Positions 1 to 39,014 of a stretch of 39,014 bases of DNA are shown here, piece by piece (positions within the stretch are counted from its first letter, which is position 1; every line of letters begins with the position of its first letter). Position numbers and translations under genes: made by a program. Below the pieces are notes generated by a model that was not told the origin of the DNA, searched no databases, and saw only the letters and a list, made by a program, of their open reading frames with translations. The DNA comes from a virus. Location of the stretch: positions 1 through 39,014 of the IMG/VR virus record IMGVR_UViG_3300012988_000023, one strand, 5' to 3'.

Positions 1-34
1 GCGGACTTCGGCCTATCGCCCCGCCGATGCCGTG

Positions 35-235
35 ATGCGAGAGCCCGCGCCGCGAGCCTCACCCACGCCGAGAGCCCCGCAAGCGAAGCCACGCGCGCAA
101 CGCTACGATGGGACCGAAGAGTTGATCGAGGCACTGATCGAGATCGTGCCGATGCCCATCGATGCCGATACGCGCAAGGCGTGGTTTCGCTGTGCACGTG
201 AGTTATTCCGCCTTTCGGCGGGCAATAGAGAGTGA
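35..235 (+). CDS. Small protein sharing the C-terminal tail of the next regulator
   Basis: A 66-residue protein if it starts at ATG 35; GTG 32 is also possible and the frame is open to the left edge, so a truncated longer gene cannot be excluded. The first 25 residues are basic and Pro/Ala-rich. The last 40 contain an IVPMP...RKAWF...ELFRL pattern that closely matches the tail of the HTH protein at 236-790 (IAPMP...RKLWF...ELYKI). ATG 35 is preferred because, if the window is circular, the ORF from 38654 would stop at TGA 33-35 and overlap this ATG as TGATG. Function is unknown; a partner or competitor of the downstream regulator that shares its tail is my inference. Confidence 0.6.
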   Translation: MREPAPRASPTPRAPQAKPRAQRYDGTEELIEALIEIVPMPIDADTRKAWFRCARELFRLSAGNRE

Positions 236-790
236 GTGGAGACAATGGGGAAACGAGCAAAAATGGGCCGAGGGCACCACGCAACCGAGCTAGGTGCAGT
301 CATCCGCAGAACGCGAGAGGAAAAAAAGATCTCGCAAACGGCGATCGGAAACATTTTCAATCAGAAACTAGGGACGCCGAACGGCAACGCGCGCGTGAGT
401 TGCTTCGAGCTCGGCAAAGCGATCCCGACCGATGCCGAGGTGACGATCCTCGCCCAAGCGCTTGGGCTCAGCGTGATCAGCCTGCGAGAGAAGCGCGATG
501 AAGCCGCCAAGCAAGCCGAAGCCAGGAAAGCGGCGGGGCGCAAGCGCGGAGCGGAAAAGCTCAGGCTCATCCGTGCTGGCAAGCTGGCGCCCAAGACAGG
601 CAAAGCAGCGATCGCGGTAGCCCCGCCCTCGGGCAAGCGCCCGAGCAGGCAAGATCCGGCTGAGGCTCCCGCGCTCGCTGATTTCGTCGAGTTGATCGAT
701 GGCATCGCGCCGATGCCCGCGGACAAAGAAGATCGGAAACTCTGGTTCGCCGCGACCATGGAACTTTACAAGATCGGACAATCCGCATGA
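236..790 (+). CDS. XRE-like helix-turn-helix DNA-binding protein
   Basis: A 184-residue protein. Residues about 19-85 read as an XRE/Cro-type HTH domain (ELGAVIRRTREEKKISQTAIG, later VSCFELGKAIPTDAEVTILAQALGLS), followed by a basic linker (residues 85-145) and a C-terminal tail with IAPMP...RKLWF that is shared with the preceding small gene. The start is GTG 236, directly after the TGA at 233-235; ATG 245 is an alternative with GGAG just upstream. It is probably a phage transcription factor acting on DNA in the cytoplasm, perhaps on the early operon in which it lies. It is separate from the CI/Cro-like pair near 32 kb, so the phage has at least three HTH proteins. Target site unknown. Confidence 0.8.
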   Translation: METMGKRAKMGRGHHATELGAVIRRTREEKKISQTAIGNIFNQKLGTPNGNARVSCFELGKAIPTDAEVTILAQALGLSVISLREKRDEAAKQAEARKAAGRKRGAEKLRLIRAGKLAPKTGKAAIAVAPPSGKRPSRQDPAEAPALADFVELIDGIAPMPADKEDRKLWFAATMELYKIGQSA

Positions 791-1392
791 ACAAGCCGGC
801 CGAGACAGTGAGCGGCGCAACCGTTCACATGCTGCAAGAGGGGCTCGCCCGTTGCGGGCTCATCGGGCCGCCTAGCGCGTGGCCCAAGGGTCATCTTTGG
901 GTTTCGTTCGAAGATCTAGAGAAGCTGCCAGAGGTGAATTGCATCGGCTGCCTCTTGACCTTGCCGGTCGACGAGCAGCCGCAACGCACGCCCGATCGGT
1001 CATTCACCTATAGCCCACAAGAACGCGAGGTGATGCTCGCTCGAATGCACCACGCTTCGAAAGCTTTCTATCGCGCGGCAACGGCGATCGGGTGTCACCC
1101 ATTCATCGAATTCACGGGCCTACTCAACGAATATATAAAGATCTGCGAGCGGGCGCACGCGAACGGCCTCGACTTCACGGAGGCGAACATCCATAGCGGC
1201 AAGGCGATCCCGATGTTCGAGCATGAGGCCAGCTATCTGGGCGAAAAACTCGGGTGCATTTACGGCCTGTCACTGCTGGATCCTGAGAACCTATACCCAT
1301 TCTTGCGCGCGGCGGGGCTAGAGGAGACTGCGGCCGGGTTTCTCATTCACCCCGAGCCTTCTGAGCTCGAACGAAAGCGGGTCGGGCAATGA
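787..1392 (+). CDS. Hypothetical phage protein, 201 aa
   Basis: The ATG at 787 overlaps the stop of the HTH gene as ATGA, so translation is probably coupled. I do not recognise the family. The product has no TM segment or signal peptide. It contains two cysteines in CIGC (residues about 53-56) and a central helical stretch (YSPQEREVMLARMHHASKAF), which suggests a soluble, mostly helical protein. It is the largest gene of the left-hand cluster of tiny genes, a position where phages often keep host-takeover or anti-defence functions; that assignment is contextual only. Confidence 0.75.
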   Translation: MNKPAETVSGATVHMLQEGLARCGLIGPPSAWPKGHLWVSFEDLEKLPEVNCIGCLLTLPVDEQPQRTPDRSFTYSPQEREVMLARMHHASKAFYRAATAIGCHPFIEFTGLLNEYIKICERAHANGLDFTEANIHSGKAIPMFEHEASYLGEKLGCIYGLSLLDPENLYPFLRAAGLEETAAGFLIHPEPSELERKRVGQ

Positions 1393-1766
1393 TCACGGAA
1401 GAGGAACTGATCGACAAACTCCCGTTCACTGCCGAATGGACGCAGGCGCAGCGGGTGTGTTTCGTTGCAGGGATCGAGGCGCTGGACGCGGCGCCGATGG
1501 CGAGCCCTGACACGAGCGATCTAGCTGGGCTGATCATAGCCAATACTGAAGCGGGCGCGCGGGCGTGCGGATGGTTTTCGAAAGCTCGGATCGCTGAGTG
1601 TGCAGCCCCATTCGTGGAGCTCGATCCCGGCACGATTAGCGCGATCTATGCGGACAAGCCGCCCGGCACGGTCGACATCATCGGAGTGATCGATCGCTAT
1701 GAGTTTGTCTTTTGCCTCCCGATCGCGGTCGTGCGCGTGATGCCTCCGGGCAGCGAAGACAATTGA
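1389..1766 (+). CDS. Hypothetical protein, paralogue of 1973-2347
   Basis: A 125-residue protein starting at ATG 1389 with an ATGA overlap to the upstream gene. Its N-terminus (TEEELIDKLPFTAEW....R..F) aligns with that of the gene two places downstream at 1973-2347 (TEAEYVEKLPIIGEW....R..F), and both end in a hydrophobic strand region. The two are therefore diverged copies within one operon. Function unknown; no catalytic motif, TM segment or metal site was recognised. Confidence 0.75.
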   Translation: MITEEELIDKLPFTAEWTQAQRVCFVAGIEALDAAPMASPDTSDLAGLIIANTEAGARACGWFSKARIAECAAPFVELDPGTISAIYADKPPGTVDIIGVIDRYEFVFCLPIAVVRVMPPGSEDN

Positions 1767-1769
1767 GCC

Positions 1770-1973
1770 ATGCGCATCGCGAAGCCCGACGCGAGCGCCA
1801 CGGGTAGCCCGTGCCCTTATTGCTTGCGGCTCGTGATCCTCGATAACGTGAATTGCATTGTCCATCATCAGGCGCCCGTGTGTTCGCGTTGGATGGCCAA
1901 ATTGGCCGAGTTCAAATTGAAGCCACGGGTGACACTGATCGATGAGGCCGACATCCCGAAGGGGAGGCACTGA
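1770..1973 (+). CDS. Small putative zinc-binding protein (CPYC), paralogue of 3886-4089
   Basis: A 67-residue protein with a CPYC motif near residue 15 and a downstream HH..APVC..W.AK segment, which together could form a Cys/His zinc site. The same arrangement (CPYC, HERPTC..WVAK) occurs in the 67-residue product at 3886-4089, so this is a second duplicated family in the cluster. It starts at ATG 1770, three bases after the upstream stop. It may act as a small protein- or nucleic-acid-binding factor, but the only evidence is the putative metal site. Confidence 0.65.
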   Translation: MRIAKPDASATGSPCPYCLRLVILDNVNCIVHHQAPVCSRWMAKLAEFKLKPRVTLIDEADIPKGRH

Positions 1974-2347
1974 TGACGATGACGGAAGCCGAATACGTCG
2001 AAAAGCTGCCCATAATTGGCGAGTGGCCAGCCGACTACCGCGCGCGTTTCACGGTCGCGGCGAACGATCTGAACTTCAGCGAGATCCCGGTTGAGCAGGC
2101 GCGCGATCTGTCTCTGCTCGTGGGCGTGATCATGCTGGCTAAGTCAGGCGATCAGGCTCGCATCGTCCAGCGGGCAGCGGCGGTAAGGATGCTGCAAGAC
2201 GCAGGCGCGCCGCCCGAAGTCTGGATCCCGATCTCACGGCCCGGGCAACCGAACTACATCACCACGCTTTGTTTTACGCCGTTCGTTGTCGTGGCTTTCG
2301 ACATCCCGATGCTCTTGCACCGCTGCGCGGACGCGGGGCTGCAATGA
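1973..2347 (+). CDS. Hypothetical protein, paralogue of 1389-1766
   Basis: A 124-residue protein. A strong SD (GGGGAGG, 1961-1967) precedes ATG 1973, and the upstream stop overlaps it as TGATG. The N-terminal half matches the 1389-1766 product (T-E-x-E, KLP, EW, R, F spaced alike), showing an internal duplication of a gene pair: this family and the CPYC mini-protein alternate in the order A1, Z1, A2, with a second Z copy at 3886. No function can be assigned. The C-terminus (LCFTPFVVVAFDIPMLL) is hydrophobic but too short to call a membrane protein. Confidence 0.75.
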   Translation: MTMTEAEYVEKLPIIGEWPADYRARFTVAANDLNFSEIPVEQARDLSLLVGVIMLAKSGDQARIVQRAAAVRMLQDAGAPPEVWIPISRPGQPNYITTLCFTPFVVVAFDIPMLLHRCADAGLQ

Positions 2348-2883
2348 TCAGCGCGGCCGCATTGGCGTGGGGCCGAAGGGAGCGGAAGCGCTTCGAGCGC
2401 CGCGCCCGTGGGGATAATCACCATTGGTGGTACCGCGGGCAGATCGCCCTAGCGTTCTGCGAGCCCCCGAAGGCTCCGATCGACCGCACGGGATGGGGCG
2501 AGGGCCTATGGGATGGCGAACCAGACTTCGAGCGCTGGCAACACGCGGGCCTAGCGTGCGTTGCGATGCGCCAGCATGGCGGAGCGTGGTGCGGCTACGT
2601 GAATGCGCCCAAGGGGCATCCGTGGCGCGCCGTTGGCTTTGGCGATATCGACGTCCACGTGCATGGAGGGCTAACCTACTCGCAGCAAGTCGGGGCCGAT
2701 CACTGGCTCGGCTTCGATTGCAATCATGCGTGGGATCTCGCGCCCGGGCGCGTCGCTCTATTGAAAGCGCTCGGGCCCATGATGCGAGGGCTACCGCCCG
2801 CGACGTATCGCGATCTGACCTATGTGCGGGCGAACGTGGAGGCGCTTGCAGAGCAGGCGGCTAGCGCGTGGCAAGTGGACTAA
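2344..2883 (+). CDS. Conserved phage/prophage hypothetical protein
   Basis: Read from ATG 2344 (ATGA overlap with the previous stop) the product has 179 residues; the frame is open further upstream to 2269 but that part lies inside the previous gene. The core GGAWCGYVNAPKGHPW, DIDVHVHGGLTYS, HWLGFDCNHAWDLAPG resembles a family I recall from many actinophages and prophages (CGYVG.P.GHP, DVHGGLT, W.GFDCAHAGD..P). The conserved His, Asp and Cys residues could be catalytic or metal-binding, but the family has no established function that I know of. Cytoplasmic, no TM segment. Confidence 0.8.
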   Translation: MISAAALAWGRRERKRFERRARGDNHHWWYRGQIALAFCEPPKAPIDRTGWGEGLWDGEPDFERWQHAGLACVAMRQHGGAWCGYVNAPKGHPWRAVGFGDIDVHVHGGLTYSQQVGADHWLGFDCNHAWDLAPGRVALLKALGPMMRGLPPATYRDLTYVRANVEALAEQAASAWQVD

Positions 2884-3182
2884 CGCGCGTTCGCTTGGCT
2901 GCTCTCGCAGCGCTCGGGGTGCAAGCGGTGGCCATATTCAAGGGGCCGCCCTGGCTCTGCACCACGATCCTAGCTGGGCAATTGATCTTTCTCGGCTACT
3001 CGCTCGGGCAGTGGCGAGCAGCAAAGCAGCGGCTAGCCGATCTCGAACGGTACCGCGAAAACGCTGAGCAGATGGACGCGATCATGGGCAAGCTAATAAC
3101 CCTCATGCGTGACGCGGGATGGGACATCCCACCATGGCCGGGCGCGCCGATGAGCGAACAAGAAAAAGCGGGGCTCAATTGA
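2868..3182 (+). CDS. Small membrane protein with two predicted TM helices
   Basis: The ORF of 104 residues begins at GTG 2868, overlapping the previous gene by 16 bases. Residues about 8-24 (RLAALAALGVQAVAIF) and 29-47 (WLCTTILAGQLIFLGYSLG) are hydrophobic, followed by a charged helical segment (AAKQRLADLERYRENAEQMDAIMGK) likely to form a cytoplasmic coiled coil. The layout of two TM helices and a charged tail is holin-like, but the gene lies far from the transglycosylase gene at 32 kb. It could instead be an inner-membrane early protein, such as a superinfection-exclusion factor. No family recognised. Confidence 0.65.
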   Translation: MASGLTRVRLAALAALGVQAVAIFKGPPWLCTTILAGQLIFLGYSLGQWRAAKQRLADLERYRENAEQMDAIMGKLITLMRDAGWDIPPWPGAPMSEQEKAGLN

Positions 3183-3427
3183 GCAAAGCCGAACGCGACC
3201 ATTTCAAGATCTTCACGGTGTTCGAAAACCCCTCGGATTACCCGGGAAAATTCGTGATCCGTGAGTCACGCATCACGACCGCGGGGGCACTGCTCGCCCC
3301 GATGCCGCTCGCGATCTGCGACACACTCGAACAGGCGCGAGCCTCGATCGCTGAGCATCACCCGGGGCTGATACGCATGCACCGGATGCCCGGCGATGAC
3401 CCCGTGATCGTGGAGGTCTGGCTATGA
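3179..3427 (+). CDS. Small conserved hypothetical phage protein, 82 aa
   Basis: I place the start at TTG 3179, which overlaps the upstream stop as TTGA, the same junction style as at 4086; the longer in-frame ORF to 3119 would overlap the previous gene by 64 bases. The product contains FTVFENPSDYPGKFVIRE near its N-terminus, a pattern I associate with widespread small phage proteins of unknown function. The C-terminus ends VIVEVWL and overlaps the next ATG (ATGA at 3424). Soluble, no metal site. Confidence 0.7.
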   Translation: MSKAERDHFKIFTVFENPSDYPGKFVIRESRITTAGALLAPMPLAICDTLEQARASIAEHHPGLIRMHRMPGDDPVIVEVWL

Positions 3428-3663
3428 TTTACACCAAAGCGACCGAAGGCAAATACGATGCGGAAGCGAGCGCGGCGCTAGAGCTCGTGGGAGCCGAAGC
3501 CGTGCTCTTAGTGGTTAAGGGCGGCGATAAAGGCGATGGGTTCTCGATCGCGGTCGATGCGCAAAGGGTATCGCCCCACGCCATCTTGCGCGACATCCCG
3601 CGCGTTCTCCGAAGCGTGGCGGACTCGATCGAAGAGCAAGAGCGCGAAAGACCCATCCAATGA
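3424..3663 (+). CDS. Small conserved hypothetical protein
   Basis: Seventy-nine residues, start ATG 3424 overlapping the previous stop. The central AVLLVVKGGDKGDGFSIAVDA is a glycine-rich strand-turn-strand segment seen in other small phage proteins of unknown role, followed by an amphipathic helix (RDIPRVLRSVADSIEEQE). The stop overlaps the next ATG by ATGA. Function unknown. Confidence 0.7.
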   Translation: MIYTKATEGKYDAEASAALELVGAEAVLLVVKGGDKGDGFSIAVDAQRVSPHAILRDIPRVLRSVADSIEEQERERPIQ

Positions 3664-3896
3664 TCAAAGCAGGGGCGAAACTAGAGAATGGGCGTCAGCT
3701 ACTCGTGATCGGGCTGAGCCGTCGCAACACCGAGCTACTACTAGAGGGCAAGCCGATCCGAATCGATCCAGCTGACACGAGGCTCGACGGCCCGATCATC
3801 GTGATCATGGGCGGAGAGAATGAGCAAGCGATCCTCGATCAGCTAGGGCAAACAGTGCCGAGCGCGGCATGGGAAAGCGATCCCGATGTTAGTTAG
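3660..3896 (+). CDS. Small conserved hypothetical protein
   Basis: Seventy-eight residues from ATG 3660 (ATGA overlap). The sequence has the character of a small alpha/beta protein: GRQLLVIGLSRRNTELLLEGKPIRI, then a PIIVIMGGENEQAILDQLGQ strand-helix. Similar short proteins occur in early regions of other tailed phages. No catalytic residues are evident. It overlaps the next gene by 11 bases. Confidence 0.7.
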   Translation: MIKAGAKLENGRQLLVIGLSRRNTELLLEGKPIRIDPADTRLDGPIIVIMGGENEQAILDQLGQTVPSAAWESDPDVS

Positions 3897-4089
3897 CAAC
3901 ATGCGCATGGGCAAATGCCCCTACTGCCAAGCGACGATCGCGAGCGACGATCGGGGCCTCTACCACGAGCGCCCGACTTGCGATGAGTGGGTCGCGAAGA
4001 TGGCCACGCTACCAGTTACACCCGCGGGGGTTGTTAATGCGTTCGTCGTCCACGTGGACAATACAGAGCCCGATCCCGAGGCCAATTGA
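3886..4089 (+). CDS. Small putative zinc-binding protein (CPYC), second copy
   Basis: A 67-residue paralogue of the product at 1770-1973: both carry CPYC near the N-terminus, then a His followed by P-x-C-x-x-W and an A-K motif. ATG 3886 overlaps the preceding gene by 11 bases; ATG 3901 is an alternative. Both copies probably fold around one zinc ion. The C-terminal third (TPAGVVNAFVVHVDNTEPDPE) differs between copies, so they may have diverged in partner specificity. Function unknown. Confidence 0.65.
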   Translation: MLVSNMRMGKCPYCQATIASDDRGLYHERPTCDEWVAKMATLPVTPAGVVNAFVVHVDNTEPDPEAN

Positions 4090-4343
4090 TCACGCCGCGC
4101 TGCAAGGCCCTGCTAGCAGTGCACTACAGCAAGCAGATCCGGGCCGGCATGCGTTGCCCTAACGACGCACTGCCCGGCAAGGACGGGCTCTGCTGGGTTC
4201 ACAGGCAAGCAGCGCTAAGCGGCTTCGGCGTGCGGCGCCATCCGCTCAAAGACCCCAAAGCAGTTTTCACCCCTCCGAAGGCCCATGATGTTTCGACGCA
4301 AGCGCAACCGGTACCCCTGGATCCTCATGCGCGGCGTGGGTGA
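4086..4343 (+). CDS. Small Cys-containing hypothetical protein
   Basis: Eighty-five residues from TTG 4086, overlapping the upstream stop as TTGA. A C...C...C-W-V-H pattern (PRCKALLAVHY, MRCPNDALPGKDGLCWVHRQA) resembles the short Cys/His motif of phage mini-proteins that bind one metal ion. The last 20 codons overlap the next gene in another frame. Function unknown; coding status rests on the stop-start junction and the Cys/His pattern. Confidence 0.6.
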   Translation: MITPRCKALLAVHYSKQIRAGMRCPNDALPGKDGLCWVHRQAALSGFGVRRHPLKDPKAVFTPPKAHDVSTQAQPVPLDPHARRG

Positions 4344-4467
4344 GCTCGTTTGCGAGCGTTGCGGGCTCAGCTATCAGCCGAATCTGCCCGCCCCGATCAA
4401 TGTGTATCTGGCGATCGTGAAAGCGTTCGCTGAGGACCATCGCAAGTGCGAAGCCAAGAGCCCCTGA
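4285..4467 (+). CDS. Small C2HC-type zinc-finger-like protein
   Basis: Sixty residues from ATG 4285 (ATG 4288 is equally possible), overlapping the previous gene by 59 bases. It contains ELVCERCGLSYQPNLPAP and a C-terminal EDHRKC, giving C-x2-C...H-x3-C spacing suitable for one zinc ion. The basic N-terminus (MMFRRKRNRYPW) suggests nucleic-acid contact. Function unknown. Confidence 0.65.
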   Translation: MMFRRKRNRYPWILMRGVGELVCERCGLSYQPNLPAPINVYLAIVKAFAEDHRKCEAKSP

Positions 4468-4859
4468 TCGTCATCGTGTGCGGCTCGCGATCATGGGCCG
4501 ATCGTGACGTAGTGTTTAGCGATCTGGACTCGCTCTTAGCCGATCACACGGAGATCCAGATCGTGCACGGCGCGTGCCCTAAGGGGGCCGATTGGTTCGC
4601 TCATCAATGGTTTCAAATGCGCCTTTCAAGCTACGCGCTCCGGCTCTCCGAGCTCCGTTTCCCTGCCAATTGGGAGAAACACGGCAAGGCAGCAGGCTTC
4701 CGCCGCAATGTGGACATGGCTCATCAGAGCGGCGCCCATCATTGCCTCGCCTATTGGGATGGCGTGAGCCCCGGCACAATGCACATGATTGGGTGCTGCG
4801 CGAAGCACGGGATCGACGTCACGATCACGGCTCCCAAGCGGGGCAAGGGGCGACCATGA
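4446..4859 (+). CDS. SLOG-fold (DUF2493/YspA-type) protein
   Basis: A 137-residue protein with the features of the small Rossmann-like SLOG family: VIVCGSRSWADRD at the N-terminus, VHGACPKGADWFAHQW in the middle, then FPANWEKHGKAAGFRRNVDM and LAYWDGVSPGTMHMI. The GSRSW and HGACPKGAD motifs form the presumed nucleotide-binding pocket. Members are common in phages and are thought to bind nucleotide-derived ligands; a role in sensing or depleting a host signal is plausible but unproven. The start is GTG 4446, overlapping the previous gene; CTG/GTG codons further in are weaker options. The stop overlaps the next ATG as ATGA. Confidence 0.85.
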   Translation: MRSQEPLIVIVCGSRSWADRDVVFSDLDSLLADHTEIQIVHGACPKGADWFAHQWFQMRLSSYALRLSELRFPANWEKHGKAAGFRRNVDMAHQSGAHHCLAYWDGVSPGTMHMIGCCAKHGIDVTITAPKRGKGRP

Positions 4860-5059
4860 AAACGATCGTTCGGAACGCGCTCAAGTGCGCCCGGTGCTTC
4901 GATGTGATCGAGAGCGTGCGCCGCCACGACTTTCGATGGTGCAAGTGTGGCGCGGTGTTCGTCGATGGTGGCAAGGACTACATACGCCGCGGGGGAGACT
5001 TCGAGGCCATGATCTCGCTAGACGAATTCGCGGGCAGCGACGAAACGCCGATCGAATGA
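4856..5059 (+). CDS. DUF7695-like zinc-ribbon phage protein
   Basis: Sixty-seven residues from ATG 4856 (ATGA overlap with the SLOG gene). The pattern RNALKCARCFDVIES, RHDFRWCKCGAVFVDGG, DYIRRGG matches a very widespread phage mini-protein with two CxxC/CxC knuckles and a conserved VDGG-x-DY-x-RR segment. It should bind one zinc ion. The family is common in phages of unrelated hosts, which suggests a general role, but none is established. Confidence 0.8.
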   Translation: MKTIVRNALKCARCFDVIESVRRHDFRWCKCGAVFVDGGKDYIRRGGDFEAMISLDEFAGSDETPIE

Positions 5060-5184
5060 TCCAGCTTTTCCGCCGGCTCGATCAATTGCTAGCTAACAGT
5101 GTGCCCGTGCTCGCTCTCACGCTGGCGATCGTGCAGGCGATCCGGCTTTGGGAGCTTTGGCGAGCGGGCAAGCGGCCCCGATAG
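5056..5184 (+). CDS. 42-aa single-pass membrane peptide
   Basis: A short gene of 42 residues: ATG 5056 overlaps the previous stop as ATGA and TAG ends at 5184. Residues about 14-33 (NSVPVLALTLAIVQAIRLWE) form one TM helix, flanked by a basic C-terminus (WRAGKRPR) that would stay in the cytoplasm. It is the last gene of the left operon. The size and topology fit a small inner-membrane phage peptide; no family was recognised. Confidence 0.6.
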   Translation: MIQLFRRLDQLLANSVPVLALTLAIVQAIRLWELWRAGKRPR

Positions 5185-5230
5185 GCGCGGTCAAGCTCCC
5201 ATCAGGGCCGGCTCCGATGTAGCCGATTAG

Positions 5231-5617
5231 CTATCGCCGTTCAACGCGCACGCGCCAGCGTTCGAGCCTCGGCAGCACCTCACCAAAGATCGAGGCCGTG
5301 CCGAGCGCTAGAGCCCCTTGCCGCTCGCTCAGCGGTAGGCGCGGGCTCCCGAGCCATATCACCCGCTCGAAGGGTGGGCGCTTGTGAGGGTTCAAGCGAA
5401 ACCACTTCCGGAGCGCTCGCACGGCTGCAACGCCTTCGATGACCCAAGGGCCGGGCGCGTCCAGCCATAGGGCCGCTTGATCGCTTGCTGTGTGCCACCC
5501 CTCGCGGATGAGCGCATCGGTTGAGCGGGGGCTAACGCCGGTCGGGCACATACGAGCGGCCAGCGTCGTTTTCCCGGCCCGAGGTACGCCCAGAATCAAC
5601 ACGCGCTCGCTTGCCAT
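5231..5617 (-). CDS. P-loop nucleotide-binding protein (kinase-like)
   Basis: Minus-strand protein of 128 residues from ATG 5617; an upstream TTG at 5653 would add 12 residues. Residues 10-18 (GVPRAGKTT) are a Walker A loop right after the first strand (RVLILGVP), the N-terminal layout of adenylate-kinase-like and DNA-topology-modulator-like P-loop proteins. Later segments WVIEGVAAVRALRKW and ERVIWLGSPRLPLSERQ fit the family, where an Arg-rich lid follows. It probably phosphorylates or hydrolyses a small substrate in the cytoplasm. Two copies of the 13-mer GTGAGGGCCGCCA (5640-5652, 5676-5688) lie just upstream and may be regulatory. Confidence 0.75.
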   Translation of the reverse strand: MASERVLILGVPRAGKTTLAARMCPTGVSPRSTDALIREGWHTASDQAALWLDAPGPWVIEGVAAVRALRKWFRLNPHKRPPFERVIWLGSPRLPLSERQGALALGTASIFGEVLPRLERWRVRVERR

Positions 5618-5639
5618 GCTCCGGAGCCTATTGGCTCTC

Positions 5640-5688
5640 GTGAGGGCCGCCAAGGGGCGCTAGGGCGCTGAAATGGTGAGGGCCGCCA
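5640..5688. repeat. 13-bp direct repeat, 36-bp period
   Basis: GTGAGGGCCGCCA occurs at 5640-5652 and again at 5676-5688, immediately upstream of the minus-strand P-loop gene. A tandem pair at a gene start could be an operator; this is inference from position only. Confidence 0.5.
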
Positions 5689-6008
5689 CTCCTTTCGGAG
5701 AAACGGCCCATGGAGGCCGGAACGCTCTTACGGGAGCGCAAGCGGCCGAGGCGGAAGCTAGCTCCACTTGGCGCGAGCCGGCAAATGGAAATAAACGAGG
5801 CCCAATGGTTCCCGGCTAGACAGGGGGCGTACAAAATTGGGTGCCTAATTTGTACGCTTGCGGCCATCGGGCCAAATAGAGCGGGTAAAGGGCACACGAT
5901 CGAATTGGTCCGATCAAATAGAACTACCTGCACGCTATTTGATCCAGCCGAAAACCTGCACCGGCCTGCGGTTCAAATACGCGGGGTAAAGGGTCAAGCG
6001 GGATCGCA

Positions 6009-6034
6009 GTGAAGAAAGGGCGGGGTTTCTTCAC
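6009..6034. repeat. 9-bp perfect hairpin
   Basis: GTGAAGAAA and TTTCTTCAC are separated by an 8-base G-rich loop. It abuts the next, larger inverted repeat (6035-6073). On the minus strand the pair lies just downstream of the 6072-6427 genes, which fits a transcript end or RNA-stability role. Confidence 0.6.
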
Positions 6035-6073
6035 GACACGAAACCAGGGCCAGAACGGCGGGGGTTTCGTGTC
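6035..6073. repeat. 11-bp perfect hairpin
   Basis: GACACGAAACC (6035-6045) and GGTTTCGTGTC (6063-6073) are perfect complements with a 17-base spacer. The arm ends on the stop codon of the 22-residue minus-strand ORF (TCA at 6072-6074), so the hairpin is positioned like a terminator for that transcript, although no T-run follows. Confidence 0.6.
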
Positions 6074-6140
6074 AGCAGTGCGCGCGCAAGAACAGACACG
6101 CGCCCAGGAACAAGCCCCAATAGAGGATGCTGCCTTTCAT
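6072..6140 (-). CDS. 22-aa single-TM peptide
   Basis: On the minus strand ATG at 6140-6138 overlaps the stop of the secreted-protein gene as ATGA and encodes 22 residues (MKGSILYWGLFLGACLFLRAHC). It is almost entirely one hydrophobic helix with a basic end. The stop-start overlap is the reason to believe it; length alone would not support a call. It may be a membrane partner of the upstream secreted protein, for example in lysis. Confidence 0.4.
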   Translation of the reverse strand: MKGSILYWGLFLGACLFLRAHC

Positions 6141-6427
6141 CGTGCACCGTTGTCGCAAACCACGGAGTATTCGCCGGCCTCGTGCAGGCGGAGGCATGTG
6201 GCCGCAAGTGCGCGCTTTTCGACGTCCAGGGCCCATCGCACGCGGGCTAGGTCGGCTCGGGCCTCGGCCAATTGGGTGTCACACGTCACAGGTGTCACAG
6301 GTGGATTCGGGGGAGCCGGCTTCGCAGCGTGCACGGTCGCGGCCAACGCGGGAGGCGAGCCGAACGCCACGATGGCGAGCACGAGGGTCGAGAGAGCGAA
6401 CAGAGCGGCCATGATGCGAGTGAGCAT
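6137..6427 (-). CDS. Secreted/periplasmic coiled-coil protein with signal peptide
   Basis: Read from ATG 6427, the product is 96 residues; the frame is open upstream to 6607 but that extension lacks protein character. Residues 1-30 form a signal peptide (MLTRIMAALFALSTLVLAIVAF, then PPALAAT with an ALA cleavage site). A Pro-rich linker and a charged helix follow (TQLAEARADLARVRWALDVEKRALAATC), with a few cysteines. A short secreted coiled-coil protein near small membrane peptides could be a spanin-like or lysis accessory protein, or a lysogenic conversion factor; I cannot decide between these. It overlaps the following TM peptide by ATGA. Confidence 0.6.
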   Translation of the reverse strand: MLTRIMAALFALSTLVLAIVAFGSPPALAATVHAAKPAPPNPPVTPVTCDTQLAEARADLARVRWALDVEKRALAATCLRLHEAGEYSVVCDNGAR

Positions 6428-6485
6428 TGCCAATCGACTACGGCAGAGCCGGCCAGCTCCTAAAGCCCCATGCTGAGAATCACTC

Positions 6486-6502
6486 GGTCTCAAATAGAGA
6501 CC
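6486..6502. repeat. 6-bp hairpin with CAAATAG loop region
   Basis: GGTCTC (6486-6491) and GAGACC (6497-6502) flank AAATA. The same word CAAATAGA appears at 5873 and 5914 in the neighbouring non-coding region, twice associated with inverted repeats, so it may be a recurrent protein-binding word. Confidence 0.4.
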
Positions 6503-6736
6503 TGGCCCTAGAAATGCAGTCTTGACAGCATTCCAGGGACTCTGTAGATCTCGAAAGCCTCGCGCGCTCGCCTTGTGCTTTAGGGGATCGTGCTCGAAGG
6601 CGGGCAAAGAAATGCGCCAGGGGGCTTGCGCTTTTCGAGGGCCGTGATCGGCTTAGAAGATACGCCCGATGAGTGGGAGATCCTAGCCAGATCGCCAGCT
6701 CGGAAGCGTAAGCCCATCCGCTAGGAGGGGCGACCC

Positions 6737-6883
6737 ATGCCCGAGGTGTTGGGGCAAGCGCGAAAGCGAGTGCGCTTTACGATTTGGGGGGTGATGTGTG
6801 ATGCCCCGGAGAGACCCTTAAGCCTGCCTACACTGTCGCATGTATTTGATATCCCACATAAAATAGGTAGGACATCAAGATAG
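6737..6883 (+). CDS. 48-aa hypothetical protein with strong SD
   Basis: An AGGAGG (6723-6728) lies eight bases before ATG 6737, the best SD in this gene-poor stretch. The product is 48 residues, basic near the N-terminus (GQARKRVRFTIWGV), and its end (LSLPTLSHVFDIPHKIGRTSR) could be one helix-turn-helix, though this is uncertain. A 26-residue ORF from GTG 6644 ends at TAG 6722-6724, the stop overlapping the SD, which could be a leader peptide. No homologue recognised. Confidence 0.4.
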   Translation: MPEVLGQARKRVRFTIWGVMCDAPERPLSLPTLSHVFDIPHKIGRTSR

Positions 6884-6903
6884 GTAGCATGTTTCCCCTC
6901 TTG

Positions 6904-6947
6904 ACCCCCTCCGGGGGGTGCAGGTCGCGGGGCCCCCTCTCAGGGGG
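6904..6947. repeat. Two tandem GC-rich hairpins
   Basis: ACCCCC-TCCG-GGGGGT (6904-6919) and CCCCCT-CTC-AGGGGG (6933-6947) are perfect six-pair stems 13 bases apart. There is no T-tract on either side, so a classical terminator is not certain. They stand between the small ORF and the morphogenesis operon and could insulate it. Confidence 0.5.
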
Positions 6948-7221
6948 TGGCGACGCCTACAGCTTTCGAGGTTGGTACCACTGATCGGAGCCAAAACAGG
7001 ATGCCCGCTTTTTGGAGAGTACCGGTGATTTCGTTTTCGAAGGATCGGTCCGTCCCTGGTAGCGTGGGGCTCGTAGCGCGCTCGGATCGCTCGGCTGCTC
7101 GTGAGCGTGTGAAATGTAGGGGGTCCGAATTGCTCGGTCCTTCCCCCGCGCATTTGTTGCCCCCTGGCCCGCCGCTCCCAGGGCAAGCAGTCGAGAGCGG
7201 TATGTGTGACGCTGAGCCAAT

Positions 7222-7238
7222 CGGCTACCGCGTAGCCG
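7222..7238 (+). repeat. 7-bp hairpin abutting the first morphogenesis gene
   Basis: CGGCTAC and GTAGCCG enclose a three-base loop and end one base before the putative TTG start at 7239. If TTG is the start, the hairpin occupies the ribosome-binding position; GTG 7281 would then be the more accessible start. Confidence 0.5.
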
Positions 7239-7844
7239 TTGCCTAAGCTGCCCCGAACGCCGCTGATCGCGCCGCTCAGCGTGCCCCCGAAGTATGTGAG
7301 CACGAAAGCGGGGCGCGAGGCCTTGCGGCTACTGCACGAGCAAGCGAGCCCACTTTGGAAGGCGATCGATCAAGCCTATCGCCGGGACTGGTTCCGCCAT
7401 CGCATCCGGGAATACTCGGACCATTACGGCTACGTGAGCGCGGGCGTTTGCACGTTGCTCGAACAAGCGGCCGCTGCGTTCGCGGATGCCGCTTACATTC
7501 GAGGGCTCGGCGCTCGCGACGATGACACCGATCTCATGGGCAAGGCCTCGAAGCTAGGCGTATTGGCTAAGGGGCTCGAAGCCGCGGCGCTAGCGCTGTG
7601 CAAGGAAGAGAGAGGGGCGCGGAGAGAAATGCAGGCATTGGGCCATGGAACGCAGGCACTAGCGCGCGTGCTCACGGAGCCCGGGCGCGGCTTCCAACCC
7701 GCGGGGGATAGCGTGGCGCGCCGTCCGCCGAAAGAAGCTACGGGCTTCGGGTCACTCCCTGAGAGCGATCCGTGGCCAGGCGAAACAAGTGAAATCGATC
7801 GCTCAGCGAATGACGATCAGGAGGAAGAAAGCGGAGAACCCTAG
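7239..7844 (+). CDS. First gene of the late operon, helical protein of unknown role
   Basis: Up to 201 residues from TTG 7239; GTG 7281 would give 187 and avoids the hairpin at 7222-7238. The N-terminal two thirds are helical (AGREALRLLHEQASPLWKAIDQAY, SAGVCTLLEQAAAAFADAAYIRGL, KASKLGVLAKGLEAAALALCKE), and the last 60 residues are a charged, Gly/Pro-rich, probably disordered tail. It sits five genes before TerL, so a role in packaging (small-terminase-like) is possible, but no HTH was recognised. Hypothetical. Confidence 0.75.
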   Translation: MPKLPRTPLIAPLSVPPKYVSTKAGREALRLLHEQASPLWKAIDQAYRRDWFRHRIREYSDHYGYVSAGVCTLLEQAAAAFADAAYIRGLGARDDDTDLMGKASKLGVLAKGLEAAALALCKEERGARREMQALGHGTQALARVLTEPGRGFQPAGDSVARRPPKEATGFGSLPESDPWPGETSEIDRSANDDQEEESGEP

Positions 7845-8060
7845 ATGCTGCTCAGCAAATTGCACTTGAAAGACATGGCCCACGTTTCCGGCTCGACCGT
7901 GAGCATGTTCACGAATGAAGCCGGGTGGAAGATCGAGCTCCATCCCGAGCTCGGAGGCGTGTTGTGCGAAAAGGACAAGGCTCGCGGGGGAGAACTGATC
8001 TGGATCCCTTACGCGAATTGCCGCAACGGATATCCGATCCCCGAGGGCAAAGGACGATGA
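7845..8060 (+). CDS. Small conserved phage hypothetical protein
   Basis: Seventy-one residues, ATG 7845 immediately after the previous stop with GGAG about eight bases upstream. The segment GWKIELHPELGGVLCEKDKARGGELIWIPYANC resembles small phage proteins with a short beta-rich body ending in a PYANC/PFANV motif. Its presence among packaging genes suggests a late or regulatory role, but nothing is established. Confidence 0.65.
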   Translation: MLLSKLHLKDMAHVSGSTVSMFTNEAGWKIELHPELGGVLCEKDKARGGELIWIPYANCRNGYPIPEGKGR

Positions 8061-8063
8061 GCC

Positions 8064-8435
8064 ATGCGGGAGATCTTTAAGCATCCCAACGTTTCGATCT
8101 CGTGGTCGGGAACGCCCGGTAAAACCTTCGTTTCGGCGCTGATCAGGGCTCCGGGCCATGCGGCGGTCTATCTGCAGAACGGCCGCGACATCGATCGCGA
8201 ATTCGGTAGCCTCGCAGCGTTCAAGGACTGGCTCCTTCACTTCCGCGCTAAGTGCGAGTGCGGGGCCGAGATCTTCACGCCCGACTTTCGGATGTGCGGC
8301 GATTGCTTCTCACTCAAGGGGGTTAACCGCGCGCTGCACGCGCCGATCGACGATCGGATCGCTGAGGCGGCGATCGCAACGGCCGAGCGCCCTCACCCTT
8401 GGGAGGCGTGGGCGACCGCGAGCTATGAGTCATGA
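8064..8435 (+). CDS. Hypothetical protein with CxC...CxxC zinc knuckle
   Basis: A 123-residue protein from ATG 8064. The first 60 residues look like a beta-rich domain ending in a helix (SLAAFKDWLLHFR), followed by CECGAEIF.....MCGDC, a four-cysteine zinc-ribbon pattern (near residues 64-80), then a helical tail. The stop overlaps the next ATG as ATGA. No family recognised; the zinc ribbon suggests protein or nucleic-acid binding. Confidence 0.7.
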   Translation: MREIFKHPNVSISWSGTPGKTFVSALIRAPGHAAVYLQNGRDIDREFGSLAAFKDWLLHFRAKCECGAEIFTPDFRMCGDCFSLKGVNRALHAPIDDRIAEAAIATAERPHPWEAWATASYES

Positions 8436-8893
8436 ACAAGCCCGATAGCGACGATCCAGATCTCGACAACGTTGCGAAAGAAGTAAACGAAGATATCGCC
8501 AAGGGCGAGGGTGAGAAACACTTTCAAGATCTGTTTGACGAAGTAGCGAGCACGCAAGGCGACGCGCGTGCACGCGACATCCCGCCCGACTTGAGAGACA
8601 AACTCGAGAGGTTCGCCCGGGCCTTTCGTGCAGGTCTCTCCGATCAGCTCAGGGGCAACGAACACGGCTTGAAATGCGTGGGCGTGAACCTGGACGGCTT
8701 CGGGCAAGGGTTCGTCTGCAAGTTCAAGGATCGCGAGGGGCGCCCGTTTACCGTGGGCGTTACCTATGAAGACGGCTTCGCATCGGTCGCTAAACACGGC
8801 GTGACTGAGATGGGCCGCGGAATGATGGACATCGTTCTGAACAAATTGATCAAGGCCCGCGAACGCTACTTCGAACGCATGGCGCCATCGTGA
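8432..8893 (+). CDS. Hypothetical protein, 153 aa
   Basis: It starts at ATG 8432 with an ATGA overlap. The acidic N-terminus (PDSDDPDLDNVAKEVNEDI) precedes a helical part and a likely beta-rich domain (CVGVNLDGFGQGFVCKFKDREGRPFTVGVTYEDGF). Its stop overlaps the GTG of the 27-residue membrane peptide (GTGA at 8890). It is part of the gene string leading to TerL. Function unknown. Confidence 0.7.
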   Translation: MNKPDSDDPDLDNVAKEVNEDIAKGEGEKHFQDLFDEVASTQGDARARDIPPDLRDKLERFARAFRAGLSDQLRGNEHGLKCVGVNLDGFGQGFVCKFKDREGRPFTVGVTYEDGFASVAKHGVTEMGRGMMDIVLNKLIKARERYFERMAPS

Positions 8894-8973
8894 ATGATTG
8901 GCCGGTGTGGCTCCCTTACCTCATGGTGATGGGGCCGATCCTTTTGTTTCTGCTGCTCTGGTTCGATCGATGA
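8890..8973 (+). CDS. 27-aa single-TM peptide
   Basis: GTG 8890 overlaps the upstream stop as GTGA and TGA 8971-8973 overlaps the next start (ATGA), so the tiny gene tiles exactly between its neighbours. The product, 27 residues, is one TM helix (LPYLMVMGPILLFLLLWF) with short polar ends. The perfect tiling is the argument for coding. It could be a pinholin-like or regulatory membrane peptide. Confidence 0.5.
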   Translation: MNDWPVWLPYLMVMGPILLFLLLWFDR

Positions 8974-9401
8974 TGGGGAAGCTCAAACCGAAGCCCGATC
9001 GCTCGCTTTATTTGAAGCCGGCAACGCTCGAACGGCTAGCGGTCGTGCTCGGCATCCCTTCCCCGCTCACTCCCGAGCGACGCGCGGAGCTCAAGAAACA
9101 AGCGATCGCGCGCAACAAAAAGAAGTGGAGAGAGCGGCACAAGAAAGAAATCAACGCCACGATGAGACGAGAGCGATCGGTCGCGAAAGCAAAGCGATCG
9201 GTAGGCCGCATCCCGGGATGGGAGTTTATGCAAATGCTCGAAGACATCGAGGGCGCTCCGCCCGACAAGCTGAAAGCGATGCAAAGCTACCTACGGAAAA
9301 ACGAGGATCGTTTTAGGCTCAGCCGCTTGCAGCGGACTCGGCTCCTTATGCGCATTTCTGCACGCCTTAGGCTGTGTTGGAAACGCGCCCTTCTAGCCTA
9401 G
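8970..9401 (+). CDS. Basic protein before TerL (candidate small terminase or DNA-binding protein)
   Basis: About 143 residues from ATG 8970 (or 8973), overlapping the TM peptide stop; the frame extends upstream to 8898 but inside the previous gene. The middle is very basic and helical (PERRAELKKQAIARNKKKWRERHKKEINATMRRERSVAKAKR), suggesting DNA binding. It overlaps the TerL start by 28 bases. Its place directly before TerL fits a small terminase subunit, but no typical TerS HTH was seen, so that name remains inference. Confidence 0.65.
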   Translation: MMGKLKPKPDRSLYLKPATLERLAVVLGIPSPLTPERRAELKKQAIARNKKKWRERHKKEINATMRRERSVAKAKRSVGRIPGWEFMQMLEDIEGAPPDKLKAMQSYLRKNEDRFRLSRLQRTRLLMRISARLRLCWKRALLA

Positions 9402-10951
9402 AACGGCTCCGCCTAGAGGCCGTCCTTTGCAGCCCGCACGGCTTCGGGCTTCGTACCGCGAGCCCGTTGCAGCGCGCGATCTGTCGCGTGAGTGACGGGC
9501 TCCCGCTCGCTGAGCTTTGGGAAAACGAAACGGTCCGCGCTGCCTTCGGAGGCGTGAGGCCTCCCGAGGTTGCGCCCGAACGGCTGCTAATCCTCGCAGC
9601 GATCCGGACCGCCAAATCCATGATCGCAGCGGCGAAAGCCGTGCAGATCTCGCAAACGGTTAACCTCGATCTCGACTTTCTCTCTGTCGGCGATGAACTC
9701 CGGATCCCGATCGTCTCGGTCGACAAAGACAAAGCGCGCGCGGTGTTCGCTCACATGCTCGGCCCGATCCAGGCGAGCCCCTATTTGCGATCGCTACTCG
9801 TGGGCGAGCCGACGGCCGAGTCTTTTTGGCTCCGTCACCCTTCGGGCAGAGTGATCGAAGTCTGCACGACTCCGCTAGCGAAGAGCGGATCGACGCTCGT
9901 GGCGCGATGGATGCCGGCCGTCATCTTCGATGAGGCGCCCCTCATGGCGGGCGTGAGCGACGCGAAAAAGAATCTGGACGAAGCACTCGGCGCGATCGCG
10001 GGCCGCGTACTACCAGGCGGACAGATCCTGATGATCGGATCGCCGTGGGCTCCGTTCGGGCCAGTGTTCGATCTCGTTGCCGCCTACTTCGGCAAGCCGT
10101 GCGCTGAGGTAATCGTGGTGCGCGCACCCGGGCCGGCGATGAATCCGGTCTACTGGACGAAGCGCCGATGCGCGAACCTGAAACGCACGAATCCCACGCG
10201 ATACCGCACAAATGTGCTCGCTGAATTCGCGGACATGGAAGATGGGATCTTCGCGAGCATCGAGATCGAAGCTCACACGCGAGAGGGCCCCGTTATTCGC
10301 CCGCGTGTTGCAAAGCACCACTACACGGCCGCGATGGATCCGGCCTTCCGCGGCAACGCTTGGACCCTGATCATCATCGAATGCACGGGACTCGGCGGGC
10401 CCGGAGGCGTACAGCCCATGTATTCGGTCGCGCTCGCTCGGCAGTGGATAGGCAGCAAGGCAAGCCCGCTCAAAGCGAGCGAGATCCTAAAAGAGATCGC
10501 GATCATCTGCGAAGAGTATGGCGTCGACACTGTGTATAGCGATCAGCACAATTTCGACACGATCGGCGAATTCGCTGAGGTGCACGGGCTGAGCTTGTTC
10601 GAGGTGAAAATCACGGCTGAGAACCGGCTGGAAATGGTCGAGCGCGTTGCCCAAATCCTGAGCGATGGGCGGCTAGAGCTGCCCCCCGATCGCCAGCTCG
10701 CACAAGACATGAAAGCCGCTCGAAAGCGCGTGAGCCAAAACGGGGTAACGCTCGTGCTCCCGCGCTCGGGTGACGGGCGCCATTGCGATTACGTGCCCTC
10801 TCTCTCGCTCGCGTTGCACGATCCGCCTCCGCCCCCCGAAGGCCCCGACGCGCCCAAGCTGGACGAGCTCGAAAGCCTGCGAGAGCGAATAAACGCGCGG
10901 AATTCGGCCGATCATTGGACCCAAGTAACGCGACGGATCGGCGGGGGTTAG
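9374..10951 (+). CDS. terL: Large terminase subunit (TerL)
   Basis: A 525-residue packaging motor and nuclease. The ATPase half has a phage-type deviant Walker A (AAIRTAKSMIAA, K81-S82) and Walker B AVIFDEA (D186, E187). The C-terminal RNase-H-like nuclease has the three expected acidic positions: D322 (AAMDPAFRG), D390 (VYSDQHNF) and D472 (HCDYVPSLSLAL). Start GTG 9374 overlaps the previous gene by 28 bases. The protein cuts concatemeric DNA and drives it through the portal encoded just downstream. Large-terminase identity is certain from motif order; packaging style (headful or cohesive end) cannot be read from it alone. Confidence 0.95.
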   Translation: MLETRPSSLERLRLEAVLCSPHGFGLRTASPLQRAICRVSDGLPLAELWENETVRAAFGGVRPPEVAPERLLILAAIRTAKSMIAAAKAVQISQTVNLDLDFLSVGDELRIPIVSVDKDKARAVFAHMLGPIQASPYLRSLLVGEPTAESFWLRHPSGRVIEVCTTPLAKSGSTLVARWMPAVIFDEAPLMAGVSDAKKNLDEALGAIAGRVLPGGQILMIGSPWAPFGPVFDLVAAYFGKPCAEVIVVRAPGPAMNPVYWTKRRCANLKRTNPTRYRTNVLAEFADMEDGIFASIEIEAHTREGPVIRPRVAKHHYTAAMDPAFRGNAWTLIIIECTGLGGPGGVQPMYSVALARQWIGSKASPLKASEILKEIAIICEEYGVDTVYSDQHNFDTIGEFAEVHGLSLFEVKITAENRLEMVERVAQILSDGRLELPPDRQLAQDMKAARKRVSQNGVTLVLPRSGDGRHCDYVPSLSLALHDPPPPPEGPDAPKLDELESLRERINARNSADHWTQVTRRIGGG

Positions 10952-10978
10952 TTCGATACTCAAACGACTATTTGACAA

Positions 10979-11233
10979 TTGCCGCGCGATCGTACAGGTC
11001 TTCCATTCGTGCAGGGCTCCCCTCTAGATCCTGATGCCATTGTCCGCCTGGTAGTAGCCCTCCGGGATGCTGGGATCCGTCGATTCTCGTGGGGAGACCT
11101 GTCATTTGATTTCGCCGATCGCGCACCCGATCCGCTCACTGCCGAGCGTGATACGGAGCCCGCGCCCGGCCCCGAAGATGCCGTTATTACGGCTGCCTTG
11201 CGTCTCGCGAATCGCGGCCGCTCGGCTGCGTGA
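10979..11233 (+). CDS. Small hypothetical protein between TerL and portal
   Basis: Eighty-four residues if from TTG 10979; GTG 11009 gives 74. It begins with a helix (DPDAIVRLVVALRDAGIRRFSWGDLSFDF) and ends in a Pro/Glu-rich stretch. It overlaps the portal GTG as GTGA. Many phages keep a small accessory gene here; no function can be given. TTGACA at 10972-10977 lies just upstream but no good -10 follows. Confidence 0.6.
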   Translation: MPRDRTGLPFVQGSPLDPDAIVRLVVALRDAGIRRFSWGDLSFDFADRAPDPLTAERDTEPAPGPEDAVITAALRLANRGRSAA

Positions 11234-13245
11234 TCAACGGCTCGCGATCGCCGAAATGGTGGGATCGTGGAAACACGATCTATGATCCGGTTAGCGATAC
11301 TTCGCGGCCGGAGAACCCCGCGCTAGAGCTCGTGCGGCTAAGCCAAGAGCTTTGGCACCACTCCGGCAATGAGCGTCTTTCACTCGCCGAAGCCGCGCTC
11401 TGTCTCTACTTCGGCAACGATCGCCATTCGCTACGCGGGAACCGCTCGGGCTCACTCGATGCCGAGGCCTTCGGCATGCCCTCGATCGAGCCGCCCGGAT
11501 ACAACGTTGTCCAGTCGTGCGTCGATACGAAAACGGCTCATATCGTGCGCAATAAGGTGCGCCCGATGTTCCTCACGGATGCCGGCGATCCGGATCTGCA
11601 AGAGAAAGCGAAGGGCATGCAGCGGGCCGTGGAGGCCGCGTTCGATCAAGTCGGCATGTATGCCGATGAGGGGATGAGCGTTTGCAGAGACGGCAATCTC
11701 TTTGATGCCGGGTGCATGAAATTCTGCGTCGATTACGCGAACAATCGGATCCTTGGCGATCGGATCTTCGCGCATGAGATCCTAGTCCCCGAGCGCGAAG
11801 CGCGACTAGGGAAGCCGCGTCAAATCGGGCATCGCATGCTCGTGCCGCGCGATTCGCTGATCAATTTTTTCAGTGGCGAGGGCGAAGAGAAAGCACGCGA
11901 GGCCGTGCGCATGGCCCGGCCTGCGAGCTCGGATTTGCTCGGGATGGACATGGTCGAGGCCGGCACGATCTCCGATATGGTCGAGGCCTTCGAGTGGTGG
12001 CACTTGCCAAGCGGCCGCGTTGATCTGAAAGAGCCCAAGAGCTTCGGGATCAATGAAGACGGCGCGTTCGATCCCGAGCTCGATCCCGGGCACGACGGGC
12101 GACACATTATCTGTATCGACGGCGTGAATGGCGGGCAGGTCCTCAGCGATGAGCCGTGGCCGTTCCCCTACTTCCCGATCGCGTTTTTCAAGCCGATGAA
12201 AAACCCGGAAGGGTTCTGGAGTCGCGGCATTCCGGAAACGCTGGCCGGTGCCCAGCTAGCGATCACGCGCATGAATATCCGCGTGGACGGGATCATGAAC
12301 TTGCACGCCGTGCCGCGCTTGATCATCGATCGCCGTGCGAAGCTGAACAAATCGAAACTCACGAATGGATGGGCTGACATCCTCGAGTCATCGATCAGCC
12401 CGTCGCAAGCGGTCTATTGCTACAATCCGAACAGCGTCCCCGCCGAGTTTCTGAATCAGATCGACAAGCTGATCGCTTGGGCTGAGAAGCAAGTGGGGCT
12501 ATCGGAGCTCTCGATCAGCGCGCAAAAACCAGCGGGCATCGAGCACGCTCCGGCCCTTCAATACTTGGGCGACGCTGAGAGCATCCGCCATACAACGAGC
12601 TTCCGATCGTGGGAACAATTCCACCTCGATGCGAGCCGGATCATGGTCGATGGGCTCCGCATGCTGGCCGAAAGAAACCCCGATTTCGAGGTGATTTTCG
12701 GCGATGCGAAAGATCTGCAGCGCATCAAATGGAAGAGCGTCGATCTCGGCGCTGAAAAGTATCACCTCAAGATCTGGGCAACGAACTTGCTCCCGCAAAC
12801 GCCGGCCGCGAAGACCAGCCGGATCATGGACTACGTCCAAAGCGGCTTGCTCACCGTGGGCGAGGGTCGCGCGTTGATGGAGTTCCCCGATATCGAAAGT
12901 GTCACGGGCGACGCGAACGCGGAGGAAGCGAACATCTTGCACAAGCTCGATGCCGCGATCCGTGGCGACATGACCGCGGCCACGCCGCACGCCTATCTAA
13001 ACCTTCCGCTAGCGATGAGCCTCGCCAAGCAGCGGATCAACAAACTCGAAGCCGATGGCGTCAAGGAAGACGTTTGGGATCGCCTGATCGAGTTCTGGGA
13101 AATGTGTAACAAGATGAATCTGCAAGCGACCAACCAAGCCGCGCAAGCAGCGGCCGGCACGCTTCCCCCGCCCGGAGGTGGAGCGCCGCCCCCCGGCAGT
13201 GCAGCTCCGCCCCCTAATGCCCTCCCGGCTCCCATGGCTGCCTAG
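11230..13245 (+). CDS. Portal protein
   Basis: At 671 residues it is in the size range of podovirus portals. It lies between TerL and the scaffold/capsid genes and has the general content of portals: a long mixed alpha/beta body (ESVDTK-like QSCVDTKTAHIVRNKVRPMFLT, PFPYFPIAFFKPMKNPEGFWSRGIPE), helical C-terminal part and a disordered Pro/Gly-rich tail from about residue 640. Twelve copies are expected to form the ring through which DNA enters and leaves the head. GTG 11230 overlaps the upstream stop. The name rests on context, length and recalled family resemblance. Confidence 0.88.
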   Translation: MINGSRSPKWWDRGNTIYDPVSDTSRPENPALELVRLSQELWHHSGNERLSLAEAALCLYFGNDRHSLRGNRSGSLDAEAFGMPSIEPPGYNVVQSCVDTKTAHIVRNKVRPMFLTDAGDPDLQEKAKGMQRAVEAAFDQVGMYADEGMSVCRDGNLFDAGCMKFCVDYANNRILGDRIFAHEILVPEREARLGKPRQIGHRMLVPRDSLINFFSGEGEEKAREAVRMARPASSDLLGMDMVEAGTISDMVEAFEWWHLPSGRVDLKEPKSFGINEDGAFDPELDPGHDGRHIICIDGVNGGQVLSDEPWPFPYFPIAFFKPMKNPEGFWSRGIPETLAGAQLAITRMNIRVDGIMNLHAVPRLIIDRRAKLNKSKLTNGWADILESSISPSQAVYCYNPNSVPAEFLNQIDKLIAWAEKQVGLSELSISAQKPAGIEHAPALQYLGDAESIRHTTSFRSWEQFHLDASRIMVDGLRMLAERNPDFEVIFGDAKDLQRIKWKSVDLGAEKYHLKIWATNLLPQTPAAKTSRIMDYVQSGLLTVGEGRALMEFPDIESVTGDANAEEANILHKLDAAIRGDMTAATPHAYLNLPLAMSLAKQRINKLEADGVKEDVWDRLIEFWEMCNKMNLQATNQAAQAAAGTLPPPGGGAPPPGSAAPPPNALPAPMAA

Positions 13246-14294
13246 TGTCCGCGGCCCAAGTGGCCGGCACGCCCGCACCCGTAGCGCCCCCCGCTCCGGC
13301 TCCCGTAGCCGTCGAGCCGGTCGGGCTCTATGAGGCGCTAGAAGGGCTCGGGGCGCCCGACGAATCCACGCCAGCCGAGCCCGCGGCGCAAGCGGCTGAG
13401 GCCCCGGCAGAGCCCGCCAAGCCGGCCGCTCCGGCCGCGGTCGATCCGCTGAGCGCTGAGGCCCTCGCGGCCCCGGGCGGCATCGAGAAAGCGCAAGCGT
13501 TCCTAAGGGAAAAGCAGAAAGACCACGATCGCGCCTATCTCAGGCTGGCCAAGCGTGAACAGTCGCTCAAACAGGGGATCGAGCGCTGGAAAACTGAGCT
13601 CGGGCAATCGCGCGCGTTCGTTCAGGCCGTGCATGGCGATCTCGCGCTCCTACAGAACGGTACGCCCGAGCAAAAGCTAGAAGCGCTCGGCCGTCTGTCT
13701 CGGAAAGACGGCCTCAAGGCTTGGGAGGAAATCGCGATCAGCGCCGCGAGCGGCGGAGCGAAGCCGCCCGCGCCCGAGGTGGTCGAGCTCCGGGACGAAA
13801 TCCGCAAGCTACGCGAAGAGCGCGAAGCCGAGCGCGCGCAAGCCCACGAGCACGGGCAGCGCCAGCAATTGCAGCAAACGAAGGTGCGGCTAGTGCAGGG
13901 CGCGATCGAGGGCGCGGAGACTTATCCAGCGCTCGCAGCGTTCGCCAATACGAAGCCCGCCGAGGTTGCCGATTACCTCACCACGATGATCGTGGAAGCC
14001 CATCAAGCGGGGCGCCCGATCACTTGGCAAGAGGCTTACACGCGAGTGAATCAAGAGCTCGCCCCCTACCATCAAACCGCGCCTAAACCCGCGGCCGTGA
14101 GTCAAATCACGGGAGGCTCAGGACCCTCCGCGGCTAACGCCGCAAAGCCTGTGCAACCGACGCAGCGATCGCCGGGAAGGTCACTCAACCCAGGGCTCCA
14201 GACGCAGCAAGGCCAGGTCAGAGAGATGACCGAAGCCGAGCGCATTGCCGAGCTCGCAAGCGATCCCGAGTTCATGCGCGACCTATTCGGTTAG
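13245..14294 (+). CDS. Scaffold-like protein
   Basis: A 349-residue protein, GTG 13245 (TAGTG overlap). The first 75 residues are almost wholly Ala/Pro; residues about 90-220 are charged helices and coiled coil (KAQAFLREKQKDHDRAYLRLAKREQSLKQG, REEREAERAQAHEHGQRQQLQQTK). The C-terminus ends in a short acidic helix (MTEAERIAELASDPEFMRDLF). Disorder, coiled coil and position between portal and major capsid gene are the hallmarks of head scaffolding proteins, which assemble the procapsid and leave it. No protease motif was seen, so release without cleavage is likely. Confidence 0.8.
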   Translation: MSAAQVAGTPAPVAPPAPAPVAVEPVGLYEALEGLGAPDESTPAEPAAQAAEAPAEPAKPAAPAAVDPLSAEALAAPGGIEKAQAFLREKQKDHDRAYLRLAKREQSLKQGIERWKTELGQSRAFVQAVHGDLALLQNGTPEQKLEALGRLSRKDGLKAWEEIAISAASGGAKPPAPEVVELRDEIRKLREEREAERAQAHEHGQRQQLQQTKVRLVQGAIEGAETYPALAAFANTKPAEVADYLTTMIVEAHQAGRPITWQEAYTRVNQELAPYHQTAPKPAAVSQITGGSGPSAANAAKPVQPTQRSPGRSLNPGLQTQQGQVREMTEAERIAELASDPEFMRDLFG

Positions 14295-14304
14295 CGCGAA
14301 CGCG

Positions 14305-14321
14305 GGAAGCGAAAGGCTTCC
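14305..14321 (+). promoter_or_regulatory. Hairpin over the major capsid ribosome-binding site
   Basis: GGAAGC and GCTTCC form a perfect six-pair stem with loop GAAAG, and the ATG (14322) follows directly. The SD-like GAAAGG lies in the loop and 3' arm. The structure could control initiation of the most abundant protein or protect the 5' end of its mRNA. Confidence 0.5.
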
Positions 14322-15551
14322 ATGGCGTCAGCAAATACAACCAATCAGCTCCCGCTGCTAAAGCGGCTTTGGGGCTCAAAAGTGGCGGATCCGCTCTATA
14401 AGGCGAGCCGCTTCGCATCCATGATCGGCTCCGATACCAATTTCGGATCCGAAGGGCGATACGTAAACGTTACGGTCGGCCCGACCGCGGGCGGTTCTGC
14501 GAACTTCGCGGATGCTCTCGCGGCACAAGACGCGACGAAAGAAATCCGTTTCTTCGTCTCGCATCGCAAGGAATATCAGGTCTTTTCGATCCAGGGCGAT
14601 TTGATCGCGCGGTCGAAGGGCAACGCGAACGCGATGGTCGAGGCCGTCAAGCAGCAAGCCGATAAGGCTCGCTATGCGTACGCGCGCGCAGTAGCCCGCA
14701 AACTTTGGGGCAATGGCGGCGGAGCACTCGGCCAGCTAGCGGCTACTACGGTCCTCGCTAGCCCTAACCTCGTGCTGCGATCGCGTACCGATGTCGTGGG
14801 CTTCGAAGTCGGGCAACAGCTCGAATTTGCATCCGATGACGGATCGAGCGCGGCCCCCGCTGGACGTCGCGGCGCTCCGGATCGCTTGACGATCCTCGCG
14901 ATCAATCGCGACACGGGCACGCTCACGATGAGCGCGAATCTGAACACCGTGGCTCTGATCACGGTCAACGATTTCGTGTTTCGGCGTGGCGACTACGCGC
15001 AAGCAATGACCGGCATGCGCGGATGGAATCCGGTCGTGGCTCCCACGGCTGGCGATTCGTTTTTCGGCGTTGATCGCAGCGCAACGGACACGACCCGTGT
15101 GTCAGGCGCGCGCGTGAACGGCCTCGGAAAGCCGAAGGAGGAAACGCTGATCGATGGCACTGCCGAAGCTCAGATCAACGGCATCACCATCAATCAATGC
15201 TTCGTGAACCCGCTCGACTACCGCGATCTCGTGAAAGAGATGGGCAGCAAGCGAGAGATCCAGGTTTCTGCAAAGCAAGCCGGGATGGGCTTTACCGCGC
15301 TCGAAGTATACGGAGCCACGGGAACGATCCAGATCGTTTCTGAGGTGGACGTTCCGCGTGGCGTGGGTTGGGGCGTAGACACGGATCAAATCACGCTACG
15401 CACCGCGGGCGACGCGCCGATGATGCTGAACGAAGACGGGATCGGCAAGCTCGTGCGCGCAGCAGACGATGACGCCTATCAGGGGCGTATCGGCAGCTAC
15501 GGAAACCTATTCCAGGACAATCCGGGTAACGCCGTGATTTTCGTTTGGTAG
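14322..15551 (+). CDS. Major capsid protein (HK97-fold type)
   Basis: A 409-residue protein directly after the scaffold-like gene. The start of the chain (LPLLKRLWGSKVADPLYKASRFASMIG) and the helix EAVKQQADKARYAYARAVARKLWGNGGG (near residues 107-135) resemble the N-arm and long spine helix of podovirus coat proteins. An inserted beta-rich part follows (LEFASDDGSSAAPAGRRGAPDRLTILAINRDTGTL), as often in P22-like coats. ATG 14322 is preceded by GAAAGG within a small hairpin. It builds the icosahedral shell. Identity rests on gene order, size and general resemblance. Confidence 0.87.
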   Translation: MASANTTNQLPLLKRLWGSKVADPLYKASRFASMIGSDTNFGSEGRYVNVTVGPTAGGSANFADALAAQDATKEIRFFVSHRKEYQVFSIQGDLIARSKGNANAMVEAVKQQADKARYAYARAVARKLWGNGGGALGQLAATTVLASPNLVLRSRTDVVGFEVGQQLEFASDDGSSAAPAGRRGAPDRLTILAINRDTGTLTMSANLNTVALITVNDFVFRRGDYAQAMTGMRGWNPVVAPTAGDSFFGVDRSATDTTRVSGARVNGLGKPKEETLIDGTAEAQINGITINQCFVNPLDYRDLVKEMGSKREIQVSAKQAGMGFTALEVYGATGTIQIVSEVDVPRGVGWGVDTDQITLRTAGDAPMMLNEDGIGKLVRAADDDAYQGRIGSYGNLFQDNPGNAVIFVW

Positions 15552-15566
15552 CCGGAGGATCGAACC

Positions 15567-16058
15567 ATGGGAATCACAAACATCATCGCCAAACAGGCGG
15601 GAACCTCCGGGCTCGACGAAGGGGGCGAGCCCGCGGTCAATACGCTGCACGATGAATGGGTCCTCTATAAAAAGACGGACGCTGATCTCGGAGCAGGCAA
15701 CGTCACGCCCAATACTTTCGTGTGGGTGAATCCCTATGACTGCAACGTGCAGATCGTAGGCGGTAAAGTCGTGGCGTTCGGCTCCGGCATCGTGGCCAAC
15801 GCGGCGAACTATGCACGCATCGACGTGCTCACGGACGATGGGCTCGGAGGCACGCCGCAAGTCGCGCTATCCGTGCTCTCGACCCTCTTGGATGGCGGCA
15901 CGTTCCTAGCGGGCATCGCGAAAGCATTCACTCAAAAGGCAGCGGACAAAGTGACCGTGCCTCCGGGTGGTAGCGTCTACTTCGCGATCTCCAAGTTCGG
16001 AACGGGCGTGATCGTGCCTATCGCGGCGATCATCTTGCGCCTCCGGAAGCAGGGCTAA
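15567..16058 (+). CDS. Virion protein, possible capsid decoration or fibre
   Basis: A 163-residue protein with a good SD (CCGGAGGATCG just before ATG 15567). The sequence is beta-rich with Gly/Ala/Val repeats (VQIVGGKVVAFGSGIVANAANYARIDVLTDDG, TVPPGGSVYFAISKFGTGVIVPIAAIIL), typical of outer capsid or fibre-like proteins. Position right after the major capsid gene supports a decoration role. No catalytic motif. Confidence 0.7.
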   Translation: MGITNIIAKQAGTSGLDEGGEPAVNTLHDEWVLYKKTDADLGAGNVTPNTFVWVNPYDCNVQIVGGKVVAFGSGIVANAANYARIDVLTDDGLGGTPQVALSVLSTLLDGGTFLAGIAKAFTQKAADKVTVPPGGSVYFAISKFGTGVIVPIAAIILRLRKQG

Positions 16059-16060
16059 CC

Positions 16061-16480
16061 GTGGCCTCTCGCACGCTAAGCCTCCACAGCCGGCGAACCT
16101 TCGGGCTAAACGAAAAGCAACTTTCGTTTCGGCTCGTGGCGCTCGCTGGCTCTTGGAATCCCCCGCAAGCGGTAGGCGGAGGCGGTTCGGGTGTTGCTCG
16201 GGGCGTTGCTAGCGTCGCTCGATCTGCGGCTGGCAAGTTCCTAATCACGCTCGAAGATGCATACGCGAAACTCTGCTCGGCTCATTTCACGTTCAACACG
16301 TCGGACGATGCGACGGGCCTAGTCGCGCAGGGCGGAGTGATCGCAAACCTCGGCACGAGCACGCCCACCACGATCGTCGTGAAGACGAAAAACAGCGTGG
16401 GCGCGAACGCCGATCCCACCTTGTTCGATGCCGATACGCACATCGACGTCGATCTCGTTTTCGAAGATTCGGGAGCGTAA
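16061..16480 (+). CDS. Phage structural protein of unknown role
   Basis: A 139-residue protein from GTG 16061. It shows a pattern I recall from small phage structural proteins: LVALAGSWNPPQA near the N-terminus, SAAGKFLITLEDAYAKL, then VVKTKNSV.......HIDVDLVFEDSGA. It is beta-rich and soluble. Following the major capsid and first accessory gene, it may be a head decoration protein. Function not established. Confidence 0.7.
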   Translation: MASRTLSLHSRRTFGLNEKQLSFRLVALAGSWNPPQAVGGGGSGVARGVASVARSAAGKFLITLEDAYAKLCSAHFTFNTSDDATGLVAQGGVIANLGTSTPTTIVVKTKNSVGANADPTLFDADTHIDVDLVFEDSGA

Positions 16481-16483
16481 CCA

Positions 16484-16723
16484 ATGGCAAAGCCAAGCGG
16501 CATCCTAGCGATCCTCGCCAAGGGGAAACCCAAGGGCGAGGACGAAGAGCCCGACGATACGACCGAAGACAGCGCGCCCGAAAGCGCCGAAGGCTCGGAG
16601 GGCAACGTGGGCGAGCGCGCATCACGTGACGCGATCGACGCTATCGAAGCGGGCGACGCAAAGGGCCTCTATGAGGCGATGGAGCGGATCGTGGCCGCTT
16701 GCCACGCGGGTGGAGAAGAGTAG
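16484..16723 (+). CDS. Small acidic hypothetical protein
   Basis: Seventy-nine residues from ATG 16484, with GGGAG upstream at 16471-16475. The middle is very acidic and disordered (GEDEEPDDTTEDSAPESAEGSEG), followed by a helix (AIDAIEAGDAKGLYEAMERIVAACH). Similar small acidic proteins lie between capsid and neck genes in other podoviruses, without known function. The stop overlaps the next GTG as TAGTG. Confidence 0.65.
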   Translation: MAKPSGILAILAKGKPKGEDEEPDDTTEDSAPESAEGSEGNVGERASRDAIDAIEAGDAKGLYEAMERIVAACHAGGEE

Positions 16724-17409
16724 TGAGTAAGCTCGTTTCGCTTGGGCAGCTCGTAGACGATGCGTACCTGTACGCGGCACAAGTGCCGGGCGCGGGTGCG
16801 TTCGTCACGACTACCCAAGCGGAGCGGCTAGTTAATCTCGCATGCACCGAGTTCTACGATTTGATCGTCTCTGCTCGCGGGCATGAACACTACATCGAGG
16901 AAGCCGACATCGCGCTAGTGGCGGGCCAAGAGCGCTACGATCTGCCTCAGAACTTTTACGAGATCTTCGCCGTCACGATCGTTTGGGGGCCGCGAGACAT
17001 CGAAGATGTGCCGGCCTATCAGCACATCCGCGATCGCGTGCGTTACCTGAACGGGCTTCAGTGGCAGCGCCAAGGATTCAAGGCGTTCCGCTTGCGTGGG
17101 CAAGACACGATCGAGCTCTTGCCGGTGCCCACTGCCGTGGGAACGATACGCGTTCAATACTTGCCCGTTTTCGCCGATCTGACCGAGGGGCAATTTGACG
17201 GGATCAACGGTTGGGAGCGGATGATCTCGCTCCGTGCCGCGCTGGACATGTGCGCGATCGCTCAGCGCGATTCGAGCCAGCTAGCGAACCTCTACGCGCA
17301 AGAGCGCCAGCGCGTGATCGATATGGCGACCGAGCGAGCGGCGGAGCATCCGAGCGCGATCCGTGAGACGTACCCCGAAGGCGCGTACCGCGGCCGCTTC
17401 CTACCGTGA
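16723..17409 (+). CDS. Head-to-tail adaptor (neck) protein
   Basis: Read from GTG 16723 (TAGTG overlap) it has 228 residues. The N-terminal part (LGQLVDDAYLYAAQ, AERLVNLACTEFYDLIVSARGHEHYIEEADIALVAGQERYDLPQNFYEIFAVTIVW) matches the layout of phage adaptor proteins, where a helical bundle docks to the portal and a beta part follows. It should sit under the portal and connect to the tail nozzle. The call rests on sequence style, length and position. Confidence 0.78.
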   Translation: MSKLVSLGQLVDDAYLYAAQVPGAGAFVTTTQAERLVNLACTEFYDLIVSARGHEHYIEEADIALVAGQERYDLPQNFYEIFAVTIVWGPRDIEDVPAYQHIRDRVRYLNGLQWQRQGFKAFRLRGQDTIELLPVPTAVGTIRVQYLPVFADLTEGQFDGINGWERMISLRAALDMCAIAQRDSSQLANLYAQERQRVIDMATERAAEHPSAIRETYPEGAYRGRFLP

Positions 17410-17807
17410 AAACGGTGGGCAGCTTCGAGACGGAGAACCCCCTCCGCCTCATGGCGCAGCTAGATGAGCTGCAAAAAAACATCGTGGGCGAGACGAAGGC
17501 GATCCGCTCTTCGTTCATGCCGCAGCTCCGGCCCGCGCCGCTGAGCTTTACTCAACTCGAAGCGTTCAGCGTTGGACAGATCGCGATCGTGGATACGACG
17601 CTCGGAGTCGTGACGATCACGCTCTCGAAGCCCGACGGGCCAGGCTTCGCAGCGATCGCGAAGCAAGTGGCCGCTAACACCGTGATCATCACTCCCGCGG
17701 GTAACAACGCGATCGGGCGCATCTTGATCAATCAAGCGGCTAGCAAAAGCTACGCGGCGATCGGTCTCTATTGGCTGTTTTTCGACGGCCTGAACTGGAT
17801 CGCGTGA
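17406..17807 (+). CDS. Small virion or assembly protein
   Basis: A 133-residue protein from GTG 17406 (GTGA overlap). It opens with a helix (MAQLDELQKNIVGETKAIRSSF) and continues with a beta-rich part rich in Ile/Val/Thr (GQIAIVDTTLGVVTITLSK, NTVIITPAGNNAIGRILINQ). It lies between neck and large tail genes, so a tail-assembly or tail-tip role is likely. The stop TGA 17805-17807 overlaps the next ATG. No family recognised. Confidence 0.65.
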   Translation: MKTVGSFETENPLRLMAQLDELQKNIVGETKAIRSSFMPQLRPAPLSFTQLEAFSVGQIAIVDTTLGVVTITLSKPDGPGFAAIAKQVAANTVIITPAGNNAIGRILINQAASKSYAAIGLYWLFFDGLNWIA

Positions 17808-20800
17808 TGCCCGTGAAGATCGATGACACGACGCTCTCAGCGGGCCAAAACGAGGGGATCGAGCGCGCGGTCCTTCCGCTGCCTCAGCTGGCCTTTGTGC
17901 TCAATGCGAGGCTACGGAAGGCCGGGCGATGGGGTAAGCGTTGGGGCAAACACACGATCTCGGCGGCCAAGCTCAGCAGTAACCCGGGCTTCCCGCGTTG
18001 CTTCGGCCCGGGCTTCGCTCTCATTGATGACCAGTGCAATCTGTTCGATCAGACCGCGGGCGATTTCGTATCCGTGCCGGCCACGGCACAGCAACGATTC
18101 GAGGGGACGGCTAGCGGATGGCTGCCCGATCGCGTTTTCTTCCCATCCGCGCCACGCTCGATCCAGCTCCAGATCGCTACGCCTTGCGCCACTTGCTTCG
18201 CGCTCGGCTATCTCTGGACGGCCGAGCAAGTAGGCGATCCGACGGGCGTGGCCGGGTCTCAAATGCTGCGCATCGCAGCGACCGAGCGACACGATCAAAC
18301 GGTTGTCTTTTCTTTCGATCTGCGATCTGCAACAGGCGGCCAAGGGATCAATCACCCGCGCTTGACCGTGATGGGCGGAACGCTTGCGCTTTTCTACACC
18401 GACGCAGGCGCGGGGGATGCTGTCCGTGGGCGCACACTGACATCGCTCTCGATCGGCTTCGGCGCTGAGGTGAACGTTACGGGGCCCGGGGCCGTCGGCT
18501 TCGATGCGTATCCCTGGGATGCGGGCTCGTGCCTATTCGCTGTCTGCTACGGCAACGCGGTTACCTCGGGGCGGCTAAACACTCTGCTCGCGCAGATCGG
18601 TACGGTCGACATCGCCGAAGCGAACCCCGTCACTTCCGTTTCGATCGTGGGCGCGCCCGGGACTCCCGTTTATGTCGGCTATGGGATGCCGGCAACGCCC
18701 GCGTCCAAGGTGCGCGTTTACTCGACTCCGGGCGGAGCGACCGTGGGAACCGTCACGCTTTCGACAACGGACGGCGCCCGTCCGCTACTCGTGCCGCTGC
18801 AAGCCGGAGGCGTTCGCGCAGTCTTTAGCGCCCTAGAATTCTCGGGCTTTAACGCGCTTCTAGTCGGCGCTTTCAACATTGCCGATGTTAGCGCGCTCGC
18901 GGTCGTTACTCCGTCCGTCGGTATCCGTCGCGCGTTCGGCACGATCCCGATCTCGGCCCCGTTCGCAGTGGGCGCCGATGTCTACATTTGGACGCAGCAG
19001 ATTTTGCAGCAACCGATCACGGGAGGCGCGGGCTTCCCTGTGTTGCTCAGGCTGCCCGCTCCGGCCTCGTACGGTAGCGCGACGATCTATTGCCCGGTTG
19101 AGCTATCGGCCCAAGACTTCGTAACGGCCACGGGGCAAGGCCGGCGGGTGATCGATCTGCAAGGGCTGCCCGTTGTCTCGCGCATCGGAACCTCTGCAAC
19201 GTGGGCAGCGCTCCACCCGATCCTATTCCGCGCGCCAGCGACAACGGCCGACATTCTGATCGGCTTCCGCGTGGTGCAGGCCACGCACTACACGGACACC
19301 CCGCAACGTAGAGGCATCCGGAGCTTCCCTTGCGATAACTCGCATTTGATCCCCATGGGCACGCTCACGAGGATCGATGCCTATGGGGCCGTTGAAACGG
19401 GCTTCGCGCACGCTCCCGCTATGACCTGCACCGCGGGAGGCGCGGGCGGAGGGCTCACGCCTTCGAAGACCTATTTCTATTCGGCCGTTTTCACGAGCCG
19501 GAATGAGCTCGGGCGCGTGGAGCTCTCAGCGCCATCGGCGCCCGTCAAAGTCGTGATGGGGGGCACGGATACGAAAGTAACGCTCTCGATCACTTGGCTA
19601 TTTTTGACGGCTAAGAAAGACGCACAGATCGAGATCTACCGCACGCTAGCCGACGGACAAACCTTCTATCTAGTCGCGACAGTGATGGCCACGCCGTTCG
19701 ATAGCGGGCCGGCGATCGTTTACACGGACGTGCTCGCAGACACGGCGATCGCGACTAGCCCGGTTATCTATACGCAAGTCGGGCAGCAACTAGCCAACGG
19801 CTTCCCGCCCGCTTCGCGGTTCGGCTGCACGGGTGGAGGGCGCGCGTTTCTCGGAGGCTTGCTCCGCGGCGATACGTGGCGCGCTTCGAAATTGATCCTA
19901 GGCGATCAGCCCGCGACGTTCTGCGAATCGGACGCCTTCACGGGCGTTATCCCGGCCGATCTTACCGGGCTCGCGTGGATGGACTCGCTCGTGGCGTTCA
20001 CTGCCGAAGGGATCTACGTGAGCACGGGCGAGGGCCCGACCGATGACGGACAAGGCGATTTCGGCACGCCATCACGCCTCCCGTTTCCGATCGGGTGCAT
20101 CGAACCGCGAAGCGTGATCACTGTGCCCGAAGGCACGTTTTTCCAGTCGAATCGCGGGCTCTATCTGCTGCCCCGTGGCTTCGGCGAACCGATCGCCGCG
20201 GGTGACGTGGTGATGGATACGCTAGCCGACTTTCCGACGATTACGGGCGCGGTCGCCATGGTCAAGCCGACCGAGCAAACGATCCGCTGGACTTGCTTGG
20301 GCGACGATGGCGAACAGGGGCGCCAGATCGTTTACGATCTCGTGCACAAAGCTTGGAGCATCGATCAGCACCACGGATCGCCTTCCGGCGATGTGTGCGC
20401 GGGCGAGTGGCTCAACAATGAGATCATCTCCGCGCCGATGGAGATCGGCTTTGGGGCGCCGCGCGTCACGGACGACACGTTCAGCGACACGTTGCAGCCG
20501 ATCACGATGACGCTCCGGACGGGCGACATCCGCCCGTTTGGCACGCAATCACGCGGCCCGGTGCAACGTTTCGGCGTACTGACTGAGCTCCGATCGCCGT
20601 GCACGCTCGAAGTAACGCGAAGCACCGATCGTGGGGGCCAGCTAGCGGAGCGCGTCTTTACCGGCATCGCTCCGGACGATGAAGTAGGCGATCAGAATTA
20701 CACCCAAGTCGACTTGGGATCGCTCGACATGAGATCGATCGTGGTGCTTTCGGTTCAAGTAACCGAAGAGAGCGATGGGGAAGGGCTCGCGTTTATCGCG

Positions 20801-20866
20801 CTCTCGATCGAGCGCGGAACTAGTGACGGCTTGCGGCTGGAAAAACCAGCAGATCGGATCGTCTAA
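17807..20866 (+). CDS. Large tail/nozzle structural protein
   Basis: A 1019-residue protein starting at ATG 17807 in a TGATG overlap; the open frame to 17771 lies inside the previous gene. It is beta-rich throughout with no TM segment. The C-terminal half (RFGCTGGGRAFLGGLLRGDTWRASK, GLAWMDSLVAFTAEGIYVSTGEG, IGCIEPRSVITVPEGTFFQSNRGLYLLPRG) reads as repeated four-stranded blades, like the propeller-type nozzle proteins of short-tailed phages. It probably forms the main part of the tail tube or nozzle below the adaptor. Exact family unverified. Confidence 0.75.
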   Translation: MPVKIDDTTLSAGQNEGIERAVLPLPQLAFVLNARLRKAGRWGKRWGKHTISAAKLSSNPGFPRCFGPGFALIDDQCNLFDQTAGDFVSVPATAQQRFEGTASGWLPDRVFFPSAPRSIQLQIATPCATCFALGYLWTAEQVGDPTGVAGSQMLRIAATERHDQTVVFSFDLRSATGGQGINHPRLTVMGGTLALFYTDAGAGDAVRGRTLTSLSIGFGAEVNVTGPGAVGFDAYPWDAGSCLFAVCYGNAVTSGRLNTLLAQIGTVDIAEANPVTSVSIVGAPGTPVYVGYGMPATPASKVRVYSTPGGATVGTVTLSTTDGARPLLVPLQAGGVRAVFSALEFSGFNALLVGAFNIADVSALAVVTPSVGIRRAFGTIPISAPFAVGADVYIWTQQILQQPITGGAGFPVLLRLPAPASYGSATIYCPVELSAQDFVTATGQGRRVIDLQGLPVVSRIGTSATWAALHPILFRAPATTADILIGFRVVQATHYTDTPQRRGIRSFPCDNSHLIPMGTLTRIDAYGAVETGFAHAPAMTCTAGGAGGGLTPSKTYFYSAVFTSRNELGRVELSAPSAPVKVVMGGTDTKVTLSITWLFLTAKKDAQIEIYRTLADGQTFYLVATVMATPFDSGPAIVYTDVLADTAIATSPVIYTQVGQQLANGFPPASRFGCTGGGRAFLGGLLRGDTWRASKLILGDQPATFCESDAFTGVIPADLTGLAWMDSLVAFTAEGIYVSTGEGPTDDGQGDFGTPSRLPFPIGCIEPRSVITVPEGTFFQSNRGLYLLPRGFGEPIAAGDVVMDTLADFPTITGAVAMVKPTEQTIRWTCLGDDGEQGRQIVYDLVHKAWSIDQHHGSPSGDVCAGEWLNNEIISAPMEIGFGAPRVTDDTFSDTLQPITMTLRTGDIRPFGTQSRGPVQRFGVLTELRSPCTLEVTRSTDRGGQLAERVFTGIAPDDEVGDQNYTQVDLGSLDMRSIVVLSVQVTEESDGEGLAFIALSIERGTSDGLRLEKPADRIV

Positions 20867-23676
20867 TGGCCATCGATTGGGGCAAAGTAGGAGCGCAAGC
20901 GGGAACGGGTGCGGCCGTTGGCTCCGCCGCTGGCCCATGGGGCACAGCCGGAGGCGCGATCATCGGAGGCGGCGAAGCGATCATCGAAGGCCTGCTAGGC
21001 GACGATGACGAAGGCGCCCCGCAAGCCCCGCCGGCTCTGTACGGATCCGGGCAGGGCTCGGACCTAACGAACCATCTAGCGGCCCTCGACTACGCCGAAG
21101 GCCTGAGCCAGCAACAGAGCCAGAACGCGCGGGAGGCGGGTTTCTACGGGCAGGCCCAAGGGAACTACGATATCGGTAACGCCGCGCAGCTGCGCGATGC
21201 GCCGCAAGTCGCGGCGAACTATGCCGATCAGCAACGGCAAACGGAGGCGCTACTCCGAACGAATCAAGGCATCGGCCAGCTGCAAAGCACCGGCGATTAC
21301 CTGAGCGCGCTCGGCAAACGCCCGATGGGCGATAGCTACGCCGAAGCTCAGATGAGACAGGGCCAAAACGCGGCCATGGCTCAGCAACTAGCGATGGCTC
21401 GATCGGGGCGTTCGCTCGGCTCGGGGCAAGCCGCGCTAACTAATGCCGCGTTCAACAATGCGGGGCTGAATCAACAGACCAACCAAGCAGCGGCCGCGGC
21501 ACGCATTCAAGAGCAGAACGCCTATAACCAGTTTCAAGCGAACGCGCTCGGGCAGGCGGGGCAGCAGTACGGGGCCGCGGGCAACCTCGCCGGGCAAGCT
21601 GGCAACCAAGCGACCACGATCCGAGCTGGCAACGAGGGCCTACAGCAAACGAACGCGGCGCTCCAGCAAGCGCAGCAAGGCGTGAACAACCAAACGACGG
21701 GCCTCTACAACACCCTAGGGGTGCAGCAACAGGGCCTAGGCATGGATGCGAACCGGCTCGGGACGAACGCCTACCAGTTCGGAGCGACGCAAGGATCGAA
21801 CAAGCAGCAGGCGCAGCTAAACGCGAACGTTGGGCAAACGAGCTCCACGACCGCGACCAACCTAGCGAACGCCGAAGCCGATCGCGCGCGCGAAGCCGGC
21901 TACATGAACGCGATCAGCACTGGCGCGGGTGTGGCCGCTGAGAACATCGGCAACGCTTACAAAGACGACAATGCTACGGGCGCCCCGAAGAACCCGAACG
22001 ACGCCTATAAAAACATCACGGTTGCGAGCAACTCTCAGAGCCCGACGAACCCGGGATCGGACGAGAAAAACAAGACGGGAGTCCAGCCATTGGAAAGCAC
22101 GCCCGCGTACGGATCGCCCGAATTCGTGGAATGGGCAAAGCAGCAAGAGGCCTCATGGAAAAAGGCTCACCCGGGCGCGTCCGCGCGCGAGGTGCAGGGC
22201 TATCACAATACTCTCTATGCTCCGCCCGAGTCTGCAAGCGTAGTCGATCCGAACGATCCGAATCACGTCACGTATACGAAAGCCGACGGCACTACCGAAG
22301 AGCTGAACTTCACGCATGGGATCAACAATGCGATGGATGATCAGGATCTCGGAAAGATCGGCGTCACTGGCGAGGGCGGGAATAACCCGCACGTAGCTAG
22401 CTACCTCGAAACGATCAACGCGCTGAACAATGCCTATCGCCCGAGCCAATTCGCGCCAGCCGACATCCTGAACAATGTTCCGGGCGCGGGTGCGGGCCAT
22501 AGCGCATCGCAGAACGCCGTGATCGATCGCATGATGGGGCGCCGCGCACCCGAAGGGATCGAACCTGCCCCGGCCGCTAAGGGCCCGTTTCGATCGCTCG
22601 GCATCGCGAGTGCTCCGAAGGCAACGCCCGCGCCAGCTGCCCCTAAATCCAATTGGAGCGATGTGTTCAAGGCGCCAGCGCTAGGCGAGCGCGTGAGCAA
22701 CTATCTAGCCGGTCAAGATCAGTACACGGCCCCGAGCGGCCAAATGCATTACGAGGGCGCGCCGCATGTTGCCCCCGCGCCCACGGTCGAGAAAACCGAC
22801 CAATACCGCGGCGGCCCGGGCGAGCGCGGGCCAGCTCCGAGCGTGTCGCCCGGTGGCACCCAATACCGGGGAAGCGAGCACATCCCATCAAACGATCGCG
22901 AGATGGGACGCCCCTCCGATGTGACGGGCAAAAAGAAAATCACGCTCATCGGCTCCGACAATCATAGCAAGGCCCGGATCCGTGAGCTCGAAAGCCAGCT
23001 AGACGCTCTGAACGCTGAGCCTCCGGCACGCACGGGCGAAACGACGCAGCTACCCAAGGGCCGCGAGCGCGATTTCGCGCAATGGCTCGCGCGCAACCGA
23101 GTGAACGATCTCGACAACCCCGATAGCCATTACGATTACCGCGGCGCATACCTCGCGGGTGAAGGGCGCGGGGCTGGCTCGGGACACTTTACCGATCGTT
23201 TCAAGCAACACGGACACCCGTCGTTTTCGATCGAGTCCCAATACTCGAGAGGGGCCAACGATGGCGGCACTTGGGAGGGTGAGAAATTCTCGCCAGCCGT
23301 TCAACCCAAGAGCCCCGATCTCGAAGCGCTGGACGCCGCTTATGCGCGCTCGCAGCGCCCCGAAGGCGTCGACTTTCGCAACGCTCGCGGTTACTCGTAC
23401 GAATACAAGAACCCGAGTGCTCCGGGCGCCACTCCGGGCCGCCAAGTGGGCACGATGGCGCAAGAGCTCGAACGCACGGACGGCGCGCCATACGTGCACG
23501 ACACTCCGACGGGCAAGGTAGTCGACACGAGCCGGCTACCGCTCGCCCTGGCTCCCGCCATCGGGCACACGCAACGGCGCGTTGACGATCTAGAGCAGCA
23601 ACTAAACGCACTACAGGGGGCCGGCTTCGGTCGCTACCGCCCCGAGCTCTATCCGCAGGTAGGCGGGCCGCGCTAG
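20866..23676 (+). CDS. Large virion protein with S74-like C-terminal chaperone region
   Basis: 936 residues, ATG 20866 overlapping the previous stop by one base. The N-terminus has a Gly-zipper segment (GTGAAVGSAAGPWGTAGGAIIGGG), followed by about 300 residues rich in Gln/Asn/Ala, as in ejection proteins. From residue 697 (SDNHSKARIRELE) and again 839-920 (NARGYSYEYKNP, GRQVGTMAQELE, VVDTSRLPLALAPAI, then a coiled coil) it resembles the peptidase-S74 intramolecular chaperone. Between these lies a separate phage motif at about 756-800 (YDYRGAYLAG, HFTDRFKQHGHPSFS, ESQYS). It may be an ejection or tail-tip protein. Confidence 0.75.
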   Translation: MAIDWGKVGAQAGTGAAVGSAAGPWGTAGGAIIGGGEAIIEGLLGDDDEGAPQAPPALYGSGQGSDLTNHLAALDYAEGLSQQQSQNAREAGFYGQAQGNYDIGNAAQLRDAPQVAANYADQQRQTEALLRTNQGIGQLQSTGDYLSALGKRPMGDSYAEAQMRQGQNAAMAQQLAMARSGRSLGSGQAALTNAAFNNAGLNQQTNQAAAAARIQEQNAYNQFQANALGQAGQQYGAAGNLAGQAGNQATTIRAGNEGLQQTNAALQQAQQGVNNQTTGLYNTLGVQQQGLGMDANRLGTNAYQFGATQGSNKQQAQLNANVGQTSSTTATNLANAEADRAREAGYMNAISTGAGVAAENIGNAYKDDNATGAPKNPNDAYKNITVASNSQSPTNPGSDEKNKTGVQPLESTPAYGSPEFVEWAKQQEASWKKAHPGASAREVQGYHNTLYAPPESASVVDPNDPNHVTYTKADGTTEELNFTHGINNAMDDQDLGKIGVTGEGGNNPHVASYLETINALNNAYRPSQFAPADILNNVPGAGAGHSASQNAVIDRMMGRRAPEGIEPAPAAKGPFRSLGIASAPKATPAPAAPKSNWSDVFKAPALGERVSNYLAGQDQYTAPSGQMHYEGAPHVAPAPTVEKTDQYRGGPGERGPAPSVSPGGTQYRGSEHIPSNDREMGRPSDVTGKKKITLIGSDNHSKARIRELESQLDALNAEPPARTGETTQLPKGRERDFAQWLARNRVNDLDNPDSHYDYRGAYLAGEGRGAGSGHFTDRFKQHGHPSFSIESQYSRGANDGGTWEGEKFSPAVQPKSPDLEALDAAYARSQRPEGVDFRNARGYSYEYKNPSAPGATPGRQVGTMAQELERTDGAPYVHDTPTGKVVDTSRLPLALAPAIGHTQRRVDDLEQQLNALQGAGFGRYRPELYPQVGGPR

Positions 23677-25427
23677 TGGCGGTCTACCGAAAGCGCCCCG
23701 ACGGGCTAGTGGACGTCGATCCCGGCGATGGCGGCCCCGTGCTGCCTATGAGCGAGGTGCAAGCGCAGATGGGCGGAGCTACGCCCGAGCCCCCGCCCGC
23801 GCCCCTTGGCGCGCTTCCTGGAGCCATGGCGCCCCCTCCCATCGCAATGGGCCCCGCGCCCATGCCGGCTCCGCCAAGCGGCCCGAACCCCTACAGCATG
23901 ATCGGATCGGGCGAGGCTACGGCCGGCCTCGTGGACGCGACGAAAGCCGCGATGCGTGCGCGGAACGATGGCTCAGCGGCCGCGGCAGAGAAAGCGATCG
24001 CCGCCCCTCCGCCGGCCCCCGATTGGGCGACCGGGAAGACGTTCGATCAAGAGGCGGAGATCAACAAAGCCAAAGCCGAGAAAGCGGCCACGGCCGAAGC
24101 CGAGCGAGCAGAGACCGAACGCGCGAAGCTCAAAGCGGTAGAGGCGAACGAACCGCGAGAGGGCGGCTATCAGCTCGATCAGCCGCTGAGGATTACCGGC
24201 GGAGGTGTGCCCCTCGAATCCCGGATCGTGCGCCCGGGCGTCAAGGGTGAGGCGTCATTCAAGCGGGTGATGAACGATCTCAGCCCCGAAGGGCAGCGAG
24301 ACACGCACCTAGAGGGCGCGCAAAACGTCTACCTCGAACGCGAAAACGCGCTCGAAGCCGAGCGACTAGCGAACGAATCGCACGCGCTCGACAACGAAGA
24401 CCGCAAAGCAGAGATCGCAGATCGCCGGGCGAAGCTGCAACAGAAACAGGGCTACATCGAGCAGCGCGAACGCGAAGCGGCCGAAGCTACGCCGCAAAGC
24501 CGAAACGAGATCCTAGCGAACCGCGGCACGCTCTCGAAGATGATGGGCGCGCTATCGATCGTGATGGGTGCGCGTTACCAGGGGATGACCGGGCGCAATA
24601 ACCCGGGGCTCGACTTGATCAACCAAACGATCGCCCAAGAGATCGCCGATCAGCGCGCCAAGTATGAAGCGGCCAAAGACAAAGTCGGGATGGCAAATAA
24701 CGACTACGCGAAGGCTATGCAGCTGTACGGCGATCCCAATGTCGCCGAAGCCGATCTCTATAATCGCAACCTCACGCTAGCGGCCAACATCGCTCAAAAT
24801 CACTGGAAACGAGCCGAAAACGAGGGCGATTACGCGAAGCAAAAGGAAGTCGCCCAAGCGCTGATGGAGCAAGCAGCGGCCAAGAAGCAAGAGGCCTTTA
24901 CGCTCTTGAATGGGCAAGTGTTGCAAGAGGTTTACAAGCGCCAAGAGGAAAAGGTCTCTGGCCTACTCGACGAAAAACAGCTCTCGCGGCAAGTGCATAT
25001 CCCCGGCTACGGCTACGGCTTCGTATCGAATGCGGCGCAGCAAAAGGACATCCAAGATCGCGCAACGTACGCCGGCAACGCGCTCGACTTGATCGCCGAA
25101 ATGCGATCGCACATGCCCAAGAACGGGGGCCCCGTTACCGATCTCGGCGAACGCAAAGCGATCAACGCTCTCAAGGTGCGCGTGCTCGCGGCGCTCAGCA
25201 AAGCGGAGGGTCAAGGCATCGTCACGGAAGCGGATGCCAAGAACGCAAAGGACGTCCTAGCCGACGAAAACGCGCTCTTCACGAAGGGCGATGAGGCTCT
25301 AGCCGCGACCGAGCTAGCGATCGGCGTGAACCTAGATGGCATCGTGCGCGATAGCGTCTACTCGGATCCGAACGCGCGCACTCCATTGCGCAAGCAGCGC
25401 GCTAGCTCATTCAGGCCGGGGCTGTAG
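23676..25427 (+). CDS. Internal virion/ejection-type coiled-coil protein
   Basis: 583 residues, GTG 23676 (TAGTG overlap). A Pro/Ala/Met-rich disordered segment (residues about 30-85) is followed by long charged helices (AEINKAKAEKAATAEAERAETERAKLKAVEA, DRKAEIADRRAKLQQKQGYIEQREREAAEA) and a helical domain with small hydrophobic patches (LSKMMGALSIVMGARYQGMTG). This composition and its place between two other large virion proteins fit the podovirus DNA-ejection proteins that leave the head first and form a trans-envelope channel. No enzyme motif. Confidence 0.7.
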   Translation: MAVYRKRPDGLVDVDPGDGGPVLPMSEVQAQMGGATPEPPPAPLGALPGAMAPPPIAMGPAPMPAPPSGPNPYSMIGSGEATAGLVDATKAAMRARNDGSAAAAEKAIAAPPPAPDWATGKTFDQEAEINKAKAEKAATAEAERAETERAKLKAVEANEPREGGYQLDQPLRITGGGVPLESRIVRPGVKGEASFKRVMNDLSPEGQRDTHLEGAQNVYLERENALEAERLANESHALDNEDRKAEIADRRAKLQQKQGYIEQREREAAEATPQSRNEILANRGTLSKMMGALSIVMGARYQGMTGRNNPGLDLINQTIAQEIADQRAKYEAAKDKVGMANNDYAKAMQLYGDPNVAEADLYNRNLTLAANIAQNHWKRAENEGDYAKQKEVAQALMEQAAAKKQEAFTLLNGQVLQEVYKRQEEKVSGLLDEKQLSRQVHIPGYGYGFVSNAAQQKDIQDRATYAGNALDLIAEMRSHMPKNGGPVTDLGERKAINALKVRVLAALSKAEGQGIVTEADAKNAKDVLADENALFTKGDEALAATELAIGVNLDGIVRDSVYSDPNARTPLRKQRASSFRPGL

Positions 25428-27817
25428 TGGCGCAAGTCTTTTACAAAGACGGCTCGGCCGTACCCGAGGACAAGATCGCGGAAGCGGTCGCATCGGGCGC
25501 GGCGATGACCAAGAGCGATCGGATCGCGGTCAAGGATGCGAAAGGCAACCTAGGCACGATCGACGCCTCCGAGCTCGGGCACCCTGGTTATACGGTTCTC
25601 ACCGATCAAGAGATCGCCCATGAGAAGACGCGCCAAGAGCGCGGCACGCTTGGCGAGCAAGGTATCACCGCGCTCGAAGGGGCCGCACGCGGCGCTAGTG
25701 CAGGTCTCTCCGATGTCGCGCTAGGCGGCCTGTTCGGCAAGGACTACACGCGCGCCGCTCGCGAGCGAAAGGAGGTGAACCCGCTCACCTCTACGGGCTT
25801 CGAGATCGGAGGCGCGATCGCTCCGGCCCTGTTCACGGGAGGCGCTTCCGCTGAGGCCGGCCTGGTAGCGCGTGGAGCCGGGGCAGCGCGACTAGCCGAG
25901 GAAGGCAGCGCGCTTAGCAACGTCGCACGGGCGATCCCTTCGAATCTGATCAGCCGAGCGGGCAGCTTTGCCGAGCGCGGCGCCGCTCGCCTCGTGGGTG
26001 AAGGGGCCGAATCGGCACTAGGCCGCATGGCTCAGCGCGCCATCGCTACGGGCGCACAAGGGGCGGTCGAGGGCGGGCTTTACGGGGCCGGCATGGCCGC
26101 GAGCGAAGCGACGCTAAACGACGCGCCGATCACGGCTGAGAAACTGCTTTCAGGCTTCGGGCATGGCGCTCTATTCGGCGGAGGCGCGGGGGCCGGGCTC
26201 GGGGCCGTGGGCGGCGGGCTGAGCAAGATCATCGGCTCGGGTACCGTGCGCGAGGGCGCCGAAGCACTGGCGAACAAATCCGCGCTCGAAGCCGCGGGCT
26301 TTGGGGCTGGCGATCTCAAGCGGCTCGCCAGCAAGACGGGGCGCACGACCGAGCAAGCAGCGGCGGATCTCGGCCCCGAATTACTGTCATACAAATTCGA
26401 GTCGGGCCCGCTAGCTGGGAAAAAACTGTTCACTGGCGCCAAGCGCGCCGAAGACTTCGTCGATGATCTCGCGCTCGCTCGGCAAGAGGTAGACGGCAAA
26501 GTAAGCGCGATGCGTGAGGGCGCGGAGCCCGACCTAAACGCCTATTTTCAGCGCGTACACGATGAGGTGCTAGCGCCGCTCCGTGCGAGCCCTTCGGCTC
26601 TCGCTCAGCGCGAAGCGAAGCAAGTGGTGCGCGAAATCACGCCGCTACTCGACCGCGCTAGCACGCCCGGAGCGGCGCCCGTCACGATGGGCGAGCTAGA
26701 GCAAGTGGCGCGCGATCTGAAGACCGCGCTACCAGGCGAACGCGGCAAGCAAGCGGCAACGATCCTCGATCAGGAGATCGACGCAGCAGTCGCGCGGAAC
26801 CTCGAAGCCAAGGGCATCGATCCAGCGAGCTACACCAAACAGAAAAAGACTCTCGATGCTCTGACCGAGATCGAAGGCGTTGCGCAAAAGGCCAGCGAAG
26901 CCAAGGGGACGAACCCGCAAGACATCGCGACGGGCTTGCAGATGGCGATCGGCGCCATGCTCACGGGCAACGTGGGCGGGCTCGCCCTAGGCGCGGCTTC
27001 GGCCCTTGGGCGCAAGCTGATCAAAGAGCGCGGGCAAAGCGTGCTCGCGGTCATGGCTGACAATGTTGCGCGCATGGATGGGCGCATCACGGAAGCGGCC
27101 CAAGCCCTCGCGGGGGCACCGCGCAAAGCCGCGATCGTTGGCCGCACATCGCCCGATGTCGGCCGCTTCGATGACACGGCCGAGGCTGTGCGCCAGTTCC
27201 AGCAAGACCCCGTAGAGGGGCAAAAGCGGCTCGCTAAACCGGTCGAACACATCGCGCCCGTGCACCCGCAACTAGCGGCGCAAATGCAGCAAACGCTAGC
27301 CGGCGATTACGACTACCTAGCCAGCAAGCTCCCGCCGGTCATGACTCGGGCCGATAGCTCGCTAACGCCGCAAGCCGAAAAGGGGCGCGTGCCGGCCGCT
27401 CAAAAAGCGAAGTTTATGGAGACCGTGCAAGCGCTGGAAAACCCCGCGGGTGTGATCGAGCGCGTTGCAAATGGTGAGCTCCCGCAAGCTCAGATCGATG
27501 CGCTCAAAGTCAGGCGCCCCGAGATCTATCAGCAAATGCGAACGGAAGTGATCAAGGCGTTCAGCACCGCGAAAAAGCCCGCATCGTTTCTAGAGCGCAC
27601 GCGCGTATCGCTCGCGTTCGAGTTCAACGGCGATGCGTCACTAGATCCACAAACGCTCAAACAGATCCAGAGCACAAACCGCAACGCGGTACGCGAGCCC
27701 GATCAGCCCGCCACGCCGCAGAACAAACCGGCTCCCGGCACGAGCCCAAAGAACCTCGATAAGGACCTAGCAACGAGCATGACGCTACCCGCCGATAAAG
27801 CGGCGGTCGGAGGCTGA
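25427..27817 (+). CDS. Large internal virion/ejection protein
   Basis: 796 residues, GTG 25427 (TAGTG overlap). Several Gly/Ala-rich amphipathic or membrane-seeking stretches (GITALEGAARGASAGLSDVALGGLFG, GFEIGGAIAPALFTGGASAEAGLV, GALFGGGAGAGLGAVGGGLSKII, MAIGAMLTGNVGGLALGAASALG) alternate with charged helices. This is typical of phage ejection proteins that insert in the host envelope. No lytic motif was found. It is third in a row of large virion proteins. The role is inferred from composition and position. Confidence 0.7.
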   Translation: MAQVFYKDGSAVPEDKIAEAVASGAAMTKSDRIAVKDAKGNLGTIDASELGHPGYTVLTDQEIAHEKTRQERGTLGEQGITALEGAARGASAGLSDVALGGLFGKDYTRAARERKEVNPLTSTGFEIGGAIAPALFTGGASAEAGLVARGAGAARLAEEGSALSNVARAIPSNLISRAGSFAERGAARLVGEGAESALGRMAQRAIATGAQGAVEGGLYGAGMAASEATLNDAPITAEKLLSGFGHGALFGGGAGAGLGAVGGGLSKIIGSGTVREGAEALANKSALEAAGFGAGDLKRLASKTGRTTEQAAADLGPELLSYKFESGPLAGKKLFTGAKRAEDFVDDLALARQEVDGKVSAMREGAEPDLNAYFQRVHDEVLAPLRASPSALAQREAKQVVREITPLLDRASTPGAAPVTMGELEQVARDLKTALPGERGKQAATILDQEIDAAVARNLEAKGIDPASYTKQKKTLDALTEIEGVAQKASEAKGTNPQDIATGLQMAIGAMLTGNVGGLALGAASALGRKLIKERGQSVLAVMADNVARMDGRITEAAQALAGAPRKAAIVGRTSPDVGRFDDTAEAVRQFQQDPVEGQKRLAKPVEHIAPVHPQLAAQMQQTLAGDYDYLASKLPPVMTRADSSLTPQAEKGRVPAAQKAKFMETVQALENPAGVIERVANGELPQAQIDALKVRRPEIYQQMRTEVIKAFSTAKKPASFLERTRVSLAFEFNGDASLDPQTLKQIQSTNRNAVREPDQPATPQNKPAPGTSPKNLDKDLATSMTLPADKAAVGG

Positions 27818-27820
27818 AAA

Positions 27821-28225
27821 ATGACCATTTCGAAAGCTGAGGATGTCCTCGCCCCGTTCGCCGATACGGGCGGCAATTCAACCGTTTTGCGCTACACGCT
27901 CGAAACGGTATCTCGCGCCGATCCTGTGCCCCTCGCGTGGTGCGGGCAATTCGTGCGCATCCGTCCCGTGGGTGGCGATCTCTACTTCCTATTTAGTGAA
28001 AGCTCGATCGCGACCGTGAGCAACGCAGCGGCCGCGAATGATGGCGGCCCGAGCCCGACGCGCGGGGAGCTCGTGCCGAGCGGCGAACGGCTCGAAGTCC
28101 AGATCCCCTATTTGAACGAAGGCGAGACGCTCTATTTCGTTCGCCTCGGAGGCACGGCCGCAACGAGCGTCTATTTCAGCAAGGCGAGCGGGCAGCCGGG
28201 CAACAATACGAAGGTGGGCGTCTAG
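27821..28225 (+). CDS. Small virion protein of unknown role
   Basis: 134 residues from ATG 27821 with GGAGG about nine bases upstream. Beta-rich, with Gly, Ser and Thr loops (FVRIRPVGGDLYFLFSESSIATVSNAAAANDGG, EGETLYFVRLGGTAATSVYFSKASG). It ends directly at the GTG of the lectin-like gene (TAGTG). It could be a short fibre or baseplate-like protein linking to the receptor-binding protein downstream. Confidence 0.65.
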   Translation: MTISKAEDVLAPFADTGGNSTVLRYTLETVSRADPVPLAWCGQFVRIRPVGGDLYFLFSESSIATVSNAAAANDGGPSPTRGELVPSGERLEVQIPYLNEGETLYFVRLGGTAATSVYFSKASGQPGNNTKVGV

Positions 28226-28980
28226 TGTTTCGCCGGCTCGCGGAAGGGCGCGCCAATAAGCGAGGCATCCCCCCGTCCAAAAGCCCGCCGGTAACGCCGC
28301 TCACAATCATCAAGTCGGTTGCCGTCACGCATTGGTTCCGCGCCGATCTGGGCGTCACACTCGCAGCGGGAAAGGTTTCTGGCTGGAACGATCAGGTTGG
28401 GAGCGATCACTTTGTCCAAGCCGTAGTCGCGCAGCAACCGACGTTTGCCGCGGCCGATGCGACCCTCTCAGGGATCGCGACGATCACGACAGACGGCGTC
28501 GACGATCTGATTACAGCTCCAGCAAATCCAAGCGGACAGATTTTCATCGCGTCCGTGATGAAACTGATCGCGCCCGGGGCTTCGGGCGCGTTCTACTCGA
28601 ATCAATTTGGGTTCTCGGGCGATGGCAATTATGTGCAGTGTTTCGGCGGGAACATTTACCAGGCCGGACCATCGGCAAATGCAAACATCGACATGGGCGC
28701 GGTCGCACCAATGGTCGGTGTGTGGGCGCGCTACTTTGATCGCCGCCAAAACAATGCGGCGGACTACATCAAGATCGGTAGTCGCGCCAAGGTTACAGGC
28801 ACCCCGTGCCCTCTCGCAGTGGGGATCGGCAACTTTAGCCTTGGTGGGGCTACGGGTGTTGCGATCTTCCAAGCGATGTCTTATCGCGAGCTAATCACAT
28901 GCGCGGGCGAGCCAACGCCCGCGGAGCTAGCGGCGCTCGATGCCTATTTTCTAAAACAATCGCCGATCGTCGCCGTGTGA
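28225..28980 (+). CDS. Concanavalin/LamG-like putative receptor-binding protein
   Basis: 251 residues from GTG 28225 (TAGTG overlap). After a basic Pro-rich start it contains THWFRADLGVTLAAGKVSGWNDQVG, a typical opening of LamG/concanavalin-like jelly rolls in tail proteins, followed by TITTDGVDDLITAPA and a beta-rich body. Near the end of the structural operon such a protein is expected to bind a surface glycan on the host. Coding uses slightly more AT-rich codons than neighbours, which fits frequent exchange of host-range genes. Confidence 0.7.
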   Translation: MFRRLAEGRANKRGIPPSKSPPVTPLTIIKSVAVTHWFRADLGVTLAAGKVSGWNDQVGSDHFVQAVVAQQPTFAAADATLSGIATITTDGVDDLITAPANPSGQIFIASVMKLIAPGASGAFYSNQFGFSGDGNYVQCFGGNIYQAGPSANANIDMGAVAPMVGVWARYFDRRQNNAADYIKIGSRAKVTGTPCPLAVGIGNFSLGGATGVAIFQAMSYRELITCAGEPTPAELAALDAYFLKQSPIVAV

Positions 28981-29132
28981 TGCGCGCGATCGCTCTCATG
29001 CTCGCAGTAGCGCTAGCGGGATGCTCGATTGCCGTTGCGCGTTGCCAATGTGCAGAGGGCTCGGCGCACAAAGAAATGTTGGCGCCCGGGCAGCCGGAGG
29101 GGGGATCCGGGCAGCGGGGCGCCAACGAGTGA
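28980..29132 (+). CDS. Small lipoprotein, o-spanin candidate
   Basis: Fifty residues from ATG 28980, overlapping the previous stop (TGATG); a longer frame from 28899 lies in the lectin gene. It has a lipoprotein signal (MRAIALMLAVALAGC) with lipobox LAGC at residues 12-15, then a short Gly/Pro-rich mature part of 36 residues. Rz1-type outer-membrane spanins look like this, but no partner inner-membrane spanin overlaps it. It could equally be another outer-membrane lipoprotein. Last gene before the convergent recombination operon. Confidence 0.65.
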   Translation: MRAIALMLAVALAGCSIAVARCQCAEGSAHKEMLAPGQPEGGSGQRGANE

Positions 29133-29136
29133 GAGT

Positions 29137-29547
29137 CTAGAACGGATCGGGCCCGTAGTCGCCCGCATAGTCATCGTTTGCGTCCGATTGGGGCTGAGCC
29201 CCGCCCGGGCCTTCCGAGCGCGTTTTAGGGCCGCCTAGGAGCACTAGACGCGACGAAACGATCTCTACCTTTTGCCGCTTCACATTGTCGCGATCGGTGA
29301 ACTCGCGTTGACGCAGCCGACCCTCCACGAAAACGGGCTCGCCTTTCCGCAACAGTTTTGAAAGGCCTTCGGCCCCGTTGCCGAAAACCACGACATCATG
29401 CCATTGGACCTCGCTCTTCCGCTCTTTGGCGGCAGAGTCGAAATAGGTTTCATTCGTGGCCATGGTGAAATTGAGCGCCTTCCCCCGGAGCACGGGATCC
29501 TTCCCCACGTTCCCGAGTAGCACCACGCGATTATAACCTTCCTTCAC
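29137..29547 (-). CDS. ssb: Single-stranded DNA-binding protein
   Basis: 136 residues from GTG 29547, which overlaps the stop of the upstream fusion gene as GTGA; the longer frame to 29616 lies inside that gene. The OB-fold signature is clear: NRVVLLGNVGKDPVLRG, FTMATNETYFD, VQWHDVVVFGNGAEGLSKLLRKGEPVFVEGRLRQREFTD, VEIVSSRLVLLGG. The tail is acidic and ends DDYAGDYGPDPF, like the protein-interaction tip of bacterial SSB. It coats ssDNA made by the nuclease and interacts with repair proteins. Last gene of the minus-strand recombination operon. Confidence 0.95.
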   Translation of the reverse strand: MKEGYNRVVLLGNVGKDPVLRGKALNFTMATNETYFDSAAKERKSEVQWHDVVVFGNGAEGLSKLLRKGEPVFVEGRLRQREFTDRDNVKRQKVEIVSSRLVLLGGPKTRSEGPGGAQPQSDANDDYAGDYGPDPF

Positions 29548-30983
29548 GCTGCACCCTCCATTTCCTCTTGCGAATACAAGCCCTGTAGTGCGCCCGGCAC
29601 GATGATCCGAGCGCATTGGACTCCGGCTTCCTTCCGGAGCATTTGATCGGGTCGCTTATCCCAAGCGCTTCCGTGTTTGATCATCCCGGCTTCGCGAGCC
29701 TGATCGATCGTGTAGCGGATCGTGGTCTCCTTCTGCCCTTTCGCTTTGCCGCGCCATTCGGCGAAAGTGGCATCGCCGTCGACGAATTCCAGATATTCAC
29801 AATCGGGATGCGAGCGCGCGCGCGAGATCAGAAAGTGCGCCGTCGGGCACGGCTTGCCCTCGACCACGTTGAAACAGTCGAGCGATTCGAGTGCCCCTAG
29901 CCCGAGCTCACGCCCGCGGATGATCACTGCCCAGATCGCGGCCGGGTTCTTAAACTTCGCGTAAAGCCCCGAGCCGTGGAGCCCTTGGGCCAGCTTGAAC
30001 GCGGCCCCGAGCGATGTTGGCTCTAGTCCGAGATCCCAAGTAGGCGCCGCTACGATTGCTTGCGAGCGATCCGGGCTCGTGGTTTCTGCTCCGTCGGCTT
30101 TGCGATCTTCGCCCGGTGTGGCTTCGCTTTGAGGCTCGGGCGCTTGTTTGCGTTCTGGACGATCGCTTTCGCTTGGTTCGCTGTTTTCATGCACTGGCGT
30201 CTCCATCGGGGTTCGGGTCTCGTAGAGTTGATCGAAGGCGATCGGCGCGTCGTATCGGAGCGTGACGAGCCGGATCGTTGTCGGGAGCCACGCGAGCGCG
30301 GCTTGCAACGCGGCCGAAACGGCGGGCGTAGCTACCTTGGCGGGGTTCGCTCGTACGGCATCCATCAGTTGCTCGATCGTCGCGTAGGCTGCGAGTAGCT
30401 TTGCCGCGCCCTTCGGGCCGACCCCTTGCACCCCGGCTACGTTGTCCGTTTGATCGCCAACGATCGCGAGGTAATCGCGCATTTGCTCGGGCCAAACGCC
30501 GAACTTTTTACGCACGCCATCGCGGTCCAATAGCTCGCCCGTCATCGGCGAAGACCACTGCACGCCGAACTCTACGAGCTGCGTCAAATCCTTGTCGGCG
30601 CTGCAAATCAGCACCTCGTGATCGCGCTTCACGGCCGCGCGACAGGCCGTTGCCAAAACATCGTCAGCCTCGAACCCGTCGCACTCCCAAAGTAAAAGAC
30701 CCATCCTTTCTAGGGTCCGTTTGGTGCGGGCCATCTGCTCGTACGCGCTGATCGGCCGTAGCTCGCGATTGGCTTTGTAGCCGGGATCGATCTCCTTTCG
30801 GAAGTTTCGGGGCGAATCGCAACAGATCCCGATCAGCTGATAACCTTCAATTATTTTTCGGATGTGATCGATCGAGCGGTCGTGGGCCTCGCAAATGTCT
30901 TGGCCGGCGGTCGAGTGCCACGCGGGCCAGAAAATAGAGCCCAGATCGATCAGGACGACCGGCCCGCAATCGTTGCCGATCAC
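29544..30983 (-). CDS. FEN-type 5' nuclease fused to RecT-like annealing protein
   Basis: 479 residues. Residues 1-250 are a PolA-N/FEN-type 5'-3' nuclease with all key motifs: D13 (LIDLGS), FRKEIDPGYKANR (R62, K70, R73), GFEADD (E105, D107, D108), SADKD (D130, D132), VGDQTDN (D177, D180) and the helix-hairpin-helix GVQGVGPKGAAK. A charged linker (about 255-312) leads to a RecT-like single-strand annealing domain (313-475): PTSLGAAFKLAQGL, RGRELGLGALESLDCFNVVEGKP, IRYTIDQAREAGM, RPDQMLRKEAG, GLYSQEEM. Such nuclease and annealase functions are normally two proteins. It overlaps the SSB start (GTGA) and the upstream gene (ATGA). Confidence 0.88.
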   Translation of the reverse strand: MIGNDCGPVVLIDLGSIFWPAWHSTAGQDICEAHDRSIDHIRKIIEGYQLIGICCDSPRNFRKEIDPGYKANRELRPISAYEQMARTKRTLERMGLLLWECDGFEADDVLATACRAAVKRDHEVLICSADKDLTQLVEFGVQWSSPMTGELLDRDGVRKKFGVWPEQMRDYLAIVGDQTDNVAGVQGVGPKGAAKLLAAYATIEQLMDAVRANPAKVATPAVSAALQAALAWLPTTIRLVTLRYDAPIAFDQLYETRTPMETPVHENSEPSESDRPERKQAPEPQSEATPGEDRKADGAETTSPDRSQAIVAAPTWDLGLEPTSLGAAFKLAQGLHGSGLYAKFKNPAAIWAVIIRGRELGLGALESLDCFNVVEGKPCPTAHFLISRARSHPDCEYLEFVDGDATFAEWRGKAKGQKETTIRYTIDQAREAGMIKHGSAWDKRPDQMLRKEAGVQCARIIVPGALQGLYSQEEMEGAA

Positions 30984-31243
30984 GGCTCGGGCCTTTCGAG
31001 GTTGGTTTCCGTGTCTCGATCATCGTCGAGCCATTTTGATGCGGTAACCGCGATCGCGCGCTCGTGGCGCATCGCCAGATCCATCGCGCTGGCCGCTTGC
31101 TCTAGCAGGCTGCTAGCGAGCACGCGCAACCGGTGCGCGGCGTCTTCGTCACCGAGTGATGCGATCTGCCCTAGTTCGCTCTCGCAGAAACCAAGCCGAG
31201 CCCTAATGGCCCCGATGTGTCGCAACCGTTGACCCTCATCCAT
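30980..31243 (-). CDS. Small helical protein, first gene of the recombination operon
   Basis: 87 residues from ATG 31243 on the minus strand; GGAGG lies about eight bases upstream (complement of 31252-31256). The product is helical and charged (GEDEDAAHRLRVLASSLLEQAASAMDLAMRHERAI-like region in the middle). It overlaps the fusion gene as ATGA, so all three genes form one translationally coupled operon behind the shared operator at 31285-31300. Function unknown. Confidence 0.7.
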   Translation of the reverse strand: MDEGQRLRHIGAIRARLGFCESELGQIASLGDEDAAHRLRVLASSLLEQAASAMDLAMRHERAIAVTASKWLDDDRDTETNLERPEP

Positions 31244-31264
31244 TGGTAGCGCCTCCGCGGAGAT

Positions 31265-31317
31265 CGATAGCCGATCGGCTCTATCGGAGTCAATTGGCTA
31301 CGGACGTTAACGGTCCG
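31265..31317. promoter_or_regulatory. Promoter/operator region of the minus-strand recombination operon
   Basis: It contains a compound dyad CGATAG (31265-31270) / CTATCG (31281-31286) around CCGATCGG, the 16-mer TAGCCAATTGACTCCG on the minus strand (31285-31300), and an imperfect dyad CGGAC-GTTAAC-G-GTCCG (31301-31317). On the minus strand TTGACT (complement of 31288-31293) followed after 18 bases by TATCGA is a tolerable sigma-70-like promoter. The repeated 16-mer recurs at the CI/Cro switch. Confidence 0.6.
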
Positions 31318-31348
31318 CTCTCGTGGGCACTGCTGCAAAAATGAGGGG

Positions 31349-31606
31349 TTGATCCGCAAGTTCGCGGACGTATGCTCCGCGGTTATGTCGGGGCTCTTTT
31401 CCAAAGTGGAAACACGGGACGGCGTTCTGCGGATCGAAGTCCGGCAACGCTGCCCTGATGGGAGCACTCAGATCGTCGGGCTTTTAGCGTGCACGCTTTC
31501 GGGTGACGGGCCTCGCGCGTTGGCTGAGCTCGCTCGCCTTGCTCTCGAAGATCATCAGCTCGCTTTGACTGAGCCCGCGAGTGCTCGACCGGGCGTTCGC
31601 CGATAG
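31349..31606 (+). CDS. Possible small ORF antisense to the repressor tail
   Basis: Up to 85 residues from TTG 31349 (GAGGGG just before it) or 73 from ATG 31385. The product looks protein-like (VETRDGVLRIEVRQRCPDGSTQIVGLLACTLSGDGPRALAELARLALEDH), but it overlaps the 3' end of the convergent repressor gene by 123 bases. One of the two may be shorter in reality or the overlap may be real antisense coding. Treat as uncertain. Confidence 0.4.
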   Translation: MIRKFADVCSAVMSGLFSKVETRDGVLRIEVRQRCPDGSTQIVGLLACTLSGDGPRALAELARLALEDHQLALTEPASARPGVRR

Positions 31607-31903
31607 CTTCTTTTTGCGGATCGGTGGGCCGGCAGGCACCGGCCACGAACAGACGGGCGCGGGCCCTTCGTTACTGCCAAGCCATCCCGCGTCACACCTC
31701 AGAGCCTCAGCCGCTTTGACGAGAGTCGTATAGCCCGGACGTGGCGCGCGACCCATGATCACTTTTCGCAGCGCCGCGTGGCTGAATCCGTGATCGCGCT
31801 CTAGCTGATTGATTGATGGCGGCTGCCCCTTGTCGTTTCGAGGCAAGCAATGCCACGCGAACCAAGCCCTTTGCGCGATCGTCGAAAACATCGTGATGAA
31901 CAC
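31484..31903 (-). CDS. Phage repressor-like HTH protein
   Basis: 139 residues on the minus strand from ATG 31903 (ATG 31891 possible). The N-terminal part carries an HTH of XRE type: PSINQLERDHGFSHAALRKVIMGRAPRPGYTTLVKAAEALRCDAGWL, about residues 28-78. The C-terminal part is basic and low in complexity, without a LexA-like protease motif (no recognised Ser-Lys pair), so induction by self-cleavage is not indicated. Divergent to a Cro-like gene across 92 bases, it is the likely lysogeny repressor. Confidence 0.8.
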   Translation of the reverse strand: MFITMFSTIAQRAWFAWHCLPRNDKGQPPSINQLERDHGFSHAALRKVIMGRAPRPGYTTLVKAAEALRCDAGWLGSNEGPAPVCSWPVPAGPPIRKKKLSANARSSTRGLSQSELMIFESKASELSQRARPVTRKRAR

Positions 31904-31951
31904 CTTAACCCAATAGCGATCTAGCTACAATAGAGGCAATTCGTTGCAGAA

Positions 31952-31967
31952 TAGCCAATTGACTCCG
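31952..31967 (+). promoter_or_regulatory. 16-bp operator element at the CI/Cro switch
   Basis: TAGCCAATTGACTCCG is present here on the plus strand and again on the minus strand at 31285-31300, a 16-base perfect match. It contains a TTGACT -35-like box (31959-31964). Possible -10 boxes are TAATAT (31975-31980, with TAGCCA as -35) or TAGGGT (31983-31988). Both copies stand in front of operons leading away from the repressor gene, so it is the best candidate repressor target. Confidence 0.6.
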
Positions 31968-31995
31968 GCGGAGCTAATATCTTAGGGTTCGCCCC

Positions 31996-32232
31996 ATGCC
32001 CGCCAAGTTCAAAGAAAGCCCGAGTAGCCGATCGCTCGCCACGCTCTTGGACCATCCCCTTTGGTGCGAGCGCTTGCGCGAGACGGGTATCCACAAGACG
32101 ATGTTGTGGCGCTATGCCACGGGCCGAGGCAAACCGCGCGCGGTACAGGCCGGCCTAATCCACAAGGCAACAAAGGGTCGCGTATCCGCGCTCGGCTGGC
32201 AAACCGATCGCGTGGTGCAGGGGGCAGCGTGA
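31996..32232 (+). CDS. Cro-like HTH protein
   Basis: 78 residues from ATG 31996, with AGGG eight bases upstream. The segment LRETGIHKTMLWRYATGRGKPRAVQAGLIHKATKGRVSALGWQ has the pattern of small Cro/YdaS-type antirepressors in which a short HTH (IHKTMLWRYATGRGKP) reads the operator. It is divergent to the repressor at 31484-31903 and is the first gene of the plus-strand lysis-integration-replication operon. Stop overlaps the next GTG (GTGA). Confidence 0.75.
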   Translation: MPAKFKESPSSRSLATLLDHPLWCERLRETGIHKTMLWRYATGRGKPRAVQAGLIHKATKGRVSALGWQTDRVVQGAA

Positions 32233-32795
32233 GCCCGAGCGATCGTGTTGGATGGGCGACGCTCCTATCGCTCGCCCTATTCGCGATCATCGTGGCCATT
32301 GCGGCCCACTGCCGAGCCGACGATCCACGGTTGGTCGACCGGTTGGTCATCGTGCAATCGGCCTACCAATCAAACCTAGACACGCCCGTGGACGCTCGTG
32401 AGCTGGCTGAAGCCATCGCCGCCATCCCCCGGGTTAACGCCTCGTGGGCGGCCCTCGTGCTCACCATTGCGGCGCACGAGAGCGCGCTGAGCGCCCGGAT
32501 CGCCCGCGGCGAGTGCAAGCGCTACGAGTGCGACGGGGGGCGCGCTTCCGGCCTCTACCAGAGCCACAAAAACAAGCTGAACGCGGCCGTGTGGGGCTCG
32601 ACCGATATTCGGGTGCAAACGCTCGAAGCGGCCCGAGCGCTCCGGAGCGGGTTCTATACGTGCAAGGCGAACGGCCTCGGCCCCAATTGGGTGCGCCTCA
32701 CGATCAACGGCTACGCGGGCAAGCGCTGCGATGCGCAATGGCGCGGGCTCGAAGAGCGGATCGCAACCTACGAGAGGATCCGGGGCCGCCTATGA
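32229..32795 (+). CDS. Membrane-anchored lytic transglycosylase (endolysin candidate)
   Basis: 188 residues from GTG 32229 (GTGA overlap); the longer frame to 32061 lies within the Cro-like gene. A signal-anchor or signal peptide at residues 8-27 (GWATLLSLALFAIIVAIAAH) precedes a lysozyme-like goose/SLT fold: LVLTIAAHESALSARIARG with the catalytic Glu at about residue 84, then GGRASGLYQSHKN (typical G-L-W/Y-Q motif). Several cysteines (C96, C101 and others) suggest disulfides in the periplasm. It should cleave peptidoglycan during lysis or entry. Its location among early genes, next to cro and integrase, is unusual. Confidence 0.78.
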   Translation: MSPSDRVGWATLLSLALFAIIVAIAAHCRADDPRLVDRLVIVQSAYQSNLDTPVDARELAEAIAAIPRVNASWAALVLTIAAHESALSARIARGECKRYECDGGRASGLYQSHKNKLNAAVWGSTDIRVQTLEAARALRSGFYTCKANGLGPNWVRLTINGYAGKRCDAQWRGLEERIATYERIRGRL

Positions 32796-33067
32796 CCGAT
32801 CGAGCTAGTGGCCGCGTGTGCATGGCGAAGCTGGCTCGCATCAAATCCCGCATTGCTGAGATCGATGCCGAGCGCTCGCAGCTGAGCGCCGAAGAAAGCA
32901 AGATCTTCCACGAGCTAGCCGACGGAGAGACCGTCGACATGACTACGGGCAAACGGCTCTCGCGAGAGCGCCGATTCATTCACGATCAGCACATCAACCC
33001 CGAGGCGGACGCCGAAGCGCGAGCCTCATTACACCGCAACGCACTGAAACGAAGGATCCGAGCATGA
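32792..33067 (+). CDS. Small coiled-coil protein before the integrase
   Basis: 91 residues from ATG 32792 (ATGA overlap with the lysis gene); the long frame to 32444 is a shadow. The product is a charged helix (MAKLARIKSRIAEIDAERSQLSAEESKIFHELAD) followed by a basic tail with histidines. Its stop overlaps the integrase ATG. Position is where an excisionase could sit, but no HTH was recognised. Confidence 0.65.
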   Translation: MTDRASGRVCMAKLARIKSRIAEIDAERSQLSAEESKIFHELADGETVDMTTGKRLSRERRFIHDQHINPEADAEARASLHRNALKRRIRA

Positions 33068-34521
33068 AACAAGCGACCGCAAGGCGTCTACCGCAACCCG
33101 ATTTTGAAGCCCCAAAGCCGATCTATAACGAGCCCCGCTTACTCGCTGGCTCTGTCGAAACGGTCAAAAACAAAGCGGGCGAGATCATCGGCTACCAGGG
33201 CCGGCTACCGCGCAGCAAAAGCAAATCGCCGGACAGCAAGCAGCGCGGCAAGTTCCGCGAGCGCGTAGGGTCGCTCAAAGCCACGCGCGCCGAAGCGATC
33301 GAGATCGTGAACGCGGCACTCCGGCAGATCCAGGCAGGCACGCTCACGCAAGGGCGCACCTATAAAGACTGGACCGATTACGAGATCAAGCGCCGACATC
33401 AGGCCGCTCTCACGGAAACGCGCGATCCGATCTTGGCTGACAAGCGCGTAGGGATCTGGCGCTCTTGCCAGAAAAACTGGCTCAGCACCGCGCCCTTTTA
33501 CGAGTGGCCGATCAACTCGATCACAAACGATGACTGCCAAGCGTTCGTAAATTCGATCGTGCAGAGCAACGCGCTGGCCGGCGGATCGATCCGCAACATC
33601 GCGCAAATGCTGAAACTCGTTTTCAAAGCCGCGAAGATCCGACCGAACCCCGCGCACGAGCTGGACGTCCCTGAGCGCGGCGAACCGAAGCTAGAGCACA
33701 TGCGCCTAGCCGCTCAGCGTCGTTTTTTTAGCAACGAAGCGATCCCGCTGGCCGATCGGATCATGGTCGGATGCGGCATGGGCGCGGGCTTGCGCATCGG
33801 CGAATTGCTCGCGCTCGAACCGCATCACATCGAATTCGATGCGGGCGAGAAACGCGGGCGGCTAACGGTCGAATACGGAGGCGATCGCCACGCGCAAACG
33901 AAGAGCGGCCGCACGCGCATCGTGGAGCTCTTCGAGCCGGGGCTAGGTTTTTTCAAGCTATGGATGCGCGACCACTACAAAGGCACGCCTCGCGTATTCG
34001 AGGGCCCGAAGGGCGGCTACCTGTCTACGTGGGGCGCTCAGTTCAAAGAGTGGACGGGCTCGATCGGTCAGCGTATGTTTTCGCACCTCATGCGGCACTC
34101 GTACGCGATGGCGATGCTTAACGGATGGTGGGGCTACGAGCTCAAACCGCTCGGCTTTATCCAAGCTCAGCTAGGGCACACGGAGTTCAGCACGACCGAG
34201 CGCTATTACGCGCACTACATGCCCGGCACGTGGAAGGACGATGTCGACCGGATGACGGGGCACAAGTCAAAAGGGCGACGCGAGATCGTGACGGCTAGCG
34301 GCCTGTTGAGTGGCCTGTCAGATCCGCCGAAGGGTGGCACAAACCCCGAGAAAAAGGGCAAAACTGAGCCCGAGCATCCTACTAGATGGTCAAGCACTGT
34401 TTTCCCGGGAATTCCCGAGGAAAATGAGCAAAAAGCGGCCTGCAACGGGCCACACTGCCACCCCGCAACACTAAGCCGCTTTAGCCCGCGGCGCCGCCGT
34501 CGAAATGGGGGCGTTGCGTGA
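33064..34521 (+). CDS. int: Tyrosine-family integrase
   Basis: 485 residues, ATG 33064 (ATGA overlap). The catalytic set is present: R244 (GLRIGELLAL), K280 (TKSGRTR), H341-x-x-R344 (SHLMRHSYA), H372 (QLGH) and a nucleophile Tyr at about 382 (TTERYYAH). An N-terminal arm-binding and core-binding region of 230 residues precedes it. A 90-residue tail after the catalytic domain is Pro/Arg-rich and low in complexity; its coding sequence contains a near-perfect palindrome at 34400-34424. It recombines attP with a host attB. No attP was identified. Confidence 0.93.
   Translation: MKQATARRLPQPDFEAPKPIYNEPRLLAGSVETVKNKAGEIIGYQGRLPRSKSKSPDSKQRGKFRERVGSLKATRAEAIEIVNAALRQIQAGTLTQGRTYKDWTDYEIKRRHQAALTETRDPILADKRVGIWRSCQKNWLSTAPFYEWPINSITNDDCQAFVNSIVQSNALAGGSIRNIAQMLKLVFKAAKIRPNPAHELDVPERGEPKLEHMRLAAQRRFFSNEAIPLADRIMVGCGMGAGLRIGELLALEPHHIEFDAGEKRGRLTVEYGGDRHAQTKSGRTRIVELFEPGLGFFKLWMRDHYKGTPRVFEGPKGGYLSTWGAQFKEWTGSIGQRMFSHLMRHSYAMAMLNGWWGYELKPLGFIQAQLGHTEFSTTERYYAHYMPGTWKDDVDRMTGHKSKGRREIVTASGLLSGLSDPPKGGTNPEKKGKTEPEHPTRWSSTVFPGIPEENEQKAACNGPHCHPATLSRFSPRRRRRNGGVA
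34400..34424. repeat. Near-perfect palindrome within the integrase tail coding region
   Basis: TTTTCCCGGGAA and TTCCCGAGGAAAA mirror each other around AATT, with one extra base in the right arm. It lies in the low-complexity 3' part of the integrase gene, where some phages place an integration or regulatory site, but this is only positional. Confidence 0.45.
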
Positions 34522-34745
34522 CGCGGCAGAGGGGGCCGCGCGTGATCGATCTGGCCGCTGAGAGGGCGGCCAGGGGGGCTGTCCAGGCTGGCGCTATGTC
34601 GGCCTGGATCGAGGGCTCAGAGGTAGTGGTGCAGTTCCCCGGCGGGCAGCGCCAGCGGCTAACGCCCCATCACCTCCGGATCTGGCGAGACAATTTCGCA
34701 GCGTTGCTAGGCAACATCGAAGCGGCCGAGCGGGGCCGCAAATGA
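34518..34745 (+). CDS. Small hypothetical protein
   Basis: 75 residues from GTG 34518 (GTGA overlap with the integrase). Basic start, then WIEGSEVVVQFPGGQRQRLTPHHLRIWRDNFAALLGNIEAAERGRK, a short beta hairpin plus helix seen in other phage mini-proteins without known role. The stop overlaps the methyltransferase ATG (ATGA), so the three genes are coupled. Confidence 0.65.
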   Translation: MTRQRGPRVIDLAAERAARGAVQAGAMSAWIEGSEVVVQFPGGQRQRLTPHHLRIWRDNFAALLGNIEAAERGRK

Positions 34746-35611
34746 TCGTGCACTCCGATCCTCTGTCGGCTGTGCACGTTGCCGATTGCCTCAGCGCCGA
34801 AGCTGCGATCGAGGCGATGGCGGGGCAACGCGCCGATGCCCTGATCTTCGATGCGCCGTTCAGCGCGAAGACTCACGAGGGGCACAAGAACGGCAAGCTC
34901 ACCACGGAGCGGGCGGCATCGTTCGCACGCGCGCAACGCGCTCGTGGGCTCGACTCCGCCGAGATCCGTTACGCGAGCAAGAGCGGCGATGCGGCGATGC
35001 GGCGCGATATCGTTTACCCGCATTTCGACGGGCCAAAGATCGATCTCTTTTGCCGCGTGTGGCTCCCCCTTTGCGCTGGATGGGTCGTGAGCATTACGGA
35101 CGATGTGCTCGCGCCCGAATGGGCTAGCGCCTTCGAGCAAGCCGGGCTCTATGTGTTCGCGCCGCTCCCGCTCGTGGAGCTCGGAGGGCGCATCCGAGTG
35201 TGCGGCGATGGCCCTAGCTCGTGGACTTGCTGGATCGTGGTCGCTCGCCCGCGTGGTGCGCCCTATTCGAAATGGGGCACGTTGCCCGGTGCATACGTGC
35301 AATCGGCGGAGCGTGATTTCAACCGTAAGGGTGGGTCGAGCCGGATCGTAGGCGGCAAGCCTTTTAAAGCCATGTGCGCGATCGTTGGGGACTACTCCCG
35401 CCGGGGTGATTTGATCGTCGATCCGTTCTGCGGCGGAGGCACCACGCTAGCCGCTGCGAAACACATGGGCAGGCGATCGATCGGGCTCGACCGCTCGGAG
35501 CTGCACGCGAAGATCTCAGCGAAGCGCGTGGCCAAGACGCGCGAGCAAATGAGCCTGTTCGAAGCATCACCCGAGCGGGTGACATTCAAGCAAGAGGGGC
35601 TATTTAAATGA
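34742..35611 (+). CDS. DNA methyltransferase (N4/N6 type)
   Basis: 289 residues, ATG 34742 (ATGA overlap). Motif order is beta-class: the catalytic motif IV comes first (DAPFSAKTHEG, about residues 37-47) and the S-adenosylmethionine motif I comes last (VDPFCGGGTTLAAAKHMGRRSIGLD). The catalytic tetrapeptide is DAPF rather than the common DPPY, so the enzyme is a variant or may be impaired. It would modify adenine or cytosine amino groups in phage or host DNA, possibly against host restriction. Target is not known; the phage is very rich in GATC and CTAG. Confidence 0.85.
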   Translation: MIVHSDPLSAVHVADCLSAEAAIEAMAGQRADALIFDAPFSAKTHEGHKNGKLTTERAASFARAQRARGLDSAEIRYASKSGDAAMRRDIVYPHFDGPKIDLFCRVWLPLCAGWVVSITDDVLAPEWASAFEQAGLYVFAPLPLVELGGRIRVCGDGPSSWTCWIVVARPRGAPYSKWGTLPGAYVQSAERDFNRKGGSSRIVGGKPFKAMCAIVGDYSRRGDLIVDPFCGGGTTLAAAKHMGRRSIGLDRSELHAKISAKRVAKTREQMSLFEASPERVTFKQEGLFK

Positions 35612-35928
35612 TCCTGATCGATGACGATTTGTTCGAGGCCTCCGGGCTCACGGACGATCTCATGCACGAGCCCGATGGGGGGCACGGCTTGCGCATCGCG
35701 AGGCGGATCCAGGTCCTTACCTGGCTCTATGCCGGGGGCACGCATGGCGGGCCGCTAGCGCCTGCTCTCAGCGCCGCGATCGCGTGGTGGGCAGAGCATC
35801 GCCCCGAGCTCCGATCGTGGCGCCTAGCGTCGCTAGGGGCCGTGCTCTTGCAGCTCGAAGCGCTCGGGGTGGTCGACACATTCAGCGAATGCGTAGGCGG
35901 ATTTCACGTGAAACTCAGAGAGGGCTAA
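35608..35928 (+). CDS. Hypothetical protein next to methyltransferase
   Basis: 106 residues from ATG 35608 (ATGA overlap). Alternating helices and short strands (RIQVLTWLYAGGTHGGPLAPALSAAIAWWAEHRP, WRLASLGAVLLQLEALGVVDTF) suggest a small winged-helix-like domain. It precedes the replication initiator gene and may be a regulator or accessory of replication. No family recognised. Confidence 0.65.
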   Translation: MILIDDDLFEASGLTDDLMHEPDGGHGLRIARRIQVLTWLYAGGTHGGPLAPALSAAIAWWAEHRPELRSWRLASLGAVLLQLEALGVVDTFSECVGGFHVKLREG

Positions 35929-35931
35929 CCG

Positions 35932-36636
35932 ATGGAACTAGATCCGATCATCGTTGCAAAACTCCCCACTGAAGATCTCCAAGCCCTATTGCAAATCGCC
36001 GCTAGGCTGGCGCCGCTAGGTGTTGCGATTGAGCTCAAACGGTCGCGATCCGCCATGGCGAAAGCCGCCGGCCAAGCCAGCGCCCAAGCCCGCCGGGAGC
36101 GATTCGGCACAGCACAGCCCCCGAACGCACCCGAACACCGTTCGAACACCGAACAGACCCGAACGGACTCGAACGAACCCGAACGGAGCTCGAACGCCGA
36201 ACACCCTCGAACGAACCCGAACAAAGCCGAACAGGGCTCGAACGAAATGGGGGGGGTAGGGGGGGGATCTCTCTCTCTGATCTCAGATCTAAGATCAGAA
36301 GATCCAGAGAGAGAGCGCGCGCGCGAGACCCGCGCCGAACGGAAGCCGAAAAGGGTAAAGGCCCCGACTTGGCGCCGCGTGCCGGAGGGCTGGCAACCGA
36401 CCGAGCAGCACCGGCAGATCGCCTCCGAATGCTGCGTCCCCTTCGAGCTAGAGCTAGCCAAGTTCCGCGATCACGAGTTCAGCACGCCGAAGCACGATCC
36501 CGACGCGACGTTTCGCAATTGGTTGCGCAACGCGCGCCCGGCCAAATCTTCCCCCTTTCCAGCCCTCCCGGCTCCGCCGAAAAACGGGCACCACGCCACA
36601 AAGGCCGAGATTGATCGCATGTTGGGGCTCGCGTGA
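35932..36636 (+). CDS. Replication initiator/helicase-loader-like protein with embedded iterons
   Basis: 234 residues, ATG 35932 (SD GAGAGGG). The N-terminal 60 residues are helical. Residues about 62-104 are a disordered repeat (SNTEQTRTDSNEPE, SNAEHPRTNPNKAE; 16 residues per unit) that corresponds to the DNA iterons at 36122-36243. The C-terminal domain (VPEGWQPTEQHRQIASECCVPFELELAKFRDHEF, DPDATFRNWLRNAR) is typical of phage DnaT/replisome-organiser proteins. It overlaps the helicase GTG (GTGA), and like lambda O it seems to carry its origin inside its own gene. Confidence 0.8.
   Translation: MELDPIIVAKLPTEDLQALLQIAARLAPLGVAIELKRSRSAMAKAAGQASAQARRERFGTAQPPNAPEHRSNTEQTRTDSNEPERSSNAEHPRTNPNKAEQGSNEMGGVGGGSLSLISDLRSEDPERERARETRAERKPKRVKAPTWRRVPEGWQPTEQHRQIASECCVPFELELAKFRDHEFSTPKHDPDATFRNWLRNARPAKSSPFPALPAPPKNGHHATKAEIDRMLGLA
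36122..36243. repeat. Iteron array (candidate replication origin)
   Basis: Fifteen CGAAC words in 122 bases. Thirteen fall on a nearly helical spacing: 36122, 36132, 36143, 36150, 36160, 36170, 36180, 36191, 36198, 36208, 36218, 36228, 36239; extra copies are at 36174 and 36212. The spacing pattern 7-10-10-10-11 repeats with a period of 48 bases (36143, 36191, 36239), matching a 16-residue protein repeat. This is the arrangement expected of initiator-binding iterons in a lambda-type origin. Confidence 0.75.
36249..36315. other. G8-TA-G8 tract and nested hairpin beside the iterons
   Basis: Two runs of eight G (36249-36256 and 36259-36266) separated by TA are followed by CTCTCTCTCTG (36269-36279) and its exact complement CAGAGAGAGAG (36305-36315). 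Between them TGATCT (36278-36283) pairs with AGATCA (36292-36297). The G runs could fold into a quadruplex and the purine/pyrimidine arms into a hairpin or triplex. Next to the iterons this may be the melting or regulatory part of the origin. Confidence 0.6.
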
Positions 36637-37955
36637 GCGAGGCCCTAGACGGGCTCCGGCTCGCTGAACGCGTGCTGAGCGCGTGGTTTTACGATCAGCG
36701 GTTTAAAGCCGCTTGGAAGCCCGAGCCCGACTTGTTTTTGCTGCCCGCCCATCGGGCCATGGCCGAGCTAATGGCCGCTCGGGGGCCGGCCCTCACGGAT
36801 ACCGGGCTAACGCTCGAAATGCGCCGCATGGGGCAGCTAGAGCTATTCCCAGGGCTAGGTGCGGGCTCCGTGCAGCAAGGGGCCAACGCGATCGCCGATA
36901 TCGTGCACGGCTGCCCGGTCGTGCTCGACCCCTGGGAAGCGCTGGCCGAGCTCCGGGCGGATGTGGCCTACGGCCGGCTCCATGGCGGGGTTTCCAACGC
37001 GCTCAGGATGACGGCCGAGGCCCGGAGCCTGCCCGACCTAAAAGCGGGCATTGCGGCCGCGCTAGGGGCCGCGGATGGGCTCGGAGCGGTAACGGCTGAG
37101 CTCAGCACGGACGGGGCCGATGCCGAGCTAGCGCGGGTGTTTGGCGAGCCCCGCGTCTTTGGGTGCCCGACCGGCTCGGCTTCGCTGGATCGCACTACAG
37201 GCGGGCTACGCCCCCTCGATGTGTGGGCGATCGGGGCTCCGACCAATTGGGGCAAGAGCTCCTATTTGTGTGCGCTGTATCGGCGCGCCATTGGCACCGA
37301 TCGGCGCGTGCTGATCGTGTCGGGCGAAGACCCTTTCGCCCTCTACATGCAACGCATCCTAGGCGGGCTCGCGGGCGTGAATGCGTGGCGCATGCGTGAG
37401 GCTCGTTTGCTGCCCTTCGAGCGCGAACGCGTGCGGGCAGCGCGAGCCCAGATCCCAACGCATCCGCTCTTCGTGAATGGGATCGGGCGCGCCGTCGAAT
37501 CGCTCGCGGCCGACATCCGGAGCGTGCTCACGGCTAGCGAGGTACCGCCCGATCGCTGGATCGTGATGGTCGATTATCTGCAAGCGTTTCGATCGGCACA
37601 CAAGCATCAGGATCGCCGCGCTGAGATCATTCACTGTTCGCGCCTGTTCACCGATGCGATCAAGACCGCGGGGGCAGCCGGGATCCTCACCTCGCAAGTA
37701 ACCCGCGGGGCTGATGGGAAACTCAAGATGCGCGAGGCCGATGACATTATCCACGCGGCCGAGGTTGGGCTTTATGGCGAGATGGAGGATCGCGTGGAGC
37801 TCGACTTTGACGGGCGCAAACAGGTCGATGAGCGCGCTCGATCTTTCTTCGTAGCGAAGATCAAAAACGGACCAAGCGGGTTCACTGCCCCGCTCACTTG
37901 GGACGCGAACGCAGCAACGTTCGGAGATAACTCCGATGAGTTAGAGGCAGCATAA
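36633..37955 (+). CDS. DnaB-like replicative helicase
   Basis: 440 residues, GTG 36633 (GTGA overlap). An N-terminal helical domain (RLAERVLSAWFYDQRFK, PAHRAMAELMAARGPALT) resembles DnaB-N; the C-terminal RecA-like domain has Walker A GAPTNWGKSS (201-210), catalytic Glu in SGEDP (about 232), Walker B VMVDYLQ (D314) and TSQVTRG motif. It should act as a hexamer at the replication fork, loaded by the protein encoded just upstream. It is the major replication enzyme of the phage; no DNA polymerase was found, so host polymerase is probably used. Confidence 0.9.
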   Translation: MSEALDGLRLAERVLSAWFYDQRFKAAWKPEPDLFLLPAHRAMAELMAARGPALTDTGLTLEMRRMGQLELFPGLGAGSVQQGANAIADIVHGCPVVLDPWEALAELRADVAYGRLHGGVSNALRMTAEARSLPDLKAGIAAALGAADGLGAVTAELSTDGADAELARVFGEPRVFGCPTGSASLDRTTGGLRPLDVWAIGAPTNWGKSSYLCALYRRAIGTDRRVLIVSGEDPFALYMQRILGGLAGVNAWRMREARLLPFERERVRAARAQIPTHPLFVNGIGRAVESLAADIRSVLTASEVPPDRWIVMVDYLQAFRSAHKHQDRRAEIIHCSRLFTDAIKTAGAAGILTSQVTRGADGKLKMREADDIIHAAEVGLYGEMEDRVELDFDGRKQVDERARSFFVAKIKNGPSGFTAPLTWDANAATFGDNSDELEAA

Positions 37956-37972
37956 CACCGGAGGATAGGATC

Positions 37973-38113
37973 ATGCCACTCAAATCAGGCAAGTCTAAGG
38001 CAGCGTTCCAAAGCAACGTGAGGACAGAGATCGCAGCGGGAAAGCCAGCAAAGCAGGCCGTAGCGATCGCTTACTCAAAGCAGCGCCAAAAACCGACGCG
38101 AACGAAGCGATGA
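37973..38113 (+). CDS. DUF6496-like small basic protein
   Basis: 46 residues from ATG 37973, after GGAGGA (37961-37966). The sequence MPLKSGKSKAAFQSNVRTEI and GKPAKQAVAIAYSKQR fits a small phage family with a PxKSGKS start and a K/QAVAIA helix. It is basic and could bind nucleic acid. The TGA overlaps the ATG of the nuclease gene (ATGA at 38110). Confidence 0.75.
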   Translation: MPLKSGKSKAAFQSNVRTEIAAGKPAKQAVAIAYSKQRQKPTRTKR

Positions 38114-38502
38114 ACGAAACGGATCTCAGCAAGGGGATCCGCCAAGCGCTACGCGCCAAGGGGTGCCGGGTGATTCGCGTGCAGACGGGGATCATTCCGG
38201 CCCTTTATGGCGCTACGAAGCGCTTTATCCACTGCGCGGAGAACGGAACGCCCGATTGGCTAGTGATTCGAGAGCCCGCCGTTTACACGTGGCTAGAGGT
38301 GAAGATCGAAGGCGGAAGGCTCACGCCCGCGCAGCAAGCTTGGCATGAGTGGGCGGTTAGCGCGGGCCTCCGTGTCGCGGTCGTGCGCTCGATCTCGGAA
38401 GCGATAGCGGCGGTTTTCGCGCCTCGGATCCAGCATGTTCCGGCTCCCGTAGCGTCTTCGCTAGCGCGCTCTGTTTCGGCTCGCGCACGACACGCACGCT
38501 AA
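38110..38502 (+). CDS. VRR-NUC domain nuclease
   Basis: 130 residues from ATG 38110. The PD-(D/E)xK-like VRR-NUC motifs are present: N-terminal acidic helix (ETDLSKGIRQALRAKG), NGTPDWLVI (D49), then WLEVKIEGGRLTPAQQAWHEWA (E63, K65, Q75). Phage members of this family are thought to process branched DNA such as Holliday junctions during replication or packaging. The last 30 residues are basic and low in complexity. End of the plus-strand replication operon. Confidence 0.9.
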   Translation: MNETDLSKGIRQALRAKGCRVIRVQTGIIPALYGATKRFIHCAENGTPDWLVIREPAVYTWLEVKIEGGRLTPAQQAWHEWAVSAGLRVAVVRSISEAIAAVFAPRIQHVPAPVASSLARSVSARARHAR

Positions 38503-38537
38503 GCGTGTTGCGCTTCGCCTCCACAATCCTATCGGAT

Positions 38538-38616
38538 GTGTCGGGATCGAATTGCGACACTATTGTCAATTGCGTATTTGACAAGTCTATGAGCCACATA
38601 GTAGCCAGATAGCTAC
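38538..38616. promoter_or_regulatory. Dyad-rich promoter/operator region before the early operon
   Basis: Three inverted repeats lie in tandem: GTGTCG (38538-38543)/CGACAC (38555-38560), TTGTCAA (38563-38569)/TTGACAA (38578-38584), GTAGC (38601-38605)/GCTAC (38612-38616). The second includes a consensus -35 box TTGACA (38578-38583); a -10 box is not clear, TAGTAG at 38599 is the nearest. AATTGCG occurs twice (38550, 38568). This 150-base gap is the only one before ATG 38654, so it probably controls the whole left operon. Confidence 0.55.
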
Positions 38617-38653
38617 GGGGCTAATTGGAGTCCCCGAACAGAGGGAGCCTTCA

Positions 38654-39014
38654 ATGATGACAGCTGAATTTCGAGGTGACGCGCCCGAGCTAACGAACCA
38701 GCAAAAGTTCCATAACCTTCGGCGAAAAATGATCATCGAGGTTCGGCTCATCAGTCATGCGGGAGCTGGCGAGCGCTGGCATGAGGCCGTGATCAAGGAC
38801 TCCAATAAAGAGGGCGCCTATTGCCAGCTGATCAACAGTCCCGGACAACGGTTCTGGCATTGGCGCGATGTGCGCCCGGGCCCGCGGACTGAGTTTCAGC
38901 GACAGACCGCAACGCTTGCCGAGGTTGCAGAGCTGCACTCGCCGATCCCTGAGCTCCCACGCCGCGAGCCGTTGCCGGCCCCTCCGGCCCTCGTTGCTGC
39001 GATGGCTCCCCCGC
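38654..39014 (+). CDS. Hypothetical protein, running off the right end of the window
   Basis: From ATG 38654 (SD GAGGGAG, 38641-38647) the frame stays open for 120 codons to the edge. If the molecule is circular it continues over bases 1-32 and stops at TGA 33-35, giving 131 residues. The N-terminal 80 residues look like a soluble small domain (KMIIEVRLISHAGAGERWHEAVIKD, PGQRFWHWRDVRPG); the rest is Pro/Ala-rich and disordered. Function unknown. Confidence 0.7.
   Translation, partial: MMTAEFRGDAPELTNQQKFHNLRRKMIIEVRLISHAGAGERWHEAVIKDSNKEGAYCQLINSPGQRFWHWRDVRPGPRTEFQRQTATLAEVAELHSPIPELPRREPLPAPPALVAAMAPP

Follow-up and report, generated by a model that had tools for sequence, protein, structure and literature searches.

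Genes of the replication region

The window (the whole 39,014-nt stretch of viral DNA analysed, IMG/VR record IMGVR_UViG_3300012988_000023) contains three adjoining genes of interest on the + strand: a small gene of 106 aa (35608-35928), the initiator gene of 234 aa directly downstream of it (35932-36636), which holds a repeat array and a candidate unwinding element, and the gene that the initiator gene abuts at its downstream end, encoding a DnaB-like replicative helicase (36633-37955; Pfam DnaB_C, 2e-19; phrog_19, 4.8e-26). This helicase is presumed to be the client of the candidate origin described below.

The initiator product hits phrog_1408, a family of replication initiation proteins, at E=4e-5, and in named phages its relatives carry the annotations primosomal protein I, O-like or replication initiation protein. 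A Pfam search with the window protein gave no significant domain, no HTH and no DnaT match, and a PDB sequence search with its C-terminal profile gave no match up to E=1; two related initiator genes match Pfam DnaT (E 1e-4 and 2e-6). In the structural model, pLDDT is 90-97 across residues 141-200, and residues 64-123 are predicted, with low confidence, to be unstructured. A C-terminal domain (residues 144-205; 36361-36546, +) is predicted to adopt a DnaT-like ssDNA-binding fold: the only PDB entries listed in a fold search with the model were two of DnaT, 6aeq (a modest match, with Z 4.8 and rmsd 3.4 over 60 residues) and 4ou6 (Z 4.7). The PHROG match, the predicted C-terminal fold and the adjoining DnaB-like helicase gene support the assignment of 35932-36636 as encoding a DnaT-like replication initiator, in agreement with the initial annotation of this DNA, which had read it as a replication gene.

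The product of 35608-35928 has no match in Pfam, PHROG or NCBIfam. Its model (pLDDT only 51) contains three helices and a beta hairpin, and the fold matches of this pLDDT-51 model have Z ≤3.7. It is possibly a winged-helix DNA-reading partner of the initiator, and the domain that reads the array may reside in this product instead of in the initiator. By analogy with characterised in-gene origins, it is plausible that the initiator binds the array in its own gene.

A direct-repeat array constrained at the DNA level

The array (36122-36243, +) comprises 15 copies of CGAAC, 15/15 of them on the + strand. Thirteen main words form groups of three (36122, 36132, 36143), five (36150, 36160, 36170, 36180, 36191) and five (36198, 36208, 36218, 36228, 36239), and two overlapping extras start at 36174 and 36212. 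The steps are 10,11,7,10,10,4,6,11,7,10,4,6,10,11 for all 15 words, or 10,11,7,10,10 / 10,11,7,10,10 / 10,11 when the extras are left out, with the groups separated by 7-bp steps; this recount agrees with the positions and the mostly 10-11-bp steps with 7-bp breaks given previously. Tandem Repeats Finder reported a repeat of period 48 at 36120-36244 (2.6 copies, 79% matches), the top tandem-repeat score in the window and close to the ~2.5 units of a 48-base repeat originally described. The reverse complement, GTTCG, has a single copy in the initiator gene (36140), overlapping one CGAAC.

In 200 genome-wide Markov simulations no 122-bp span contained more than 5 CGAAC, compared with the 15 found, and CGAAC is the densest 5-mer of the 39-kb window, any other reaching ≤8 copies per such span anywhere. 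Neither the tandem-repeat scan nor the 5-mer density scan identified a second comparable array in the window. Under a synonymous null, in which the peptide is fixed and synonymous codons are redrawn (20,000 draws for this array), the expected CGAAC count was 3.25 ± 1.56 and the maximum 10, again compared with 15; in a 200-draw version of the test the array count was reached in 0/200. Since all three codon frames are represented among the words (2, 7 and 6 in frames 0, 1 and 2, respectively), a single peptide motif cannot account for them, and three-frame use together with the excess over the synonymous null indicates that the DNA is kept, not the peptide. The array is therefore a set of multiple direct repeats constrained at the DNA level. 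Single-strand folding of the array itself is nothing special (z -0.7), and the GC-skew check proposed in the initial annotation showed no clear switch at the array.

The placement of all sites on one face of the DNA, as first suggested, is contradicted by the spacing. For a helical repeat of 10.5 bp/turn, the three successive groups, 13 main words in all, lie at about 0, 190-240 and 35-85 degrees and the resultant for a common phase is only 0.14; a common period fits best at about 9.6 bp (resultant 0.84). Words are in phase inside each group, and the 7-bp step rotates the next group by ~120 degrees, so sites are phased within groups and have no common face; one helical phase for all repeats is thus ruled out. 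Phasing is general among plasmid iterons, without being strictly defining (PMC5043065).

The array in the nearest relatives

The nearest relative (L001; IMG/VR 3300045283_000258), which was the single close relative in the conservation comparison, is 92% identical to the window in the helicase, 86% in the upstream gene and about 61-64% in the initiator. It has an array at the same place, composed of the words GTGAACAA/GGGAACAA, with CGAAC changed to GTGAACAA; the core GAAC is common to the words of both genomes and the flanking letters differ. The ten sites of L001 (steps 9,11,13,10,11,15,9,10,11) also form three groups, here separated by steps of 13 and 15 bp, and the 34-bp unit is not a multiple of three and is consequently out of frame. 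The 16-residue in-frame repeat that had been regarded as the constraint in the window is thus not the conserved thing, and persistence of the array despite a different word, unit length and peptide argues for a DNA function. Conservation of DNA spacing rather than of protein sequence had been proposed as the comparison to make, and in L001 peptide and word change while an array with steps of roughly one turn is retained; the opposite pattern, a protein repeat retained with altered DNA words, is not what this close relative displays. In a more distant relative (L002), CGAAGC(A) words are found in the same place, at 23, 11, 22, 13 and 22 bp.

A soft, synonymously invariant element beside the array

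The stretch after the array, 77 bp long, includes a G8-TA-G8 tract (36249-36266, +; identical in L001); apart from this G8 pair, no run of G or C in the window reaches 7. Next to it lies the candidate unwinding element (36267-36315, +), containing a CT repeat, five GATC sites (36266, 36279, 36286, 36293 and 36301, the first at its boundary) and a hairpin with perfect 11-bp arms (36269-36279 / 36305-36315), and ending in a (CG)5 alternating tract (36316-36325, +) that is nearly the same in L001. By nearest-neighbour energy, 36267-36306 is the second-softest 40 bp in the 39-kb window (99.95th percentile), with about 60% A+T compared with 80% in the equivalent stretch of lambda. Among the 22 identical-residue codons of 36249-36330 there are no synonymous differences between the window and L001, as against 26/73 in the remaining C-terminal part of the initiator gene and 123/402 in the helicase gene. 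As a single strand, the element folds better than shuffled sequences in both genomes (z -2.8 in the window, -4.2 in L001), and a search of IMG/VR for the CT/GATC pattern returned L001's contig only. The CT/GATC stretch after the array is likely to be an unwinding element. With its words changed, its helicase nearly identical and its unwinding element frozen, the window/L001 pair represents a natural experiment on the joint change of an initiator and its sites.

The softest 40 bp of the entire window (6843-6882) are located outside the replication region. GATC is densest in the window at the element (five sites in 39 bp), and a gene encoding an N6/N4 DNA methyltransferase (34742-35611, +) is found two genes upstream of this GATC-rich stretch.

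Repeats in related initiator genes

About 30 related initiator genes were gathered from IMG/VR and named phages, and the lags between repeated in-gene 5-mers were compared with a same-protein synonymous null. The excess was highest at lags of 11 (z 6.8) and 22 bp (z 6.7), with lag 33 also raised (z 4.0) and further raised lags at 5, 7, 14, 20, 21 and 23 (z 4 to 5); because the genes are related, these z values overstate their independence. The phrog_1408 and phrog_1032 initiators (phages of Mycobacterium, Bifidobacterium, Klebsiella, Acetobacter and others) have a related C-terminal domain and, like the window, a central array, and many have steps close to 11 or 22 bp, although the repeat words differ between lineages. 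Examples are Acetobacter phage phiAX1 (GCAAA at steps of 22,11,12,11,12,11), Vibrio phage XM1 (GAAAACC at 23,23,23, in frames 0,2,1,0) and two further relatives, L037 and L041 (four TCGCGA at exact 11-bp steps, all frames used). Many of these initiators carry an N-terminal winged helix or DUF1376 in the same protein, whereas that of the window has no Pfam HTH. A contig profile search with the C-terminal alignment confirmed nothing further.

The softest 40 bp is mid-gene (relative position 0.42-0.60) in 13/29 genes, compared with 4.3 ± 1.5 expected under the synonymous null. The word-count test with the same null identified no significant array in L004, D_HF2_7, Marvin, Bartholomew or SalSI8. 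Lambda O, used as a positive control, has four annotated iterons (steps 20, 24, 23) with its softest stretch immediately after them (relative position 0.51), but its best 5-mer count was reached by 52/200 shuffles; the test is weak on lambda because there are only four iteron copies, and a negative result therefore leaves a lambda-type origin possible.

In L036, L037 and L041, the TCGCGA words at 11-bp steps form two clusters ~150 bp apart that use all frames, one falling in the sequence that codes for the winged helix, the other in the linker, within ~500 bp after position 2001. A second type of repeat follows the array in several genes: CGACC at 7-bp steps (L003:3542-4501 and L017:2583-3500), GGGAACA at 7-bp steps (L043:2001-2861) and, in mycobacteriophage BigNuz (L029:1222-2118), GGAACAG at 8-bp steps.

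Comparison with known origins

Plasmid iterons are usually about 20 bp long, with two-turn spacing, and lie outside the initiator gene. Iteron plasmid origins of the P1, R6K and pSC101 type resemble the window locus in having direct, helically phased sites (phased within groups in the window) beside a soft region; their initiators bind as monomers (PMC5043065). In oriLambda, which maps inside gene O and combines near-perfect inverted repeats of 19 bp with a 40-bp A+T-rich region (PMC5043065), the repeats are mid initiator gene, as in the window, with the softest stretch directly downstream and the gene for a replication partner next. The initial annotation went further and likened the CGAAC words to the iterons of lambda O, which does not hold: lambda has four inverted repeats of 18 bp (or 18-19 bp), 20-24 bp apart (PMC5043065), for O dimers, and the window 13-15 direct words of five bp about one turn apart. 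In addition, the gene downstream of lambda O encodes the helicase loader P and that downstream of the window initiator the helicase itself, and no HTH is recognised in the window initiator; the small upstream gene may supply one. In a lambdoid phage, silent changes to the in-O iterons abolish plasmid transformation (PMC7466680). In SPP1, oriL lies in gene 38 and its direct repeats are bound by gp38; as judged from its published description, this origin shares with the window in-initiator-gene direct repeats, an unwinding element and a phage-supplied DnaB-family helicase (PMC6316719).

With these precedents (oriLambda, the in-O iterons and SPP1 oriL), an in-gene iteron origin is already a known kind. 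The window locus differs from known origins in its short direct word at one-turn steps, its three rotated groups, the change of word beside a frozen element and the spread of the 11-bp in-gene periodicity in the initiator family, features for which no description was found in the literature searched. For one-turn in-gene iterons, that literature yielded the lambda/Stx and SPP1 cases only, most subscription papers being outside its coverage, so this is no proof of absence.

A candidate replication origin within the initiator gene

Compared with these systems, the locus reads best as an iteron origin within a gene, arranged in the manner of oriLambda or SPP1 oriL, and 36122-36325 is very probably a phage replication origin inside the initiator coding region that acts via the array, the unwinding element and helicase delivery. 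The original interpretation, that the gene carries its own origin, thus stands in part: the initiator gene and the in-gene-origin layout (a DNA-level array that recurs in relatives, followed by a soft, unchanged stretch) are supported, while the single face, the 16-residue constraint and the lambda-type iterons are not. Binding, opening, helicase loading and origin function are inferred from the parallel with lambda and SPP1. The initiator, perhaps together with the 35608-35928 product, would bind the CGAAC words with one subunit per helical turn, giving bound sites in three groups of 3, 5 and 5. The assembled complex would strain the DNA and open the soft CT/GATC stretch just downstream, which adjoins the stiff G8TAG8 block; the C-terminal DnaT-like domain of the initiator would then hold the opened single strand and deliver the DnaB-like helicase of the adjoining gene.

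Control and partition systems, such as plasmid control iterons and parS arrays, also make use of short phased words, and the array could instead be bound by the initiator, or by some other phage protein, in copy control, autoregulation or partition, with the origin elsewhere. The second same-word cluster in the winged-helix coding part of L036, L037 and L041 would fit such a role, but the soft, synonymously frozen neighbour and the recurrent array-then-soft order match oriLambda, and the window offers no other comparable repeat array, making this alternative unlikely. It is very improbable that the region is simply a low-complexity N/E/T/R/S linker, grown by tandem duplication and without DNA function: the duplicated 48-bp unit and the predicted, low-confidence lack of structure in residues 64-123 would be expected of a linker, whereas words that use three frames and exceed the synonymous null, the array kept in L001 with another word and an out-of-frame 34-bp unit, the 11-bp DNA periodicity across the family and the flanking element free of synonymous change would not. 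Least probable of all is a packaging (pac/cos) or recombination site located by chance in a replication gene, since the hairpin, G-runs and GATC cluster, unusual as this local structure is, lie between a DnaT-like initiator and a helicase gene, and related initiator genes of other phages keep both the array and the mid-gene soft stretch.

Beyond the in-gene origin proposed for the window, the family data can tentatively be extended to a widespread class of in-gene phage origins, with short (5-6 bp) direct words read once per turn, a filament-like run of monomers and co-evolution of word and reader, a possibility to be entertained rather than favoured. If true, the initiator would form a filament-like run of monomers, not dimers on 20-bp iterons, and in the window phage this run would be broken into three rotated groups. 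The word would turn over between close relatives with the neighbouring unwinding element frozen, implying joint evolution of the word and its reader under a double coding load. The findings at the window locus also suggest a way to find origins from sequence alone in many temperate phages without an annotated origin, by searching the middle of DnaT-like initiator genes for words at 11-bp steps across reading frames.

Elsewhere in the window, a 479-aa ORF on the opposite strand (29544-30983, -) encodes a 5'-3' exonuclease (Pfam 5_3_exonuc_N and 5_3_exonuc) with a C-terminal RecT-like annealing domain, and is thus an exonuclease-annealase fusion. The gene next to it (29137-29616), on inspection by eye, possibly encodes a single-strand binding protein.
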